64,000 nt of DNA. Source: Burkholderiales bacterium. GTDB taxonomy: Bacteria > Pseudomonadota > Gammaproteobacteria > Burkholderiales > SG8-41. Both the position numbers and the translations under genes were made by a program. The notes under the pieces were generated by a model. It did no database searches. It was not told where the DNA came from and saw nothing but the letters and a program-made list of their open reading frames with translations. Where the stretch lies: positions 1-64,000 of the forward strand of contig JAIENU010000003.1 of NCBI GenBank assembly GCA_019751125.1, given 5' to 3'. This document shows, piece after piece, positions 1 to 64,000 of this stretch. Numbering within the stretch: the first letter of the stretch is position 1; each line of letters begins with the position of its first letter.

Positions 1-36
1 CATCCAGGCCGCCTAAGCCTCGCTTCAAGCATCAAG

Positions 37-64
37 AAAACCGGGCCTCGGCCCGGTTTTTTTT
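37..64 (+). terminator. Intrinsic terminator of a gene left of the window
   Basis: A GC-rich hairpin (ACCGGGCC, two-base loop, GGCCCGGT) is preceded by A residues and followed by eight T residues. A stop codon at 14-16 preceded by codons reading I-Q-A-A may be the 3' end of the plus-strand gene it serves, but only four codons lie inside the window. Confidence 0.8.
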
Positions 65-104
65 CGTTCATTGTTCACCCGCTGCATTCATAATCCGCCG
101 CCTG

Positions 105-1265
105 ATGGCTGCAATCCTCCCCAAAACGCTGTTGCCGCAAGTCCCGGTCTGGGACCTGTTCTGCCGCGTCATCGACAATTACGGCGATGCCGGGGTGTGC
201 TGGCGCATCGCGCGCATGCTGGCTGCCGAACATCAGTTGCCGGTGCGGCTGTGGATCGACCGGCCGCAGACCTTGCAGGCGCTGCTGCCCGGATTCGATG
301 CCGCTGCTGAAGTCCAGCGCATCGAAGGGGTGACTGTCTGCGACTGGTCGCGTCTCGCGCCGCAGCCGCAAGCGGCTGTCGTGGTCATCGAAGCCTTCGG
401 CTGCGGCCTGCCCGAGGATTACGTCGCGGCGATGGCGGCGATGCCGCAGCCGCCGCAGTGGATCGTGCTCGAATACCTGAGCGCCGAAGACTGGGTGGAT
501 GGCCACCACGGGCTGGCGTCACCACATCCGCGGTTGCCGCTGCAGCGCTGGTTTTTCTTTCCCGGTTTTGGTGCCAATACTGGCGGCCTGCCGCGTGAGC
601 ATGATCTGCTGGCGCGCCGTGATGCTTTTGATGCCGCGGCATTCTGGCAGGGGCTGGGCTTTGCACCGCCGGTGCCGGACAGTGTCACTGCTTCGGTGTT
701 TGCCTATGCCGACGCGCCGTTGCCGGCGCTGATCGATGCCTGTATCGCAGCGGGCGAGCCCTCCGTTCTGGCGCTGCCCGAGGGTGTGATGGCCGACGCT
801 GCGCGCAAACATGTGGCGGCTGATGCTGCAGTGACATCCCTGCGCCGTGGTGCGCTGGAATTGCGCTGGCTGCCTTTTCTGCCGCAGCGCCGTTATGACG
901 AACTGCTGTGGGCCTGTGACTGCAATTTTGTCCGCGGTGAGGATTCCTTTATCCGCGCGCAGTGGGCGGCGAAACCGCTGGTCTGGCAGCCCTATCGCCA
1001 GCAGGACAATGTCCATGCCGGCAAGCTCGCGGCATTTGCCTCGCGGTATGCGGCGGGCATGGCCGCGGATGCGGCGGCGGCGTGGAGCGGGCTGCAGCGC
1101 TGCTGGAACGAGGCCGATGCCCCGGCCCTTGCGGCCGCCTGGGCTTGCTGGCGCGGGCAGGGCAAGGCCTTGATTTCACACGCCGAAGGCTGGTCGGCAA
1201 GCCTGACCGCCGGGCCCGAGCTGGTTGCAGCACTGGTCGAGTTTGCCCGCGGCAAGGTAAAATAG
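105..1265 (+). CDS. earP: EF-P arginine rhamnosyltransferase EarP
   Basis: EarP transfers rhamnose from dTDP-rhamnose to an arginine of elongation factor P in the cytoplasm, which EF-P needs to relieve ribosome stalling at polyprolines. The 386-residue length fits the family (DUF2331, GT-B fold). The N-terminal FCRVIDNYGDAGVCWRIAR segment holds the conserved Asp residues, and RGEDSFIRAQWA near residue 270 matches the acidic nucleotide-sugar site. Its target gene efp follows after 60 bp on the same strand, and EF-P here carries Arg32, the residue EarP modifies. The ATG at 105 is the first in frame that keeps the family N-terminus, though no strong ribosome binding site precedes it. Confidence 0.95.
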   Translation: MAAILPKTLLPQVPVWDLFCRVIDNYGDAGVCWRIARMLAAEHQLPVRLWIDRPQTLQALLPGFDAAAEVQRIEGVTVCDWSRLAPQPQAAVVVIEAFGCGLPEDYVAAMAAMPQPPQWIVLEYLSAEDWVDGHHGLASPHPRLPLQRWFFFPGFGANTGGLPREHDLLARRDAFDAAAFWQGLGFAPPVPDSVTASVFAYADAPLPALIDACIAAGEPSVLALPEGVMADAARKHVAADAAVTSLRRGALELRWLPFLPQRRYDELLWACDCNFVRGEDSFIRAQWAAKPLVWQPYRQQDNVHAGKLAAFASRYAAGMAADAAAAWSGLQRCWNEADAPALAAAWACWRGQGKALISHAEGWSASLTAGPELVAALVEFARGKVK

Positions 1266-1325
1266 CGTGTTTCGCTTTCTGCTTGTATCCCGCGAATTTA
1301 TTCAGCTTAATCAAGGATGTAGTTC

Positions 1326-1886
1326 ATGAAAATCGCACAGGAAATCCGCGCCGGCAACGTCATCATGGTCGGCAAGGACCCGATGGTGGTGCTCAAGGCC
1401 GAGTTCAGCAAATCCGGCCGCAATGCCTCCGTGGTCAAAATGAAATTGAAAAACCTGCTGTCGAATGGCGGCACGGAAACGGTCTATCGCGCAGACGAGA
1501 AATTCGATGTCGTGCAGCTCGAACGCAAGGAAGTGACGTACTCCTATTTTGCCGAGCCGTCGTATGTGTTCATGGATGCCGAGTTCAACCAGTTCGAGGT
1601 GGACAAGGAGAACATGGGTGATGCGCTGAACTACCTCGAGGACGGCATGGAGTGCGAGGTCACGCTGTATGAAGGCCGCCCGATCTCGGTGGAGATTCCG
1701 CAGACGCTCGTACGCGAGATCATCTACACCGAACCCGCGGTGCGTGGTGATACCTCGGGCAAGGTGCTGAAGCCGGCGAAGCTGGCCACCGGTTTTGAAA
1801 TTCCGGTGCCGCTGTTCTGCGCCACCGGCGACAAGATCGAGATCGACACCCGCACCGGTGAATACCGCAGCCGCACCAAAGGCTGA
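1326..1886 (+). CDS. efp: Elongation factor P (Arg32 type)
   Basis: EF-P binds between the P and E sites of the ribosome and promotes peptide-bond formation at consecutive prolines. The 186-residue protein has the usual three domains: a KOW-like N-terminal domain with the loop KSGRNAS, then two OB-like domains ending RTGEYRSR. The loop tip is Arg32 rather than lysine, which marks the EarP/rhamnose branch and agrees with earP directly upstream. An AAGGATG ribosome binding site lies about 8 nt before the ATG. A motif copy and a bidirectional terminator follow the stop codon. Confidence 0.98.
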
Positions 1887-1901
1887 TCGCTGGAAAATAA
1901 T

Positions 1902-1925
1902 CCATTAAAAACAATGGGTTATAAA
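1902..1925 (+). repeat. Post-stop AT-rich motif, copy 1 (after efp)
   Basis: ATTAAAAACAATGGGTTATA matches the dispersed consensus CAATWAAAACAATGRSTTAY closely. It begins 15 nt after the efp stop codon, in the sense of efp, and runs directly into the terminator hairpin. Confidence 0.75.
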
Positions 1926-1953
1926 AAACGCCGCAGTGATCCTGCGGCGTTTT
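1923..1953. terminator. Bidirectional terminator between efp and rlmJ
   Basis: Hairpin ACGCCGCAG / CTGCGGCGT with a short loop, A-rich on the left and T-rich on the right. It can therefore end transcripts of both convergent genes. Confidence 0.85.
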
Positions 1954-1998
1954 GCTTTGTGGCGGCAGGTGTTGCCGTGCAGGGTTTTAGCTGCGCCC

Positions 1999-2841
1999 TT
2001 ATTCCCTGACCAGCCATTCGCAGCGCACACCGCCTTCACCATCCGGCGACAGCGCGCGCCACAGCCAGTCGAGCAGCGGCGGTGCTTCCTCATCGAGGCC
2101 GTACGGCGGGTTGATCACCAGCAGGCCGCTGCCGCGGATATGTTCGGTGAAATGTTCGCCGTGCACGTTCAACTCGAGTTGCAGGGTCTTCGGCAGCCCG
2201 GCGGCCTGCACGCTGCGCGCAAACGCTGCCATTGCCGAGGGCGCCATCAGCGGATACCACACCGCGATCATGCCGGTGGCGAAGCGGCTGTGCGCTTCCT
2301 TGACGGTGCGCAGCACGCGGCCGAATTCATCGGCCTCGTCAAAGGCGGAATCGATGAAGGTCAGGCCGCGGCGCTCGCGCGGCGGCAGAAAACCCTTGAT
2401 CGACGTGAAGCCGTCCTGGTTGTGGATTGCGGTATGGCGCGCGCCGTGCATCGCCGCCTGCAGAGCAGCGCAGTCGTCACGGTTCAGCTCGCACAGTGCC
2501 AGCCGGTCATTGTCGCGCATCAGGCGGCGGGTGATGCGCGGAGAGCCCGGATAAAAGCGCAGGTTGCCGTCGGGATTTTCGGCGCGCACGGCATCGAGGT
2601 AGGGGCGCAGTGCTTCTGGCGCATCGCTGCGCCCGAACACGCGGGCGATGCCCTTGCGCCATTCACCGGTTTTTTCCGACCAGTCATGCTGGAGGTCGTA
2701 GAGGCCGAGGCCGGCATGGGTATCGAGCACGAAATAGGGTTTGTCCTTGCGGCCGAGTGCGAGCAGCAACCGGCAGAGCAGAGCATGCTTGAAGACGTCC
2801 GACACATTGCCGGCGTGGAACTGATGGCGGTATGAAAGCAT
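1999..2841 (-). CDS. rlmJ: 23S rRNA (adenine(2030)-N6)-methyltransferase RlmJ
   Basis: RlmJ methylates N6 of A2030 in 23S rRNA using S-adenosylmethionine. The 280-residue protein opens with MLSYRHQFHAGNVSDVFKHA, the hallmark N-terminus of the family, and contains DTHAGLGLYDL for cofactor binding and the catalytic NPPYGL motif near residue 245. Length is normal. It is transcribed toward efp, shares the bidirectional terminator there, and is divergent from the RidA-family gene with 82 bp between the start codons. Confidence 0.95.
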   Translation of the reverse strand: MLSYRHQFHAGNVSDVFKHALLCRLLLALGRKDKPYFVLDTHAGLGLYDLQHDWSEKTGEWRKGIARVFGRSDAPEALRPYLDAVRAENPDGNLRFYPGSPRITRRLMRDNDRLALCELNRDDCAALQAAMHGARHTAIHNQDGFTSIKGFLPPRERRGLTFIDSAFDEADEFGRVLRTVKEAHSRFATGMIAVWYPLMAPSAMAAFARSVQAAGLPKTLQLELNVHGEHFTEHIRGSGLLVINPPYGLDEEAPPLLDWLWRALSPDGEGGVRCEWLVRE

Positions 2842-2923
2842 GGGCCGGATTACATCACACCCGGTGCTATCGCTGTGAAATCGTCTGTGTAATCATGCGT
2901 TTTTTCCAGAAGGGGGATGGGGC

Positions 2924-3283
2924 ATGGGATTGCAAAGACTGCATGTCGCCGCGCGCTACAGCGAGGCGGCGATTTTCAACGGCGTGGTTTATCTGGCGGG
3001 CATGGTGCCCGAGTGCGAAGCGAAGGACATCCGCAGCCAGACCGCCGACGTGCTGAAGCAGATCGACACCCGCCTCGCCGAAGCCGGCAGCCATAAGGGC
3101 CTGATCCTGCGCACGCAGATCTTCATTGCCGACCTCAAGGATTTTGCCGGCATGAACGAAGTCTGGGATGCCTGGGTCGCCCCGGGCACCGCACCGCCAC
3201 GCGCGACTGTGCAGGCCGCGCTGACCAATCCGGATTGGAAGGTCGAGATTGTGGTTACCGCGGCGCAAGCGGCTATGGCTTGA
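2924..3283 (+). CDS. RidA family protein (reactive imine/enamine deaminase-like)
   Basis: A 119-residue member of the YjgF/YER057c/UK114 (Rid) family. RidA proper hydrolyses reactive 2-aminoacrylate and similar enamines released by PLP enzymes. Visible signatures are FNGVVYLAGMVPE, the helix with QTADVLKQID, and PPRATVQA, whose Arg corresponds to the substrate-carboxylate-binding Arg of active Rid proteins. The ending NPDWKVEIVVTAA resembles the YoaB-like subgroup more than RidA itself, so the substrate is uncertain. The start follows a purine-rich GGGGGATGGGGC stretch. It stands alone, with the terminator it shares with tmRNA downstream. Confidence 0.88.
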   Translation: MGLQRLHVAARYSEAAIFNGVVYLAGMVPECEAKDIRSQTADVLKQIDTRLAEAGSHKGLILRTQIFIADLKDFAGMNEVWDAWVAPGTAPPRATVQAALTNPDWKVEIVVTAAQAAMA

Positions 3284-3302
3284 GCCTGGAAATACCCAAA
3301 TA

Positions 3303-3330
3303 AAAACGCCACCGCAGGGTGGCGTTTTGT
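3303..3330. terminator. Bidirectional terminator between the RidA gene and tmRNA
   Basis: Hairpin AACGCCACC / GGTGGCGTT with A-tract and T-tract flanks. It ends the RidA gene on the plus strand and the tmRNA transcript on the minus strand, whose mature 3' end is 9 nt away. Confidence 0.85.
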
Positions 3331-3338
3331 TTTTGTGC

Positions 3339-3703
3339 TGGTGGAGGCGGCGGGAATCGAACCCGCGTCCGCAAGCCCTCCACAGTCAGGACTACATGCT
3401 TAGCCTGGTTGTTTGGGTTTCGCCTCGCAACCGCCAACCGGCAGGCTGATGTCTGGCTAGTCGCTTCGACGGATCCGCAGGGTTAAGCGACCAAACCCTG
3501 CAGAGAGGCTGATGTAAATGACGTTGCACCCCTTTCGGGGCCTGACCCATCAGCAGATCAGTGCAACGTCTAGCCGGTGTTAGGCGGCTAGAGAATAACG
3601 CTCGTCGTTGGCGTGTATAGAATTTCCAGCGGATTTACAAGGTGACTGGACCTTGGCATGCCCTGTGCTGCTTTGTAACCCACGTCGAAACCAGGTCGCC
3701 CCC
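3339..3703 (-). ncRNA. ssrA: Transfer-messenger RNA (tmRNA)
   Basis: tmRNA rescues stalled ribosomes and tags the nascent chain for proteolysis. Read on the minus strand it begins GGGGGCGACCTGGTTTCGAC and ends GGTTCGATTCCCGCC followed by the acceptor strand and an encoded CCA at 3341-3339, the classical one-piece layout. The tag reading frame starts at the GCC resume codon (3612-3610) and reads A-N-D-E-R-Y-S-L-A-A before TAA at 3582-3580. The 5' and 3' ends pair as the alanyl acceptor stem. A possible promoter GATAAT lies about 35 nt upstream of the mature 5' end. Confidence 0.97.
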
Positions 3704-3767
3704 GATTTCATTTGCTGCTTGTTACTCAGACATTATCTCACGGCGGGGGTTCCCGCCGCGGCAGGGC

Positions 3768-4568
3768 TTACAGGCGGCGGTTCTGCTGTTTGCGGATGGC
3801 GAGTGCGCCGGGGCGCTGCGGCGCGGGGGTGTCGGCGAGCATCGGGCGGGTGTCGCGCTGGGTGCGCAGCATGTCGGCGACGTCCTGGTGCAGGCTGGAC
3901 GGCAGGTCGAGGCTGGCCAGCCGGCTCATCCGCGAGCGGTAGTCCGGCAGTGTGTGCAGGCCGAGCATGTAGGTGAGCAGGTCGTCTGTGGTCGGTGTCT
4001 CGCCGGCGGCGCGCTGGAAGTCGCGCGGGAAATTGGCGCTGACCAGGTTTGTCGAGGGGAACAGCACGCGGATCACAAAATCGCCGCAGCTCAGGCAGAA
4101 CGGCTGGTTGGGCTCGCGGAATACACAGTAGGGCACGTCGTTATCGACCCAGACCGCAACACGGCGGCCCAGGTCCTGGCGCAGGGCCTGCATGTCCCTG
4201 ACAGTGCGGAAGGGGCGCACGCCGTGCAGGTGTTCGATGCGGTAGATCTTGCCGCCGGCTTCGATCACCCCGTTTTTGACGAAAGTGCTGACCATCACGC
4301 CGGCGCCGGGGAAGGACCAGGCGATGCGCTGGTCTTCCATTTCGATGCCGACCTGGTCTTCGAGGGTGCCGTCGGGATGGGCGACCACGAAGTAGTGCAC
4401 ATAACCTGCCTGGCCGCGGCTAACGCCAGTGACGGCCTGTGGTCCCGTGGCGCGGTCCGCGGCTGCGGAAAGGCGGGAGCCGGGTTTGTGCGGTGAGGCA
4501 GTGGCGGCGGGCAATGTGGCTGCGAGCAGCGCTGCAGAGCAGAGAATCAGCTGGGGCAGTGATGACAT
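3768..4568 (-). CDS. Secreted protein of unknown function
   Basis: I do not recognise this 266-residue protein. An upstream in-frame ATG would extend it to 366 residues, but the ATG at 4568 begins MSSLPQLILCSAALLAAT..., a typical Sec signal peptide probably cleaved after an AxA-type site near residue 25, so this start was chosen. The mature part has an FCLSCGDF segment with a CxxC pair, several FP/FPR strands and a charged Arg/Gln-rich C-terminus; no transmembrane helix follows the signal. It lies between gph and tmRNA on the minus strand. Periplasmic location is inferred from the signal peptide only. Confidence 0.7.
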   Translation of the reverse strand: MSSLPQLILCSAALLAATLPAATASPHKPGSRLSAAADRATGPQAVTGVSRGQAGYVHYFVVAHPDGTLEDQVGIEMEDQRIAWSFPGAGVMVSTFVKNGVIEAGGKIYRIEHLHGVRPFRTVRDMQALRQDLGRRVAVWVDNDVPYCVFREPNQPFCLSCGDFVIRVLFPSTNLVSANFPRDFQRAAGETPTTDDLLTYMLGLHTLPDYRSRMSRLASLDLPSSLHQDVADMLRTQRDTRPMLADTPAPQRPGALAIRKQQNRRL

Positions 4569-4648
4569 GGCGCGGAATGCTCCGCGAAGTGCCCCATCTG
4601 CGCCATAGCTACGCGACAGAATGTCACGCTTAAAAGACAAATAAATAG

Positions 4649-4668
4649 TTATTATTTTCAATGAGTTA
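4649..4668 (+). repeat. Post-stop AT-rich motif, decayed copy (gph stop)
   Basis: The plus strand reads CAATGAGTTA at 4659-4668, an exact match to the 10-base core CAATGRSTTA, but the preceding A-run is TTTT here. It overlaps the stop codon of gph and is antisense to it. It is counted as a likely decayed copy because of its position. Confidence 0.4.
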
Positions 4669-5313
4669 CGATATGAACTCGTAGATTTCGCTTGGATGAC
4701 CGGCAATGTGATCAGCCTGCCAGTCATCAGGCCGGCTGCCGTTGAGATAGCCATAACGCACAGCAATGGTGGCCATGCCGGCCGCACGGCCCGCGCGGAT
4801 GTCGCGTTCATCGTCACCGACATAGACGCACTGTGCCGGTGGCGTGGCGATGATTTCGGCAGCGGCAAGCAGTGGCGCCGGGTGCGGTTTCATGTGCGGC
4901 GTGCTGTCACCGCCGATAAGGCAGGCGGCGCGCTGTGCGTATCCCAGTTGCTCAAGCAGCGGTTTGGCGAAACGCTGGGCCTTGTTGGTGACGATGCCCC
5001 AGCGCAGTCCCGCCTGTTCCAGACGGTCCACCAGTTCCGCGGTGCCCGGAAAAAGCTGGCTGTGTACGCAGAGATTGTGCTGGTAGATGTCGAGAAACTC
5101 ATCGCGCATGGCGGCGTAGTCGGTGTGTTCGGGGCCGATGCCGAAGCCGACGCCGAGCAGGCCCCGGGCGCCGAGTGAGGTCACCCTCCGGGTTTCACTG
5201 AGGGCGACAGGCGGCAGGCCGCGGTCGGCACGCATGCGGTTGACTGCGGCACCGAGATCAGGCGCTGTATCGGCAAAGGTGCCGTCCAGGTCAAAAAGTA
5301 CGGCACGGATCAT
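4666..5313 (-). CDS. gph: Phosphoglycolate phosphatase (HAD family)
   Basis: Dephosphorylates 2-phosphoglycolate, a by-product of DNA repair and oxygenase activity. The 215-residue protein has HAD motif [14 protein letters not shown] at residues 7-19, motif II in GIVTNKAQR, and the motif III/IV region KPLLEQLGY...[17 protein letters not shown]. Phe replaces the usual Leu in DLDGT(L), a mild change. The longer in-frame extension upstream has no HAD character, and the ATG at 5313 overlaps the ubiG stop by 4 nt (ATGA), so translational coupling is likely. ubiG-gph is a common beta-proteobacterial pair. Confidence 0.93.
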
Positions 5314-6017
5314 GATGCGGCGGGCTTGTGCGCAGCGAGGATGTAGTTGACGCCGGTATCCGCCCCGAGGGCGTAGATTCGGGTCAGCGGGTTGTAGGTC
5401 ATGCCGATCAGGTTGATGGTGTCGAGCCCGGCGTTGCGGCACTGTGAAGACAGTTCCGAAGGCTTGATGAAGCGGGCATAGTCATGGGTGCCGCGCGGCA
5501 GCAGGTTCAGGATGTATTCCGCACCGATGATCGCGAACAGATAGGACTTCGGATTGCGGTTCAGCGTCGCAAAAAAAGCATGGCCACCGGGCTTGAGCAG
5601 TGCGGCGCAGGCGCTGATCACCGAGGCCGGATCCGGCACATGCTCGAGCATTTCCATGCAGGTCACCACGTCATAGGCGGCCGGCGATTCCGCGGCCAGC
5701 GCTTCAACGGCAATACGCCGGTAATCAATCTGGAGCCCGCTTTCCAGCAGATGCAGCTGCGCAACCTTCAGCGGTTTGTCAGCAAGGTCGATGCCGGTGA
5801 CGCGGGCGCCGCGTTCGGCCATGGCTTCGGCGAGGATGCCGCCGCCGCAGCCGACATCCAATACCGACTTGCCCTTGAGCGCGGCGATGCGGTCAATATA
5901 GCCCAGCCGCAGCGGATTGATTTCGTGCAGCGGCCGGAATTCGCCGTTGCGGTCCCACCAGCGGTGGGCGAGTTCGCTGAACTTGTCCAGCTCGGCGGGA
6001 TCGACGTTGGTATTCAT
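5310..6017 (-). CDS. ubiG: Ubiquinone biosynthesis O-methyltransferase UbiG
   Basis: UbiG carries out both O-methylations of the ubiquinone ring with S-adenosylmethionine. The 235-residue protein starts with the typical [22 protein letters not shown] and has the SAM motif [15 protein letters not shown] near residue 55, followed by [13 protein letters not shown] and [16 protein letters not shown]. It sits 6 nt downstream of mtaD and overlaps gph, so mtaD-ubiG-gph is probably one operon. Confidence 0.97.
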
Positions 6018-6023
6018 GTTTAC

Positions 6024-7337
6024 CTATGCCTTGCCTATGCGGTGGCGCCAGCTTTCGGCGCGTTGCAGCAGTGCCTCGCGGTCCAGGCCCTTGAGCTGGC
6101 CTGAGGAAACCCGTCGCTCGCCGTGCACCCAGACGTCGCTGACGTGTTCGCGTCCGGCAGCATAGACCAGATGCGATACCGGGTCGTAGCAGGGAGACAG
6201 TTCCAGGGCATCGAGGTTCACTGCGGTGAGATCGGCGAGTTTGCCGGGCACGATGGAGCCGATGCGATCCTGCAGTCCCAGCGCCTTCGCGCCGCCGAGT
6301 GTTGCGGCTTCAAGGGCACGCGCCGCAGGCATGGCTTGTGCCGAGCCGCTGCCGCCTTTGGCGAGTAATGCGGCGAGGCGCATTTCGGAAAACAGGTCGA
6401 GGCGGTTGTTGCTGGCGGTGCCGTCGGTGCCGATGCCGATATTGACGCCGGCGGCGAGCAGTTCGGCCACGGGTGCGATGCCGCTGGCCAGCTTCAGGTT
6501 GGAGGCCGGGCAATGTGCGACCGAGCAGCCGTGGCGGGCGAGCAGGCCGATTTCTTCACTGTTCAGATGCACCGCATGCACGGCGATCAGCGACGGGCCA
6601 AGCAGGCCCAGGCGCTCCAGCCTTGCCAGCGGCCGCATGCCGTGGGTTTTCTGGCTATCGCTGACCTCACCGGCGGTTTCGTGGACATGGATGTGCACCG
6701 GCAGGTCGAGCTCGCCGGCGTAGGTGGCAATTTGCGCGAAGGTGGTGTCGGAGACGGTGAACGGCGCATGCGGCGCGAGGCAGAAGGACAGCAGCGGCTC
6801 GCCGCGCAGGCGGTCATGCAGTTCTATGCCCTTGCTCAGATAGTCCTGGGCATCGTTGGCATAGGCCGAGCGGAATTCGATGGCGATGATGCCGAGAGCC
6901 GCTCGCATGCCCGCGCGCAGGGCAGCACGGGCCGCGGCTTCAGGGAAGAAATACATGTCATTGAAGCAGGTGATGCCGCCGCGCAGCATCTCGGCGCAGG
7001 CGAGCAGGGTGCCGTCGTGCACGAATTCGTCGGAAACCACGCGGGCCTCGGCCGGCCAGATGTGGTTTTGCAGCCAGTCCATCAGCGGCAGGTCGTCCGC
7101 AACGCCGCGCATCAGGCTCATCGCGGCATGGGTGTGCAGGTTGATCAGGCCCGGAATCAGCGCATGGGTGGGCAGCGCGACACGGTTTGCATCCGGATAA
7201 CGCGCCCAGGCTTCAGCCTGCGGCAATACGGCGACGATCCGTTCATCGCTGATGACGACAGCATGATCGGCCAGCACGGCGCCGGCCGGTTCCACCGGGA
7301 TGACCCATTGCGGCTCGATGATCGTGACTGAAGGCAT
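6024..7337 (-). CDS. mtaD: 5-methylthioadenosine/S-adenosylhomocysteine deaminase family amidohydrolase
   Basis: A 437-residue metal-dependent amidohydrolase of the TRZ/ATZ group; members near ubiG deaminate methylthioadenosine or S-adenosylhomocysteine. Visible metal and active-site elements are HTHAAMSLMRG (first His pair), HVHETAGEV, HAVHLNSEEI and the catalytic Asp in GIGTDGTASNN. The ATG at 7337 (MPSVTIIEPQW) was preferred over an upstream ATG that adds a basic MNRRKRNRA peptide and would start inside the ompA-distal leader. S-adenosylhomocysteine is the by-product of the downstream UbiG methylation, which fits the operon. The exact substrate is inferred from the family. Confidence 0.85.
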   Translation of the reverse strand: MPSVTIIEPQWVIPVEPAGAVLADHAVVISDERIVAVLPQAEAWARYPDANRVALPTHALIPGLINLHTHAAMSLMRGVADDLPLMDWLQNHIWPAEARVVSDEFVHDGTLLACAEMLRGGITCFNDMYFFPEAAARAALRAGMRAALGIIAIEFRSAYANDAQDYLSKGIELHDRLRGEPLLSFCLAPHAPFTVSDTTFAQIATYAGELDLPVHIHVHETAGEVSDSQKTHGMRPLARLERLGLLGPSLIAVHAVHLNSEEIGLLARHGCSVAHCPASNLKLASGIAPVAELLAAGVNIGIGTDGTASNNRLDLFSEMRLAALLAKGGSGSAQAMPAARALEAATLGGAKALGLQDRIGSIVPGKLADLTAVNLDALELSPCYDPVSHLVYAAGREHVSDVWVHGERRVSSGQLKGLDREALLQRAESWRHRIGKA

Positions 7338-7365
7338 GGCTCGGTTTCTTTTGCGACGATTCACT

Positions 7366-7398
7366 TAAAAAAAAAGCCCTGCCGAAGCAGGGCTTTTT
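7366..7398 (-). terminator. Terminator downstream of ompA-family gene
   Basis: Hairpin AGCCCTGC / GCAGGGCT with a CGAA loop and A/T tracts on both sides. On the minus strand it follows the OmpA gene and separates it from mtaD-ubiG-gph. Confidence 0.85.
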
Positions 7399-7416
7399 GA
7401 ACTTCTGGCTCGCCGA

Positions 7417-8187
7417 TCAGGGCTTGGCGGCCGGTTTGGCTTCCGGCTTCGCTTCCGGCTTGGCTTCGGGCTTCGGAGCCGGCTTCGGAGTCGGGTCAGC
7501 TTGACCAACGATCTCGACAGTCACGCGACGGTTCGGCGAGAGGCACTCGATGAGCTGCTTGCGCTTCATCTTGTTGTCGCAGAACTTGGTCACGGGGATC
7601 GGCTGTTTCGGGCCCTTGCCTTCCCAGAAAATCAGTTTCTGGTCGAAGCCCTTGGAGACGATGTAGTCCTTGACCGTGATCGCGCGGTTTTCAGACAGCT
7701 TCATGTTGTGCTTGATGCCGCCGATGCGATCGGTGTGGCCGGTAACGATGATCGCGCCGAAGCGGACCGCGCTACGCTGTTTGTTGGCCTTGGTCAGGAC
7801 GCCGAGGAAATCGTCAAGATCCTTCTTGTTGTCGGCAGTCATGTCAGCCTTGTTGAACTCCATGCCCTGCAGTTCGATTTTTTCTTCGATGTTCAGGGGT
7901 TGGGGTTTCTTCGGCTTGGCTTCCGGCTTGGCTTCCGGTTTGGCTTCCGGCTTGGCTTCCGGCTTGGCAGCGGGTTTGGCGGGAGCGGGTTTCTTCACCA
8001 GATCCGGATCGCACTCGGCGACGGCGAGGGCCGGGGTCCACTGGCTGGTGCGCACGCAAACGCCGGCGCCCGGAGCACGCACGACGGTGCCGTCAGTGCT
8101 AGTCAGGTAGCCGTCCTTGGCTTGTGCGAACGCCAGGGCGGGTATGAACGCCGCGGCGACGACAGTGATGCTAAGAGCTGAACGCAT
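7417..8187 (-). CDS. OmpA family outer-membrane/peptidoglycan-linking protein
   Basis: A 256-residue protein with a signal peptide (MRSALSITVVAAAFIPALAFA), a short N-terminal region with two cysteines, a Lys-Pro-Glu-Ala linker and a C-terminal OmpA-like domain (about residues 110-230) that binds peptidoglycan; the VTGHTDRIGGIKHNMKLSENRA segment is the diagnostic part. A second run of KPEA repeats forms the last 20 or so residues, an unusual tail. The ATG at 8187 is set by a perfect AGGAGG ribosome binding site at 8202-8197. There is no beta-barrel of the E. coli OmpA type. An abundant envelope protein is likely, with its own terminator. Confidence 0.9.
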   Translation of the reverse strand: MRSALSITVVAAAFIPALAFAQAKDGYLTSTDGTVVRAPGAGVCVRTSQWTPALAVAECDPDLVKKPAPAKPAAKPEAKPEAKPEAKPEAKPKKPQPLNIEEKIELQGMEFNKADMTADNKKDLDDFLGVLTKANKQRSAVRFGAIIVTGHTDRIGGIKHNMKLSENRAITVKDYIVSKGFDQKLIFWEGKGPKQPIPVTKFCDNKMKRKQLIECLSPNRRVTVEIVGQADPTPKPAPKPEAKPEAKPEAKPAAKP

Positions 8188-8689
8188 GTTTTTGATCCTC
8201 CTGTTTTGCGAAAAATAAGGGATGTGTGCCGGACAGCCCGGTAAACCTGAAATCTCCCCGAAGGCCACTAGATACCACATCCCTGATATCTCAGTAAACC
8301 TTACGCGGCATAGTAACATGATTTCTCAAAAAAAAGCACCTTCGGTGTTGCTCAAAAGCAGCACTTTGCACACCCGTGGTTTCATGTTGTGGAACAGTCC
8401 TCCGGGTGCTTTTTCCACGGGAATTCTCTGCGCTTGGGCGGGGCATGTGCTGGATGTGTGGCGGTTATCAGCCGGGTTCGCGACAGAGGAATGCCGTCGC
8501 ATCTCAGCAATGTGCAGTCACCGGATCCGGCAGGATGCCTGATCGACCGGCGAGCCAGTGGGTTGCCTGCGAGGGCTTGATGGATGCGGGTCGGGCAGGG
8601 GCTGCATGTTAGAATTCCACGCTTTGTTAACACCATAAAACCGTGCCGGCGCACAGCGCGCGAACAGGCACACAGACCCTCCGGAATCC
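8188..8689. promoter_or_regulatory. Divergent ompA-gyrA intergenic region with a possible gyrA promoter
   Basis: About 500 bp without a credible gene. On the plus strand TGT-TAGAAT at 8607-8615 looks like an extended -10 element about 75 nt before the gyrA ATG; no good -35 box is seen. On the minus strand a TACTAT at about 8310 could be the -10 of ompA. Short ORFs in this stretch have no recognisable features. Confidence 0.35.
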
Positions 8690-11236
8690 ATGGATCAATT
8701 CGCCAAAGAAACCCTGCCGATCAGCCTCGAAGAGGAGATGCGGCGTTCCTACCTGGACTATGCAATGAGCGTGATCGTCGGGCGTGCGCTGCCCGATGTG
8801 CGCGACGGCCTGAAGCCGGTGCACCGCAGGATCCTGTATGCGATGCATGAGTCGAATACGGTCTGGAACCGGCCCTATGTCAAATGCGCGCGCGTGGTCG
8901 GTGACGTGCTCGGTAAATACCATCCGCACGGCGACAGCGCCACGTACGAGGCTCTGGTGCGCATGGCGCAGAACTTCTCGATGCGCTACATGCTGATCGA
9001 CGGCCAGGGCAACTTCGGCTCGGTCGATGGCGACTCGGCGGCGGCTTATCGCTACACCGAGTGCCGGATGGAGAAGATCACCTCCGACATGCTTGCCGAC
9101 ATCGACATGGAAACCGTCGATTTCGTCGACAACTATGACGGCAAGGAAAAAGAGCCGGTCACGCTGCCGACCCGGGTGCCGAACCTTCTGGTCAACGGTT
9201 CCTCCGGCATCGCGGTGGGCATGGCGACCAACATTCCGCCGCACAACCTCGGCGAAGTGGTCGATGCCTGCCAGGCCCTGCTGAAAAATCCCGACATCAG
9301 CATCGACGAGCTGATCGAAATCGTGCCGGCGCCGGACTTTCCGACTGCGGGCATCATTTACGGTGTTTCGGGTGTGCGCGACGGCTACCGCACCGGCCGC
9401 GGCCGCGTGATCATGCGTGCCCGCACCCATTTCGAGGAGTCGGAAAAGGGCGGACGCACGTCGATCGTCATCGACGAGCTGCCCTACCAGGTGAACAAGG
9501 CCAACCTGCTGATGAAAATCGGCGAGCTGGTGCGTGAGAAAAAACTCGAAGGCATTTCCGACATCCGTGACGAGTCCGACAAGTCGGGCATGCGCGCGGT
9601 GATCGAGCTGAAGCGCGGCGAAGTGCCGGAGATCGTCCTGAACAATCTGTGGAAGGACACGCAGATGCAGGACAGCTTCGGCATGAACATGGTGGCGCTG
9701 GTCGATGGCCAGCCGCGCCTGCTCAACCTGAAGCAGTTCCTCGAAGCCTTCCTGCGCCACCGCCGCGAGGTGGTGACCCGCCGCACGGTATTCGAGCTGC
9801 GCAAGGCGCGCGAACGCGGCCATTTGCTGGAAGGTCTGGCAGTGGCGCTGTCGAATGTCGACGAGGTCATTGCATTGATCAAGGCGGCGCCGACCCCGGC
9901 CGATGCCAAGCGCGAGTTGATGGCGCGCTTCTGGCGCTCGAAGCTGGTGGAGGACCTGCTGTCCCGCGCGGAAGGCAGTGCCTATCGTCCGGAGGGGCTG
10001 TCCGCGGAGTTCGGCCTGCAGAAAAAGGGTTACCGGCTGTCCGATGCCCAGGCCCAGCAGATCCTCGAGCTGCGCCTGCAGCGCCTGACCGCTTTGGAGC
10101 AGGACAAGATCGTCTCCGAGTACCGCGAGATGATGGACAAGATCACCGACCTGCTCGACATCCTCGACAAGCCGGCGCGGGTGACCAAGATCATCGGGCA
10201 GGAGCTTGCCGAAATCCGCAAGCTCTACGCCGACGAGCGCCGCAGCGAGATCGTCACCAACACCCAGGACCTGAGCACAGAAGACCTGATCCAGCCCGAG
10301 GACGTGGTGGTCACACTGTCCCACGGTGGCTACATGAAGTCGCAGCCGGTCGCCGACTACCGCGCGCAGAAGCGCGGCGGCCGCGGCAAGCAGGCGACGA
10401 CGACGAAGGACGACGATTTCGTCGAGAAGCTGTTCATCGCCAACACCCACGACTACATCCTGTGTTTCTCCAACCGCGGGCGTGTCTACTGGATCAAGGT
10501 CTACGAAGTGCCGCAGGGCAGCCGAGCTTCGCGCGGCAAGCCGATCGTCAACCTCGTGCCGCTGATGGAGCACGAGAAAATCACCGCGATCCTGCCGGTG
10601 AAGGAGTTCGACGATGAACATTTCGTGTTCATGGCGACCTCGACCGGCACCGTGAAGAAAACCGCGCTGTCTGCATTTTCGCGGCCGATGGCGAAGGGCA
10701 TCATCGCGGTCAATCTCGACGATGGCGATTACCTGATCGGCGTGGCGATCACCGACGGCAAGCAGGACATCATGCTGTTCTCCGATGCCGGCAAGGCGGT
10801 GCGCTTCAGCGAGGACGAAGTCCGCGCGATGGGCCGTGCCGCAGCAGGCGTGCGCGGCATGAAGCTGCAGGGCAAGCAGAAGGTCATTTCACTGCTGACC
10901 GCCAGCGACGAGGAAAAATCGGTGCTGACCGCCACGGAAAACGGTTACGGCAAACGCACGCCGGTGGCGGAATACACCCGCCACGGTCGCGGCACGCAGG
11001 GCATGATCGCGATCCAGGCCAGCGACCGCAACGGCATGCTGGTCGGTGCCCAGCTGGTGACCAAGGACGACGAGATCATGCTGATCACCACCGGTGGCGT
11101 GCTGATTCGCACCCGCATCAAGGAAGTGCGCGAGCAGGGTCGTTCGACCCAGGGCGTGCGCCTGATCAACCTTGACGAGGGCGAGAAGCTCGTCGGCATG
11201 GAAGTCATCGTAGAGACTGACGAAGACGAAGAATAA
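8690..11236 (+). CDS. gyrA: DNA gyrase subunit A
   Basis: GyrA forms the breakage-reunion core of gyrase, which introduces negative supercoils. The 848-residue protein aligns without offset to E. coli numbering over the active region: catalytic Tyr122 in AYRYTE, and quinolone-determining residues Ser83 and Glu87 in [17 protein letters not shown]. The GyrA box needed for DNA wrapping is seen as QKRGGRGK near residue 563, followed by six beta-pinwheel blades and an acidic tail (ETDEDEE). It is the first gene of the long plus-strand run; serC follows after a structured 96-bp spacer. Confidence 0.99.
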
Positions 11237-11246
11237 GCATGCAGGA

Positions 11247-11294
11247 TCGGGGATTGCGGCCCGGGGATTAAGTTCATCCCGTTCGCAATCCCGA
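11247..11294. other. Nested inverted repeat in the gyrA-serC spacer
   Basis: TCGGGGATTGCG at 11247-11258 pairs with CGCAATCCCGA at 11284-11294 (one bulged G), and inside it CGGGGAT pairs with ATCCCG around a TAAGTTC loop. There is no T-tract, so it is not a standard terminator. The following bases repeat CAATCC twice more. Confidence 0.6.
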
Positions 11295-11332
11295 GCCGTT
11301 CCATTCCCAATCCACACTCCTCAATCCTGAAC

Positions 11333-12415
11333 ATGGCCAGAGTATTCAATTTCAGCGCAGGACCGGCGGTGTTGCCGGAACCGGTATTGCAGCAGGCGGC
11401 GGCGGAGATGCTCGACTGGCATGGCAGCGGCATGTCGGTCATGGAAATGAGCCACCGCGGCAAGGAATTCATCGACATCCACGCCCGCGCCGAGGCCGAT
11501 CTGCGCGAGCTGATGGGAATTCCGAAGAACTACAAGGTGCTGTTCCTGCAGGGCGGTGCTTCCGCGCAGTTCGCGGTGATTCCGATGAACCTGCTGCGCG
11601 GCAAGGCTGGCGCCGACTACGTCAACACCGGGCAATGGTCGAAAAAAGCCATCGCCGACGCGAAGAAATACTGCAAGGTCAACGTTGCTGCGACTTCCGA
11701 GCCGGATGGCTACACCCGCGCGCCGAAACAAGCGGAGTGGAAGCTCGATCCGGATGCGGCCTATGTCCACATCACCACCAACGAGACCATCGGTGGCGTC
11801 GAATTCCACTGGGTGCCGGACACCGGCAACGTGCCGCTGGTCGCCGACATGTCCTCGCACATCCTGTCGCGGCCGATGGATGTGTCGTGCTACGGGCTGA
11901 TCTATGCCGGCGCGCAGAAAAACATCGGTCCGGCGGGGCTGACCATCGTCATCGTGCGCGACGACCTGCTTGGCCATGCGCTGCCGGTGACGCCGACCGT
12001 GTTCGATTACAAGGTGCAGGCGGAAAACGACTCGATGTCGAACACCCCTTCGACCTACGCCATTTACGTGGCTGGCCTGGTGTTCGAGTGGCTGAAAAAG
12101 CAGGGCGGCGTGGCGGCGATGGAAAAAACCAACCGCGCCAAGGCGGCGCTGTTGTATGACTATCTCGACCAGACCGAGTTCTATCATTCGCCGGTGGCGA
12201 AGGACGACCGTTCGCTGATGAACGTGCCGTTCACGCTGCGCAATGCCGACCTCGACAAGGCCTTCCTGCAGACCACCGAGGCCGCGGGCCTGACCCAGCT
12301 GAAGGGGCATCGCTCGGTTGGCGGCATGCGCGCCTCGATCTACAACGCAATGCCGATCGAGGGCGTGCAGGCGCTGGTCCAGTGCATGAAGGAATTCGAG
12401 CGCAAGAATGGCTGA
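11333..12415 (+). CDS. serC: Phosphoserine aminotransferase
   Basis: SerC converts 3-phosphohydroxypyruvate and glutamate to phosphoserine, and also serves the pyridoxal phosphate pathway. The 360-residue protein begins [19 protein letters not shown], typical of the family. It contains the [14 protein letters not shown] segment and the PLP-lysine motif [14 protein letters not shown] near residue 197, and ends with the [20 protein letters not shown] block. The ATG overlaps no other gene, and the stop overlaps the start of serA by 8 nt. Confidence 0.98.
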
Positions 12416-13613
12416 GCCGTTGAGTATGCAAACCCAGTACCGCATCCTGACGCTGAACGCGATTGCCGCGGTCGGCCTCCAGCGTTTTCCGAAAGACCGT
12501 TATGCCGTGGCCGGCGATACCGCCAGCCCCGACGCGATCCTGGTGCGTTCGCATGACATGCACAAGATGGATATTCCGGCGAGTGTCAGGGCCATCGGAC
12601 GCGCCGGCGCCGGCACCAACAACATTCCGGTGGACAAGATGAGCCAGCGCGGCGCACCGGTGTTCAACGCGCCGGGTGCCAATGCCAATGCGGTTAAGGA
12701 ACTGGTGATTGCCGCGCTGCTGATCTCGGCACGCAATCTGGTGCCCGCGGTGCGTTTTGTCGACGGTCTGAAAGGCGATGACGAGACCCTGCACAAGCTG
12801 GTCGAGGACGGCAAAAAGCAGTTTGCCGGCACCGAACTGCCGGGCCGCACGCTGGGCGTGATCGGCCTGGGCAAAATCGGTAGCCTGGTCGCCGACGCTG
12901 CGATCAAGCTCGGCATGGACGTGCTGGGCTACGACCCCGAGATCACTGTTGATGCGGCGTGGAGCCTGCCGTCGCAGGTGCGCAAGGCCCACTCGATTGA
13001 AGAGGTGATGAAGTCGGCGGATTTTGTCACGCTGCATGTGCCGCTGGTGAAGGCGACGCGGGGGCTGATCAACGCCCAGCGCCTGCAACTGCTGCACAAA
13101 GGTGCGGTGCTGCTCAATTTCTCGCGTGACGGCATCGTTGACGACGCCGCGGTGATCGATGCACTGGCCGCCAAAAAACTGAAATCGTACATCTGCGACT
13201 TTCCGGCCCAGGCGCTGGCCGGCCATCCGCAAGTGGTGGCGCTGCCGCACCTTGGCGCCTCCACCCGCGAAGCCGAGGACAACTGTGCGGTGATGGTGGC
13301 CGACCAGGTGCGCGAGTACCTGGAGCACGGCAACATCCGCAATGCCGTCAATTTTGCCGACACTGTGATGCCGCGTGAATCCGCCTACCGCGTGGCGATT
13401 GCCAATGCCAACGTGCCGAACATGGTAGGGCAGATCTCGACCGCGATGGCGCGAGCCGGACTCAACATCCACAACATGCTGAACAAGTCGCGCGGTGACA
13501 TGGCCTATACGCTGGTGGATGTCGACAGCGCAGTGCCGGATTCCCTGATCAGCGAACTCTCCGCCATCCAGGGCGTACTCGCCGTAAGATATCTGCCTGC
13601 AGCCAATCCCTGA
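12408..13613 (+). CDS. serA: Phosphoglycerate dehydrogenase (ACT-domain type)
   Basis: Oxidises 3-phosphoglycerate to 3-phosphohydroxypyruvate, the first step of serine synthesis and the reaction preceding SerC. The 401-residue protein has a substrate domain, an NAD domain with [14 protein letters not shown] at about residue 146, the catalytic His in LPHLGAS, and a C-terminal ACT domain ([22 protein letters not shown]) for possible feedback by serine. It lacks the extra ASB domain of longer forms. Translation may begin at 12408 or at the ATG at 12426; the overlap with serC suggests coupling in either case. Confidence 0.93.
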
Positions 13614-13636
13614 TCCCGTTTACCGACAGACCGACA

Positions 13637-14701
13637 ATGGCCGTCTCGCTCGCCAGCATCCGCCAGAAGATCGATGCCCTCGATACCCGTCTTGTCGAGC
13701 TGCTGTCGGCACGGGCCAGGCTGGCCCAGCAGGTCTGGCATGCCAAGGGCAATGCCTCGGCCTACAAGCCGGAGCGCGAAGCCCAGGTGCTGCGCCGGGT
13801 GCGCGAGCTGAACAAGGGGCCGCTGTCCGCCGCGGCGCTGACGCGCCTGTTTGCCGAGATCATGTCGGCCTGCCGCGCGCTCGAGGAGCAGATGGCGGTG
13901 GCCTACCTCGGTCCCGAGGGCACCTTCAGCCAGGAGGCTGTGGTCAAACATTTCGGCTCGGCCACCGGCGGCCGGCCGCTGAGCAGCATCGACGAGGTGT
14001 TTCGTGCGGTGGAGTCGGGTGAATCCGCCTACGGCGTGGTGCCGGTGGAAAATTCCACCGAAGGCGCCGTCGGCCGCACGCTGGACCTGTTGCTGAATAC
14101 TTCGGCGCGCATCTGCGGCGAGGTCAATCTGCCGGTGCAGCAGAACCTGATGAGCAATGCCGCCAGCCGAGCGGCGATCCGCACCGTGTATTCGCACACC
14201 CAAAGCCTTGCGCAGTGCCAGGGCTGGCTGTCACGCCATCTGCCGGATGCGGAGCGCGTGGCGGTGGTCAGTAATGCCGAAGCGGCGAAGATGGCAGCCA
14301 GGGACAAACGTTCTGCCGCAATCGCCAGCCGCACCGCGGCCGAGCTTTACGGGTTGAAACTGCTGGCACGCAATATTGAAGACGATCCGAAGAACACCAC
14401 GCGTTTTGTCGTGATCGGCGCGGACGATGCCTCGCCCTCAGGCAAAGACAAGACTTCACTGATCCTGTCCACGCGCAACGTGCCCGGCGCCATCCACGAC
14501 CTGCTGTCGCCGCTGGCCAAACACGGCGTGAGCATGACCCGGCTCGAATCACGTCCGGCGCGCACCGGCCGCTGGGAGTATGTGTTCTACATCGACATCG
14601 AAGGCCATCGCGCCGAAGCGCATGTGGCAAAGGCGCTGGCGGCGCTGGAAGGCAAGGCCGCGATGCTCAAGCTGCTCGGTTCCTATCCGGCGGTGCGCTG
14701 A
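13637..14701 (+). CDS. pheA: Bifunctional chorismate mutase/prephenate dehydratase (P-protein)
   Basis: Converts chorismate to prephenate and then to phenylpyruvate for phenylalanine synthesis. The 354-residue protein has an AroQ chorismate mutase domain (about 1-90, IRQKIDALDTRLVELLSARA), a prephenate dehydratase domain starting VAYLGPEGTFSQEA and containing PVENSTEGAVGRTLD, and a C-terminal ACT domain with the phenylalanine-binding motifs PGAIHDLLSPLAKHGVS and ESRP, so feedback inhibition by phenylalanine is expected. It lies 23 bp after serA. A motif copy in antisense orientation lies in the spacer before hisC. Confidence 0.97.
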   Translation: MAVSLASIRQKIDALDTRLVELLSARARLAQQVWHAKGNASAYKPEREAQVLRRVRELNKGPLSAAALTRLFAEIMSACRALEEQMAVAYLGPEGTFSQEAVVKHFGSATGGRPLSSIDEVFRAVESGESAYGVVPVENSTEGAVGRTLDLLLNTSARICGEVNLPVQQNLMSNAASRAAIRTVYSHTQSLAQCQGWLSRHLPDAERVAVVSNAEAAKMAARDKRSAAIASRTAAELYGLKLLARNIEDDPKNTTRFVVIGADDASPSGKDKTSLILSTRNVPGAIHDLLSPLAKHGVSMTRLESRPARTGRWEYVFYIDIEGHRAEAHVAKALAALEGKAAMLKLLGSYPAVR

Positions 14702-14722
14702 TTCGCCGCCATTGCTGGTTTT

Positions 14723-14748
14723 ACATAAGTCATTGTTTTTATTGATAA
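14723..14748 (-). repeat. Post-stop AT-rich motif, copy 2 (after pheA)
   Basis: The minus strand reads CAATAAAAACAATGACTTAT, a perfect match to the consensus. It starts 21 nt after the pheA stop codon, antisense to pheA, and occupies most of the 54-bp spacer before hisC. Confidence 0.8.
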
Positions 14749-14755
14749 ATTTATA

Positions 14756-15853
14756 ATGAGTGCCTGCGACCTCGCGCCCGGTTACATCCGTGCCATTGCG
14801 CCCTACCAGCCTGGCAAGCCGACTTCGGAACTGGCGCGCGAGCTGGGCCTCGAAGAAGCCTCGATCATCAAGCTCGCGTCGAACGAAAATCCTCTGGGTG
14901 TGAGTCCGAAGGCGCTGGCGGCGATGCGCGCGCTGCTCGACGGACTGGCGCGGTATCCCGACGGCAACGGTTTTGAACTGAAGCAGGCGCTGGCGCAGCG
15001 CTTCGGTGTCGCGCAGAACCAGATCGTGCTCGGCAACGGCTCCAATGACGTGCTCGAACTCGCGGCGCGTTCCTTTCTCGCGCCAGGCCTGTCCGCGGTG
15101 TATTCGCAGCATGCTTTCGCGGTGTACCCGCTGGCGGTGCAGGCGGTGGGTGCGAAGGGCATTGAAGTGCCGGCGAAAAATTACGGCCATGACCTTGCTG
15201 CGATTGCAGCGGCGGTGCGTGCCGATACCCGTATCGTGTTCATCGCCAATCCGAACAATCCGACCGGTACCTTCATCTCCGGTGCCGAGGTCGAGGCATT
15301 TGTGGCGAAGCTGCCAAGCGAGGTGCTGGTGGTGCTCGACGAAGCCTATACCGAGTATCTGCGTCCCGATTTCCGCTACGACAGCATCAGCTGGCTGAAC
15401 AGATATCCGAACCTGGTCATCACCCGGACTTTTTCCAAGGTCTTCGGCCTCGCCGGGCTGCGTGTCGGTTATGCGCTGGCGGCTGCCGGTGTCGCCGACC
15501 TGATGAACCGCGTGCGCCAGCCCTTCAATGTCAACAGCCTGTCGCTGGCAGCGGCAGCGGCGGCGCTCAATGACGAAGCCTTCATCCGCGACAGTTATGA
15601 ACTGAACTGCCGTGGCATGGACCAGATCGTTGCCGGCCTCGGCAAACTCGGCCTGAAACATATTCCCTCGTACGGCAATTTCGTCACCTTTGAAGTGCCG
15701 AAGGCGGGCGAGGTGTTCCAGAAGCTGCTGCGCCTCGGTGTCATCGTACGGCCGATTGCCGCCTATGGCATGCCCGGGCATCTGCGGGTGTCGATCGGGC
15801 TCGAGTCCGAGAATGCGCGTTTCCTCGATGCACTGAAGCAGGCACTGGGCTGA
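14756..15853 (+). CDS. hisC: Histidinol-phosphate/aromatic aminotransferase
   Basis: A class I/II PLP aminotransferase of the HisC family, 365 residues. It has [16 protein letters not shown] near the N-terminus, [11 protein letters not shown] in the middle and the PLP lysine in [17 protein letters not shown] near residue 227. HisC makes histidinol phosphate, but its position between pheA and tyrA suggests that it also, or mainly, transaminates prephenate or aromatic keto acids; this is an inference from context. No ribosome binding site is visible before the ATG: the preceding bases are ATAAATTTATA next to motif copy 2. Confidence 0.93.
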
Positions 15854-15858
15854 CCGTA

Positions 15859-16761
15859 ATGGCCGCGAAACCGCGTATCGGCAAGCTGGTGGTGATCGGC
15901 GTCGGCCTGATCGGCGGTTCCTTCGCGCTGGCGCTGAAAAAAGCAAAGATGGTGAAGCAGGTGGTCGGCGTCGGCCGCAGCCGCAGGAACCTCAAGGATG
16001 CGCTGCGTCTCGGTGTCATTGACCAGGCTGAAACTGATGCAGCCAAAGCCGTGGTCGGCGCAGACCTCGTGCTGATCGGTGCGCCGGTGGGGCAGATGCC
16101 TGGCATCTTCGCGCGCATCGCGCCGGCACTGTCGCCGAATACCGTGGTTACCGATGCCGGCAGCACCAAGCAGGACGTGATTGCCGCCGCGCGGCGCCAC
16201 CTCGGCACGCATTTTCCGATGTTTGTGCCGGCGCATCCGATTGCCGGTACCGAACACAGCGGTGCAGCCGCGGCTTTTCCGGAACTGTTTCGCGAGCGTA
16301 ACTTGATCCTGCTGCCGCAAAAGGAAACCAGGGCTTCCGCGCTGCGCCTGGTGAAATCCGCATGGCAGGCCTGCGGCTCCAAAATCGTCAGGCTGGATGC
16401 CGCCGAGCACGACGAAATCTTCGGCGCGGTGAGCCACCTGCCACATGTCATCGCATTTGCACTGGTGCACCAGCTCGGCAAGCGCCGTGACGCAAAACGC
16501 CTGCTCGGATTTTCCGGCGGCGGACTGCGCGACACCGTGCGCATCGCCGGCAGCTCTCCGGAGATGTGGCGCGACATCTGCACCGCCAACCGCGCGGCGC
16601 TGGTGCCGCTGGTCGATGGCACCATCGCCGAGCTTGAGGCGGCGCGTGATGCGCTGGCCGCGGGTGACGGCGAGACGCTGGAAGCAATGTTCCGCAGCGC
16701 ACGTGAAGCACGGTCGCGCTGGCTGATTAAGCCAATGAGCAAGCCATTGAGCAAAAAATGA
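15859..16761 (+). CDS. tyrA: Prephenate dehydrogenase
   Basis: Oxidatively decarboxylates prephenate to 4-hydroxyphenylpyruvate for tyrosine synthesis. The 300-residue protein starts with an NAD(P)-binding fold ([20 protein letters not shown]) and has the family segments [32 protein letters not shown] and the all-helical dimer domain with [15 protein letters not shown]. It has no fused mutase or ACT domain. It begins 5 nt after hisC and its stop overlaps the aroA start by 4 nt (ATGA). Confidence 0.97.
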
Positions 16762-18092
16762 GCGCGGGCCGGCGCGAATACCTCGATTTGCAGCCGCTGC
16801 GCGACGCGCGTGGCACGGTGCAGTTGCCCGGATCCAAAAGCATCACCAACCGCACGCTGCTGCTGGCGGCACTGGCGGATGGCGCAACCACGCTGCGAGA
16901 CGTGCTCGATTCCGACGACACCCGCTACATGCTCGAGGCGCTGGCCAAACTCGGCGTGCGCTCGGAGAAGGGCGCAGGACGCACGGTCACCGTGCACGGG
17001 GCTGGCGGCGCGTTTCCGGGCAAGCGGGCCGAGCTGTACCTCGGCAACGCCGGCACCGCGGTGCGCATGCTGACGGCCGTGCTGGCCCTGAGCGGCGGTG
17101 AATACGGCGTTGACGGCATTGCACGCATGCACGAGCGGCCGATCGGCGACCTGGTCGATGCGCTGCGCCAGCTCGGGGCAAGTATCGACTACCGCGGCAA
17201 CAAGGGTTTCCCGCCGCTGGCGATCCACGCCGGCAGTCTGCAATCCCGTGGCGAAGTTTCAATCCGTGGCAATGTCTCCAGCCAGTTCCTCAGCGGCCTG
17301 CTGATTGCGCTGCCGCTGCTCGGGCGACGCACGCGGGTGGTCATTGATGGCGAATTGATTTCCAAGCCCTATGTGGAGATCACGCTGAATGCGCTGCGCC
17401 AGTTCGGTGTTGTTGTCGAGCGTGATGGCTGGGCGGCATTTACGGTGCCTGCCGGCGCGCGTTACAGCAGTCCCGGCGAGCTGCATGTCGAGGGTGATGC
17501 CTCATCGGCTTCGTATTTTCTGGCCGCCGGCGCGATTGCCGGACTGCATGGCGGCGGCCCGGTGCGGGTCGTGGGTGTGGGGCGCGACAGCACCCAGGGT
17601 GATGTGCGTTTTGCCGACGCGCTGGCTCAGATGGGCGCTGCGGTGCAGATGGGGCCGAACTGGATCGAGGTCACTGCGGATGCCGCGGCCCGTCAGCGCG
17701 GCAAACTGCGCGCGCTGGACCTCGACTGTAATCACATACCCGATGCGGCGATGACACTGGCGGTGGCCGCTCTGTTCGCCGACAGCAGGACCCGGCTGCG
17801 CAACATTGCCAGCTGGCGGGTCAAGGAGACCGACCGCATCTCGGCAATGGCGAAGGAACTGGCCAAGCTGGGGGCTGAGGTGGAAGAGGGCACGGATTAC
17901 CTGACGGTTACGCCGCCCGTGCAGTGGCGTCCGGCAACCATCGACACCTATGACGACCACCGCATGGCGATGTGCTTTTCGCTGGCGACCTTCGGCGGGG
18001 TGGCGGTGCGCATCAATGATCCGGACTGCGTGGCCAAGACCTTCCCGGATTATTTCGAGGTGCTGGCCGGCATTGCCCGCCAGCCGGCCTGA
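16758..18092 (+). CDS. aroA: 5-enolpyruvylshikimate-3-phosphate synthase
   Basis: Joins shikimate 3-phosphate with phosphoenolpyruvate, the sixth shikimate-pathway step and the target of glyphosate. The 444-residue protein shows [19 protein letters not shown] near residue 23, [14 protein letters not shown] near residue 95, [12 protein letters not shown], and the catalytic [14 protein letters not shown] and [15 protein letters not shown] blocks. The LGNAGTA form is that of the glyphosate-sensitive class I enzymes. It overlaps tyrA by 4 nt and is followed by cmk after 3 nt. Confidence 0.98.
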
Positions 18093-18095
18093 AGC

Positions 18096-18746
18096 ATGGT
18101 TCCGGTGATCGCCATTGACGGCCCTTCGGCCTCGGGCAAGGGCACGGTCGCTGCTGCCGTGGCCACCCGCCTGGGCTGGCATTACCTGGACAGCGGGGCG
18201 TTGTACCGGATCGTCGGATTGGCTGCCGGAGAGCGCGGCGCCAACCTCGATAACGACTTAGAAGTATCCCATATCACATTGAATTTAAACATTAAATTTG
18301 ATGGCGACCGGGTGTTGCTCAATGGCCGCGATGTCAGTGAGCTGATCCGTGGCGAGGTGGCGGGCGCGGCAGCTTCCCGGGTCGGTGCCTTGCCGGGTGT
18401 GCGCCAGGCGCTGCTCGAGTTGCAGCGCGGCTTCCGCAGTCCTCCCGGCCTGGTTGCGGACGGGCGCGACATGGGATCGGTGGTATTTCCCGATGCGAGG
18501 CTCAAAATCTACCTTACGGCGACTGCCGAAGAACGGGCTGAAAGGCGCTATAAGCAGTTGATCACAAAGGGAACGGGTGCTAGTATGGCCGCCCTTTTGC
18601 AGGACATCCGCGAGCGCGATTTTCGTGACACCCACCGCGCCGCTGCGCCCTTGCTGAAGTGCCCTGACGCCGTCGAAATCGACACTACCGGGATCCCGGT
18701 GGATGCCGTGGTGGACAGGGTCATGCAGTTGTTTCAAACGCGTTAA
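18096..18746 (+). CDS. cmk: Cytidylate kinase
   Basis: Phosphorylates CMP and dCMP using ATP. The 216-residue protein has the P-loop [17 protein letters not shown] at residue 6 onward, the LDSGALYR nucleotide-binding segment, [13 protein letters not shown] in the middle and [13 protein letters not shown] near the end. The codons around 18250-18300 are noticeably A/T-rich compared with neighbours. The arrangement aroA-cmk-rpsA is widely conserved. Confidence 0.98.
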
Positions 18747-18797
18747 ACAGGCTGTACCGGTGCCGTGGAACACCAAATTCCGCGGTTTTCTCAACCC

Positions 18798-18820
18798 ACT
18801 CCCGTTTCTGCAACGGGTGT
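18798..18820 (+). promoter_or_regulatory. Hairpin in the rpsA leader
   Basis: ACTCCCGTT at 18798-18806 pairs with AACGGGTGT at 18812-18820 (one mismatch), with a five-base loop, 18 nt upstream of the rpsA ATG. The rpsA start has no Shine-Dalgarno sequence. In gamma-proteobacteria, a structured leader with a weak SD mediates autogenous control by S1; the resemblance here is by inference. Confidence 0.5.
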
Positions 18821-18838
18821 GTTAACCTGCTGATTCCA

Positions 18839-20566
18839 ATGATGAAAACCTCCTCCCAGGCCGCTGTTGCCCCCGTTGCCCCCGAAAGCTTTGCCGCGCT
18901 CTTTGAAGAGAGCCTGTCGCGCAAGGAAATGCGCATCGGCGAAGTGATTACCGCCGAAGTCATCCGCGTCGATGACAATTTTGTGGTGGTCAACGCCGGC
19001 CTCAAGTCGGAAAGCTATGTTCCGGCTGAAGAATTCCACAATGACCGTGGTGAAATCGAAGTCAAATCCGGCGACTTTGTCAGTGTCGCCATCGAATCCC
19101 TTGAAGACGGCTACGGCGAAACCCGCCTGTCGCGCGACAAGGCAAAACGCCTCGCAGCCTGGCTGGCGCTGGAAGAAGCGCTGGAGAAGGGCAACATCGT
19201 CGAAGGCGTGATCAGCGGCAAGGTCAAAGGCGGCCTCACCGTGATGATCAACGGCATCCGTGCCTTCCTTCCGGGCTCGCTGGTCGACACCCGTCCGGTG
19301 AAGGACACCACGCCGTACGAAAACAAGCAGATGGAATTCAAGGTCATCAAGCTCGACCGCAAGCGCAACAACGTCGTTGTGTCGCGCCGCGCCGTGCTCG
19401 AGGCCAGCCAGGGTGAAGAGCGCGCCAAGCTGCTCGAGAACCTGCGCGAAGGCGTCACCGTCAAGGGCATCGTCAAGAACATCACCGACTACGGCGCGTT
19501 CGTCGATCTCGGCGGCATTGACGGCCTGCTGCACATCACCGACCTCGCATGGCGCCGCGTCAAGCATCCCTCGGAGATGCTCAGCGTTGGCGACGAAGTC
19601 ACCGCCAAGGTGCTCAAGTTCGACCAGGAGAAGAACCGCGTTTCGCTGGGCATGAAGCAGCTCGGTGAGGATCCCTGGGTCGGCCTGTCGCGCCGTTATC
19701 CGCCCAACACCCGCCTGTTCGGCAAGGTTTCGAACCTCACCGACTACGGCGCGTTCGTCGAGATCGAGCCGGGCATCGAAGGCCTGGTGCACGTCTCGGA
19801 AATGGACTGGACCAACAAGAACGTGCACCCGTCGAAAGTCGTGCAGCTGGGCGACGAAGTCGAGGTCATGGTGCTCGAGATCGACGAAGACCGTCGCCGC
19901 ATTTCGCTGGGCATGAAGCAGTGCATGGCGAATCCGTGGGAAGAGTTTTCGATGAATTTCAAGAAGGGCGACAAGGTGAAGGGCCAGATCAAGTCGATCA
20001 CCGACTTCGGCATTTTCATCGGCCTGGCCGGCGGCATCGATGGCCTGGTGCACCTGTCGGACCTGTCGTGGAACGCGGCCGGCGAGGAAGCCGTGCGCAA
20101 CTACAAGAAGGGCGAGGAAGTCGAAGCCCAGGTGCTGTCGATCGATGTCGAGCGCGAGCGTATCTCGCTGGGCGTCAAGCAGCTGGAAGGCGACCCCTTC
20201 AGCAGCTATGTCGGCGGCCATGAGAAGAACTCGGTGGTCACCGGCACGGTCAAGTCGATCGACGCCAAGGGCGCCGTGATCAACCTCGAAGGCGACATGG
20301 AAGGTTACCTGCGCGCTTCCGAGGTTTCGCGCGACCGCGTGGAAGACATCCGCACCAAGCTGAAAGAGGGTGATTCGGTGACGGCGATGATCATCAACGT
20401 CGATCGCAAAAACCGCACGATCAATCTGTCGATCAAGGCCAAAGACCTCGCGGAGGACACCGAAGCCATGCAGAAGCTGGCTTCGGACAAGCAGGCGAGC
20501 ACGGGGACGACGAATCTGGGCGCCCTGCTCAAGGCCAAGCTGGACACTGCCAACACTCAACAATAA
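18839..20566 (+). CDS. rpsA: 30S ribosomal protein S1
   Basis: S1 binds mRNA leaders and helps load them on the 30S subunit. The 575-residue protein contains six S1 (OB-fold) repeats; repeats 3 to 6 are easiest to see as [60 protein letters not shown] and the weaker [19 protein letters not shown]. The start is either of two adjacent ATG codons (18839 or 18842). No Shine-Dalgarno sequence precedes it, which is common for rpsA. ihfB follows 18 bp downstream. Confidence 0.98.
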
Positions 20567-20584
20567 GCACTTAAAGGGAGCATC

Positions 20585-20869
20585 ATGACCAAGTCGGAGT
20601 TGATTGCGAAGCTGGCCGCACGTTACCCGCAGCTCGTGGCCAAGGACGCCGAGCTGGCTGTGAAGATGATTCTGGACGCGATGGGCAAAAGCCTGTCGCA
20701 GGGCCAGCGCATCGAGATCCGCGGCTTTGGCAGTTTCGGCCTCAACTACCGACCGCCCCGCACGGGGCGTAACCCGAAATCGGGCGAACGCGTGCAAGTC
20801 CCGGCCAAGCATGTGCCTCATTTCAAGGCCGGCAAGGAATTGCGCGAACGCGTCGACGTCAAGAAATAA
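20585..20869 (+). CDS. ihfB: Integration host factor subunit beta
   Basis: IHF is a DNA-bending heterodimer that shapes promoters and recombination sites. The 94-residue subunit has the family pattern: N-terminal helices [18 protein letters not shown], the [20 protein letters not shown] segment leading into the DNA-minor-groove beta-arm, and [26 protein letters not shown] before the ATG is a good ribosome binding site. It is followed by a terminator-like hairpin. Confidence 0.98.
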
Positions 20870-20895
20870 AGAGCGATCAGGCATCGTTCCCTGCG

Positions 20896-20927
20896 GCGGC
20901 ATGGCCTTGCGGTCATGCCGCTTTTTT
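20896..20927 (+). terminator. Terminator after ihfB
   Basis: GCGGCATG pairs with CATGCCGC across a ten-base loop and is followed by six T residues. It probably separates the aro-rpsA-ihfB transcript from lapAB. Confidence 0.75.
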
Positions 20928-21016
20928 ATGGCGCCGCTTTTTTGCTGCTTTCCCCGCTGCTTACCTGCGGCCGCCGCTGCAAGACGGTGGTGGCGGCATG
21001 ATATTCTCGACCGGCC

Positions 21017-21304
21017 ATGCACTATCTGACCTGGGCCATCAAAGGCGCGCTGTTCCTGCTGATCCTGTCCTTCGCCGTGGTCAACACCGACCCGGTGACG
21101 GTGCGTTACTACCTTGGTATCCAGTGGCAGGCGCCGCTGGTGCTGGTGCTGCTGGTGGCGCTGTGCATCGGTGCCGCGCTGGGACTGCTGGTGGGTCTGG
21201 TGCAGACCCTGCGGCTGCGCCGCCGCATCGCCGCACTGCAGCGCGAGTTGCAGGCAACGCGCCAGCCGCCGGCACCACCGCTGCCGCCGTCGGACCTGGT
21301 CTGA
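21017..21304 (+). CDS. lapA: LapA family inner-membrane protein
   Basis: A 95-residue protein with two transmembrane segments (about residues 7-24 and 42-66) followed by a basic coiled-coil helix (LRLRRRIAALQRELQATR) and a Pro-rich end, the layout of LapA/YciS (DUF1049). LapA works with LapB in coordinating lipopolysaccharide assembly and LpxC turnover. lapB follows after 42 bp. No clear ribosome binding site precedes the ATG. Confidence 0.9.
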   Translation: MHYLTWAIKGALFLLILSFAVVNTDPVTVRYYLGIQWQAPLVLVLLVALCIGAALGLLVGLVQTLRLRRRIAALQRELQATRQPPAPPLPPSDLV

Positions 21305-21346
21305 GCGGGCGATGCATGGCGTAATCCGTGGAAGAATGAGCTGAAC

Positions 21347-22522
21347 ATGGACATCGAACTGTGGTGGCTTCTTGCGCTGCCCCTGTTTTTTGCGCTGGGC
21401 TGGCTCGCTGCGCGAGTCGACATCCGCCAGCTCGTCTCTGAATCGCGACTGTTGCCGGCATCCTATTTCAAGGGCCTCAACTTCCTGCTCAACGAGCAGC
21501 CGGACAAGGCGATCGAAGCGTTCATTGAAGTGGCTCGCGTCAATCCGCAGACCATCGAATTGCATTTTGCGCTGGGCAGCCTGTTCCGCCGCCGCGGCGA
21601 AGTCGAGCGTGCGATCCGCATGCACCAGAACCTTGCCGAGCGTGAAGACCTTGCCCAGGAGCAGAAGCTGCAGGCGGTGCTGGAGCTGGCGCAGGATTAC
21701 CTGAAAGCCGGTTTGCTCGACCGTGCCGAAGAGTTGTTCGTCAAACTCGACGGCACGCCGCATGCCGAGGCCGCCCTGCGTTTCCTGCTCGAGATCTACG
21801 AGCAGGAGAAGGACTGGCACAAGGCCATCGTCACCGCCGAAAAACTGGAAACCCTGTCGGGGCGTTCCTACCAGAAGGAAATCGCCAATTTCTGCTGCGA
21901 GCTTGCCGCGCGCGAGCTGATGCAGTCGCGGCCGGCCGAAGCGCGGCCGCACCTGATCGCGGCGCTGGGCCACCACCGGACCTGCGTGCGCGCCAATATC
22001 CTGCTCGGCGACCTCGAGCGCGACCTTGGCAACCGCGCGGCGGCGATAGCTGCGTGGCAGCGCATCGAGTCACAGAACCCGGCCTATCTGTCGCTGGTCG
22101 CCGAGCGCCTGCTCAATGCCTACCGCGACGAGGGCAGGGCCGACGAGGGCCTCAACCTGCTGCGCGGCTATCTGGAAAAATATCCTTCGCTCGACCTGCT
22201 CGACATGGTCTATCGCGAGACGCTGGCCTCGGGCGGCGCGACGGCGGCCTACCGCCTGGTGCGTGACGAAGTGCGGCGCACGCCGACGCTGCTCGGCCTC
22301 GACAAGCTGCTCGAAGCGCAGTTGCTCGAAGCGCCGCCGGAAAAACAGCATGACCTGCAGCTGATCAAGCAGCTGATCCACCAGCACACACGCAGCCTTG
22401 CCATGTACAAATGCGAGCACTGCGGCTTTCGCGCGCGCCAGTTCTACTGGCACTGCCCGGCCTGCGGCGAATGGGAAACCTACGCCCCGAAACGCACCGA
22501 AGAGAAAGGCATCCCGGCATGA
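21347..22522 (+). CDS. lapB: Lipopolysaccharide assembly protein LapB
   Basis: LapB (YciM) is an inner-membrane-anchored TPR protein that recruits LpxC for FtsH degradation and so balances LPS and phospholipid synthesis. The 391-residue protein has an N-terminal membrane helix (residues 4-21), a series of tetratricopeptide repeats (about 40-350) and a C-terminal rubredoxin-like metal site with [19 protein letters not shown], two CxxC pairs. Length and order are as in the family. The stop codon overlaps the pyrF start (ATGA), indicating coupling. Confidence 0.96.
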
Positions 22523-23226
22523 ATGGCAATCTGGGTCCGCGAGTTGTTATTGCACTGGATTACGCCAGCGCGGAACCGGCGCTGGCACTGGCGGCGCGGC
22601 TGGATCCGAAGGCCTGCCGCGTCAAGGTCGGCAAGGAACTGTTCACCGTTGCCGGGCCGTCGCTGGTGACGCAACTGGCGGCGCGCGGCTTTGATGTGTT
22701 CCTCGACCTCAAATACCACGACATTCCGAATACCGTGGCTGCCGCGTGCAAGGCGGCGGCGGGGCTTGGCGTGTGGATGATCAACGTCCATGCCAGCGGC
22801 GGCAGCGCGATGATGCGTGCGGCGCGAGAAGCGCTGGCCGGCACTGCGAAACCGCCGCTGCTGATTGCGGTGACTGTATTGACCAGTCTTGGTGATCAAG
22901 ATTTGCGCGAGATCGGCCAGCAGGAAACTGCGCCGCAACTGGTTGAACGGCTGGCGCGCCTGACGCAGGCCAGCGGCCTCGACGGCGTGGTGTGTTCGGC
23001 ACAGGAAGCGGCACTGCTGCGCAAGGCCTGCGGTAGCGGATTCAAACTGGTCACGCCGGGCATCCGTCTCGCCGATGCCACCGGCAAGGACGACCAGAAG
23101 CGCATCGTCACGCCGGCTGCTGCGGTGGCGGCAGGCGCGGATTATCTGGTGGTCGGGCGGCCGATCACCCAGGCTGCCGATCCTCTGGCTGCGCTGGCAC
23201 GGATCAATGCCGAAATCGGGGCTTGA
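22519..23226 (+). CDS. pyrF: Orotidine 5'-phosphate decarboxylase
   Basis: Catalyses the last step of UMP synthesis. The 235-residue protein has [17 protein letters not shown] at the start, the catalytic Lys-Asp array in [13 protein letters not shown] near residue 65, and [17 protein letters not shown] at the phosphate site. The start at 22519 was chosen over upstream in-frame sequence because it gives the family N-terminus and overlaps the lapB stop by 4 nt. A motif copy lies 25 nt past its stop codon. Confidence 0.97.
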
Positions 23227-23240
23227 GAACAGCAGGAACC

Positions 23241-24215
23241 ATGAAAAATAATATAATAAAAACAATAGCTTACAAAGTTCCGGTTACAATGCGCCGGGCG
23301 CGTGTGCTGGTGGTCGGTGACGTCATGCTCGACCGCTACTGGTTTGGCGAGGTCAGCCGCATTTCGCCTGAGGCGCCGGTGCCCATCGTCAAGGTCGATC
23401 GCATCGAGGAACGCCCGGGTGGTGCTGCCAACGTTGCGCGCAACGTTTCGGCGCTCGGTGCAAAAGCTGCGCTGCTGTCGGTGGTGGGGCGCGACGAAGC
23501 CGGGCGCTGCCTGAAGCAACTGCTGCAGCGGGAGAAGGTGGCGACCAGCCTGCATACTGACGCGACGATTTCAACCACGGTCAAGCTGCGGGTGATCGGC
23601 CGCCAGCAGCAGCTGCTGCGCGCCGATTTTGAAACCCTGCCCAGCCATGAAGTGCTGGCCTCGAAGCTGAAGGATTACCAGCGCCTGCTGAAAAATGCCG
23701 ACGTGGTGATCCTGTCCGACTACGGCAAGGGCGGTCTTGCGCACATCTCGAAAATGATCGCGCTGGCGCGCGGCCGCAATGTGCCGGTGCTGGTCGATCC
23801 CAAGGGCGAGGATTACTCGCGTTACCGCGGCGCGACGCTGGTCACGCCGAACCGTGCTGAATTGCGGGCAGTTGTCGGTGGCTGGACTTCCGATCGCATG
23901 CTTGAGAGCAAGGCGCAGGCCCTGCGCCAGCGCCTCGGGCTGGGCGGCCTGCTGGTCACTCGCAGCGAAGAGGGCATGACGCTGTACCGCAAGGGCGGCA
24001 GGCTGCACGTGCCGGCGCAGGCACGAGAAGTCTATGATGTCAGCGGTGCCGGTGACACGGTGATAGCCACCATCGGCGTGATGCTTGCTGCCGGCGAGGA
24101 TATGGAGAACGCGATCCGCATTGCCAACCGCGCCGCCGGCATCGTGGTCGGCAAGTTCGGCACTGCAGTGGTGTACCCGCAGGAGCTGTTTGCCGTGGCG
24201 GAGGAGCAGTCATGA
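23241..24215 (+). CDS. rfaE1: D-glycero-beta-D-manno-heptose-7-phosphate kinase
   Basis: Phosphorylates heptose 7-phosphate at C1 for the LPS inner core. This PfkB-family sugar kinase has [46 protein letters not shown] and the ATP/anion-hole motif [13 protein letters not shown] near residue 275. It contains only the kinase half; the adenylyltransferase half found in E. coli HldE is absent, as is usual in beta-proteobacteria. The ATG at 23241 has an AGGAA ribosome binding site and gives 324 residues; an ATG at 23289 without one would give 308. If 23241 is right, motif copy 3 lies within the first codons. Confidence 0.93.
23252..23277 (+). repeat. Post-stop AT-rich motif, copy 3 (after pyrF)
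   Basis: AATAAAAACAATAGCTTAC matches the consensus with one change in the core (ATA for ATG). It begins 25 nt after the pyrF stop codon in the same sense. It overlaps the probable first codons of rfaE1, where it encodes I-K-T-I-A-Y. Confidence 0.7.
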
Positions 24216-25222
24216 TGTATGTGGTTACCGGCGCTGCCGGATTCATCGGTGCGAACATAATCCGCGGCCTCAATGCCATGGGCATAACCGACGTGCTGGC
24301 GGTGGACGATCTGACCCAGGGCGACAAGTTCCGCAACCTGGTGGACTGCCACATCGCCGATTACCTCGACAAGGATGAATTTCTTGCGCGGCTGAAGAGT
24401 GGCGCCTACCACCGCAAGAATCAGCACAAAATAAGGGCGGTGTTCCACCAGGGCGCCTGCTCCGACACCACGGCCAGCGACGGCCGCTACGTGATGGAGG
24501 TCAATTACGCCTATTCCTGCGCGCTGCTCGAGTTCTGCCTTGCCGAGCAGGTGCCGCTGATCTATGCCTCGTCGGCGGCGACCTATGGCGCCTCCACCGA
24601 ATTCCGCGAAGACCCGGCCTGCGAAGGCCCGCTCAATGTCTACGGTTGGTCCAAGCTGCTGTTTGACCAGCGCGTGCGCCGGCTGCCGCCGGGCGGCTCG
24701 CAGGTGGTGGGGCTGCGTTATTTCAATGTCTACGGCGACCGCGAGCAGCACAAGGGCCGCATGGCTTCGGTGGCGTACCACTTTTTCAACCAGTTTCGCG
24801 CCGAAGGCCATGTGCGGCTGTTCGAAGGCAGCGGCGGTTACGGCAACGGCGAACAGCGCCGTGACTTCGTGTCGGTCGAGGACGTGGTGCGCGTGAACCT
24901 GCATTTCCTGCGCAACCCGGATTGCTCCGGCATTTTCAACTGCGGCAGCGGCAAGGCGCAGGCCTTCAACGATGTTGCGGTGGCGGTGATCAACACGCTG
25001 CGCGGCAACGAGGGCAAATCCGCGCTCTCATTGGCCGAACTGCAACAGCAGCAGCTGATCCGCTACATCCCGTTTCCCGGCGACCTGCGTGGCAAGTACC
25101 AGAGCTACACCCAGGCCGACCTCAGCACGCTGCGCGGCATCGGTTATGCCGAACCTTTCCTTACTGTGGAGCAGGGCGTGTCGCGTTATGTCGCGCAACT
25201 GCTGGCGCGGGCTGCGGCTTGA
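24212..25222 (+). CDS. rfaD: ADP-L-glycero-D-manno-heptose 6-epimerase
   Basis: Epimerises ADP-D,D-heptose to the L,D form used for the LPS core. The 336-residue short-chain dehydrogenase-like enzyme has the NADP motif [20 protein letters not shown] at the N-terminus, the catalytic YGWSK motif near residue 143, and [12 protein letters not shown] and [17 protein letters not shown] typical of the family. The start overlaps rfaE1 by 4 nt (ATGA), and the two enzymes act in the same pathway. Confidence 0.98.
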
Positions 25223-25224
25223 TC

Positions 25225-26118
25225 ATGGCAGATCAATACAAAGGGCTCGACGCCTACATCGGCAATACGCCGCTGGTGCGCCTGCAGCGCATCCCCGGCA
25301 ATACTTCCAATGTCATTCTTGCCAAGCTCGAGGGCAACAATCCAGCGGGTTCGGTCAAGGATCGTCCTGCGCTGTCGATGATTCGCCGCGCACAGGAGCG
25401 CGGCACGATCAAGCCCGGCGATACGCTGATCGAGCCGACCAGTGGCAATACCGGCATCGGCCTGGCGATGGCCGCGGCGATCATGGGCTACCGCATGGTG
25501 CTGATCATGCCGGAGAACCAGTCGCTGGAACGCCAGCAGACCATGCGTGCCTTCGGTGCCGAACTGATCCTGACGCCCAAGGAAGTGAGCATGGAGGGCG
25601 CGCGCGACCTCGCCGAGCGCATGGTGCGCGAAGGCAAGGGCGTGATGCTCGACCAGTTCGCCAATCCCGACAACCCGCAGGCGCACTACGAGGGCACCGG
25701 CCCCGAGATCTGGCGCGACACCGGCGGCAGGATCACGCACTTTGTCTCTAGCATGGGCACCACCGGCACCATCATGGGTGTGTCGCGTTTTCTGAAGGAA
25801 AAAAATCCGCAGGTGCAGATCGTCGGCTGCCAGCCCGCCGACGGCGCGCAGATTCCCGGCATCCGCAAATGGCCTAAAGAATATCTGCCGAAGATCTGCA
25901 ACTGGGATCAGGTTGATCGTGTGGTCGAAGTCGCGCAGCCCGATGCCGAGGAGATGATGCGGCGCATGGCGCGCGAGGAGGGCATTTTCGCCGGTGTGTC
26001 ATCGGGAGGCGCGCTGTGGGCAGCGCTGCAGATTTCGGCGCAGGTGCAGAACGCGGTGATCGTGTTCATCGTCTGCGACCGCGGCGACCGCTATCTGTCG
26101 ACCGGTGTTTTCGCGTAA
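25225..26118 (+). CDS. cysM: Cysteine synthase B
   Basis: A PLP enzyme making cysteine from O-acetylserine and sulfide or thiosulfate. The 297-residue protein has the PLP lysine in PAGSVKDRPALSM near residue 40, the substrate loop EPTSGNTGIGLAMAAA and the glycine-rich phosphate loop SMGTTGTIMGVSRFL. The form of the C-terminal part (REEGIFAGVSSGGALWAAL) agrees with CysM rather than CysK. It begins 2 nt after rfaD; a longer upstream frame was rejected because it runs through rfaD. Confidence 0.95.
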   Translation: MADQYKGLDAYIGNTPLVRLQRIPGNTSNVILAKLEGNNPAGSVKDRPALSMIRRAQERGTIKPGDTLIEPTSGNTGIGLAMAAAIMGYRMVLIMPENQSLERQQTMRAFGAELILTPKEVSMEGARDLAERMVREGKGVMLDQFANPDNPQAHYEGTGPEIWRDTGGRITHFVSSMGTTGTIMGVSRFLKEKNPQVQIVGCQPADGAQIPGIRKWPKEYLPKICNWDQVDRVVEVAQPDAEEMMRRMAREEGIFAGVSSGGALWAALQISAQVQNAVIVFIVCDRGDRYLSTGVFA

Positions 26119-26130
26119 ACACCGTAATTA

Positions 26131-26157
26131 ATATAAGTCATTGTTTTTAAAGGATAA
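26131..26157 (-). repeat. Post-stop AT-rich motif, copy 4 (after cysM)
   Basis: The minus strand reads TTTAAAAACAATGACTTAT, matching the consensus from the A-run onward. It begins 12 nt after the cysM stop codon, antisense to it, and ends just before the GTG start of the next gene, where it overlaps that gene's AAAGGA ribosome binding site. Confidence 0.75.
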
Positions 26158-26160
26158 TTT

Positions 26161-26937
26161 GTGACGCCTGTGCTGGTGTTCGACATCGAAACCGTGCCCG
26201 ACGTGGCCGGACTGCGCAAGCTGCACAGCTTGGATGACAGCCTCTCCGACCACGATGTCGCCGAACTCGCCTTCCAGTTGCGCCGGCAAAGCCACGGCAG
26301 CGATTTCCTGCCGCATTACCTGCAGCGTGTGGTGGTGATTTCCTGCGCACTGCAGGACCGCGACAGCTTCAAGGTCTGGTCGCTGGGTGCGGCCGGTGAA
26401 TCCGAAGGTGAAATCATCCAGCGTTTTTTCGACGGCATCGAAAAGTACACGCCGCAGATCGTGTCGTGGAACGGCGGCGGCTTTGATTTGCCGGTGCTGC
26501 ATTATCGCGGCCTGATCCACGGCGTGAAGGCATCGCGCTACTGGGACCAGGGCGAGGATGACCGCGATTTCAAGTGGAACAACTACATCAGCCGCTATCA
26601 CCAGCGCCATCTCGACCTGATGGACCTGCTGGCCATGTACCAGGGCCGCGCCAATGCGCCGCTCGATGCACTGGCGCAACTGATGGGTCTGCCGGGCAAG
26701 CTGGGCATGGACGGTTCCGCGGTGTGGGGTGCGTACCAGGACGGCAAGCTCGAAGACATCTGGCGTTACTGCGAGACTGACGTGGTCAACACCTATCTGG
26801 TCTACCTGCGTTTCCAGCAGATGCGCGGCGCGCTGACGCCGCAGCAGCATGAGCAGCAGGTCGCCGCCGTACGTGCCGCGCTGGACAAGCTGAAGCAGCC
26901 GCACTGGCAGGAGTTCCTGTCGCGCTGGTCAGCCTGA
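26161..26937 (+). CDS. PolB-like predicted 3'-5' exonuclease
   Basis: A 258-residue DnaQ/RNase H-fold protein related to the exonuclease domain of DNA polymerase B but without a polymerase domain. Acidic catalytic motifs are visible: VFDIETVPD near the start (Exo I), [16 protein letters not shown] in the middle (Exo II) and [15 protein letters not shown] near residue 205 (Exo III). It probably acts in DNA repair or RNA/DNA trimming, but its substrate is unknown. The start is GTG with an AAAGGA ribosome binding site 9 nt upstream. The stop codon overlaps the rlmD start by 1 nt. Confidence 0.85.
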
Positions 26938-28271
26938 TGCGCGGCCGCAGCAATACCCCGCGGACGACCACGGCCGGCCCGCTGCAGATCGAATCCCTGG
27001 ACCATGAAGGCAAGGGCATCGCCCGCCACAACGGCAAGGTGATGTTCATCGAAGGCGCACTGCCCGGTGAATCGGTCGAGGCCGGGATCTACCGCCGCAA
27101 GCCGGCCTTCGAGCAGGGTTACGCGACGAAGATCTTCAGGGAAAGTGTTGCCCGCACCGATCCGCGCTGCCGTTTCTACGGACTCTGCGGCGGCTGCAGC
27201 CTGCAGCACATGGACCTGCGCACGCAGGTCGCCGCCAAGCAGCGGGTGCTGGAAGACAACCTGAAACATATCGGCAAGGTGCAGCCGGAGCAGATCCTGC
27301 CGGCGATACACGGCCCGGACTGGGGCTACCGGCACCGTGCGCGGCTGACCGTGCGCAACGTGATCAAGAAGGGCACGGTGCTGGTCGGCTTCCACGAGAA
27401 GCGCAGCAGCTATGTCGCCGACATGACGTCCTGCGAAGTGCTGCCGCGCCGCCTGTCCGACCTGCTGCCGCGGCTGCGTGAGCTGGTCGCCAGTCTGAGC
27501 ATCCATGACCGCCTGCCGCAGATTGAAGTGGCGCTGGCCGAAGACCAGGACGTGCTGGTGCTGCGTAATCTGGAAGCGCTGACTGCCGAAGACGAGTCGA
27601 AGCTGCGCACCTTTGCCGACGCGTATAACGTATCGATCTGGCTGCAGCCTGCGGGGCCGGACACCGCGCATCCCTTTCATCCGCCGGGCGCGGACACGCT
27701 GCACTACACACTGCCCGAGTTCGGCGTGAAGGTGGCCTTCAAACCCACCGACTTCACCCAGGTCAACCACGCGATCAACCGCGTGCTGGTGCGCCGTGCT
27801 CTGGGCTTGCTCGATCCGCGGCCGGGTGAACGCATTGCCGACCTGTTTTGCGGTCTCGGCAATTTCACGCTGCCGATCGCGCGCAGCGGGGCGATGGTCA
27901 CCGGCATCGAGGGCAACGCCGGGCTGATCCGCCGCGCCGGCGAAAACGCGCAATTGAACGGTCTGGCCGGGAACACGCGGTTTTTGACGATGGACCTGTT
28001 CAAGATTGATGCCGTGCAGTGGCAGGCATTGGGGCCTTTCGACAAACTGCTGATCGACCCGCCGAGGGACGGCGCAATGGAGCTGGTCAAACTGATCGGC
28101 GCCGATGGCCCGAAGCGTATCGTCTATGTGTCCTGCAACCCGGCGACGCTGGCGCGCGACGCCGAGGTGCTGGTGGCGGTGCACGGCTACCGGCTGAAGG
28201 CTGCGGGCATCGTCAACATGTTTCCGCACACCGCGCATGTTGAATCCATTGCCTGGTTCGAGCGCGAGTGA
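26937..28271 (+). CDS. rlmD: 23S rRNA (uracil(1939)-C5)-methyltransferase RlmD
   Basis: Methylates U1939 of 23S rRNA. The 444-residue protein has an N-terminal TRAM domain ([25 protein letters not shown]), the four-cysteine Fe-S cluster region beginning [16 protein letters not shown], a SAM domain with [16 protein letters not shown], and the catalytic cysteine in [22 protein letters not shown] is also diagnostic. It follows the exonuclease gene with overlap and ends at a bidirectional terminator. Confidence 0.96.
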
Positions 28272-28301
28272 ACTGATTCAAGGGCAATAAAAAAAGACAA
28301 C

Positions 28302-28329
28302 AAAAAAGCGGCCCGCAGGCCGCTTTTTT
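28302..28329. terminator. Bidirectional terminator between rlmD and the BI-1 gene
   Basis: AAAAAAGCGGCC, CGCA loop, GGCCGCTTTTTT: a near-perfect palindrome between two convergent genes. Confidence 0.9.
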
Positions 28330-28344
28330 GTGGCTGAAAACGAC

Positions 28345-29046
28345 TCAGTCGCGGTCGCCGGTGAGACCCAGAATCTGCAGCAGGCTGCTGAAGATGTTGT
28401 ACAGCGACACATACAGCGACAGTGTTGCCGACACGTAGTTGGTCTCGCCGCCGCGGACGATGGCGTTGATCTGCCACAGGATCACCGCGGAGGAGAAGAT
28501 GATGAACGCGCCGCACAGCACCAGTTGCATCAGCGGGCTCTGCAGGAAGATCTGCGCGACCACCGCCAGCATGATCACCACGAATCCGACCAGCAGGAAC
28601 TTGTTGAGGAAGCCGAAATCGCGCTTGGTCGTGGAGGCGATGCCGGAGAGCACGAAGAACACCGCCGCGGTGCCGCCGGCCGCCATCATCACCAGCTGGC
28701 CGCCGTTGCGCATCGACAGGATGGTCTGCAGCAGCGGGGCGAGCATCAGGCCGAGGAAGGCGGTGAAGCCGAGCAACAGGCCCACGCCCAGCGCGCTGTC
28801 GCGGTTTTTCTCGATCGCATAGATCCAGCCGTAGAACACCGCGAGCATGATGACCATCGACAGGATCGGGCTGCCGCGCATGAAGCTGAAATTGATGAAG
28901 TTGGTGCCGACGAAGGCGCCAATCACCGTCGGGATCAGCGACAGCGCAAGCAGCAGGTAGGTGTTGCGCAACACCTTGTTCTGCCGTGCGGCAATGTCCT
29001 GGGTGCCGGCGGTATAAATGTTTCCGGTTTGCAGTTCGGGTTGCAT
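28345..29046 (-). CDS. Bax inhibitor-1/YccA family membrane protein
   Basis: A 233-residue inner-membrane protein with about seven hydrophobic segments from residue 27 on and the family features NTYLLLALSLIPTVIGAFVG, GWIYAIEKNRDSALGVGLLLGFTAFLGLML and a hydrophilic C-terminus LGLTGDRD. YccA of E. coli modulates the FtsH protease; other family members are pH-sensitive calcium leak channels, so the role here is not fixed. The ATG at 29046 has a strong GGAGGACC ribosome binding site; a further upstream in-frame ATG has none. A possible promoter TTGCAA-17-TAGTCT lies about 60 nt upstream. Confidence 0.9.
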   Translation of the reverse strand: MQPELQTGNIYTAGTQDIAARQNKVLRNTYLLLALSLIPTVIGAFVGTNFINFSFMRGSPILSMVIMLAVFYGWIYAIEKNRDSALGVGLLLGFTAFLGLMLAPLLQTILSMRNGGQLVMMAAGGTAAVFFVLSGIASTTKRDFGFLNKFLLVGFVVIMLAVVAQIFLQSPLMQLVLCGAFIIFSSAVILWQINAIVRGGETNYVSATLSLYVSLYNIFSSLLQILGLTGDRD

Positions 29047-29284
29047 GACGCAGGTCCTCCAAAAGTTGACCAAATCAGTCGTGCGTAAGACTACTCAAGA
29101 CCACAAAAAGTTGCAACGAATGGACGGCATTTCCCGGCATTCCGGTTTACCCAGTAACCCTTTGATAATGAATGTTATTATTTCTGACGCTGGAAGCTGA
29201 AAAACGCTGCAAATGCGCATAGAATGCGGCTGCTTTTTTTGGGCGGCCTGCGTGGCCGCCGCGGCATGACCTGTCGCCCGTTCC

Positions 29285-29405
29285 GGAGAGTTGGCAGAGC
29301 GGTTGAAGGCACCGGTCTTGGCGCGCGGGGGCAGCGCACCAGCGAGGCTAACCGGCCGAAAGGCCGGTTAAGCGCCGAAGGCGTGGCCGGAGCTAAAACC
29401 GGCAG
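29285..29405 (+). pseudogene. Broken tRNA-Ser copy interrupted in the anticodon loop
   Basis: Positions 29285-29320 repeat the first 36 nt of the adjacent tRNA-Ser(UGA) with one difference (GAAGGC for GAATGC). The copy stops after CTTG in the anticodon loop, is interrupted by 74 nt, resumes at 29395 with AAAACCGGCAG (the 3' anticodon stem), and then diverges. The variable arm, T arm and acceptor 3' strand are missing, so no mature tRNA can form from this copy alone. The 3'-complete gene starts 19 nt further on. Confidence 0.8.
29321..29394 (+). other. 74-nt GC-rich insertion in the tRNA-Ser copy
   Basis: The inserted segment contains a strong hairpin, GCTAACCGGCC / GGCCGGTTAAGC with a GAAA tetraloop and a one-base bulge, and a smaller CGCC-GAA-GGCG hairpin. 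It replaces nothing: the sequences on its two sides join to give the uninterrupted anticodon loop of the next tRNA. I see no group I intron core sequences, no ORF and no target duplication. Confidence 0.65.
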
Positions 29406-29424
29406 CTGTAATGATCAGATACAC

Positions 29425-29514
29425 GGAGAGTTGGCAGAGCGGTTGAATGCACCGGTCTTGAAAACCGGCAGGGCCTCACGGTCCTCGTGAGTTCGAATCT
29501 CACACTCTCCGCCA
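29425..29514 (+). tRNA. tRNA-Ser (anticodon UGA)
   Basis: A 90-nt class II tRNA: acceptor stem GGAGAGT / ACTCTCC, D arm GCAGAGCGG, anticodon stem CCGGT / ACCGG with loop CTTGAAA (anticodon TGA), a long variable arm (CCTCACGGTCCTCGTGAG region), GTTCGAATC T arm and encoded GCCA end. Confidence 0.95.
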
Positions 29515-29623
29515 TTTATTTAAAACTAAATAGAATCAAATGGTTATCTGATTCTATCGAGACTTGGGCAGGCCGCCATTCAGCGTTAACATCAACGCTT
29601 CCGATACCCGCGAGGTGTGGCGC

Positions 29624-29818
29624 ATGGCCGATACCGATGTCTTTGATGAAGCCCGGACGCGGCAGTTGGCCGAGTCGCTGGGCCTGACCCGGCTGACGCC
29701 GGACCACCTGAAGCAATTACACAAGGCCGCCGCAGTATCGGCGGCACGGCGCGGAGCACTGGACAATGCCGCGCTGACGCCCGCCGACGAGCCGGCCCAC
29801 GTCTTCCGGCTGCCCTGA
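29624..29818 (+). CDS. AtzG/GatC-like small amidase subunit
   Basis: A 64-residue acidic-helical protein ending ADEPAHVFRLP, which resembles the C-terminal belt of GatC and the AtzG (DUF4089) partners of AtzE-type amidases; such subunits stabilise the catalytic subunit. Its stop codon is one base before the start of an AtzE-like amidase, as in known AtzG-AtzE pairs. Independent support comes from the amidase at 33629-35257, whose last 58 residues are similar to nearly the whole of this protein, including DARTR and EPxxVFR. The ATG at 29624 gives the homologous region; a longer frame from 29564 is possible but runs into the region after the tRNA. Confidence 0.75.
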   Translation: MADTDVFDEARTRQLAESLGLTRLTPDHLKQLHKAAAVSAARRGALDNAALTPADEPAHVFRLP

Positions 29819-29819
29819 A

Positions 29820-31226
29820 ATGGCTGCAGACCACGAGGAACTGGCTTATCTCGGCATCGCGGAAGCCGCGCTGCTGATCCGCGGGCGCAAGCTTTCGCCC
29901 GTGGAATACGCACAGGCACTGATTTCACGTGTCGAACGCCATGACGGCCGCATCAATGCCTTTCTGCGGTTCACGCCGGAGATCGCGCTGGCGGATGCCC
30001 GGCGTGCCGAAGCCGAGATCATGGCCGGCCACTGGCGGGGGGCGATGCACGGCGTGCCCTACGGCCTCAAGGACATCGTCGACTACGCCGGACTGCCGAC
30101 CACGGCGCACTCCGCAGTGCTGAAAGACAACATCGCGCCGTCCGATGCGGCAGTCACCCAGAAGCTGCGTGCAGCCGGCGGCGTGTTCATGGGCAAGCTG
30201 GCGACGCATGAGTTCGCCACCGGCGGCCCCTCGTTTGACCTGCCGTGGCCGCCGGCACGCAATCCCTGGAACCGTGACCATTTCACCGGCGGCTCGTCGA
30301 GCGGCTCTGGCGCCGCGACTGCGGCCGGTTTCCTGCCGATGGCGATCGGTTCTGACACCGGCGGCTCGATCCGCAATCCCGCCACGCTCTGCGGCGTCAC
30401 CGGGATGAAGGCGAGCTATGGCCTGGTCAGCCGCCGCGGCGTGTTCCCGCTGGCCTACACGCTGGACCATGTCGGCGCGCTGACGCGAACCGTGAGCGAC
30501 AGCGCGATCGTGCTCAACCTGCTCGCAGGGCACGATGCCGCCGACCCCGGCAGCATGCCGCGGCCGGCCTGCGACTACACCGGGCAGATCGGCCGCGATA
30601 TCCGGGGCCTGCGCATCGGCGTGATCCGCCATTTCTATGCCGAGGACATCGTTGCCGATCCCGAAATGCTGGCGGCGATCGATGCCGCGGTCGAAGTGCT
30701 GCGCGGGCTCGGCGCGCAGGTGCGTGAGCTGCGCATCGCACCGCTGCAGCAGTACATGGCGGTCAACCGCGCCATACTCACCGCGGAAGCCTATGCCATC
30801 CACCAGCAGTGGCTGCGCGAACGGCCGCAGGACTATGGCGCGATTACACGGGAGCGGTTTTTTGCCGGAGCCACATTGACTGCAGCTGATTACATCAACG
30901 CCACCCGGCTCAGGGCAAAGCTGACCAGCCAGTTCCACCAGCAGTTTGAAGACATTGACGTGGCTTTGACCGCAAGCGCGCATGATCCGGCCTGCCGCAT
31001 CGATGATGCGGCGGCGAATGACTACACCTATGGCCGCCAGGCACGCTCCCCGTTCAATGTCACCGGAAGTCCGGCGATGTCGGTGCCCGCGGGTTTCAGC
31101 AGCAAAGGCCTGCCGCTGGGTTTCCAGATTGTCGCGGCGCCTCATCAGGAGGCATTGCTGTTCCGGGTTGGTGCGGCGTACGAGGCGGCGACGCCATGGA
31201 CCCGGCGACATCCGGTGCTGGGCTGA
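29820..31226 (+). CDS. Amidase, AtzE-like (amidase signature family)
   Basis: A 468-residue Ser-cisSer-Lys amidase. The catalytic lysine is in YGLKDIVDYAG near residue 82 and the serine pair in TGGSSSGSGAATAAG and GSDTGGSIRNPA near residues 160-185. The N-terminus LGIAEAALLIRGRKLSPVEYAQALI is typical. AtzE hydrolyses 1-carboxybiuret, but the family is broad and the actual amide is unknown. It is preceded at one base by the small GatC/AtzG-like subunit and followed by a Bug solute-binding protein, which suggests uptake and hydrolysis of an organic amide or amide-bearing acid. Confidence 0.9.
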   Translation: MAADHEELAYLGIAEAALLIRGRKLSPVEYAQALISRVERHDGRINAFLRFTPEIALADARRAEAEIMAGHWRGAMHGVPYGLKDIVDYAGLPTTAHSAVLKDNIAPSDAAVTQKLRAAGGVFMGKLATHEFATGGPSFDLPWPPARNPWNRDHFTGGSSSGSGAATAAGFLPMAIGSDTGGSIRNPATLCGVTGMKASYGLVSRRGVFPLAYTLDHVGALTRTVSDSAIVLNLLAGHDAADPGSMPRPACDYTGQIGRDIRGLRIGVIRHFYAEDIVADPEMLAAIDAAVEVLRGLGAQVRELRIAPLQQYMAVNRAILTAEAYAIHQQWLRERPQDYGAITRERFFAGATLTAADYINATRLRAKLTSQFHQQFEDIDVALTASAHDPACRIDDAAANDYTYGRQARSPFNVTGSPAMSVPAGFSSKGLPLGFQIVAAPHQEALLFRVGAAYEAATPWTRRHPVLG

Positions 31227-31339
31227 AATCCGGGACCGGCCTGCTTTTTGCTAGCTTTTTTGCCAGATTGATTTCTGGATATTCCGGGCCCGCGCCAGGA
31301 AGTGGCGGGCTTACATCACGTCAACTTGCTGGAGGCGTT

Positions 31340-32308
31340 ATGCAAAAGGGTCTGTCAGGCTGGGCAATGATCGTGGCAGCACTGGTTTTCGCGGCACCGC
31401 AGTTTGCAGGGGCCGCGGCACCGTGGCCGGAAAAACCGGTGCGCATCATCGTGCCCTGGGCGCCCGGCGGCAGCACTGACATCCTGGCGCGCATCCTTGG
31501 CGTCGAACTCGGCCGCCGGCTGAAGCAGAACTTCATTGTCGAAAACCGCGCCGGTGCCGGTTCGATTGTCGGCCTGCAGTTCACCGCGCAGCAGCCGGCT
31601 GATGGCTACACCTTCCTGATGACGTCCACCGGTTACGGATTTCTGATCAACAAGGCCAGTGTCGACCTGGTCAATTCCTTCGCCTCGGTGGCCATGGTCG
31701 GTGTCGCCGACAGCGCGCTGGTGGTCAATCCGCACCTGCCGGTCAATTCGGTGAAGGAACTGGTTGCGCTGGCCAAAAAACGCCCCGGCGAACTGCTGTA
31801 TTCATCCTCGGGTGTTGGCGGATTCCCGCACATGAACACCGAATTGTTCATGCTGATGGCCGGCGTCAAGATGACCCATGTGCCTTTCAAAGGCGGCGGC
31901 CCCGCCATCGTCGATACCGCCGCCGGCAACACCCAGCTGCAGATCGGTTCGCTGCCGACGGTGCTCAACCATGTCCGCGCCAAGCGCCTGAAGGCGATTG
32001 CAGTGGGTGGCCCGCAGCGTAATCCCGCGCTGCCCGAGCTGCCGACGATCAGCGAATCGGGGGTGCCGGGTTATGAATCGCAGATCTGGTTCGGCATCTT
32101 CGCGCCAAAAAACCTGCCGCAGCCGCTGGTGTCCTCCATGTACAACGCGGTCAACGAAGCGCTCGCCAATCCCGAAACCGTCAGGCGCATGGACGAGCAG
32201 GGTGCCGTGCCGCAGAAAATGACCACGGCGCAATTCGCGAAATACATGGAAACGGAGCAGGAAAAATGGGCCAAGGTCATACGCGCAGCCAACATCAAGG
32301 GCGAATGA
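31340..32308 (+). CDS. Bug/TctC-family periplasmic solute-binding protein
   Basis: A 322-residue binding protein of the tripartite tricarboxylate transporter (Bug) family. It has a signal peptide (to about residue 26, ending AAPQFAGAAA), then WPEKPVRIIVPWAPGGSTDILARIL, the family signature, VENRAGAGSIVGLQ and the loop FLMTSTGYGF. The ATG at 31340 is set by GGAGG 5 nt upstream; the longer upstream frame lacks a signal at its start. No TctA/TctB membrane genes are nearby. Bugs bind carboxylic acids or amides; the two flanking amidase genes suggest such a ligand. Confidence 0.92.
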   Translation: MQKGLSGWAMIVAALVFAAPQFAGAAAPWPEKPVRIIVPWAPGGSTDILARILGVELGRRLKQNFIVENRAGAGSIVGLQFTAQQPADGYTFLMTSTGYGFLINKASVDLVNSFASVAMVGVADSALVVNPHLPVNSVKELVALAKKRPGELLYSSSGVGGFPHMNTELFMLMAGVKMTHVPFKGGGPAIVDTAAGNTQLQIGSLPTVLNHVRAKRLKAIAVGGPQRNPALPELPTISESGVPGYESQIWFGIFAPKNLPQPLVSSMYNAVNEALANPETVRRMDEQGAVPQKMTTAQFAKYMETEQEKWAKVIRAANIKGE

Positions 32309-32327
32309 GCGGAATGGCGGTTTCCCG

Positions 32328-33611
32328 ATGAGCCAGGCCCCGGCGCTGCCCAGTGCGGTCGAGGCCGCAGCGGAAATCCGTGCCGGCCGGCTCAGTTCCG
32401 AAAAGCTGGTCAGGTCCTGCCTTGAACGTATTGCGCAGCGCGAACCGGAAGTCCAGGCCTGGGCCTGGATCGACGCCGAACAGGCGCTGGCCCAGGCCCG
32501 TGCGCGCGACCGCGAGACACCGCGTTCGCCGTTGCACGGCATCCCTGTCGGCATCAAGGATGTCATCGACACCTGCGACATGCCGACCGGTTATGGCTCA
32601 CCCATTTACGCAAACCACCAGCCCGCGGCCGATGCCGCCTGTGTGGCGCAGATCCGCGAGCTGGGTGGTGTCATTCTCGGCAAGGCGGTATCGACCGAGT
32701 TTGCCACCCGCCACCCCAACAAGACGCGCAATCCGCACCGGCTGACTCAGACGCCGGGCGGATCGTCCAGCGGTTCGGCCGCGGCGGTGGCGGACGGCAT
32801 GGTGCCGTTGGCCCTGGGCACCCAGACTTCATCGTCGGTGATCCGGCCGGCCGCCTATTGTGGCGTGGTCGGTTACAAACCCTCGTTCGGGCTGATCAAC
32901 CGCGCCGGCATGAAATTCCTTTCCGAGTCCCTGGATACCATCGGTGTGCTGTCGCGCACGGTGGCCGATGCCGCACTGCTGGCCACCCAGCTCGCCGGCA
33001 TTCCCTGGACACCGCCGGGCGCAGCGATGGCCCGCCCGCCGCGGATTGCCGTCTGCCGCACGCCGTACTGGGCGGCAGCCGATGCATCGGTGCAGTCCTC
33101 GCTGATCGAAACCGCGGCTCGCCTCAAGGCAGCCGGCGCCGCACTGGTCGAACTCGAATTGCCCGCGATGTTTGCGGGCATGAACCATCTGCAGGTCGCC
33201 ATCAGTGCGTATGAGTTCTATCGTGCGCTGAGCCACGAGCGCATCCGCCACCCCGATCTGCTTTCGGCGAGCCTTAGTGCGCGCATCGCGGCGGGCGGAC
33301 GGGTGAGCCGGGCGGAGTACGAGGCGGCGCTGGTGGACACCGCGCGTTGCAGGGCATGGATCGCGGATGCCTTTGCCGGCTTTGATCTCATCATCGCGCC
33401 CAGTGCGCCAAGCGAGGCACCGGAGCTGTCCAATACGGGTGAGCCGACCTTCGGCCTGATGTGGACACTGCTGCAGCTGCCCTGCCTGACGCTGCCCTGC
33501 GGAACCGGGGCCACCGGACTGCCGCTGGGCCTGCAGGTCATTGCCGCAGCGGGCTGCGATCCCGATTTGTATGCCGGTGCCGGCTGGATCGAACACCAGC
33601 TGGCGCGCTGA
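32328..33611 (+). CDS. Amidase (amidase signature family)
   Basis: A 427-residue amidase with the catalytic lysine in VGIKDVIDTCDMPTGYG near residue 81 and the serine region [23 protein letters not shown] plus QTSSSVIRPA. In place of GSDTGGS, the second-Ser motif reads GTQTSSSV, a variant found in a subgroup of amidases. It is shorter than, and only distantly similar to, the other two amidases in the cluster. The start is 19 bp after the Bug gene, so the two are probably co-transcribed. Its substrate is unknown. Confidence 0.88.
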   Translation: MSQAPALPSAVEAAAEIRAGRLSSEKLVRSCLERIAQREPEVQAWAWIDAEQALAQARARDRETPRSPLHGIPVGIKDVIDTCDMPTGYGSPIYANHQPAADAACVAQIRELGGVILGKAVSTEFATRHPNKTRNPHRLTQTPGGSSSGSAAAVADGMVPLALGTQTSSSVIRPAAYCGVVGYKPSFGLINRAGMKFLSESLDTIGVLSRTVADAALLATQLAGIPWTPPGAAMARPPRIAVCRTPYWAAADASVQSSLIETAARLKAAGAALVELELPAMFAGMNHLQVAISAYEFYRALSHERIRHPDLLSASLSARIAAGGRVSRAEYEAALVDTARCRAWIADAFAGFDLIIAPSAPSEAPELSNTGEPTFGLMWTLLQLPCLTLPCGTGATGLPLGLQVIAAAGCDPDLYAGAGWIEHQLAR

Positions 33612-33628
33612 GGACCGGCGCCGACACT

Positions 33629-35257
33629 TCAGGAAAAACGGAACACCAGCGAAGGTTCGGCCATGCGGTCGCGCGGCTTGCGCATGCGCTCTGCCATCGC
33701 CAGCGCGTGCGGCGCATTTTCGGCAAGGATCGCGAACAGGCGCTCATCGAGGTTCAAGCCGGCTTTTTGCGCCATCACTTCGACCAGGGTTCGTGTCCTG
33801 GCATCGAGCGATACCGGCCGCGGTTCGTTGCCGCGCAGGTCGGGCACCGGCAGCGGATTGCCGGGTTCCAGCGGGGGCCTCCGGAGATGCCAGTCCGTTT
33901 CGCGCTGGTAGGCGGCACCGGCCTGCAATACCAGCGCATCGCTGCCGGCACGCCCCACGAGCTGCATGCCCAGCGGCAGGCCGTCTTTGGAGTAACCGCA
34001 AGGCAGGGCCAGTGCCGGGGTGCGCGCACTGTTCGAAGGTGTGCAGACATTGCCGCGCAGCCAGAAATTCTCGCTGCGGTAATCTTCAAAACGCGGTGCC
34101 GGACCGAAACCGCAGGTCAGCAGCAGATCGTAGCGCTCGTGCAGCGGCTGCATGGTGGCCAGATAGGCCCGGTGCTCGCGTAATGCCTGCACGTAATCGG
34201 CGGACTGGAACAGGCAGGCCGGCAGGGCGCGACCCAAGAAGTCACGCCCGAACAGCTGCGGTGTCCGCATCAGCTGCTGCTGGTGGATGGCGAAAATCTC
34301 GCTCTCGGCAATGATCACCTTGATGTCGTAACCGTCCTGCACGGCGGGGCTGCGGCAATCCTCGAGGCTCGCGCCAAGCCCGCGGAACACCGCGATGGCT
34401 TCGTCCAGTGCCTTGCGATGATCGGGGTGCGCGGGAATGTCCTCTTCCCAGTAATGGCGAAGCACACCGATGCGCAGGCCGCGGACGCCGGCCTCGAGCT
34501 GCGCGGAATAATCCGGAATGTCGTGGCGCATGCTGCCGGCATCGGCGGCGTCGTAACCCGCGATGGCCTGGAGCAGCAGCGCGCAGTCCGCGGCACTGCG
34601 CGCCATCGGCCCGCAGTGGTCGAAGGTGAAGGAGTTCGGGATCACCCCGGCTCGGCTGACCAGGCCATAGGTCGGCATCAGGCCGGTGATGCCGCAGAAC
34701 GAGGCAGGGCCGCGGATCGAGCCGCCGGTGTCCGAACCCAGTGCCGCGGGCAGCAGGCCGGCGGCCACGGCAGCGGCCGAGCCGCTGGAGGAGCCGCCGG
34801 TAAAGCGCTCAAGGTTCCAGGGATTGCGCGCGGGGGGCCAGGGCAGATCGAACGACGGTCCGCCGTGCGCGAACTCGTGGGTCTGCAGTTTGCCAAGCAG
34901 GATGGCGCCGGCTTCGAGCAGCTTGCGCGTCGCGGTGGCGTCGTGGTCCGGGATGTTATCGCGGCACACAGCCGAACCGCCCGAAGTCAGGATGCCCCGG
35001 GTGTTGTAGATGTCCTTCAGGCCGAAGGGAATGCCATGCAGCGGGCCGCGGCTGCCGTTGCGCATGATGTCCTGCTCGGCCTGCCGGGCCTGCGCCCGTG
35101 CCTGTTCGGCGGTGACGGTGATGAAGGCATTGACCCGCGGGTCGAGGCTTTCAATGCGCGAGAGCAGGGCCTCGGTCAGCTCGACTGGCGACAGGCTGCG
35201 CTTCGCGATCAGCGTTGCGGCCTCGGCGATGCCCAGTTCATGCAGCGTGCTGCCCAA
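33629..35257 (-). CDS. Amidase fused to an AtzG/GatC-like C-terminal domain
   Basis: A 542-residue amidase convergent with the preceding gene (17-bp gap). The catalytic part has FGLKDIYNTRG (Lys near residue 78), [15 protein letters not shown] and GSDTGGSIRGPA, and the HEFAHGGPSFDLPWPPARNPWN block that it shares with the amidase at 29820, so these two are paralogs. The last 58 residues (from DARTRTLVEVM, nt 33805-33632) have no place in a plain amidase and match the 64-residue subunit encoded at 29624. It lies 11 bp downstream of queD on the same strand, with no clear functional link to it. Confidence 0.9.
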   Translation of the reverse strand: MGSTLHELGIAEAATLIAKRSLSPVELTEALLSRIESLDPRVNAFITVTAEQARAQARQAEQDIMRNGSRGPLHGIPFGLKDIYNTRGILTSGGSAVCRDNIPDHDATATRKLLEAGAILLGKLQTHEFAHGGPSFDLPWPPARNPWNLERFTGGSSSGSAAAVAAGLLPAALGSDTGGSIRGPASFCGITGLMPTYGLVSRAGVIPNSFTFDHCGPMARSAADCALLLQAIAGYDAADAGSMRHDIPDYSAQLEAGVRGLRIGVLRHYWEEDIPAHPDHRKALDEAIAVFRGLGASLEDCRSPAVQDGYDIKVIIAESEIFAIHQQQLMRTPQLFGRDFLGRALPACLFQSADYVQALREHRAYLATMQPLHERYDLLLTCGFGPAPRFEDYRSENFWLRGNVCTPSNSARTPALALPCGYSKDGLPLGMQLVGRAGSDALVLQAGAAYQRETDWHLRRPPLEPGNPLPVPDLRGNEPRPVSLDARTRTLVEVMAQKAGLNLDERLFAILAENAPHALAMAERMRKPRDRMAEPSLVFRFS

Positions 35258-35268
35258 GGCGCGGCCTC

Positions 35269-35718
35269 TCAGCTTTCGCTGCGAACGGCATCCGCCCAGC
35301 AGTTGGGCGTTTCATAAAGCCGGACCTGTTCCAGTTGCAGCCGGTCGCCGTATTCGGCGCGATAGGCCGCATCGAGGATGGCGAATGCCTGCTGTGCGAG
35401 GTGTTCCGCCGTGGGCGGCGCATCGAACAGCACGGTCTTGTGGCCGGGGATGCCGGCGAGAAAGGTGGCGACCGCCTGGTCATGGCGCCAGGCCAGAAAA
35501 GCGTGGTCCCAGGGCTCGGCGATCAGCCGGCTGGCAATGGTCTTGATCGCGGAAAAATCGATCACCATGCCTTCGTCGGCGGCGCCCGGCGTGGCGATGA
35601 CCGGACCGCTGACAGTGACTTCTAGGGCATAGCGGTGCCCATGCAGGTGCCGGCACTGGCTGCCGTGGTTGGGAATGCGGTGGCCGGCATCAAATTCCAG
35701 CCTGCGGGTGATTTTCAT
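35269..35718 (-). CDS. queD: 6-carboxy-5,6,7,8-tetrahydropterin synthase
   Basis: QueD converts dihydroneopterin triphosphate to 6-carboxytetrahydropterin in queuosine synthesis. The 149-residue protein has the zinc-binding histidines in FDAGHRIPNHG and CRHLHGHRYALEV, with the catalytic cysteine in SQCRHLHGH. Length is slightly greater than E. coli QueD. No other queuosine genes are in view. The amidase gene follows closely on the same strand. Confidence 0.93.
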   Translation of the reverse strand: MKITRRLEFDAGHRIPNHGSQCRHLHGHRYALEVTVSGPVIATPGAADEGMVIDFSAIKTIASRLIAEPWDHAFLAWRHDQAVATFLAGIPGHKTVLFDAPPTAEHLAQQAFAILDAAYRAEYGDRLQLEQVRLYETPNCWADAVRSES

Positions 35719-35774
35719 GGCCGGCGATTATACCGCCGGGGTGCGGCAACCTCGTTTTTCCCCTGAAAATCCAA

Positions 35775-35780
35775 TAAAAT
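35775..35780 (+). promoter_or_regulatory. Possible -10 element of lysC
   Basis: TAAAAT about 60 nt upstream of the lysC ATG, in an AT-rich stretch between divergent queD and lysC. No convincing -35 box or Shine-Dalgarno sequence is seen; the ATG follows CTATAT directly. Confidence 0.25.
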
Positions 35781-35840
35781 AGCGCCCTTTTTGGCAAGGC
35801 AAAGCCTTCAGCCCCCCGGGTCATTCCGGTCTTCCTATAT

Positions 35841-37067
35841 ATGGCACTGATAGTTCAAAAATACGGCGGCACTTCGGTCGGCAGCCCGGAGCGCATCAAG
35901 AACGTGGCCAAACGCGTGGCGCGCTGGAAATCCCAGGGCCATGACGTGGTGGTCGTGGTCTCGGCAATGTCCGGCGAAACCAACCGGCTGATCGCGCTGG
36001 CCAAGGACATCCAGTCCCAGCCTGATCCGCGCGAGCTTGACGTGATGGTGTCCACCGGCGAGCAGGTGACGATTGCCCTGCTGTCGATGGCGCTGCTCGA
36101 GATCGGCGTGCCGGCGCGCAGCTACACCGGCGGCCAGGTGCGCATCCTCACCGACAACGCCTATACCAAGGCACGCATCGTCAGCATCGACGAGCACAAC
36201 ATGCGCGCCGACCTCAAGGCCGGCCGTGTCGTGGTCGTCGCCGGTTTCCAGGGCATCGACGAAGCCGGCAACATCACCACGCTGGGTCGTGGCGGTTCGG
36301 ACACCACCGGCGTGGCACTGGCTGCGGCGCTGAAGGCTGACGAGTGCCAGATCTACACCGACGTGGACGGTGTCTACACCACCGACCCGCGCATTGTTCC
36401 GGAAGCCCGGCGCCTGAAGACCGTCACCTTCGAGGAAATGCTCGAGATGGCGAGCCTCGGCTCCAAGGTGCTGCAGATCCGCTCGGTCGAATTTGCCGGC
36501 AAATACAAGGTGCGTTTGCGCGTGCTCTCCAGCTTCGAGGACGAAGGCGAGGGCACGCTGATCACTTTCGAGGAAGACAAGGACATGGAAAAAGCCGTCA
36601 TTTCAGGCATTGCCTTCAACCGCGACGAGGCGAAAATCACCGTTCTCGGCGTGCCCGACCGTCCTGGCATCGCGTACCAGATTCTTGGCCCGGTCGGCGA
36701 GGCTAACATCGACGTCGACATGATCGTGCAGAACGTCGGTCACGACGGTCTCACCGATTTTTCGTTCACGGTGCATCGCAACGACTACCAGAAAGCGCTG
36801 AAGGTGCTGCAGCCGGTGCTTGAGCATACCAAGGCACGCGGCGTGCAGAGCGGCGACAAGATTGCCAAGGTGTCGGTGGTCGGCGTTGGCATGCGGTCCC
36901 ACGCCGGCATTGCCAGCACGATGTTCCGCACGCTGGCCGAGGAAGGCATCAACATCGAGATGATCTCCACTTCGGAGATCAAGATTTCGGTGGTGATCGA
37001 CGAGAAATACACCGAACTCGCGGTGCGCGTGCTGCACAAGGCGTTCGGGCTGGATCAACCGGCCTGA
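35841..37067 (+). CDS. lysC: Aspartate kinase
   Basis: Phosphorylates aspartate, the entry to lysine, threonine and methionine synthesis. The 408-residue protein has the catalytic [17 protein letters not shown] at the N-terminus, [14 protein letters not shown] and [16 protein letters not shown] in the kinase domain (to about residue 250), then two ACT domains ([18 protein letters not shown] and [20 protein letters not shown]), which normally mediate feedback by lysine/threonine. It has no homoserine dehydrogenase fusion. Confidence 0.98.
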
Positions 37068-37149
37068 TCGCCGGATTGCCGGGCGGGGGGCTGTGGTAAC
37101 CTTGCCGAAATGCAGTAAACAGTTTGTGAAGTAACAGCATCAGAGTTCC

Positions 37150-37242
37150 GGAGAGATGGCCGAGTGGTCGAAGGCGCGCCCCTGCTAAGGGCGTATGGGG
37201 GCAAAACCTCCATCGAGGGTTCGAATCCCTCTCTCTCCGCCA
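37150..37242 (+). tRNA. tRNA-Ser (anticodon GCU)
   Basis: A 93-nt class II tRNA with acceptor GGAGAGA / TCTCTCC, anticodon stem CGCCC / GGGCG around loop CTGCTAA (anticodon GCT), a long variable arm (TGGGGGCAAAACCTCCA), GGTTCGAATCC T arm and encoded CCA. Confidence 0.96.
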
Positions 37243-37246
37243 GTAT

Positions 37247-37276
37247 AAAAAACGGGGCCTTGTGCCCCGTTTTTTA
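37247..37276 (+). terminator. Terminator after tRNA-Ser(GCU)
   Basis: ACGGGGC pairs with GCCCCGT and is followed by six T residues, directly downstream of the tRNA. Confidence 0.85.
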
Positions 37277-37968
37277 TTGAGTGCGGCAAAGGCGGGGTAT
37301 CCATCTCCACAGTGACCGATGCTCGGAGCGCATGTCGTACGGGCTGTTGCGTGATGGCCGGGATCGATTTTTTCACCGGATTGTGCGGCGGAAAATCCAG
37401 GATGCATTTCGCCATGCCGAGTCATGGTGCATCAATCAGATTCCATTTCGTGTATTAAAATAAGTAATTGATTTTTTTATGATATTTTTTGATCCTCATT
37501 CTTGTGAACGATTGCACTTATACAATGTGGAGTCACGATGCCCTTCAAAACAGTAGGTCTGTCGTGATAAGGTAAAACCGCATAAGGTGCCTTTCCGGGT
37601 GCCGCATGAGTGAAGAAAGCATATCGGCCGGAGGAGGCGTGGATATGGTTTCGATTGCGACAACAAGCACCTTGGCCTGCGGACTGCAGTTCGTGGTCAT
37701 CGTGCATCGCGCACTCCGCATTTTTCGGGGTGTCAGCACAAACCCTTTCCGAAAACATGGACGGGCCGGTCTTGCGCCGCGGCCATTTTTCCCGCAGCGC
37801 GGGAAGGGGTTTGTTTGATGGTGGCATCATGCCTGCTTCAGTTGCAGCGGCATGTGTCCGTTAACAGGAGAATTTTGGGATTTGGCAGTTTTTTGGAAAA
37901 CCGCTCCCGGTGTGATGACGGGTAACGGCTCATGCGGGTTGCGGTAATGCGTCGGTGAGATTTTCCAA
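37277..37968. other. Non-coding stretch before the EAL protein
   Basis: About 690 bp with no credible gene. An AT-rich core at 37445-37525 contains TAAGTAATTGATTTTTTTAT, which only loosely resembles the dispersed motif, and TATACAAT near 37519. Overlapping short ORFs on both strands (for example 37477-37830 minus) show no domain, signal peptide or ribosome binding site pattern that would support a gene. It presumably contains the promoter of the downstream signalling gene. Confidence 0.5.
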
Positions 37969-40900
37969 ATGAAAGTACAGACCAAGGAAGCAATGGTCAC
38001 CGCGGTTTCGCTGCTGGCGGTCGCTCTGATCGTATCCACACTGCTGTGGACATACCGGGCGGTGGATACCGCCAACCGCCAGCGCCAGCAGGCGAGCGAG
38101 ATTGCGCGCGGTCTTTCACAGCTCAGGCTGTTGACCTTCGAGTACCGCCTCTACCGTTCCAGCGACATCGAAAAGAAGTGGTACGTGGTGTCAGGCACCG
38201 TTGACCGCAACATCGAAAACACTGAAACCTCCACGCCAATGCAGAAGGAGCTGCTTGAGCGGCTGCGGGAACGGCGTTCGCTGATCAAGAAAATATTTGG
38301 CGAGATTGTGGACCGTTATGCGGTTTTCAACGCAGGCGCGGCCGGCAAGGTGCAGGAGCATGTTCACAACAACAAGCTGTTCAGCGGCATGCTGGCCGAG
38401 CAGCAGAAGAATTTCCAGGACATATTCCGGTTGACCGACATCGCATCCAATCGCATCCTGGAGGCGCAGCGCAGACTGCTGTTCGTGGCCCTCGGGGGGC
38501 TGGGGCTGATTGCACTGATCAAGATCCTGTCCTGGTGGAGGTTGCGCCGTGAGGTGCTGCAGCCGATCGGGGAGCTGGAGTTTGCGGCAGGCCATGTCGG
38601 ACAGCACAGCTGGAGTTTCAAGGCGCGTGCCGGCGATGACGAAGTGGCGGGGCTTGGTGCCAGCCTCAATGCCATGGCGGCGAGGATCGAGGCGCAGGCC
38701 AATGCGCTGATGCAGGCGCGCGACGGCATGGAGCAGATGGTGCGTGAACGCACTGCCGAACTCGAAAACGCGCTGAAGGAACTGCAGTCAAGCCAGGCTG
38801 CGCTGATCGACAGCGAGCAGCGCTTCCGTGCCATTTTTGATCATGCCGGTGTCGGTATCACGATGCGGTCCGCGCATGACCGCAACCTGCCCTGGATCCA
38901 GGTCAATGATCATTTCTGCAAGATGCTCGGTTATTCAAGGGAGGAGCTGCTGAAGCTGAGCACTGCGGACATTACCCCACCAGAGCATCTGGCCAATGCG
39001 CTGGCCGACAACGAGAGCATGAAAAAAGGGGATCTTTCCTTTTATGCCCGGGAGAAACAGGTCATCCGCAAGGATGGCCAGAAGATATGGGTGCTGCTCA
39101 CCGTTTCGACGCTGGCAGGCCCGGACGGCAAGCCGGTGAATCTGATCGCCACCTACCAGGACATCAACCAGCGCCACGAAGCCGAGATCAGCATCCGGCG
39201 CCTGAATCGCGTCTATGCCGTGCTCAGCGGCATCAACCTGCTGATATCCAGGGTTCACGATCTGCCGTTACTGCTGCCGGAAGCCTGCCGCATCGCCGTC
39301 GAGCAAGGTGGTTTCGCGCTGGCCTGGATCGGCATCCACGACAACAAGGCCCGGAAAATTCTGCCCGTAGCCTGGGCTGGCGAGCATAGCGAGGCGCTCG
39401 CAAAAGCCGGCACCTCGGCCACACCTGAACACCCCCTGGGGCATGGCGTGACTGGCCGAGCCGTCGAGCTTAAGCGGCCCGTATTCATCAATGACCTGAC
39501 GCTGTGGCCTGACTTCGGTTCCCCGAGAAGGCGCGAGGCCATCCGCCTGGGTTATCGCTCGACAATCGCTTTGCCGCTGATTGTTGATGGTGAGGCGGTT
39601 GCCGTGCTCACGCTGTATGCCATTGAGTCCGGATTCTTCGATGCGAAAGAAGTGGCCCTGCTTACGGAGCTGGCTGGCAATGTCTCCATCGGCATGGAGG
39701 GGATTGAGCGGCAGCGGAAAATCGAAAAGCTGTCGCGCATTCGCGCGGTTTCGGCACGGATCAATGCGGCCATCGTCCGTATCCGTGACCGCGAAACCCT
39801 GCTCCGTGAAACCTGCAACATTGTCTTCAAGCACGGCGGCTTCGAGCTGATCTGGATCGGCGACGTCAATGCCGAAAAGCGGGAAATCCGCTCCGTGGCC
39901 TGGAACGGTTTCCCGATCGAGGTGATCAACCAACTGGACTGGAGCGATTTGGGGGAGGGGAAAAAAACCTTGGCCGAAGCCATGCGTACCGGCAAAGCCT
40001 ATGTCCGCCATAAGCTGGATGAAGACCTGCCCGCGGGTACCTTGCGGAGCGAAGCCATCACCCAGGGCTATGCCTCCTCGGCCTGCCTGCCGCTCCAAGT
40101 GGAGGGCCAAGTCGAAGCCTTCATCCTGCTGTTCTCGAAAGAAGAGGCGTTTTTCGATGAGGATGAGCTTGAACTGCTGAAGGAGGTCGCGGCAGACGTG
40201 TCGCTGGCCCTGCAGACCATCAAGAGCCGCGAACGGCTGGATTACCTGTCCTATTACGATCCGCTGACCGGCCTGCCGAACAGGACGCTGTTCATGGACC
40301 GCGCCAGCCAGCAGATGCGCATGCGTGGAGAAGAGCAGCGGATCGTGGCGCTGATGCTGGTCAACATCGACCGCTTCCGCTACATCAACGAGACCTTTGG
40401 CCGCAGTGGTGGTGATACCCTGCTGAAGCTGGTGGCAAGAAGGCTCGAAACCTCCTTTCACGGCAAGGATTACATTGCGCGCATCGATGCCGACAGTTTT
40501 GCCGTCGTTGTCCGCGGCATCGCCGATTCATCCCGGATCCTGCACATCATTGAAGATCGCATCCTGAGCTGCTTTGCCGGGGATTTCGATATCGAGGGCA
40601 AGGAGGTGCGTGTGGCGGCCAAGGTCGGTGTCGCTGTTTTTCCGACGGATGGCGAAGACGCCGACAAGTTGTACCACAACGCCGAGGCTGCATTGAAGAT
40701 GGCCCGGGACTTGGGCGAGCGCCACCTGTTCTATGCCGCCGAAATGAACGCCAGGGCCGAGCAGACCCTGACGCTGGAAACCCGGTTGCGCAAGGCGGTC
40801 CAGAATCAGGAGTTTGTCCTGTATTACCATCCAAAGCACTGCCTGGCCAGCGGCAGAATCGTCGGCATGGAGGCGCTGATCCGCTGGCAGGACCCGGCAT

Positions 40901-41544
40901 CGGGACTGGTGCCGCCCGGCGTCTTTATCTCCCTGCTTGAGGAAACCGGCCTGATACTGGAGGTCGGCAAATGGGCGTTAAATGAGGTGCTTAGGCAGCA
41001 CAGCGAGTGGACGGCACTGGGGCTCAAGGTTCCGCGGATTGCGGTCAATGTGTCCGCCATCCAGTTGCAGCAGAAGAATTTCTCCGATGTGGTGATCGGT
41101 GCGGTCCAGGCGCAGGGTGACAACCCCGACGCACTGGAGCTCGAGATCACGGAAAGCCTGCTGATGAAGGACGTTCAGGCCAGCCTGCGCACCCTGTCGG
41201 TATTGCGCGGCCTGGGTGTCACCATCGCAATGGATGATTTTGGCACCGGATATTCGTCGCTGGCCTATATCGCGAGGCTGCCGATCACTTCGATCAAGAT
41301 TGACCGCGCCTTCATCACCGGGATGACCGATGGTCCGCAGAACATGAGCATCGTGACCACGGTCGTCGGGCTTGCCCATGCCATGAACCTGAAGGTGGTG
41401 GCCGAGGGCGTCGAAACCCGCGAGCAGGCCGATCTGCTGAGCATGCTGAAATGCGACGAGGTGCAGGGTTATTTATTCAGCAAACCCGTGCCCGCACAGG
41501 CGATGCAGGCGCTGCTCGAGGGCTCGGCAGCAGGACAAAATTGA
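37969..41544 (+). CDS. Membrane PAS/GAF/EAL signalling protein, probable c-di-GMP phosphodiesterase
   Basis: A 1191-residue protein. Reading order: TM helix (about 9-29), periplasmic helical sensor region (30-165), second TM helix (166-186), HAMP and coiled coil (190-280), PAS (280-405), two GAF domains (420-560 and 590-745), a GGDEF-fold domain (760-920) and an EAL domain (930-1185). The GGDEF signature has decayed to DADSF in RIDADSFAVVV, so cyclase activity is unlikely. The EAL site is intact: MEALIRW, NVSAIQL, EITESLL, MDDFGTGYSSL, IKIDRAF and AEGVET. It therefore probably degrades cyclic di-GMP under control of small-molecule or redox sensing by the PAS/GAF domains. No cognate partner is encoded nearby. 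Confidence 0.92.
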   Translation: MKVQTKEAMVTAVSLLAVALIVSTLLWTYRAVDTANRQRQQASEIARGLSQLRLLTFEYRLYRSSDIEKKWYVVSGTVDRNIENTETSTPMQKELLERLRERRSLIKKIFGEIVDRYAVFNAGAAGKVQEHVHNNKLFSGMLAEQQKNFQDIFRLTDIASNRILEAQRRLLFVALGGLGLIALIKILSWWRLRREVLQPIGELEFAAGHVGQHSWSFKARAGDDEVAGLGASLNAMAARIEAQANALMQARDGMEQMVRERTAELENALKELQSSQAALIDSEQRFRAIFDHAGVGITMRSAHDRNLPWIQVNDHFCKMLGYSREELLKLSTADITPPEHLANALADNESMKKGDLSFYAREKQVIRKDGQKIWVLLTVSTLAGPDGKPVNLIATYQDINQRHEAEISIRRLNRVYAVLSGINLLISRVHDLPLLLPEACRIAVEQGGFALAWIGIHDNKARKILPVAWAGEHSEALAKAGTSATPEHPLGHGVTGRAVELKRPVFINDLTLWPDFGSPRRREAIRLGYRSTIALPLIVDGEAVAVLTLYAIESGFFDAKEVALLTELAGNVSIGMEGIERQRKIEKLSRIRAVSARINAAIVRIRDRETLLRETCNIVFKHGGFELIWIGDVNAEKREIRSVAWNGFPIEVINQLDWSDLGEGKKTLAEAMRTGKAYVRHKLDEDLPAGTLRSEAITQGYASSACLPLQVEGQVEAFILLFSKEEAFFDEDELELLKEVAADVSLALQTIKSRERLDYLSYYDPLTGLPNRTLFMDRASQQMRMRGEEQRIVALMLVNIDRFRYINETFGRSGGDTLLKLVARRLETSFHGKDYIARIDADSFAVVVRGIADSSRILHIIEDRILSCFAGDFDIEGKEVRVAAKVGVAVFPTDGEDADKLYHNAEAALKMARDLGERHLFYAAEMNARAEQTLTLETRLRKAVQNQEFVLYYHPKHCLASGRIVGMEALIRWQDPASGLVPPGVFISLLEETGLILEVGKWALNEVLRQHSEWTALGLKVPRIAVNVSAIQLQQKNFSDVVIGAVQAQGDNPDALELEITESLLMKDVQASLRTLSVLRGLGVTIAMDDFGTGYSSLAYIARLPITSIKIDRAFITGMTDGPQNMSIVTTVVGLAHAMNLKVVAEGVETREQADLLSMLKCDEVQGYLFSKPVPAQAMQALLEGSAAGQN

Positions 41545-41570
41545 GTCTGGGGTCGCGGTCGGAGCGTGAC

Positions 41571-42908
41571 TTATTTTTTGGTGTTCTTGCCGCCGCCAAA
41601 CAATCCCTCGGCCCAGTTGCCGACCTTGGCACCTGCAGCCGTTCCGACACCGGGCAATACCACGCTGCCCAGCGCCGCGCCGGCCATCGAAGCGCCGCTG
41701 GGCAGGGCCATCGGCGAGTCCACCGTGCCGCTGATGTTGAGCGGCACCACCAGCGTACTGCCCACCTGCGCGTTGACCCGGCCGGAGAGTGATTTGTCCG
41801 GTGCGATGGTGACATTGCCTTCGGCGCCGAGCGAGCCCGAGGTCACCTTGAGGTTGGTGATGCGCTGGGTGCCGCGGTCCATCGCAAAATGCCCGGTCAG
41901 CGTGTCGAAGCGGGTTTCACCGCCGCTTTCACGCTTGATCAGCTGGGTTGCCGCGCGTTGCAGGTCGATGCCCTGCAGCACGCCATTGCGGATGTCGAAG
42001 GGCGTCTCCAGGCGCATCGCCGCGGCGATCTGTTCCGGTTTCGCGGTTTCACCGGAGAACACCGGTTTTGCGTTCAGGCGGCCGCTGATTTTTGCGGACG
42101 GTGAAAACAGCGGCACCAGTTCGCGCAGTTCCACGGCATCAACCGCGAGTTGGCCTTTCAGGCGCAGGCCTTTCTGCCAGTCGATTTCCATCGTGCCGCC
42201 GATTTTTCCCTGATAGAGCTTCGATTCGAGCTGGCGCAGGTCGAGGCTGGTCGGCGTGGCGAAGCCGCTGACCTTCAATTCGTCGAACTTCATCGGCGGT
42301 CCCAGCGGCAGCGACCAGTCGCGGGCATCGACGGCCAGGCGCAGCCGGCCCTTGTCGGCGGGCAGCAGGGACGCTTTCAGCTTGCCGTCGCGGGCGCTGA
42401 GCAGTGCGCGCAGCGGCAGACCGTCATCACCGATATCGACTTCAGCATCGAAGGGGCCGAGTTTTTTCTTCTGCAGTTGCAGCGAAGCATCATTAAGGCG
42501 GATTTCGCGGACCACCACCTTGAAGGCCGCGGGCGGCGCCTTGGGATCGGTCTTGGTCCACTGCGGAATCTTGTCGAGCGCGCGTTGTGTGATCAGCAGG
42601 CCGTCAATATCGATGCTGCGGATGACCTTGGTCGAAGACAGCATTGAAAGAAGATCGGGCGTGACGGCGACCTTGCCGGCCTTGAGATGATCGCCAGCCT
42701 TGCCGACTTCAATACCCTCGATCACGGCATGGGGCAGGGGCAGGCCGCGCAGGGCGAGCTTGCGCAGGGTGACGGGCTCTTTCAGCTTGTCGGAGACCAT
42801 GGCCTCGATTTGCGGCCGGTAGTCATCCAGCGAGACAAACAGCGGCACCACTGCGAGTGCAGCCAAAAAGACCGAAAAAACCAGAACTGCACGCTTAAAC
42901 CACTTCAT
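41571..42908 (-). CDS. AsmA family protein
   Basis: A 445-residue envelope protein with an N-terminal membrane helix (WFKRAVLVFSVFLAALAVV) and a long periplasmic AsmA-type beta-rich region; the C-terminal half contains LSGRVNAQVGSTLVVPLNIS and a Gly/Lys ending. AsmA-like proteins belong to a superfamily implicated in lipid transport between inner and outer membranes. The ATG at 42908 begins directly before the membrane helix; a longer upstream frame adds no signal. It converges on the EAL gene with a 26-bp gap and no terminator. Confidence 0.85.
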   Translation of the reverse strand: MKWFKRAVLVFSVFLAALAVVPLFVSLDDYRPQIEAMVSDKLKEPVTLRKLALRGLPLPHAVIEGIEVGKAGDHLKAGKVAVTPDLLSMLSSTKVIRSIDIDGLLITQRALDKIPQWTKTDPKAPPAAFKVVVREIRLNDASLQLQKKKLGPFDAEVDIGDDGLPLRALLSARDGKLKASLLPADKGRLRLAVDARDWSLPLGPPMKFDELKVSGFATPTSLDLRQLESKLYQGKIGGTMEIDWQKGLRLKGQLAVDAVELRELVPLFSPSAKISGRLNAKPVFSGETAKPEQIAAAMRLETPFDIRNGVLQGIDLQRAATQLIKRESGGETRFDTLTGHFAMDRGTQRITNLKVTSGSLGAEGNVTIAPDKSLSGRVNAQVGSTLVVPLNISGTVDSPMALPSGASMAGAALGSVVLPGVGTAAGAKVGNWAEGLFGGGKNTKK

Positions 42909-42999
42909 TTCACTGGATATCCTGCGTTGACCGGCATGGCACCGGAAGATAGAATACGCCCCTCGCTGAATGGCTAACAACCGGTTTTTCCAGCGAAAT

Positions 43000-43075
43000 T
43001 CCCCGATAGCTCAGTCGGTAGAGCGACGGACTGTTAATCCGCAGGTCCCTGGTTCGAGCCCAGGTCGGGGAGCCA
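43000..43075 (+). tRNA. tRNA-Asn (anticodon GUU)
   Basis: A 76-nt tRNA: acceptor TCCCCGA / TCGGGGA, D arm AGCTCAGTCGGTAGAGC, anticodon loop CTGTTAA (anticodon GTT), GGTTCGAGCC T arm and encoded GCCA. Confidence 0.97.
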
Positions 43076-43084
43076 GATACTGGG

Positions 43085-43110
43085 AAAAAGCCCGCACCAG
43101 CGGGCTTTTT
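43085..43110 (+). terminator. Terminator after tRNA-Asn
   Basis: AAAAAGCCCGC, ACCA loop, GCGGGCTTTTT, ten bases after the tRNA. Symmetric A/T flanks would also allow use from the minus strand. Confidence 0.85.
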
Positions 43111-43152
43111 GCTTTGATGCCCCCGTTGCCGATGAACGGCGTGACGGAATTG

Positions 43153-43995
43153 TCATCGCGGGTTTTGATCCGGTATTTTCAGAAAGCGCCGGTCGAAGGG
43201 ATTTTTCGGCAAACCCAGAACAGTCCGGACTGCCAGAATGAATGCGTTTGGATCAAAGGGCTTGGTGATATAGCCATTGGCTCCGCCGGCAAGTCCCTTG
43301 AGCACAGATTCGCGGGAGGCCCTGGCGGTCAGCATCAATACCGGAACAGATCGCAACACCGGATGTTCACGCATCTTGTAAAGAACAGAAAAACCGTCAG
43401 TATCGGGCAGGACAACATCCAGCAGGACCAGATCAGGCAACGGTAGACTTCCCAGTTGTGCGACGATCTCATCACGATTGCTTGCGATTGCGGCCGTGAA
43501 TCCCTCGAACTCAAGTTGCTGCCCAAGGAATCTGGCGAGACTCAAGTCATCTTCAATGACCAGTATCCTGGGCGCTTCAGTGCTTTCCCTCGTTACTGGA
43601 GGGCGTAACGCGATTCGGACGAAGTAGCCGCTTTTCTGCAAGGTTGAGACGCCGCATGCAGCCTCTGATTCTGCAAGCTCAATGGTCCTGGATGAGGGCA
43701 GCCTGGGCGCTGCCCTGAAAAAATCGATGAAATCCAGCGAATCGGTGATCTGATTCGAGGCCAGATCAATGTAGCCCTCTTGGATAAGAACCTGCAGTGT
43801 CGAGAAAAATACATCTGTGCCAAGCTGAAGACGGCTCATCGTTTTTGAGACATTCGCTCTGCCGTCAGTCAGCACGAGAATTTCGAGCGCTTCGCGGGTG
43901 ACTGTGGTCTCAGCGGACTGGAGTTCGTCAATGCCGCGTCTGGTCAGTATGAAAACATCCTGATCATGGATGTTGTTGGGGTTCAGAAGTGGCAT
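43153..43995 (-). CDS. Response regulator with C-terminal receiver domain
   Basis: A 280-residue protein with unusual domain order. The N-terminal 140 residues contain a helical, possibly winged-helix region (TREALEILVLTDGRANVSKTMSRLQLG) that I cannot assign to a family. A complete receiver domain follows at about 143-265: acidic pair in VIEDD, phosphoacceptor Asp in LVLLDVVLPD, Thr in LMLTAR and Lys in YITKPFD. No histidine kinase is adjacent, so it is an orphan. Base composition is more AT-rich than in neighbouring genes. About 285 bp without genes lie between its start and the tyrB terminator. Confidence 0.85.
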   Translation of the reverse strand: MPLLNPNNIHDQDVFILTRRGIDELQSAETTVTREALEILVLTDGRANVSKTMSRLQLGTDVFFSTLQVLIQEGYIDLASNQITDSLDFIDFFRAAPRLPSSRTIELAESEAACGVSTLQKSGYFVRIALRPPVTRESTEAPRILVIEDDLSLARFLGQQLEFEGFTAAIASNRDEIVAQLGSLPLPDLVLLDVVLPDTDGFSVLYKMREHPVLRSVPVLMLTARASRESVLKGLAGGANGYITKPFDPNAFILAVRTVLGLPKNPFDRRFLKIPDQNPR

Positions 43996-44234
43996 GCCGG
44001 GAGTGTCCGAAATCGTTCAATGGTCCGATAAAACCGGACTTGCACATTGTAAGATGTATTTCAGATTGGCGTTATTTCCAAAAGAGTCATCGGGTTACGG
44101 CAATCAAGCCTTGAATGCCGGAGTTCGCAGGGCAACTTTTGCGCGGCCAGTCTGAGGGGGCAGCTTTTTTGTCGGGGCACTGCGATCCTGCCGGGCCGCA
44201 GAAGGTTTGCGGCTCGCATCGGAACGGCACACAC

Positions 44235-44264
44235 AAAAAAGCCCGCAGAAACGCGGGCTTTTTT
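44235..44264 (-). terminator. Terminator of tyrB
   Basis: AAAAAAGCCCGC, a short loop and GCGGGCTTTTTT, 17 nt downstream of the tyrB stop codon on the minus strand. Confidence 0.85.
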
Positions 44265-44280
44265 CATGTTGCAGCCCCGG

Positions 44281-45492
44281 TCAGCTGCTGACCAGCACAT
44301 CGCCGATGGCTTTCGCCACGTAGTCGATGTTCTTGGTGTTCAGCGCGGCGACGCAGATGCGACCGCTGTCCAGCGCATAGATCGAATACTTCTCGCGCAG
44401 CTTGGTGACCTGTGCCTTGGTCAGGCCTGAATACGAGAACATGCCGCGCTGGTCGACGATGAAGCCGAAATCGAAGTCGGCGCGCTGCTCACGCACTTTT
44501 TCCACCAGCGCCTTGCGCATGACCTTGATGCGGTCGCGCATGTCGCCGAGTTCCTTTTCCCACAGCGCGCGCAGTTCGGGGTTGGTCAGCACCATGGCCA
44601 CCGCCTGGCCGCCGTGGGTCGGCGGGTTGGAGTAGTTGGTGCGGATCACGCGCTTCAACTGGCTCAGCGTGCGCGCGGCTTCTTCCTTGTCGCGGGTGAC
44701 GATGCTCAGCGCACCGACACGCTCGCCGTACAGCGACATCGATTTTGAATACGAGCTGGACACGAACACCGCCGGCAGTTCAGTGGCGAATTTGCGCACC
44801 ACCGCGGCATCGGCATCGAGGCCGTCGGCAAAACCCTGGTAGGCGAGGTCGAGGAAGGGCACCAGCTCGCGCTGTTTCACCGCATCCAGCACCTTCTGCC
44901 ACTGCGCCGGCGTGAGGTCGATGCCGGTCGGGTTGTGGCAGCAGGCATGCAGCACCACCACCGAGCCTTTGGCCATCGCGTTCAGCGCGGCGAGCATGTC
45001 GTCGAACTTCACGCCGTTGGTGGCGGCATCGTAGTAGGGGTAGGTCTTGACGTTGAAGCCGGCGTATTCAAACAGCGCGCGGTGGTTTTCCCAGCTCGGG
45101 TCGCTGATATAGAGGTCGGCGCCGGGGTTGAAGCGGCGCAGGAAGTCGCCGCCGACCTTCAGGCCGCCGGTGCCGCCGAGGGTCTGCACGGTAACCACGC
45201 GGCCGGATTTGACCGGTTCGGAGTCGGCGCCGAACAGCGCCTGCTGAGTCGCCTTGTCATAGGCGGCAATGCCGTCGATCGGCAGATAGCCGCGGGGCAG
45301 CGCGGTTTCGACCAGCTTCTGCTCGGCCTTGCGCACGCACTGCAGCACCGGCACCTTGCCGTCATCGTCCGTATAAATGCCGACGCCCAGGTTCACTTTT
45401 TTCGGATTGGTATCAGCTACATAGGCTTCGGTAACGCCGAGGATCGGGTCCTTGGGCGCCATTTCGATCTTGTCGAGGACGGAGCTGGTCAT
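44281..45492 (-). CDS. tyrB: Aromatic/aspartate aminotransferase
   Basis: A 403-residue class I PLP aminotransferase of the AspC/TyrB family, which transaminates aspartate, tyrosine and phenylalanine. Signatures are the N-terminal MAPKDPILGVTEAYVAD, HACCHNPTGIDLTPAQW in the cofactor site, the PLP lysine in SSSYSKSMSLYGERVGAL near residue 254 and the C-terminal GRICVAALNTKNIDYVA with the substrate-carboxylate arginine. TyrB versus AspC cannot be separated from sequence alone. It could complete the phenylalanine/tyrosine pathway begun by pheA and tyrA elsewhere in the window. Confidence 0.93.
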   Translation of the reverse strand: MTSSVLDKIEMAPKDPILGVTEAYVADTNPKKVNLGVGIYTDDDGKVPVLQCVRKAEQKLVETALPRGYLPIDGIAAYDKATQQALFGADSEPVKSGRVVTVQTLGGTGGLKVGGDFLRRFNPGADLYISDPSWENHRALFEYAGFNVKTYPYYDAATNGVKFDDMLAALNAMAKGSVVVLHACCHNPTGIDLTPAQWQKVLDAVKQRELVPFLDLAYQGFADGLDADAAVVRKFATELPAVFVSSSYSKSMSLYGERVGALSIVTRDKEEAARTLSQLKRVIRTNYSNPPTHGGQAVAMVLTNPELRALWEKELGDMRDRIKVMRKALVEKVREQRADFDFGFIVDQRGMFSYSGLTKAQVTKLREKYSIYALDSGRICVAALNTKNIDYVAKAIGDVLVSS

Positions 45493-45643
45493 GGCAGGCT
45501 TGAATGGTTAGAAAATGGGCCGGAAAGACCGCATTTTAGCCGTCTTTTTGCACTGCACCCAAACAGTGCCGGAAGAGGCACCGGAACTGCGCGTCGCCTG
45601 GGGGAGGGCAAACCGGTAACATCGACGCTTTTGCCTGCCGCGC

Positions 45644-47664
<2,021 letters not shown>

Positions 47665-47668
<4 letters not shown>

Positions 47669-48138
47669 ACAAGAAGATTCTGTTTGTCTGCATGGGCAAC
47701 ATCTGCCGCTCACCAACTGCGGAAGGTGTGTTCCGCCATGTCGTCGAACGTGATGGCTTGAGCGGTGCCATCCATATCGATTCTGCTGGCACCCACGCTT
47801 ATCACATCGGTGAACCGCCCGATGCGCGTTCGCAGGCCGCGGCGGCGAAGCGCGGATATGACCTGTCAGCGCAGCGGGCGCGGCAGGTGTCTGTGGAAGA
47901 CTTCGCCGAATTTGATTACGTGCTGGCGATGGACCTGCACAACCGCGAGCTGCTGTTGCAGCGTTGCCCGGCGGAACATCGCGGCAAGGTGCGGTTGTTT
48001 CTGGAATTTGCCGAGGGTGCTGCAGTACGCGAGGTGCCTGATCCGTATTACGGCGGGGCGCAGGGTTTCGAGGCCGTGCTGGATCTGGTTGAAGATGCCG
48101 CCGAGGGTTTGCTGCGGCACATCAAAAATAGTCAATAA
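47665..48138 (+). CDS. Low-molecular-weight protein-tyrosine phosphatase
   Basis: A 157-residue cytoplasmic phosphatase with the P-loop [16 protein letters not shown] (catalytic Cys and Arg of C-x5-R, plus Ser) at residues 8-23 and the general-acid loop VPDPYYGG near residue 127. It overlaps uvrB by 4 nt, although no functional link is evident. Possible substrates are tyrosine-phosphorylated proteins or arginine phosphates, depending on the subfamily; no tyrosine kinase is seen in this window. The last codon and stop lie within motif copy 5. Confidence 0.93.
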
Positions 48139-48156
48139 AAACAATGACTTATAAAG
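48131..48156 (+). repeat. Post-stop AT-rich motif, copy 5 (LMW-PTP stop)
   Basis: CAATAAAAACAATGACTTAT is a perfect consensus match, sense to the phosphatase gene. The gene's TAA stop codon (48136-48138) is part of the motif, and the terminator hairpin begins right after it. Confidence 0.8.
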
Positions 48157-48187
48157 AAAACGGCAGCTCGGGGCTGCCGTTTTGTTT
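48157..48187. terminator. Bidirectional terminator after LMW-PTP
   Basis: ACGGCAGC, TCGG loop, GGCTGCCGT followed by TTTGTTTTT; the A-run on the other side can serve the convergent Bug gene. Confidence 0.85.
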
Positions 48188-48206
48188 TTGGGCCGGTCTC
48201 CAACGC

Positions 48207-49196
48207 TTATTCAAGCTTGATGTTCGCCGCCTTGATCACACGTACCCAGTCCTCGAATTCCTTGCGCATGAACTTGGCGAGTTCTTCCGGCGTGGTTGGC
48301 GCAGGTTCGGCGCCCTGGCTCGAGAAGCGCTTGGACATTTCCGGATCGTTGAGGGATTTGACCGTTTCGGCATTGATCTTGACGATGATGTCCTTCGGCA
48401 CGCCGGCATGGGCCATGAAGGCATACCAGGTCACGTACTGGAAACCCGGCACGCCGGATTCGGCGACGGTCGGGATGTCGGGCGCGGCAGGGGAACGCTT
48501 GGCGCTGCCGACGGCGATGCCACGCATGCGGCCATTCGCAATGTGCGGCAGTACCGAGGGCATGCTGTTGAACATCGCCGTGATCTGGCCGGAAATCAGG
48601 TCGGTCATCGCCGGGGCGGTGCCCTTGTAGGGAATATGCGTCAGGTTGGTGCCGGTCATCGACTTCAGCAGCTCCATGCCCATGTGCTGCGGGCTGCCGG
48701 GGCCGACCGAGCCGTAGTTGATCTGGCCGGGTTTTGATTTGGCGAGTTTGAGCAGATCCGGCACTGAACGCACCGGCAGCGAGGGATGCACGACGAGGAT
48801 CTGCGGATTGATCACCAGCAGCGAGATCGGCGCGAGGTCCTTGAACACGTCGTACGGCAGTTTCGGATTCAGCGCGGGTGCCAGCGCCAGCGAGCCGCCG
48901 GTACCGAAGAGGATGGTGTAGCCGTCGGGCGGCGCGCGCAGCACGGTTTCGACACCGATGATGCCGCCGGCGCCGGGGCGGTTCTCGACGACGATCTGCT
49001 GTTTCCAGGCTTCGGACATTTTCTGGCCCATCGCGCGGCCGACAAAATCGGTGGGGCCGCCGGGTGGGAAGTGGATCACCATGCGCATCGCGCGCGACGG
49101 AAAATTCTGCGCGGTCTGGGCCGCAGCCTCGCCGCTGATGGCCAATGTGGTTAAGGCTGCCGCAATGCAGCAGCCGATGCCGAATTTCTGTTTCAT
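48207..49196 (-). CDS. Bug/TctC-family periplasmic solute-binding protein
   Basis: A 329-residue Bug protein with a signal peptide (MKQKFGIGCCIAAALTTLAI... to an AAAQ site), MRMVIHFPPGGPTDFVGRAMGQKM as the family signature, VENRPGAGGIIGVETVLR and GGSLALAPALNPKLPYDVFKD. The ATG at 49196 was chosen over a longer frame because it starts the signal peptide and has a GGAGGAG ribosome binding site upstream. It is divergent from the ADP-forming acyl-CoA synthetase gene with 131 bp between starts, so a shared control region and a carboxylic-acid ligand activated by that enzyme are plausible. Confidence 0.92.
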   Translation of the reverse strand: MKQKFGIGCCIAAALTTLAISGEAAAQTAQNFPSRAMRMVIHFPPGGPTDFVGRAMGQKMSEAWKQQIVVENRPGAGGIIGVETVLRAPPDGYTILFGTGGSLALAPALNPKLPYDVFKDLAPISLLVINPQILVVHPSLPVRSVPDLLKLAKSKPGQINYGSVGPGSPQHMGMELLKSMTGTNLTHIPYKGTAPAMTDLISGQITAMFNSMPSVLPHIANGRMRGIAVGSAKRSPAAPDIPTVAESGVPGFQYVTWYAFMAHAGVPKDIIVKINAETVKSLNDPEMSKRFSSQGAEPAPTTPEELAKFMRKEFEDWVRVIKAANIKLE

Positions 49197-49327
49197 GTGT
49201 TTTTCTCCTCCTGTGCGGTCCGCACTGTGTGAATCTAGCATGAGTCGCGTTTGACCCGTAAGGATGCAGCGGCTATCTTCAACCGCTCCGCAGTTTTCAT
49301 TTTCCAGTCGATAATAAAGTCCAAAAA

Positions 49328-51418
49328 ATGAACGACGCACTCCGTGCCCTGCTGCATCCGCAATCCATCGCGGTGATCGGCGCTTCCACCGATTTCAACA
49401 AGATCAACGGCCGCACCTTCAAGGCGCTGGTCGACAAGGGTTACACCGGGCGCATCCTGCCGGTGAATCCGAAATACCAGACGCTGCTCGACCGGCCCTG
49501 TTATCCGGATGTGGCTTCGATTCCGGGCACGGTGGATCTCGCCGTGGTCGCGGTGCCGGCGAAGCATGTGCCGGATACGTTGCGTGAGCTGGGCCGCAAG
49601 GGCGTCAAGGTTGCGGTGGTGTTCAGCTCCGGCTTCAGCGAAGTCGGCGGCGACGGCGTGCGCCTTGAGGCGGAATTGAAGCAGGCGATCCGCGACAGCG
49701 GCGTACGCGTGCTCGGCCCCAACTGCCTGGGGCTGGTCAATGTGTTCGAGAACATGATGGCGACCTTCAGTCAGTTCTCGCTGGGGCCGACGCCGGAAGG
49801 GCCTGCCGCATTCGTCACGCAGTCCGGCGCGCTGGGCACGGCGACCGCGGGTGTCGCGCGCAAGCGTGGGCTCAACTTCGGATTTTTCGTCAACACCGGC
49901 AACGAGACCGACCTGCAGTTTGTCGATGTGATGGGTGCGATCGTTGCTGAAGACAAGGTGACTGTCGGTGCCGGTTATATCGAGGGCCTTAAAAACGGCC
50001 CGGGCCTGCTGCAGGTGGCCGAGGATGCGCTGGCGCGCAGCAAGCCGCTGGTGCTGACCAAGGTCGGTCGCACCAAGGCCGGCGCCAAGGCGATTGCCTC
50101 GCACACCGGCTCACTCGCCGGCGAGGATGCGGTGTTTGCCGGCGTGATCCGCCAGCGTGGCATCATCCGCGCCCGCAGTGATGAGCAATTGCTTGATTTT
50201 GTTGAAGTATTTTCCCAGTGCGCGCTGCCCGGCGGACGCGGCATCGGCATCATCACGCGCTCCGGCGGTGCCGGCGCGCTGATGGCGGACCGCGCCGAGG
50301 AAATCGGCCTCGATGTGGCGACACTGAGCGAGGCAACCACCACCGCGCTGCGCAAGGTGGTGCCGGCCTTCGGCTCCACCGGCAATCCGGTGGACATCAC
50401 TGCGCAGGGCCTGGTGGACCCCAACCTGATGCGCGAGAGCATCAAGATCCTGCTCTCCGATCCGAAGGTGGATGTCGCGATTGCCTGGCTGTCGTTCTCC
50501 GAAAAACAGGCCGACCTCAACGTACGCAACTTCGTCGAAGCGAAGGCGCAGGCGAGCAAGCCCTTCATCGTGTGCTGGATGGGCATGCCCGATGCGGCGG
50601 GTGAGCAGATGCGTGCTGCCGGCATTCCGGTGCTGCGCAGTGCCGAGGCCGCGGTGGATGCGATTGGCGCGCTGGTGCAATACGCCGAGGCGCGGCGCAA
50701 CTGGCAGGCCGATGCGCCGGCCCGTGCTGCCTTGCAACTGCCTGCGTTGAAACTGCCCGCGGCTGCAGGTCCGGTATCCAGTCTCGAAGGCCAGGCCCTG
50801 CTGCAAAGCTGCGGTGTACAGACTGCTGCGGCGAAACTCGCCACCAGCGCCGATGCTGCCGTGGCAGCAGCCGAAGCCCTGGGTTATCCGGTGGTGCTGA
50901 AGATCGAATCGCCGGACATCCTGCACAAGACCGAAGCCAAAGGCGTGGCGCTCAACCTGAAAGATGCTGCCGCCGTGCGTGCTGCCTACGATCGCCTGAT
51001 CGGCAACGCCAGGACGTACAAGGCCGATGCCCGCATCAGCGGCGTGCTGGTACAGGCCATGGCCGAAGGCACCACTGAACTGGTGATCGGCCTGCAGCGC
51101 GACCCGACCTTCGGCCCGGTGGTCATGGTCGGGCTGGGCGGGGTGCTGATCGAAGTGTTCAAGGACGTGGTGTTCCGCGCCGCACCGGTCACCGAGGCCG
51201 AAGCCCTGCGCATGCTCGACGAACTCAAAAGCAAGGTCGTGCTGGATGGTGTCCGTGGTGCGCCACCGGTGGACAAAAAGGCGGTGGCGCGGATGGTCAG
51301 TGCGGTGTCGCGCTTTGGTGCGGCGGCAGGACCGCGGCTGCGCGAGCTGGACCTCAACCCGGTGCTCGCCGGGCCGCAGGGCGCGACGGCTGTCGACTGG
51401 CTGATGGTCCTCGACTGA
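49328..51418 (+). CDS. Acyl-CoA synthetase (NDP-forming), acetate-CoA ligase family
   Basis: A 696-residue protein of the ADP-forming acetyl-CoA synthetase superfamily, which couples acyl-CoA formation or breakdown to ATP/ADP. Domain order is a CoA-binding domain (1-130, IAVIGASTDFNKINGRTF), succinyl-CoA-ligase-like domains (130-460, including the probable phosphohistidine in ASHTGSLAGEDAV) and an ATP-grasp domain (about 480-696, GYPVVLKIESPDILHKTEAKGVALNL). Alpha and beta parts are fused in one chain. The acid substrate is unknown. The MFS gene follows after 4 nt and the Bug gene is divergent, so the three may handle one organic acid. Confidence 0.9.
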   Translation: MNDALRALLHPQSIAVIGASTDFNKINGRTFKALVDKGYTGRILPVNPKYQTLLDRPCYPDVASIPGTVDLAVVAVPAKHVPDTLRELGRKGVKVAVVFSSGFSEVGGDGVRLEAELKQAIRDSGVRVLGPNCLGLVNVFENMMATFSQFSLGPTPEGPAAFVTQSGALGTATAGVARKRGLNFGFFVNTGNETDLQFVDVMGAIVAEDKVTVGAGYIEGLKNGPGLLQVAEDALARSKPLVLTKVGRTKAGAKAIASHTGSLAGEDAVFAGVIRQRGIIRARSDEQLLDFVEVFSQCALPGGRGIGIITRSGGAGALMADRAEEIGLDVATLSEATTTALRKVVPAFGSTGNPVDITAQGLVDPNLMRESIKILLSDPKVDVAIAWLSFSEKQADLNVRNFVEAKAQASKPFIVCWMGMPDAAGEQMRAAGIPVLRSAEAAVDAIGALVQYAEARRNWQADAPARAALQLPALKLPAAAGPVSSLEGQALLQSCGVQTAAAKLATSADAAVAAAEALGYPVVLKIESPDILHKTEAKGVALNLKDAAAVRAAYDRLIGNARTYKADARISGVLVQAMAEGTTELVIGLQRDPTFGPVVMVGLGGVLIEVFKDVVFRAAPVTEAEALRMLDELKSKVVLDGVRGAPPVDKKAVARMVSAVSRFGAAAGPRLRELDLNPVLAGPQGATAVDWLMVLD

Positions 51419-51422
51419 GCTG

Positions 51423-52685
51423 ATGGACGCATCCACACCGGCGGGCGCATCGACCTCGGCGCTGGCGCCGTTCCGCGTTCGCGCCTTCCGCTATCAGTGG
51501 CCGGCCGACCTGGCGACCTCCTGGGCCTTCGAGATGGAGACGCTGATCCTCGGCTGGTACGTGCTGACGGAAACGCGTTCGGTGCTGATGCTGACCATCT
51601 TCGCATCGTTGCTGTACGTCGGCACGCTGCTGTCGCCGATGCTCGGCGTGATGGGCGATCGCATCGGCCATCGCAGGGTGTTGTGCGGAATGCGGATCAT
51701 GTACGCGACGCTGGCTTCGGTGCTGATGCTCGCCGCGCTGCTGGGCAAGGTGACGCCGACGCTGGTGCTGATGGTCACCGCGCTGCTCGGGCTGGTGAAG
51801 CCCTCGGACATCGGCATGCGCACCGCGCTGGTCGGCGAGACCATGCCGCCGCAGCATCTAATGGCGGCGATGGGCATCCAGCGCACCACCCAGGATTCGG
51901 CGCGGATTGCCGGCGCGCTGAGCGGAGCGGCGCTGGTGGCGCTGCTCGGCATGGGTTACGCCTATGTCGCGGTGGTGGCGTTTTATGTGATCAGCGTGCT
52001 GCTGACGCTGAAGGCCGGCGGCGAGCGCAGCAGCCATCAGGCCAGGGTTGCGCAGCAGGCCACGCCATGGCGCGACCTGCGCGAAGGCCTGGGTTATGTC
52101 TGGCGCACGCCGCATCTGAAGGCGACGATGCTGTTTGCCTTCCTGCTCAACCTGACCGCGTTTCCGCTGTTCACCGGACTGATGCCCTACGTGGCGAAGG
52201 AGGTCTACGGCGCAACGCAGGCGACGCTGGGCACGATGGTGGCTTCGGCGGCCACCGGCTCGCTGATCGGTTCGATTTTCATGAGCCGCTTCGGCAACGT
52301 CTTCGCGCCGGCGCGGGCGATGCTGGTGTGCGGCGCGCTGTGGCTGGTGGCGCTGCTGTTCTTCGCGCAGACAACAAGCCCGGCGGCGGGTATACCGGTA
52401 CTGTTTTTGGCCGGTATCGCCCAGACCATGGGCCTGATCCCGATCAACGCGCTGCTGCTGCGCAGTTCGGACGAGCGTTATCGCGGGCGTATCATGGGCA
52501 TCCGGATGATGGCGATCTACGGCAATCTGCCGGGCCTGCTGATTGCAGCGCCGCTGATCGCGAATTTCGGTTACGCCGTGATGGCGACGATTTACTGCGT
52601 GTTTGGTGTGCTGGTGACGGTGCTGATTGCGCTGTTCTGGCATCGCCAGCTGTGGCGGCGCGATGCCGCCGCCAATCGCAGATAA
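51423..52685 (+). CDS. MFS transporter (MFS_3/enterobactin-exporter-like)
   Basis: A 420-residue major facilitator protein with about twelve hydrophobic helices. The cytoplasmic loop motif A is seen as GVMGDRIGHRRVL near residue 78, and VGETMPPQHLMAAMGIQRTTQDSARIAGALSG and AQTMGLIPINALLLRSSDERYRGRIMGIRM are typical of the EntS/MFS_3 group of exporters. It starts 4 nt after the acyl-CoA synthetase and is probably co-transcribed with it. The direction of transport is inferred from the family only. A motif copy follows the stop codon. Confidence 0.88.
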   Translation: MDASTPAGASTSALAPFRVRAFRYQWPADLATSWAFEMETLILGWYVLTETRSVLMLTIFASLLYVGTLLSPMLGVMGDRIGHRRVLCGMRIMYATLASVLMLAALLGKVTPTLVLMVTALLGLVKPSDIGMRTALVGETMPPQHLMAAMGIQRTTQDSARIAGALSGAALVALLGMGYAYVAVVAFYVISVLLTLKAGGERSSHQARVAQQATPWRDLREGLGYVWRTPHLKATMLFAFLLNLTAFPLFTGLMPYVAKEVYGATQATLGTMVASAATGSLIGSIFMSRFGNVFAPARAMLVCGALWLVALLFFAQTTSPAAGIPVLFLAGIAQTMGLIPINALLLRSSDERYRGRIMGIRMMAIYGNLPGLLIAAPLIANFGYAVMATIYCVFGVLVTVLIALFWHRQLWRRDAAANRR

Positions 52686-52690
52686 AATAA

Positions 52691-52716
52691 ATCAATAAAA
52701 ACAATGGGTTACAGGG
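52691..52716 (+). repeat. Post-stop AT-rich motif, copy 6 (after MFS)
   Basis: CAATAAAAACAATGGGTTAC is a perfect consensus match, beginning 5 nt after the MFS stop codon in the same sense. Its last bases form the left arm of a hairpin. Confidence 0.8.
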
Positions 52717-52736
52717 ACAGCGCGAGTGCCTGTAAC
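52708..52736 (+). other. Hairpin overlapping motif copy 6
   Basis: GTTACAGG at 52708-52715 pairs perfectly with CCTGTAAC at 52729-52736 over a 13-base loop. No T-tract follows; the OxyR-like site starts 2 nt later. Confidence 0.6.
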
Positions 52737-52738
52737 GT

Positions 52739-52775
52739 ATAGTCATTATCTATTAATTAGATGTTAACAATCAAT
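52739..52775 (+). promoter_or_regulatory. OxyR-like binding site upstream of katG
   Basis: The tetranucleotide array required by OxyR, ATAG-N7-CTAT-N7-ATAG-N7-CTAT, is read here as ATAG, CTAT, ATGT and CAAT at exact 7-base spacings (52739, 52750, 52761, 52772). The first two blocks are perfect, the third matches 2 of 4 and the fourth 3 of 4. It is 137 bp upstream of the katG start; TTGGAA at 52775-52780 could be an abutting -35 element. A peroxide-induced katG is thus expected. Confidence 0.6.
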
Positions 52776-52876
52776 TGGAACTATGTGGCGGCGGCACCTA
52801 CCCTCGGGGCTCCACTGCAACAGGCAGCCCTGCGGCGCACAGTGATGCCGCGGGATGACCAAGGGTTGTGTGGTGA

Positions 52877-55105
<2,229 letters not shown>

Positions 55106-55187
55106 TGGATTCAGCAAGGCTGCCGCTGTCTCAAAAGGATGGCGGTGGTACCGGCGCCCGGCCTCACGAGGGTTAGGTGAACGGAAC

Positions 55188-55215
55188 AAAAAACGGCGCT
55201 GCGGCGCCGTTTTTT
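55188..55215. terminator. Bidirectional terminator between katG and umuC
   Basis: AAAAAACGGCGC, TGC, GGCGCCGTTTTTT between the two convergent genes. Confidence 0.88.
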
Positions 55216-55226
55216 ATGCGGGAAGG

Positions 55227-56507
55227 CTAATGAACCACCGGCAGTTCCTCCCACCGCGTCGTGTAGCGCGGCGAGCGCCTTGCCGACTGCATGCGCCAGG
55301 GCTGTGTAATGCCTGCGCCGGCGAACGTGGCGGTGTTCATGCCCCAGGTCTTGTTGATGGCGTCGAGTGTGGCCATCAGTTTTGCCGAGCGCTGCCGCTC
55401 GTAGCCGGAGAACAGGTCGCCTTGCGGTGCGGCGGCAGGGCGCAGCCCGCTGAGGCTGACGCCGGCTTTTTTGTAGCGCAGGCCCGGTTTGTAGATTTTT
55501 TCAAGACCGTGCAGCGCGGCGGCGATCAGGCGGCGGGTGTCGTCGCTGGCCACCGTCAGCGGCACTTCGATGGAGCGGCGGTAACGCTCGCCGCCGTCCT
55601 GGCGGTATTTGCCGGTGTCGATGAACACGCTGACCCGGCTGCAGTTGCAGGCCTGGGCGCGCAGCCGCTCGGCGGCGCGGATGACATAACTCGATACGGC
55701 TTCGCGCAATTCGGCCAGCGCGGTGACCGGTCGGCCGAAGCTGCGGGTGGCGATGACCTGGCCTTCGCGCACGCTGCTTTCCGCGACACCGATGCAGGGT
55801 GTGCCGTTCAGTTCGGCGACGGTGCGTTCGAGGATCACGCTGTGGCGCTTGCGGATCAGCTTCGGCGGCGCGCGCTTCAGGTCGAGCGCGCTGTGCAAGC
55901 CCATCGCGTTCAGTTCCGGCGCAAGGCGGCGGCCGACACCCCAGACTTCGCCGATGTCGATGCCGGCCATGATCGTGTCCTGTTGTGGCGGTGGCAGCGC
56001 GTCCCAATCGAAACTGCCCTGGTATTCACTGCAAGTCTTGGCGACATGGTTGGCGAGCTTGGCCAGCGTTTTTGAAGCGCCGAAGCCGACGCAGGTCGGC
56101 AGTCCCAGGCAGTGCTGGATGCGCTTGCGGATGCCGGATCCCAGTATTGCGCTGTCAAAGACCGTGCCGCTGAAGTCGAGAAAACACTCGTCGATGGAAT
56201 AGACCTCGCGCTGCGGTGCGAATTCGCCGAGCAGGTCCATCATCCGCGCGCTGATGTCGCCATACAGCGCGTAATTGGAGCTGAGCCAGACCAGGCCACG
56301 GCCGGGCGAGCCGACCAGCGCACGAACCTCGAAAAAGGGCACGCCCATGCGCACGCCCAGCGCCTTGGCTTCGTTGCTGCGCGAGACCACGCAGCCGTCG
56401 TTGTTGGACAGCACGACCACCGGCCGGCCTTCGAGGCGCGAGTCGAACACGCGCTCGCAGGACACGTAGAAATTGTTGGCGTCGACCAGTGCAATGCGAT
56501 GCGTCAT
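55227..56507 (-). CDS. umuC: DNA polymerase V catalytic subunit UmuC
   Basis: A 426-residue Y-family translesion polymerase subunit. Signatures are [16 protein letters not shown] with the first catalytic Asp, [22 protein letters not shown], the catalytic Asp/Glu pair in [12 protein letters not shown] near residue 100, and little-finger residues up to [15 protein letters not shown]. It follows umuD on the minus strand after 10 bp, and together with it makes pol V in the SOS response. Length is close to that of E. coli UmuC. Confidence 0.97.
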
Positions 56508-56517
56508 CGCCTGCGGC

Positions 56518-56934
56518 TCAGGGCGCGTGGATGACGTAGGCGACCACGCCCCAGATGTCGAGCGTGCGGTCTTCGCCGATGGTTATCTCGGAATAGGCCG
56601 GATTCTCGGGCTGCAGCACGATGTGTTTGCCACGGCGGCGCAGCCGCTTCACCGTCAGCTCGCCATCGATCGCGGCCACCACCACGCGGCCGGAAGTGGC
56701 TTCGAGCGAACGGTCAACAATCAGCAGATCGCCGTCATGGATGCCCGCGCCGATCATCGAGTCACCTTTGACGCGCATGAAAAATGTCGCCTGCGGATGC
56801 AGCAGCAGGTGTTCGTTCAGGTCGAGCCGGCGGTCGAGGTGGTCGGTGGCTGGCGAGGGGAAGCCGGCGGCGATGCGGCCCAAGAGCGGATACAGCTGTG
56901 CGCCGCTGGAGGGCAGTTGGACAACGGATTTCAT
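56518..56934 (-). CDS. umuD: DNA polymerase V subunit UmuD
   Basis: A 138-residue LexA-family protein that is self-cleaved to UmuD' on contact with RecA filaments. The cleavage region is seen as [11 protein letters not shown] near residue 22, the catalytic serine in [11 protein letters not shown] near residue 60 and the catalytic lysine in [10 protein letters not shown] near residue 97. The ATG at 56934 is only two bases away from the LexA box, and there is no ribosome binding site between them. The gene is transcribed away from fic. Confidence 0.95.
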
Positions 56935-56936
56935 AA

Positions 56937-56952
56937 CTGTAATTATATACAG
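56937..56952 (-). promoter_or_regulatory. LexA (SOS) box of umuDC
   Basis: On the minus strand CTG TATATAATTA CAG is a perfect CTG-N10-CAG LexA site. It contains a TATAAT that could be the -10 element. The box ends 2 nt before the umuD ATG, so LexA would block the transcription start itself. Confidence 0.9.
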
Positions 56953-56961
56953 TTCATGAAT

Positions 56962-57000
56962 TATACTTTTATACTTTATTAAAGTATATTTATATACTTT
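56962..57000. promoter_or_regulatory. TATACTTT octamer array between umuD and fic
   Basis: The octamer TATACTTT occurs at 56962-56969, 56970-56977 and 56993-57000 and inverted at 56981-56988. The middle pair forms a perfect 8+3+8 palindrome (56970-56988). A separate palindrome GGTA-TATT-TACC lies at 57006-57017. The array is 38 bp before the fic start and 27 bp from the umuD start and looks like a repressor operator. Confidence 0.6.
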
Positions 57001-57038
57001 TATTTGGTATATTTACCATCTTTTCTAAAGGATAAAAG

Positions 57039-58199
57039 ATGATCTTTACCCTAAAAAATATCCCGAAAGAATACGTTCAAGTCATTGAAAATATTATGAA
57101 TTATAGGGCTGAGTTGAGGCATTTCACCAGTGATAGCATGAATCGCTGGTGGGGACCTTTAGCCCGAATGGCTGCTGCCCGAGCCATGGTTGGATCGAAT
57201 TCGATCGAAGGCATTAACGTCACCCTGGATGACGCTGTGGCCGTGGTGGATGGTGAAGCGCCAGCCACATCACAGGACGAGGATCGTGCGGCGATACAGG
57301 GTTATTGGAATGCGATGACTTATATCGTCCAGCTATCGAAAGATCCAAGCTACATCCACAACGAGAACACCATCAAAAGCCTGCACTACATGATGCTCGG
57401 GTATGACTTGGGTAAAAACCCCGGGCGTTGGCGTCCTGGATCAATACATGTATCCAACACGGCGACCAACACCATCGTTTACGAAGGCCCGGATGTTTCT
57501 TTGGTGCCCGGACTTATGGCGGAACTCATTGAATTTTTAAATACCCCGAACGATCAGCCGTTGGTGAAAGCAGCCATGGTCCACTTGAATCTCGCAATGA
57601 TTCACCCATTCTCTGATGGGAACGGAAGGATGGCCCGCGCTTTGCAAACCATGGTTCTTTCCAGGGAGGGGATTCTTGATCCGCGCTTCTCAAGTATTGA
57701 GGAATACATCGGCAGACATTCCTCGGATTACTACGCGGTTCTTGCGGAGGTTGGCCAAGGTGCGTGGCACCCTGATCGCGATCCCATCTTGTGGCTCAAG
57801 TTTTGCCTGACTGCTCACTACAAGCAGGCCAGAAACCTGCTGCGGAGAATTGCTGACATGGGCCGTCTGTGGAAAGCCCTTGAAGAGGAGGCCAAGCGCA
57901 GAAAAATACATGAGCGCACATTATCGGCGCTGGCGGATGCAGCGATAGGACTGAAAGTGAAAAACCCGGCGTATAAAAATCAGGCCGGGATTTCCAATCA
58001 GACGGCCAAATATGACCTCAAGCGGCTGGCGGATGAGGGATTGCTGATGCCCAAAGGGGAAAAGAAGGGGCGTTACTATCTGGCAGGCGAATCACTACAA
58101 AAAATCAGGACGGAGACAAGGGTTTCAGAAAAAATACCAGACCCATTTGAGGAGATCCATGAAGGCAATGCTATTCGCCGGTTATCTGATTTGCCGTGA
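57039..58199 (+). CDS. Fic family protein (class II, autoinhibited) with C-terminal HTH
   Basis: A 386-residue Fic protein; such enzymes usually transfer AMP to target hydroxyl groups. The catalytic motif is IHPFSDGNGRMARALQ near residue 189, complete with the His and phosphate-binding residues. Near residue 58 GSNSIEGINVT contains the S-x-x-x-E-G inhibitory helix, placing it in class II, where intramolecular inhibition is usual. The last 80 residues form a winged-helix-like region (GISNQTAKYDLKRLADEGLL), so it may bind DNA and regulate itself. An AAAGGA ribosome binding site sets the start. The gene is clearly more AT-rich than its surroundings, suggesting recent transfer. Confidence 0.92.
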   Translation: MIFTLKNIPKEYVQVIENIMNYRAELRHFTSDSMNRWWGPLARMAAARAMVGSNSIEGINVTLDDAVAVVDGEAPATSQDEDRAAIQGYWNAMTYIVQLSKDPSYIHNENTIKSLHYMMLGYDLGKNPGRWRPGSIHVSNTATNTIVYEGPDVSLVPGLMAELIEFLNTPNDQPLVKAAMVHLNLAMIHPFSDGNGRMARALQTMVLSREGILDPRFSSIEEYIGRHSSDYYAVLAEVGQGAWHPDRDPILWLKFCLTAHYKQARNLLRRIADMGRLWKALEEEAKRRKIHERTLSALADAAIGLKVKNPAYKNQAGISNQTAKYDLKRLADEGLLMPKGEKKGRYYLAGESLQKIRTETRVSEKIPDPFEEIHEGNAIRRLSDLP

Positions 58200-58303
58200 T
58201 TTTCACATGACGGGAATTGATCCGATTAAAAGTACCGGGGTCGATATCTTTTCCCGAAAACAACACTCAACCGAATCCTTGCCCGATCAATTAACAACCT
58301 CAC

Positions 58304-59314
58304 TCAATCCCGCTTCAACCCCGCGCTCTTGATCATCTTCGCGTTCTTGTCGAGGTCTTCGCGCAGGAAGACGGCAAACTGTTCCGGTGTGCCGGGGGCG
58401 AAGCTGCCGCCTTCGATGGTCACGCGTTTTTTGACTTCGGCATCGTCCATCGATTTCAGCAGCGCGCTGTGTAATGTGGTGATGATGTCGCCGGGCACCC
58501 TGGCCGGCGTCAGCAGCGCATACCACTGCGTGAATTCATAGTTCGGCACGCCGGCTTCGTGCAGGGTCGGGATGTTCGGCACCAGCGGCGAGCGCACCTT
58601 GCTGGTGATCGCGATGCCGCGCATGCGACCGGATTCGAGGTGGGGCAGCGTGGTGGTCGGTCCGGCGAAGGCGAGGTCGACCTGGCCTGCGATCAGTTCG
58701 GTGGCGAAGATCGAAGTGCCCTTGTACGGCACATGCAGCAGATCGACCTTGGCCATCGACTTGAACAGTTCGCCGGCAAGGTGCGAGGTGCCGCCGATGC
58801 CGGAGGAGGCATAGGTCAGCTTGCCGGGGCGGGACTTCAACACGGCGAGCAGTTGCTTGAGGCTGGTGGCGGGCACCGAGGGATGCACGACGAGGATGAA
58901 GGGAATCTTCGCGAACACGCTGACCGGCGCGAAGTCGCGCAGCGTGTCGTACGGCGGCTTGCCTTCACCCCACACCGGGCTGATCACCAGCGGGCCCGAG
59001 CTGCCCCAGAGCAGGGTGTAGCCATCGGGTGCGGCGCGCGCGACATGGTCGGTGCCGATACGGCCCGAGGCACCGGCACGGTTGTCGATGATGAACTGCT
59101 GGCCGAGCAGCTGGCCCATGCGCTGGCCGGCGGCGCGGGCGAAGGAGTCGGTGGCTGCGCCGGGCGGGAAGGGCACCACGATGGTGACCGGACGCCGCGG
59201 ATAGCCCTGCGCCTGTGCGTGCCAGCTGTAGAGCAGCGCGGCGAGCAGCGGCAGTGACAGCAACACCAGCTTCAACAGCCGGGATTTATCATAAGCCATT
59301 GTTTTAATTGACAT
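58304..59314 (-). CDS. Bug/TctC-family periplasmic solute-binding protein
   Basis: A 336-residue Bug protein with a basic N-terminus, a signal peptide (LLKLVLLSLPLLAALLYSW to an AQA site), RRPVTIVVPFPPGAATDSFARAAG, IDNRAGASGRIGTDHVAR and the loop LLWGSSGPLVISPV. An AGGAA ribosome binding site fits the ATG at 59314; a second ATG at 59299 lies inside motif copy 7. It is downstream of the CocE-type hydrolase on the same strand after 26 bp, suggesting one transcript and a related ligand, an ester or amide acid. Confidence 0.92.
   Translation of the reverse strand: MSIKTMAYDKSRLLKLVLLSLPLLAALLYSWHAQAQGYPRRPVTIVVPFPPGAATDSFARAAGQRMGQLLGQQFIIDNRAGASGRIGTDHVARAAPDGYTLLWGSSGPLVISPVWGEGKPPYDTLRDFAPVSVFAKIPFILVVHPSVPATSLKQLLAVLKSRPGKLTYASSGIGGTSHLAGELFKSMAKVDLLHVPYKGTSIFATELIAGQVDLAFAGPTTTLPHLESGRMRGIAITSKVRSPLVPNIPTLHEAGVPNYEFTQWYALLTPARVPGDIITTLHSALLKSMDDAEVKKRVTIEGGSFAPGTPEQFAVFLREDLDKNAKMIKSAGLKRD
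59289..59314 (-). repeat. Post-stop AT-rich motif, copy 7 (after CocE hydrolase)
   Basis: The minus strand reads CAATTAAAACAATGGCTTAT, a perfect consensus match, beginning 26 nt after the stop codon of the hydrolase gene in the same sense. It also forms the first codons of the next gene, encoding S-I-K-T-M-A-Y. Confidence 0.8.
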
Positions 59315-59340
59315 ATTTATTCCTACTGTGATTCCCGCTG

Positions 59341-61392
59341 TTAATTGCCATTACGGCGGATACGTTCCGAAAAATCGCGGGCGAAGACCTGTTTGTCTCC
59401 CTGTCCGTTGCGTTCATAGGCTTCGAGCCGCGCCGTGACGATGAAGTCCTTTTTGTCACAGGCAACTTTCGTGCGCATCTCCGTGCGGGTGCCCCAGTCG
59501 CCGCGCTCGAACAGCCAGGTCCAAGTGACTTCGGCTTCACAGGCCAGCGGATCACCTTCGACGATGCGGTAACGCTCGGTCGAGCGCGCTTCGGCGATCA
59601 GGTTCTCGATCTCGTCATAACGGCCGCGGCCGCTGGAGTCGGTGACCTCGACGATGGTTTCGTTTTTGCCCATGTCGGTGCGCACGACACGGTTGCGGCC
59701 GCCGGCGGCGAGCGGCGTGCGCTTGAACGGCGGTGCGGCCTCGACCGGCTTGAACTTCACTTTGGCGTCTTCCTTGCGCGGCGGACGCACCGGCAGTTCG
59801 ATGAAGCTCTTGCCGGCATGCAGTGTCAGCGTCACCGGTTCCGGCGAAGGCCAGATCAGTGGCCAGTAGGTGGTGGACACGGCGACACGCAGACGATGGC
59901 CCTTGACGAAGGAGTAGCCGGCGTCGGCCAGCGGCACGCGCACGGTGTAACGCTGTCCCGGCTTGAGCCTGATCGGCTTGTCGGCGCCGTTGAGGTGGGT
60001 CAGGTTGAACACGCCGTAGGTGACGCGGGTCGAGGCGCCGTCGGGCGCGACATCGCAGAGCCGCACGCAGATGAAGGCGGTGGGCCGGTCCACCGACAGC
60101 GTCAGTGTTGCTACCGGCGTGCCGAGGATTTCGGTGGTCTTCGCCAGCGGCGCACCGTCGAAGCAGATCGACTTGCCGTCATCGGCGCGCTGGTCGCCGG
60201 GCATCTCGGGGCTGGCGCCGTGCTGGAACCAGGGCATCAGCTCGCCGCAGTCGAGGCCCAGCGTCTGCGGGGTGCAGGCGACGATCTTCACTGCCTTTCC
60301 TGCGCGTTCACCAAGTTGTCCGCCGTTGTTGAGTGACAAGCGCTTGGTCTTGATGCGTGACGAAGGCCACTGCGGTTCGGCCACCCAGCGGCCGGGTGAT
60401 TCCGCGTAATAGTTTTTCGCCGGCACCGCCTGCGGCATCCACGCGGTCAGCATGGGTTCCTTCATGATGCCGCCGCTTTTATCCTGCCCCGGTTTGCCGC
60501 GCATCCAATGGTCAAACCAGCGCAGCGTTTCCTGCAGGAAGCCGATCGCCGGCCCCGGCACGCCGAGGTGGGCGAAGCGGTGACCCCAGGGTCCGATCAG
60601 GCCCTTGCGCGGCACCTTGAGTTTTTTCAGGGTCTCTCCGACCGCGCCGACATAGGAGCTGTCGGCCCAGCCGCTGACCGCGTAGAACGGGCACTTGATG
60701 CGGTCGAAGTCGATGGCTCGGCTTTTCCAGTACTCGCTGTAGTTCTGGTGCTGCAGCGCCGAGATGATCTGCGGCACATTGCTCTCGAGGCGTGCCAGCC
60801 ACATCGCGCGCCATTTGTCACCGACCTGCAGCGGATCGGGCGGTCGCGACTTGTAGCCGAACATCTGTGTCGACCAGCGGATCGAGCGCAGCAGCACCGA
60901 GCCGCCGCGGAACACCTGGCTGTAGGTGTAGCGGTCGGGCGCGTAGGAGCAGGGCACGATGGCCTTGAGTTCCTTTGGCGCGCGGTAGGCGGTCTGGATG
61001 GCCTGGAAGCCACCCCAGGAAATGCCGAACATGCCCACCTGGCCGTCGCTCCAGGGCTGGGCGGCAATCCACTTCAGCACCTCCAGCGTGTCGTCCTGCT
61101 CCTGCTTCATCGCGAACACACCCTGCACGCCGTCGGAGTCGCCCGAGCCGCGGATGTCCACGCGCATGCAGGCATAGCCGTGGCCGGCAAAGTAGCGGTG
61201 GTGCATCGCATCGCGCGGCGCGTAGATGTCGCGCTTGCGGTAGGGCAGCACTTCGATGATGGTCGGTACCGGCTTGCTGGCAGCACTTTCCGGCAGCCAC
61301 AGCTTGGCGGCGAGCTTCACGCCGTCAGGCATCGGAATCCAGCAGTCGTCGGTTTCGGTCCAGCGGTGGGGGAAGTCGGTGATGGTTTTCAT
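59341..61392 (-). CDS. CocE/NonD family hydrolase (X-Pro dipeptidyl-peptidase-like)
   Basis: A 683-residue serine hydrolase. The alpha/beta-hydrolase part has DVRGSGDSDG and the nucleophile elbow GISWGGFQAIQTA near residue 130, with YAVSGWADSSYVGAV and GPWGHRF bearing the probable Asp and His of the triad. The C-terminal jelly-roll domain (from about residue 360, ending in basic and acidic segments) is typical of CocE and cephalosporin acylase relatives. It hydrolyses esters or amides; the specific substrate is unknown. The ATG at 61392 gives MKTITDFPHRW; a longer frame has no family residues. A Bug gene follows in the same direction and another is divergent. Confidence 0.88.
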   Translation of the reverse strand: MKTITDFPHRWTETDDCWIPMPDGVKLAAKLWLPESAASKPVPTIIEVLPYRKRDIYAPRDAMHHRYFAGHGYACMRVDIRGSGDSDGVQGVFAMKQEQDDTLEVLKWIAAQPWSDGQVGMFGISWGGFQAIQTAYRAPKELKAIVPCSYAPDRYTYSQVFRGGSVLLRSIRWSTQMFGYKSRPPDPLQVGDKWRAMWLARLESNVPQIISALQHQNYSEYWKSRAIDFDRIKCPFYAVSGWADSSYVGAVGETLKKLKVPRKGLIGPWGHRFAHLGVPGPAIGFLQETLRWFDHWMRGKPGQDKSGGIMKEPMLTAWMPQAVPAKNYYAESPGRWVAEPQWPSSRIKTKRLSLNNGGQLGERAGKAVKIVACTPQTLGLDCGELMPWFQHGASPEMPGDQRADDGKSICFDGAPLAKTTEILGTPVATLTLSVDRPTAFICVRLCDVAPDGASTRVTYGVFNLTHLNGADKPIRLKPGQRYTVRVPLADAGYSFVKGHRLRVAVSTTYWPLIWPSPEPVTLTLHAGKSFIELPVRPPRKEDAKVKFKPVEAAPPFKRTPLAAGGRNRVVRTDMGKNETIVEVTDSSGRGRYDEIENLIAEARSTERYRIVEGDPLACEAEVTWTWLFERGDWGTRTEMRTKVACDKKDFIVTARLEAYERNGQGDKQVFARDFSERIRRNGN

Positions 61393-61618
61393 GGCGGGTG
61401 TGCTCTCGAGCGTATGCAGAGTTGCAAGAATGAGTGTAGTCCCGCAGCGGTGATGCGGCAAAAAATCGCCTGCAGGGTCTGCAATGCTGACTTGCCGTCC
61501 AGTCGATGGACATCGCCGCAAGTCAGCTGCGCAAAATGCTGCGGTATAGTCGGCGTGCAGGGCTCAGCTTGCAATCAGCGCCAATACAATAAATCCAGAC
61601 ATCGCATCCGGAGGAGGC

Positions 61619-62584
61619 ATGGTTCGACATTTTGCAATCTTTTTTGCGTGGATCGCGACAAGTGCAGGCACGGCGATGGCGCAGGTGTTTCCGATGAAGC
61701 CGGTGCGTCTGATTGTTGCTTCTTCCCCCGGCAGCGGGGTCGATATCCTGGCAAGGCTGGTGGCGCCGAAAATGGCCGAAGCACTGGGGCAGCAGGTGCT
61801 GGTCGACAATCGTGCCGGCGCCGGTGGCAACCTGGGGGCTGCGTTTGCTGCCAGGTCTGCACCCGATGGGTACACCGTGTTCATGGCCACACCCGCGCAT
61901 GCCATCAGCGGCAGTGCTCCCGGCAATAAAACCGGCTACGATTTTTCACGTGATTTTTCACCGGTCAGCCTGCTGACCACGGGGCACTACATGCTGGTAG
62001 TGCATCCTTCGGTGCCGGCGAATGCGGTGAAGGATCTGGTGGCCCTGGCCAAGTCGCGACCGGGAAAACTCAACTATGCCTCGGCTGGAAACGGCAACGC
62101 GACCCATCTGGCTGGAGAGCTGTTCAATCTGATGGCCGGTGTCAAAACAGTGCATGTGCCGTACAAGGGCGGTGGACATGCGCGCACCGAACTGCTGGGC
62201 GGACAGGTTGATTTCATGTTCCACAACATTACTGCGGTGCTGGGTGATGTGCGGGACCGGCGTCTGCGTGCGCTCGCGGTGACCGGTCCCAAACGGGCCT
62301 TGGTCGCGCCGGAAATTCCCACGGTTGATGAATCCAGCCTGCGTGGCTATGACATCACTTCGTGGTTTGGTGCGATGGTTCCCGCTTCGACAGCGCAGGA
62401 GCCGGTGGCACGGCTGCATCGTGATTTTGCAAAGACTCTGCAGCTCGGGGACATCCGCGAAAAGCTGTCGGTGCTCGGTTCCGAGGCCCTGGGCAGCACG
62501 CCGGCAGAGTTTGCGCGGCATCTTCGTGCGGAACATGACAAATGGGGCACCCTGATCCGCAAAACCGGTTTGCAGATCGACTGA
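61619..62584 (+). CDS. Bug/TctC-family periplasmic solute-binding protein
   Basis: A 321-residue Bug protein with a short signal peptide (HFAIFFAWIATSAGTAMAQ), MKPVRLIVASSPGSGVDILARLVAPKM (the usual PPGG turn is SPGS here), VDNRAGAGGNLGAAFAAR and FMATPAHAISGSAPGN. GGAGGAGG just before the ATG is a strong ribosome binding site. It is divergent from the CocE-type hydrolase gene and followed after 46 bp by the polysaccharide deacetylase gene, with which it may be co-transcribed. The ligand is unknown. Confidence 0.92.
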   Translation: MVRHFAIFFAWIATSAGTAMAQVFPMKPVRLIVASSPGSGVDILARLVAPKMAEALGQQVLVDNRAGAGGNLGAAFAARSAPDGYTVFMATPAHAISGSAPGNKTGYDFSRDFSPVSLLTTGHYMLVVHPSVPANAVKDLVALAKSRPGKLNYASAGNGNATHLAGELFNLMAGVKTVHVPYKGGGHARTELLGGQVDFMFHNITAVLGDVRDRRLRALAVTGPKRALVAPEIPTVDESSLRGYDITSWFGAMVPASTAQEPVARLHRDFAKTLQLGDIREKLSVLGSEALGSTPAEFARHLRAEHDKWGTLIRKTGLQID

Positions 62585-62630
62585 AGGTGGCAGCGGTGCG
62601 GCGGATGCAGCGTGTTAAGATTTTTCCGCC

Positions 62631-63476
62631 ATGAAACGACACATTGCCTGCATCACCTTCGACTTCGATGCGATCTCGGGCTGGATCGCGAGGGGCATGA
62701 CTTCGCCATCGCCGATCTCCCGCGGTGAATTCGGTCCCAACGTCGCCCTGCCGCGCATCCTCGAGCTGCTCGACCAGCAGGGCATACCGACTTCCTGGTA
62801 TGTGCCGGGGCACACGCTGGAGACTTATCCCGAGCAATGCCGGCAGGTGTTCAAGGCCGGCCACGAAATCGGCCACCACGGCTGGACGCACCGTTCACCG
62901 GCGGCGATGACCCCGGAGCAGGAAGAAGCCGAGCTGGTGCGCGCCAATGAGCGCATCCGTGAACTGACCGGGCAGGGTGCACGCGGTTACCGCTCGCCGG
63001 CCTGGGATCTTTCGGAGCATTCCGCCGACCTGCTGCTGAAACACGGCTTTTTGTACGACAGCAGCATGATGGGTGATGACTACACGCCGTACCGCGTGCG
63101 CCGCGGTGATGTGATCGAACTGGAGAAGCCGGCGGTGTTCGGCCCGGAGACGCCGCTGATTGAAATGCCGGTGAGTTGGACGCTCGACGACTACCCGCAC
63201 TTTGAGTTCATCCGCACGCCGACCTGGATCCTCCCCGGCAACATGAATGCCAACAAAGTGCTGGAGAACTGGGTGAACGATTTTGTTTACCTGCGCGACC
63301 ACCTGGACTGGGGCGTGATCACCTACACCTTCCATCCCTTTGTCATCGGCCGCGGGCATCGCATGATGGTGCTGGAGAAACTGATCCGCACGCTGAAGGA
63401 TGGCGGTGCGGTGTTCATGAAGCTCGAGGATGCCGCTGCCGAGTATGCGCAGCGCGCGCCCTTCAAGCCGCGCTGA
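62631..63476 (+). CDS. Polysaccharide deacetylase family protein
   Basis: A 281-residue NodB-homology protein of the cytoplasmic subgroup (no signal peptide) that includes cyclic imidases and allantoinase-like enzymes as well as peptidoglycan deacetylases. Visible metal residues are the Asp in CITFDFDAIS and the two His in GHEIGHHGWTHRSP near residue 85; YRSPAWDLSEHSADLLLKHGF and TYTFHPFVIGRGHRMMVLEKLI are family segments. Because it has no secretion signal and follows a Bug gene, a small imide or amide substrate is more likely than cell-wall glycan; this is an inference. No clear ribosome binding site precedes the ATG. Confidence 0.87.
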   Translation: MKRHIACITFDFDAISGWIARGMTSPSPISRGEFGPNVALPRILELLDQQGIPTSWYVPGHTLETYPEQCRQVFKAGHEIGHHGWTHRSPAAMTPEQEEAELVRANERIRELTGQGARGYRSPAWDLSEHSADLLLKHGFLYDSSMMGDDYTPYRVRRGDVIELEKPAVFGPETPLIEMPVSWTLDDYPHFEFIRTPTWILPGNMNANKVLENWVNDFVYLRDHLDWGVITYTFHPFVIGRGHRMMVLEKLIRTLKDGGAVFMKLEDAAAEYAQRAPFKPR

Positions 63477-63490
63477 GCCACTCAGCGCGG
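63468..63490 (+). other. Hairpin over the deacetylase stop codon
   Basis: CCGCGCTGAG, CCA loop, CTCAGCGCGG: a perfect 10-bp stem that includes the stop codon (63474-63476). There is no T-tract. It may act in 3'-end stability. Confidence 0.6.
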
Positions 63491-63509
63491 TGCTTACTGG
63501 GTAATTACT

Positions 63510-63532
63510 CTGTAAGCCATTGTTTTAATTCA
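63510..63532 (-). repeat. Post-stop AT-rich motif, copy 8 (Gfo/Idh stop)
   Basis: The minus strand reads GAATTAAAACAATGGCTTAC, matching the consensus except for the first base. The stop codon TGA of the oxidoreductase gene is part of it, in the same sense. GCTTAC at its end pairs with GTAAGC 14 nt further on. Confidence 0.78.
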
Positions 63533-64000
63533 CTTTTTCTTCTTGGCCTTGGCGCGCTTTGCGGGCGCGGCCTTGCGTTTGGCCTTGGCCGCCGGCTTGC
63601 GCGCTTTTGTCGTGCCGCCTGCAGCCGCCTTGCGCGCACCGATTTTCACCGGCTTGCCGCTGCGCGCGGATTCGATGATCGATTCCAGCACGGTGACGCC
63701 GTGGATTTCATCACCGCCGGCCACGGCCAGCGACTGCCTTGCGGCAACAGCCTTGGCGAAATGCTCCAGTTCGGCGCGTTCGGTGCTGGTCTCGGGGAAG
63801 GTCATCAGTTCCGGACGTTTTTTCTCGCGCAGGTTGTCCGGGTTGAGCAGGCAGACCTGCATGTTCCAGGTGCTGAGGTGTTCGACATCACCGACCTGCA
63901 CCCAGCCCTTGGAGCCGAAGACCTGCATGCGCCAGGTTTCGGCGGTGGCGATGAAGGTACCGAGGTAACCGCTGGCGCCGCCCTTGAAGCGGAACAGCAT
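63530..64000 (-). CDS. Gfo/Idh/MocA family oxidoreductase, C-terminal part
   Basis: The 5' end lies beyond the window; 156 residues are visible. YLGTFIATAETWRMQVFGSKGWVQVGD is typical of the C-terminal beta-sheet domain of Gfo/Idh/MocA dehydrogenases, followed by ELEHFAKAVAARQSLAVAGGDEIHGVTVLESIIESARSG. The last 35 residues are a basic tail of Lys, Ala, Pro and Arg (ending AKRAKAKKKK) which is not part of the family fold and resembles the tails of histone H1-like bacterial proteins. The in-frame ATG at the window edge is not taken as the start. Confidence 0.75.
   Translation of the reverse strand: MLFRFKGGASGYLGTFIATAETWRMQVFGSKGWVQVGDVEHLSTWNMQVCLLNPDNLREKKRPELMTFPETSTERAELEHFAKAVAARQSLAVAGGDEIHGVTVLESIIESARSGKPVKIGARKAAAGGTTKARKPAAKAKRKAAPAKRAKAKKKK

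Follow-up and report, generated by a model that had tools for sequence, protein, structure and literature searches.

The 74-nt segment that splits a partial copy of tRNA-Ser(UGA) in this Burkholderiales genome very probably represents, judging from sequence comparison, a non-autonomous mobile element of that order, and it belongs to what is apparently a widespread and undescribed family of very small mobile hairpin elements. Precise empty and filled sites within one genome argue for a non-autonomous mobile element and against a group I intron or a tRNA-derived RNA. In genome G093, a multi-copy MITE reads GAG/ACAT where the site is empty (L177, L178 and L180; here and below the slash marks the insertion point) and GAG, then AAAACGAG...GGAACC, then ACAT where it is filled (L175, L176 and L179), the filled copies harbouring a 65-nt element and no target duplication. 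Across the family, the insertion point lies precisely 5' to a short run of A (AAAA, ACAA or AACA), and tRNA anticodon loops and the ends of essential genes are the targets hit repeatedly, a complete end usually lying beside or inside the element.

In the window, by which we mean the whole stretch of 64,000 nucleotides that was analysed, the locus comprises from 5' to 3' a 36-nt copy of the tRNA-Ser(UGA) 5' half, the 74-nt insert, AAAACCGGCAG, a 19-nt spacer and the complete tRNA-Ser(UGA) (Table 1). The initial annotation had described a duplicated 5' half with a single change, a 74-nt interruption of its anticodon loop and an 11-nt continuation into the 3' anticodon loop and stem, all of which our comparison bears out; the second-best match to the tRNA-Ser 5' half anywhere in the window reaches 24/36 only. 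It was also right that the 3' half is missing from the split copy, which ends after the anticodon stem, and that a group I core is absent, Rfam giving no match. Its GAAA-capped hairpin is present as well, with 9 continuous pairs (TAACCGGCC/GGCCGGTTA) instead of the 11 bp announced.

Table 1. Features of the split tRNA-Ser(UGA) locus, in positions of the window.
Feature	Positions	Strand	Evidence
tRNA-Ser(UGA) 5'-half copy (acceptor 5' strand, D arm, anticodon 5' stem, CTTG)	29285-29320	+	35/36 identical to 29425-29460
74-nt segment, very probably a mobile element, between G and A of the anticodon	29321-29394	+	46/47 identity of the joined copy to the tRNA once removed in silico; covariance model R2
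H1, variable first hairpin, degenerate here, usual AMAA start lost	29321-29337	+	insert fold
Core conserved across the family, with the AAAA flank	29340-29398	+	R2: 54.2 bits, E=5.4e-11, 64 kb
H2: TAACCGGCC-GAAA-GGCCGGTTA	29349-29370	+	covariation, 36 relatives; 96.2% of cells paired
H3: GCGCC-GAA-GGCGT	29372-29384	+	99.3% of cells paired; both-side changes in all four outer pairs among relatives
H4: GGC-CGGA-GCT, right end of the element	29385-29394	+	almost invariant across the family
AAAACCGGCAG: target A-run and 3' anticodon stem strand of the split copy	29395-29405	+	identical to tRNA positions 37-47
Spacer between split copy and complete tRNA	29406-29424	+	sequence inspection
Complete tRNA-Ser(UGA)	29425-29514	+	ARAGORN; Rfam RF00005, 59.3 bits

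The insertion point falls between the second and third anticodon bases (UG/A), and the loop is targeted for its run of A and not because tRNA introns occur there. The inserted unit would best be read as the 74-nt element followed by AAAACCGGCAG, the spacer and a new tRNA 5' half; since the unit brings this new 5' half, the native 3' half retains a working tRNA. The sequence upstream of the split copy looks like the native tRNA leader, resembling by eye what precedes the unbroken tRNA of G001. Among the origins that had been put forward, the invasion of a duplicated gene by a small hairpin element comes close, and the scar left by an integrated element holds in essence, as copy, insert and spacer act as one inserted unit that leaves the tRNA intact; a tRNA-derived RNA finds no support because the same insert is also met at protein-gene ends. 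Having lost the AMAA start of H1, the copy of the window is probably immobile on its own. Two side observations concern tRNA calls in the window: ARAGORN predicts a 96-nt tRNA-Arg on the minus strand at 7219-7314, which has no Rfam support and resembles coding DNA and is thus probably a false call, and the complete tRNA-Ser gives, when 29410-29560 is searched, a sub-threshold match to Rfam RF02223 (sX4), whose consensus reads like a tRNA-Ser, so that this family may be a mis-filed tRNA family.

A search of the insert against relatives found it in the genus and in other genera, and its conserved right part used as query also turned up in copies of other genes. The tRNA-Ser arrangement recurs in at least 7 other genomes of the genus with 82-88% identity, which excludes both chance and the assembly artefact that had been envisaged, and in more diverged form in two other genera. 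Several genomes hold tandem repeats of 2-4 units, as illustrated by G010, with three units and one partial, and by G067, from another genus of the family, with two; remnants of a second unit persist in G005, G014 and G018, solely the right part of the unit is kept before the tRNA in G002, G003, G006 and G011, and no recognisable core is found at the tRNA-Ser locus of G001 and G009. The spacer has diverged among genomes and is near-identical among the tandem units of one genome. The copies of the genus look vertically inherited at one locus, a point against the mobile reading; the element has long been retained there with compensatory changes, and the H1 that is degenerate in the window reads GCGCAC...GTGCGC in relatives of the genus. 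Retention and occasional amplification of the unit are presumably due to the fact that the tRNA is intact and the element merely lengthens its leader.

The consensus of the family starts with A(A/C)AA and the variable H1, in the loop of which a gene end may lie, and continues with YGGCGNAGGCTAAC, H2, GTTAAG, H3 and GGC CGRA GCC before the A(A/C)AA of the host. The core thus consists of the three conserved hairpins H2, H3 and H4, with invariant motifs GGCT...GTTAA...GGCC, and its end ...GCC directly abuts A(A/C)AA. A covariance model built from 36 elements with the window's own family left out (R2) retrieved the copy of the 64-kb window (54.2 bits, E=5.4e-11) and no other credible match. Among these 36 relatives, 96.8% of cells are paired, and 89 cells show a double change against 26 in shuffled alignments (0 of 500 shuffles were as high) and at most 23 in slid controls. 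The wobble pairs of H2 comprise 8 G.T and 0 A.C, which would favour the strand as written here, be it DNA or RNA; a few C.A pairs in H4 of the larger alignment reduce this to a hint. Another model of the core (R1), used for the order-wide count, gave hits in 107 of the 399 Burkholderiales genomes sampled; the complete genome G116 reached the maximum of 48 copies, and G093 had 31. The core was found in no order besides Burkholderiales in a 369-genome sample of the class, and in one genome of another order (G998) in a phylum-wide sample. No Rfam family matches the element above its gathering score, relaxed thresholds returning just tRNA, the tRNA-like sX4 model and chance matches; no consensus-like element was found in the plasmids and phages searched, and a literature search covering mostly open-access journal articles yielded no description of it. 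Two further observations relate to the surroundings of full copies. In G220, 22-nt mini-derivatives (AAAACGAAGTTTCGGCGNAGCC), made of H1 and the element ends without H2 and H3, adjoin full copies at L182 and L184. In G116, a MITE with termini ACAGGCCGTTGAAAAACG...GTTTTTCAACGGCCTG, present in several genomic copies, contains nested copies of the element, and related multi-copy repeats occur in G093 and G220 (loci L175-L190 across the three genomes).

The target rule is seen at the right flank of 89 distinct copies, where the first base is A in 88 and the tetranucleotides AAAA, ACAA and AACA account for 43, 19 and 14 copies, respectively. The tRNA insertions all lie directly 5' of the first A of an A-run, whatever its position relative to the anticodon: CTC/AAAATCCC in tRNA-Leu(CAA), CTG/AAAATCC in tRNA-Phe, CTCG/AAATC in tRNA-Ser(CGA) and CTGG/AAAG in tRNA-Ser(GGA). 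Wherever such an insertion was read fully (Leu, Ser(UGA), Ser(CGA) and one Ser(GGA)), the split copy keeps the 3' anticodon strand and a few nucleotides, and a complete tRNA comes next. In tRNA-Leu, the left end of the element is ACAA and the host site AAAA, so that the left motif is the element's own and the right one comes from the host. Head-to-tail arrays, of 74-nt units in G102 and of 145-nt units in G093, arise because many copies start with the motif they insert before. At L064 (G017) and L056 (G054), the element is fused to the 3' half of a tRNA-Ser or tRNA-Leu with no recognised complete gene nearby, a fusion that could be a tandem repeat collapsed in assembly.

Protein genes, named here from our own reading of the translations at the element loci, are invaded at the 3' end in ftsW, ilvC, glmS, proB, nrdA, nrdB, serS, an alaC-like gene and rpoD, and at the 5' end in a thiolase gene. 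At gene ends the element usually brings a substitute for the end it cuts off, and the original stays on its right, where it has decayed at L108, L120 and L202. At L105, L101, L074 and L075 the two ends code for almost identical residues through different codons, the two copies at L074 and L075 differing almost solely by synonymous codons, which suggests that the carried end may derive from another genome. In mpl (L124) and in a phage gene (L161) the element is read through in frame; mid-gene copies of this kind were sought via joined open frames, a scan that is unreliable in GC-rich DNA. In tRNAs the additional sequence is found on the right-hand side of the core and in protein genes on the left, so that a single insertion route for both is putative. 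At L232, in the genome of the other order (G998), about 200 nt of the right flank, spanning an intergenic region and the start of the next gene, are duplicated to the left of the copy.

As to how such an element travels, it would move single-stranded and folded, as DNA or RNA of the sense orientation given here, the A-run being cut by an enzyme acting in trans. The arm of H1, which is complementary to the beginning of the element itself, may in addition base-pair with the target, as the guides of IS200/IS605 elements do. IS608 picks its target by a guide tetranucleotide that pairs with the cleavage sites and with the target (PMC5934647). A perfect H1 inverted repeat of at least 6 bp between the arm and the upstream sequence is present in 39 of the 89 copies, compared with 8 of 89 when foreign upstream sequence is substituted. 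It is tempting to propose a new class of mini-elements with their own target guide, in which the H1 arm pairs both with the element start and with the A-run site, and in which an element bearing part of an essential gene homes to that gene in another species and replaces the cut-off end with the help of an enzyme in trans; taken jointly, these suppositions seem to us possible rather than probable. The IS200/IS605 family shares with the present element the fixed tetranucleotide insertion without target duplication, seen here in the AMAA flank and the MITE copies, and the hairpin ends; read on the other strand, our element inserts after TTKT and ends in TTKT. It differs in core sequence and by its four-hairpin layout, it carries host gene ends, its guide pairing is only putative, and several genomes rich in copies are devoid of TnpA, the Y1 transposase/RAYT domain (PF01797) being absent from G093, G428, G220 and G256. 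REP/RAYT systems likewise involve small palindromic non-autonomous elements, GTAG REPs occurring inside ORFs too (PMC3733652, PMC8266576), and many of our copies have G-N-A-G before H2, with a variable second base (GCGAGG in the window); the present element nevertheless exceeds them in size, its conserved hairpins number three, it inserts at a fixed A-run site, and co-occurrence shows no requirement for a cognate RAYT (PF01797). For none of the three candidate mobilisers considered, Y1 transposase, reverse transcriptase and integron integrase, does co-occurrence fit all genomes. The two longest inter-core gaps that were read for an autonomous element (G116 and G452) contain ordinary genes, and, as a further option, the element could have moved in a past host.

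An alternative route is that of a bacterial SINE-like retroposon, in which an RNA ending ...GCC-AAAA would be copied by target-primed reverse transcription at a nick exposing TTTT, leaving flank duplications of variable size. The A-run at the right junction, the wobble pairs favouring the sense strand and the gene-end duplications, whose length varies up to the ~200 nt of L232, are in line with this route, but the filled MITE site lacks any duplication and the reverse transcriptase domain PF00078 is absent from 9 of the 16 copy-bearing genomes tested besides the window's own (G093, G119, G315, G328, G258, G173, G428, G218 and G162), and we hold the retroposon to be unlikely. Movement of a folded strand by an integron integrase, as for gene cassettes, is distinctly unlikely in our view. 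Integron cassettes resemble our elements in their head-to-tail arrays and folded sites, and the integrase model TIGR02249 is found in 70 of 107 carrier genomes versus 78 of 292 non-carriers (OR 5.2, p=3e-12), an association that ignores phylogeny and coexists with the absence of TIGR02249 from 11 of the 39 genomes with at least 4 listed copies. Moreover, the core does not show RYYYAAC/GTTRRRY boxes enclosing a site of attC length and looks unlike the attC-like sites near the integrases (GCCTAAC...GTTAGGC), a scan of the stretches near IntI marked no attC at the cores, the typical unit has no ORF, and the junctions in tRNA-Leu locate the crossover ahead of the second AMAA base instead of at AA^C.

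The possibility that the element is a small intron, removed from RNA by self-splicing or enzymatically so that the host RNA is intact, has in its favour the precise anticodon-loop insertion, a structured core and the nearly all synonymous differences at L074 and L075, as if the right copy were still in use. Group I introns occur in tRNA anticodon loops, and this position is what they share with our element; the latter is, however, too short, occurs outside tRNAs as well, has neither a catalytic core nor both exons (Rfam returned no group I or II match), and in the window lacks the 3' half that a spliced tRNA requires. The replacement ends carried into essential genes would be needless if the element were spliced, the decayed right copies and the in-frame translation through mpl and the phage gene also speak against removal, and we consider splicing very unlikely. 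A host-selected, non-mobile RNA structure in the tRNA-Ser leader would explain the long retention with compensatory changes in the genus and yet is barely plausible, given the dispersal of the same core over unrelated loci, MITEs and phage genes, its absence from the close relatives G001 and G009 and the empty and filled sites, which strongly disfavour it.

The mobile element we favour can be set beside two further systems. Phages and ICEs integrate into tRNA genes at the anticodon loop and restore the tRNA with the sequence they carry, as our element does; with 74 to ~220 nt it has no integrase, and one core serves many targets. Rickettsia palindromic elements, a group mentioned in PMC3733652, are palindromes inserted in coding genes, at times in frame, and so resemble our in-gene copies in another taxon; we know of no A-run rule or gene-end replacement among them. 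If our reading is correct, the known mobile elements would be joined by a widespread family of very small ones that restore the genes they hit, and a class of split tRNA copies and duplicated gene ends in Burkholderiales would be accounted for. It raises the question of what enzyme carries a 65-nt hairpin to anticodon loops and to the ends of genes such as ftsW, rpoD and glmS while the host survives and, if the H1 arm acts as a guide, the family would offer a natural example of target choice by base pairing.
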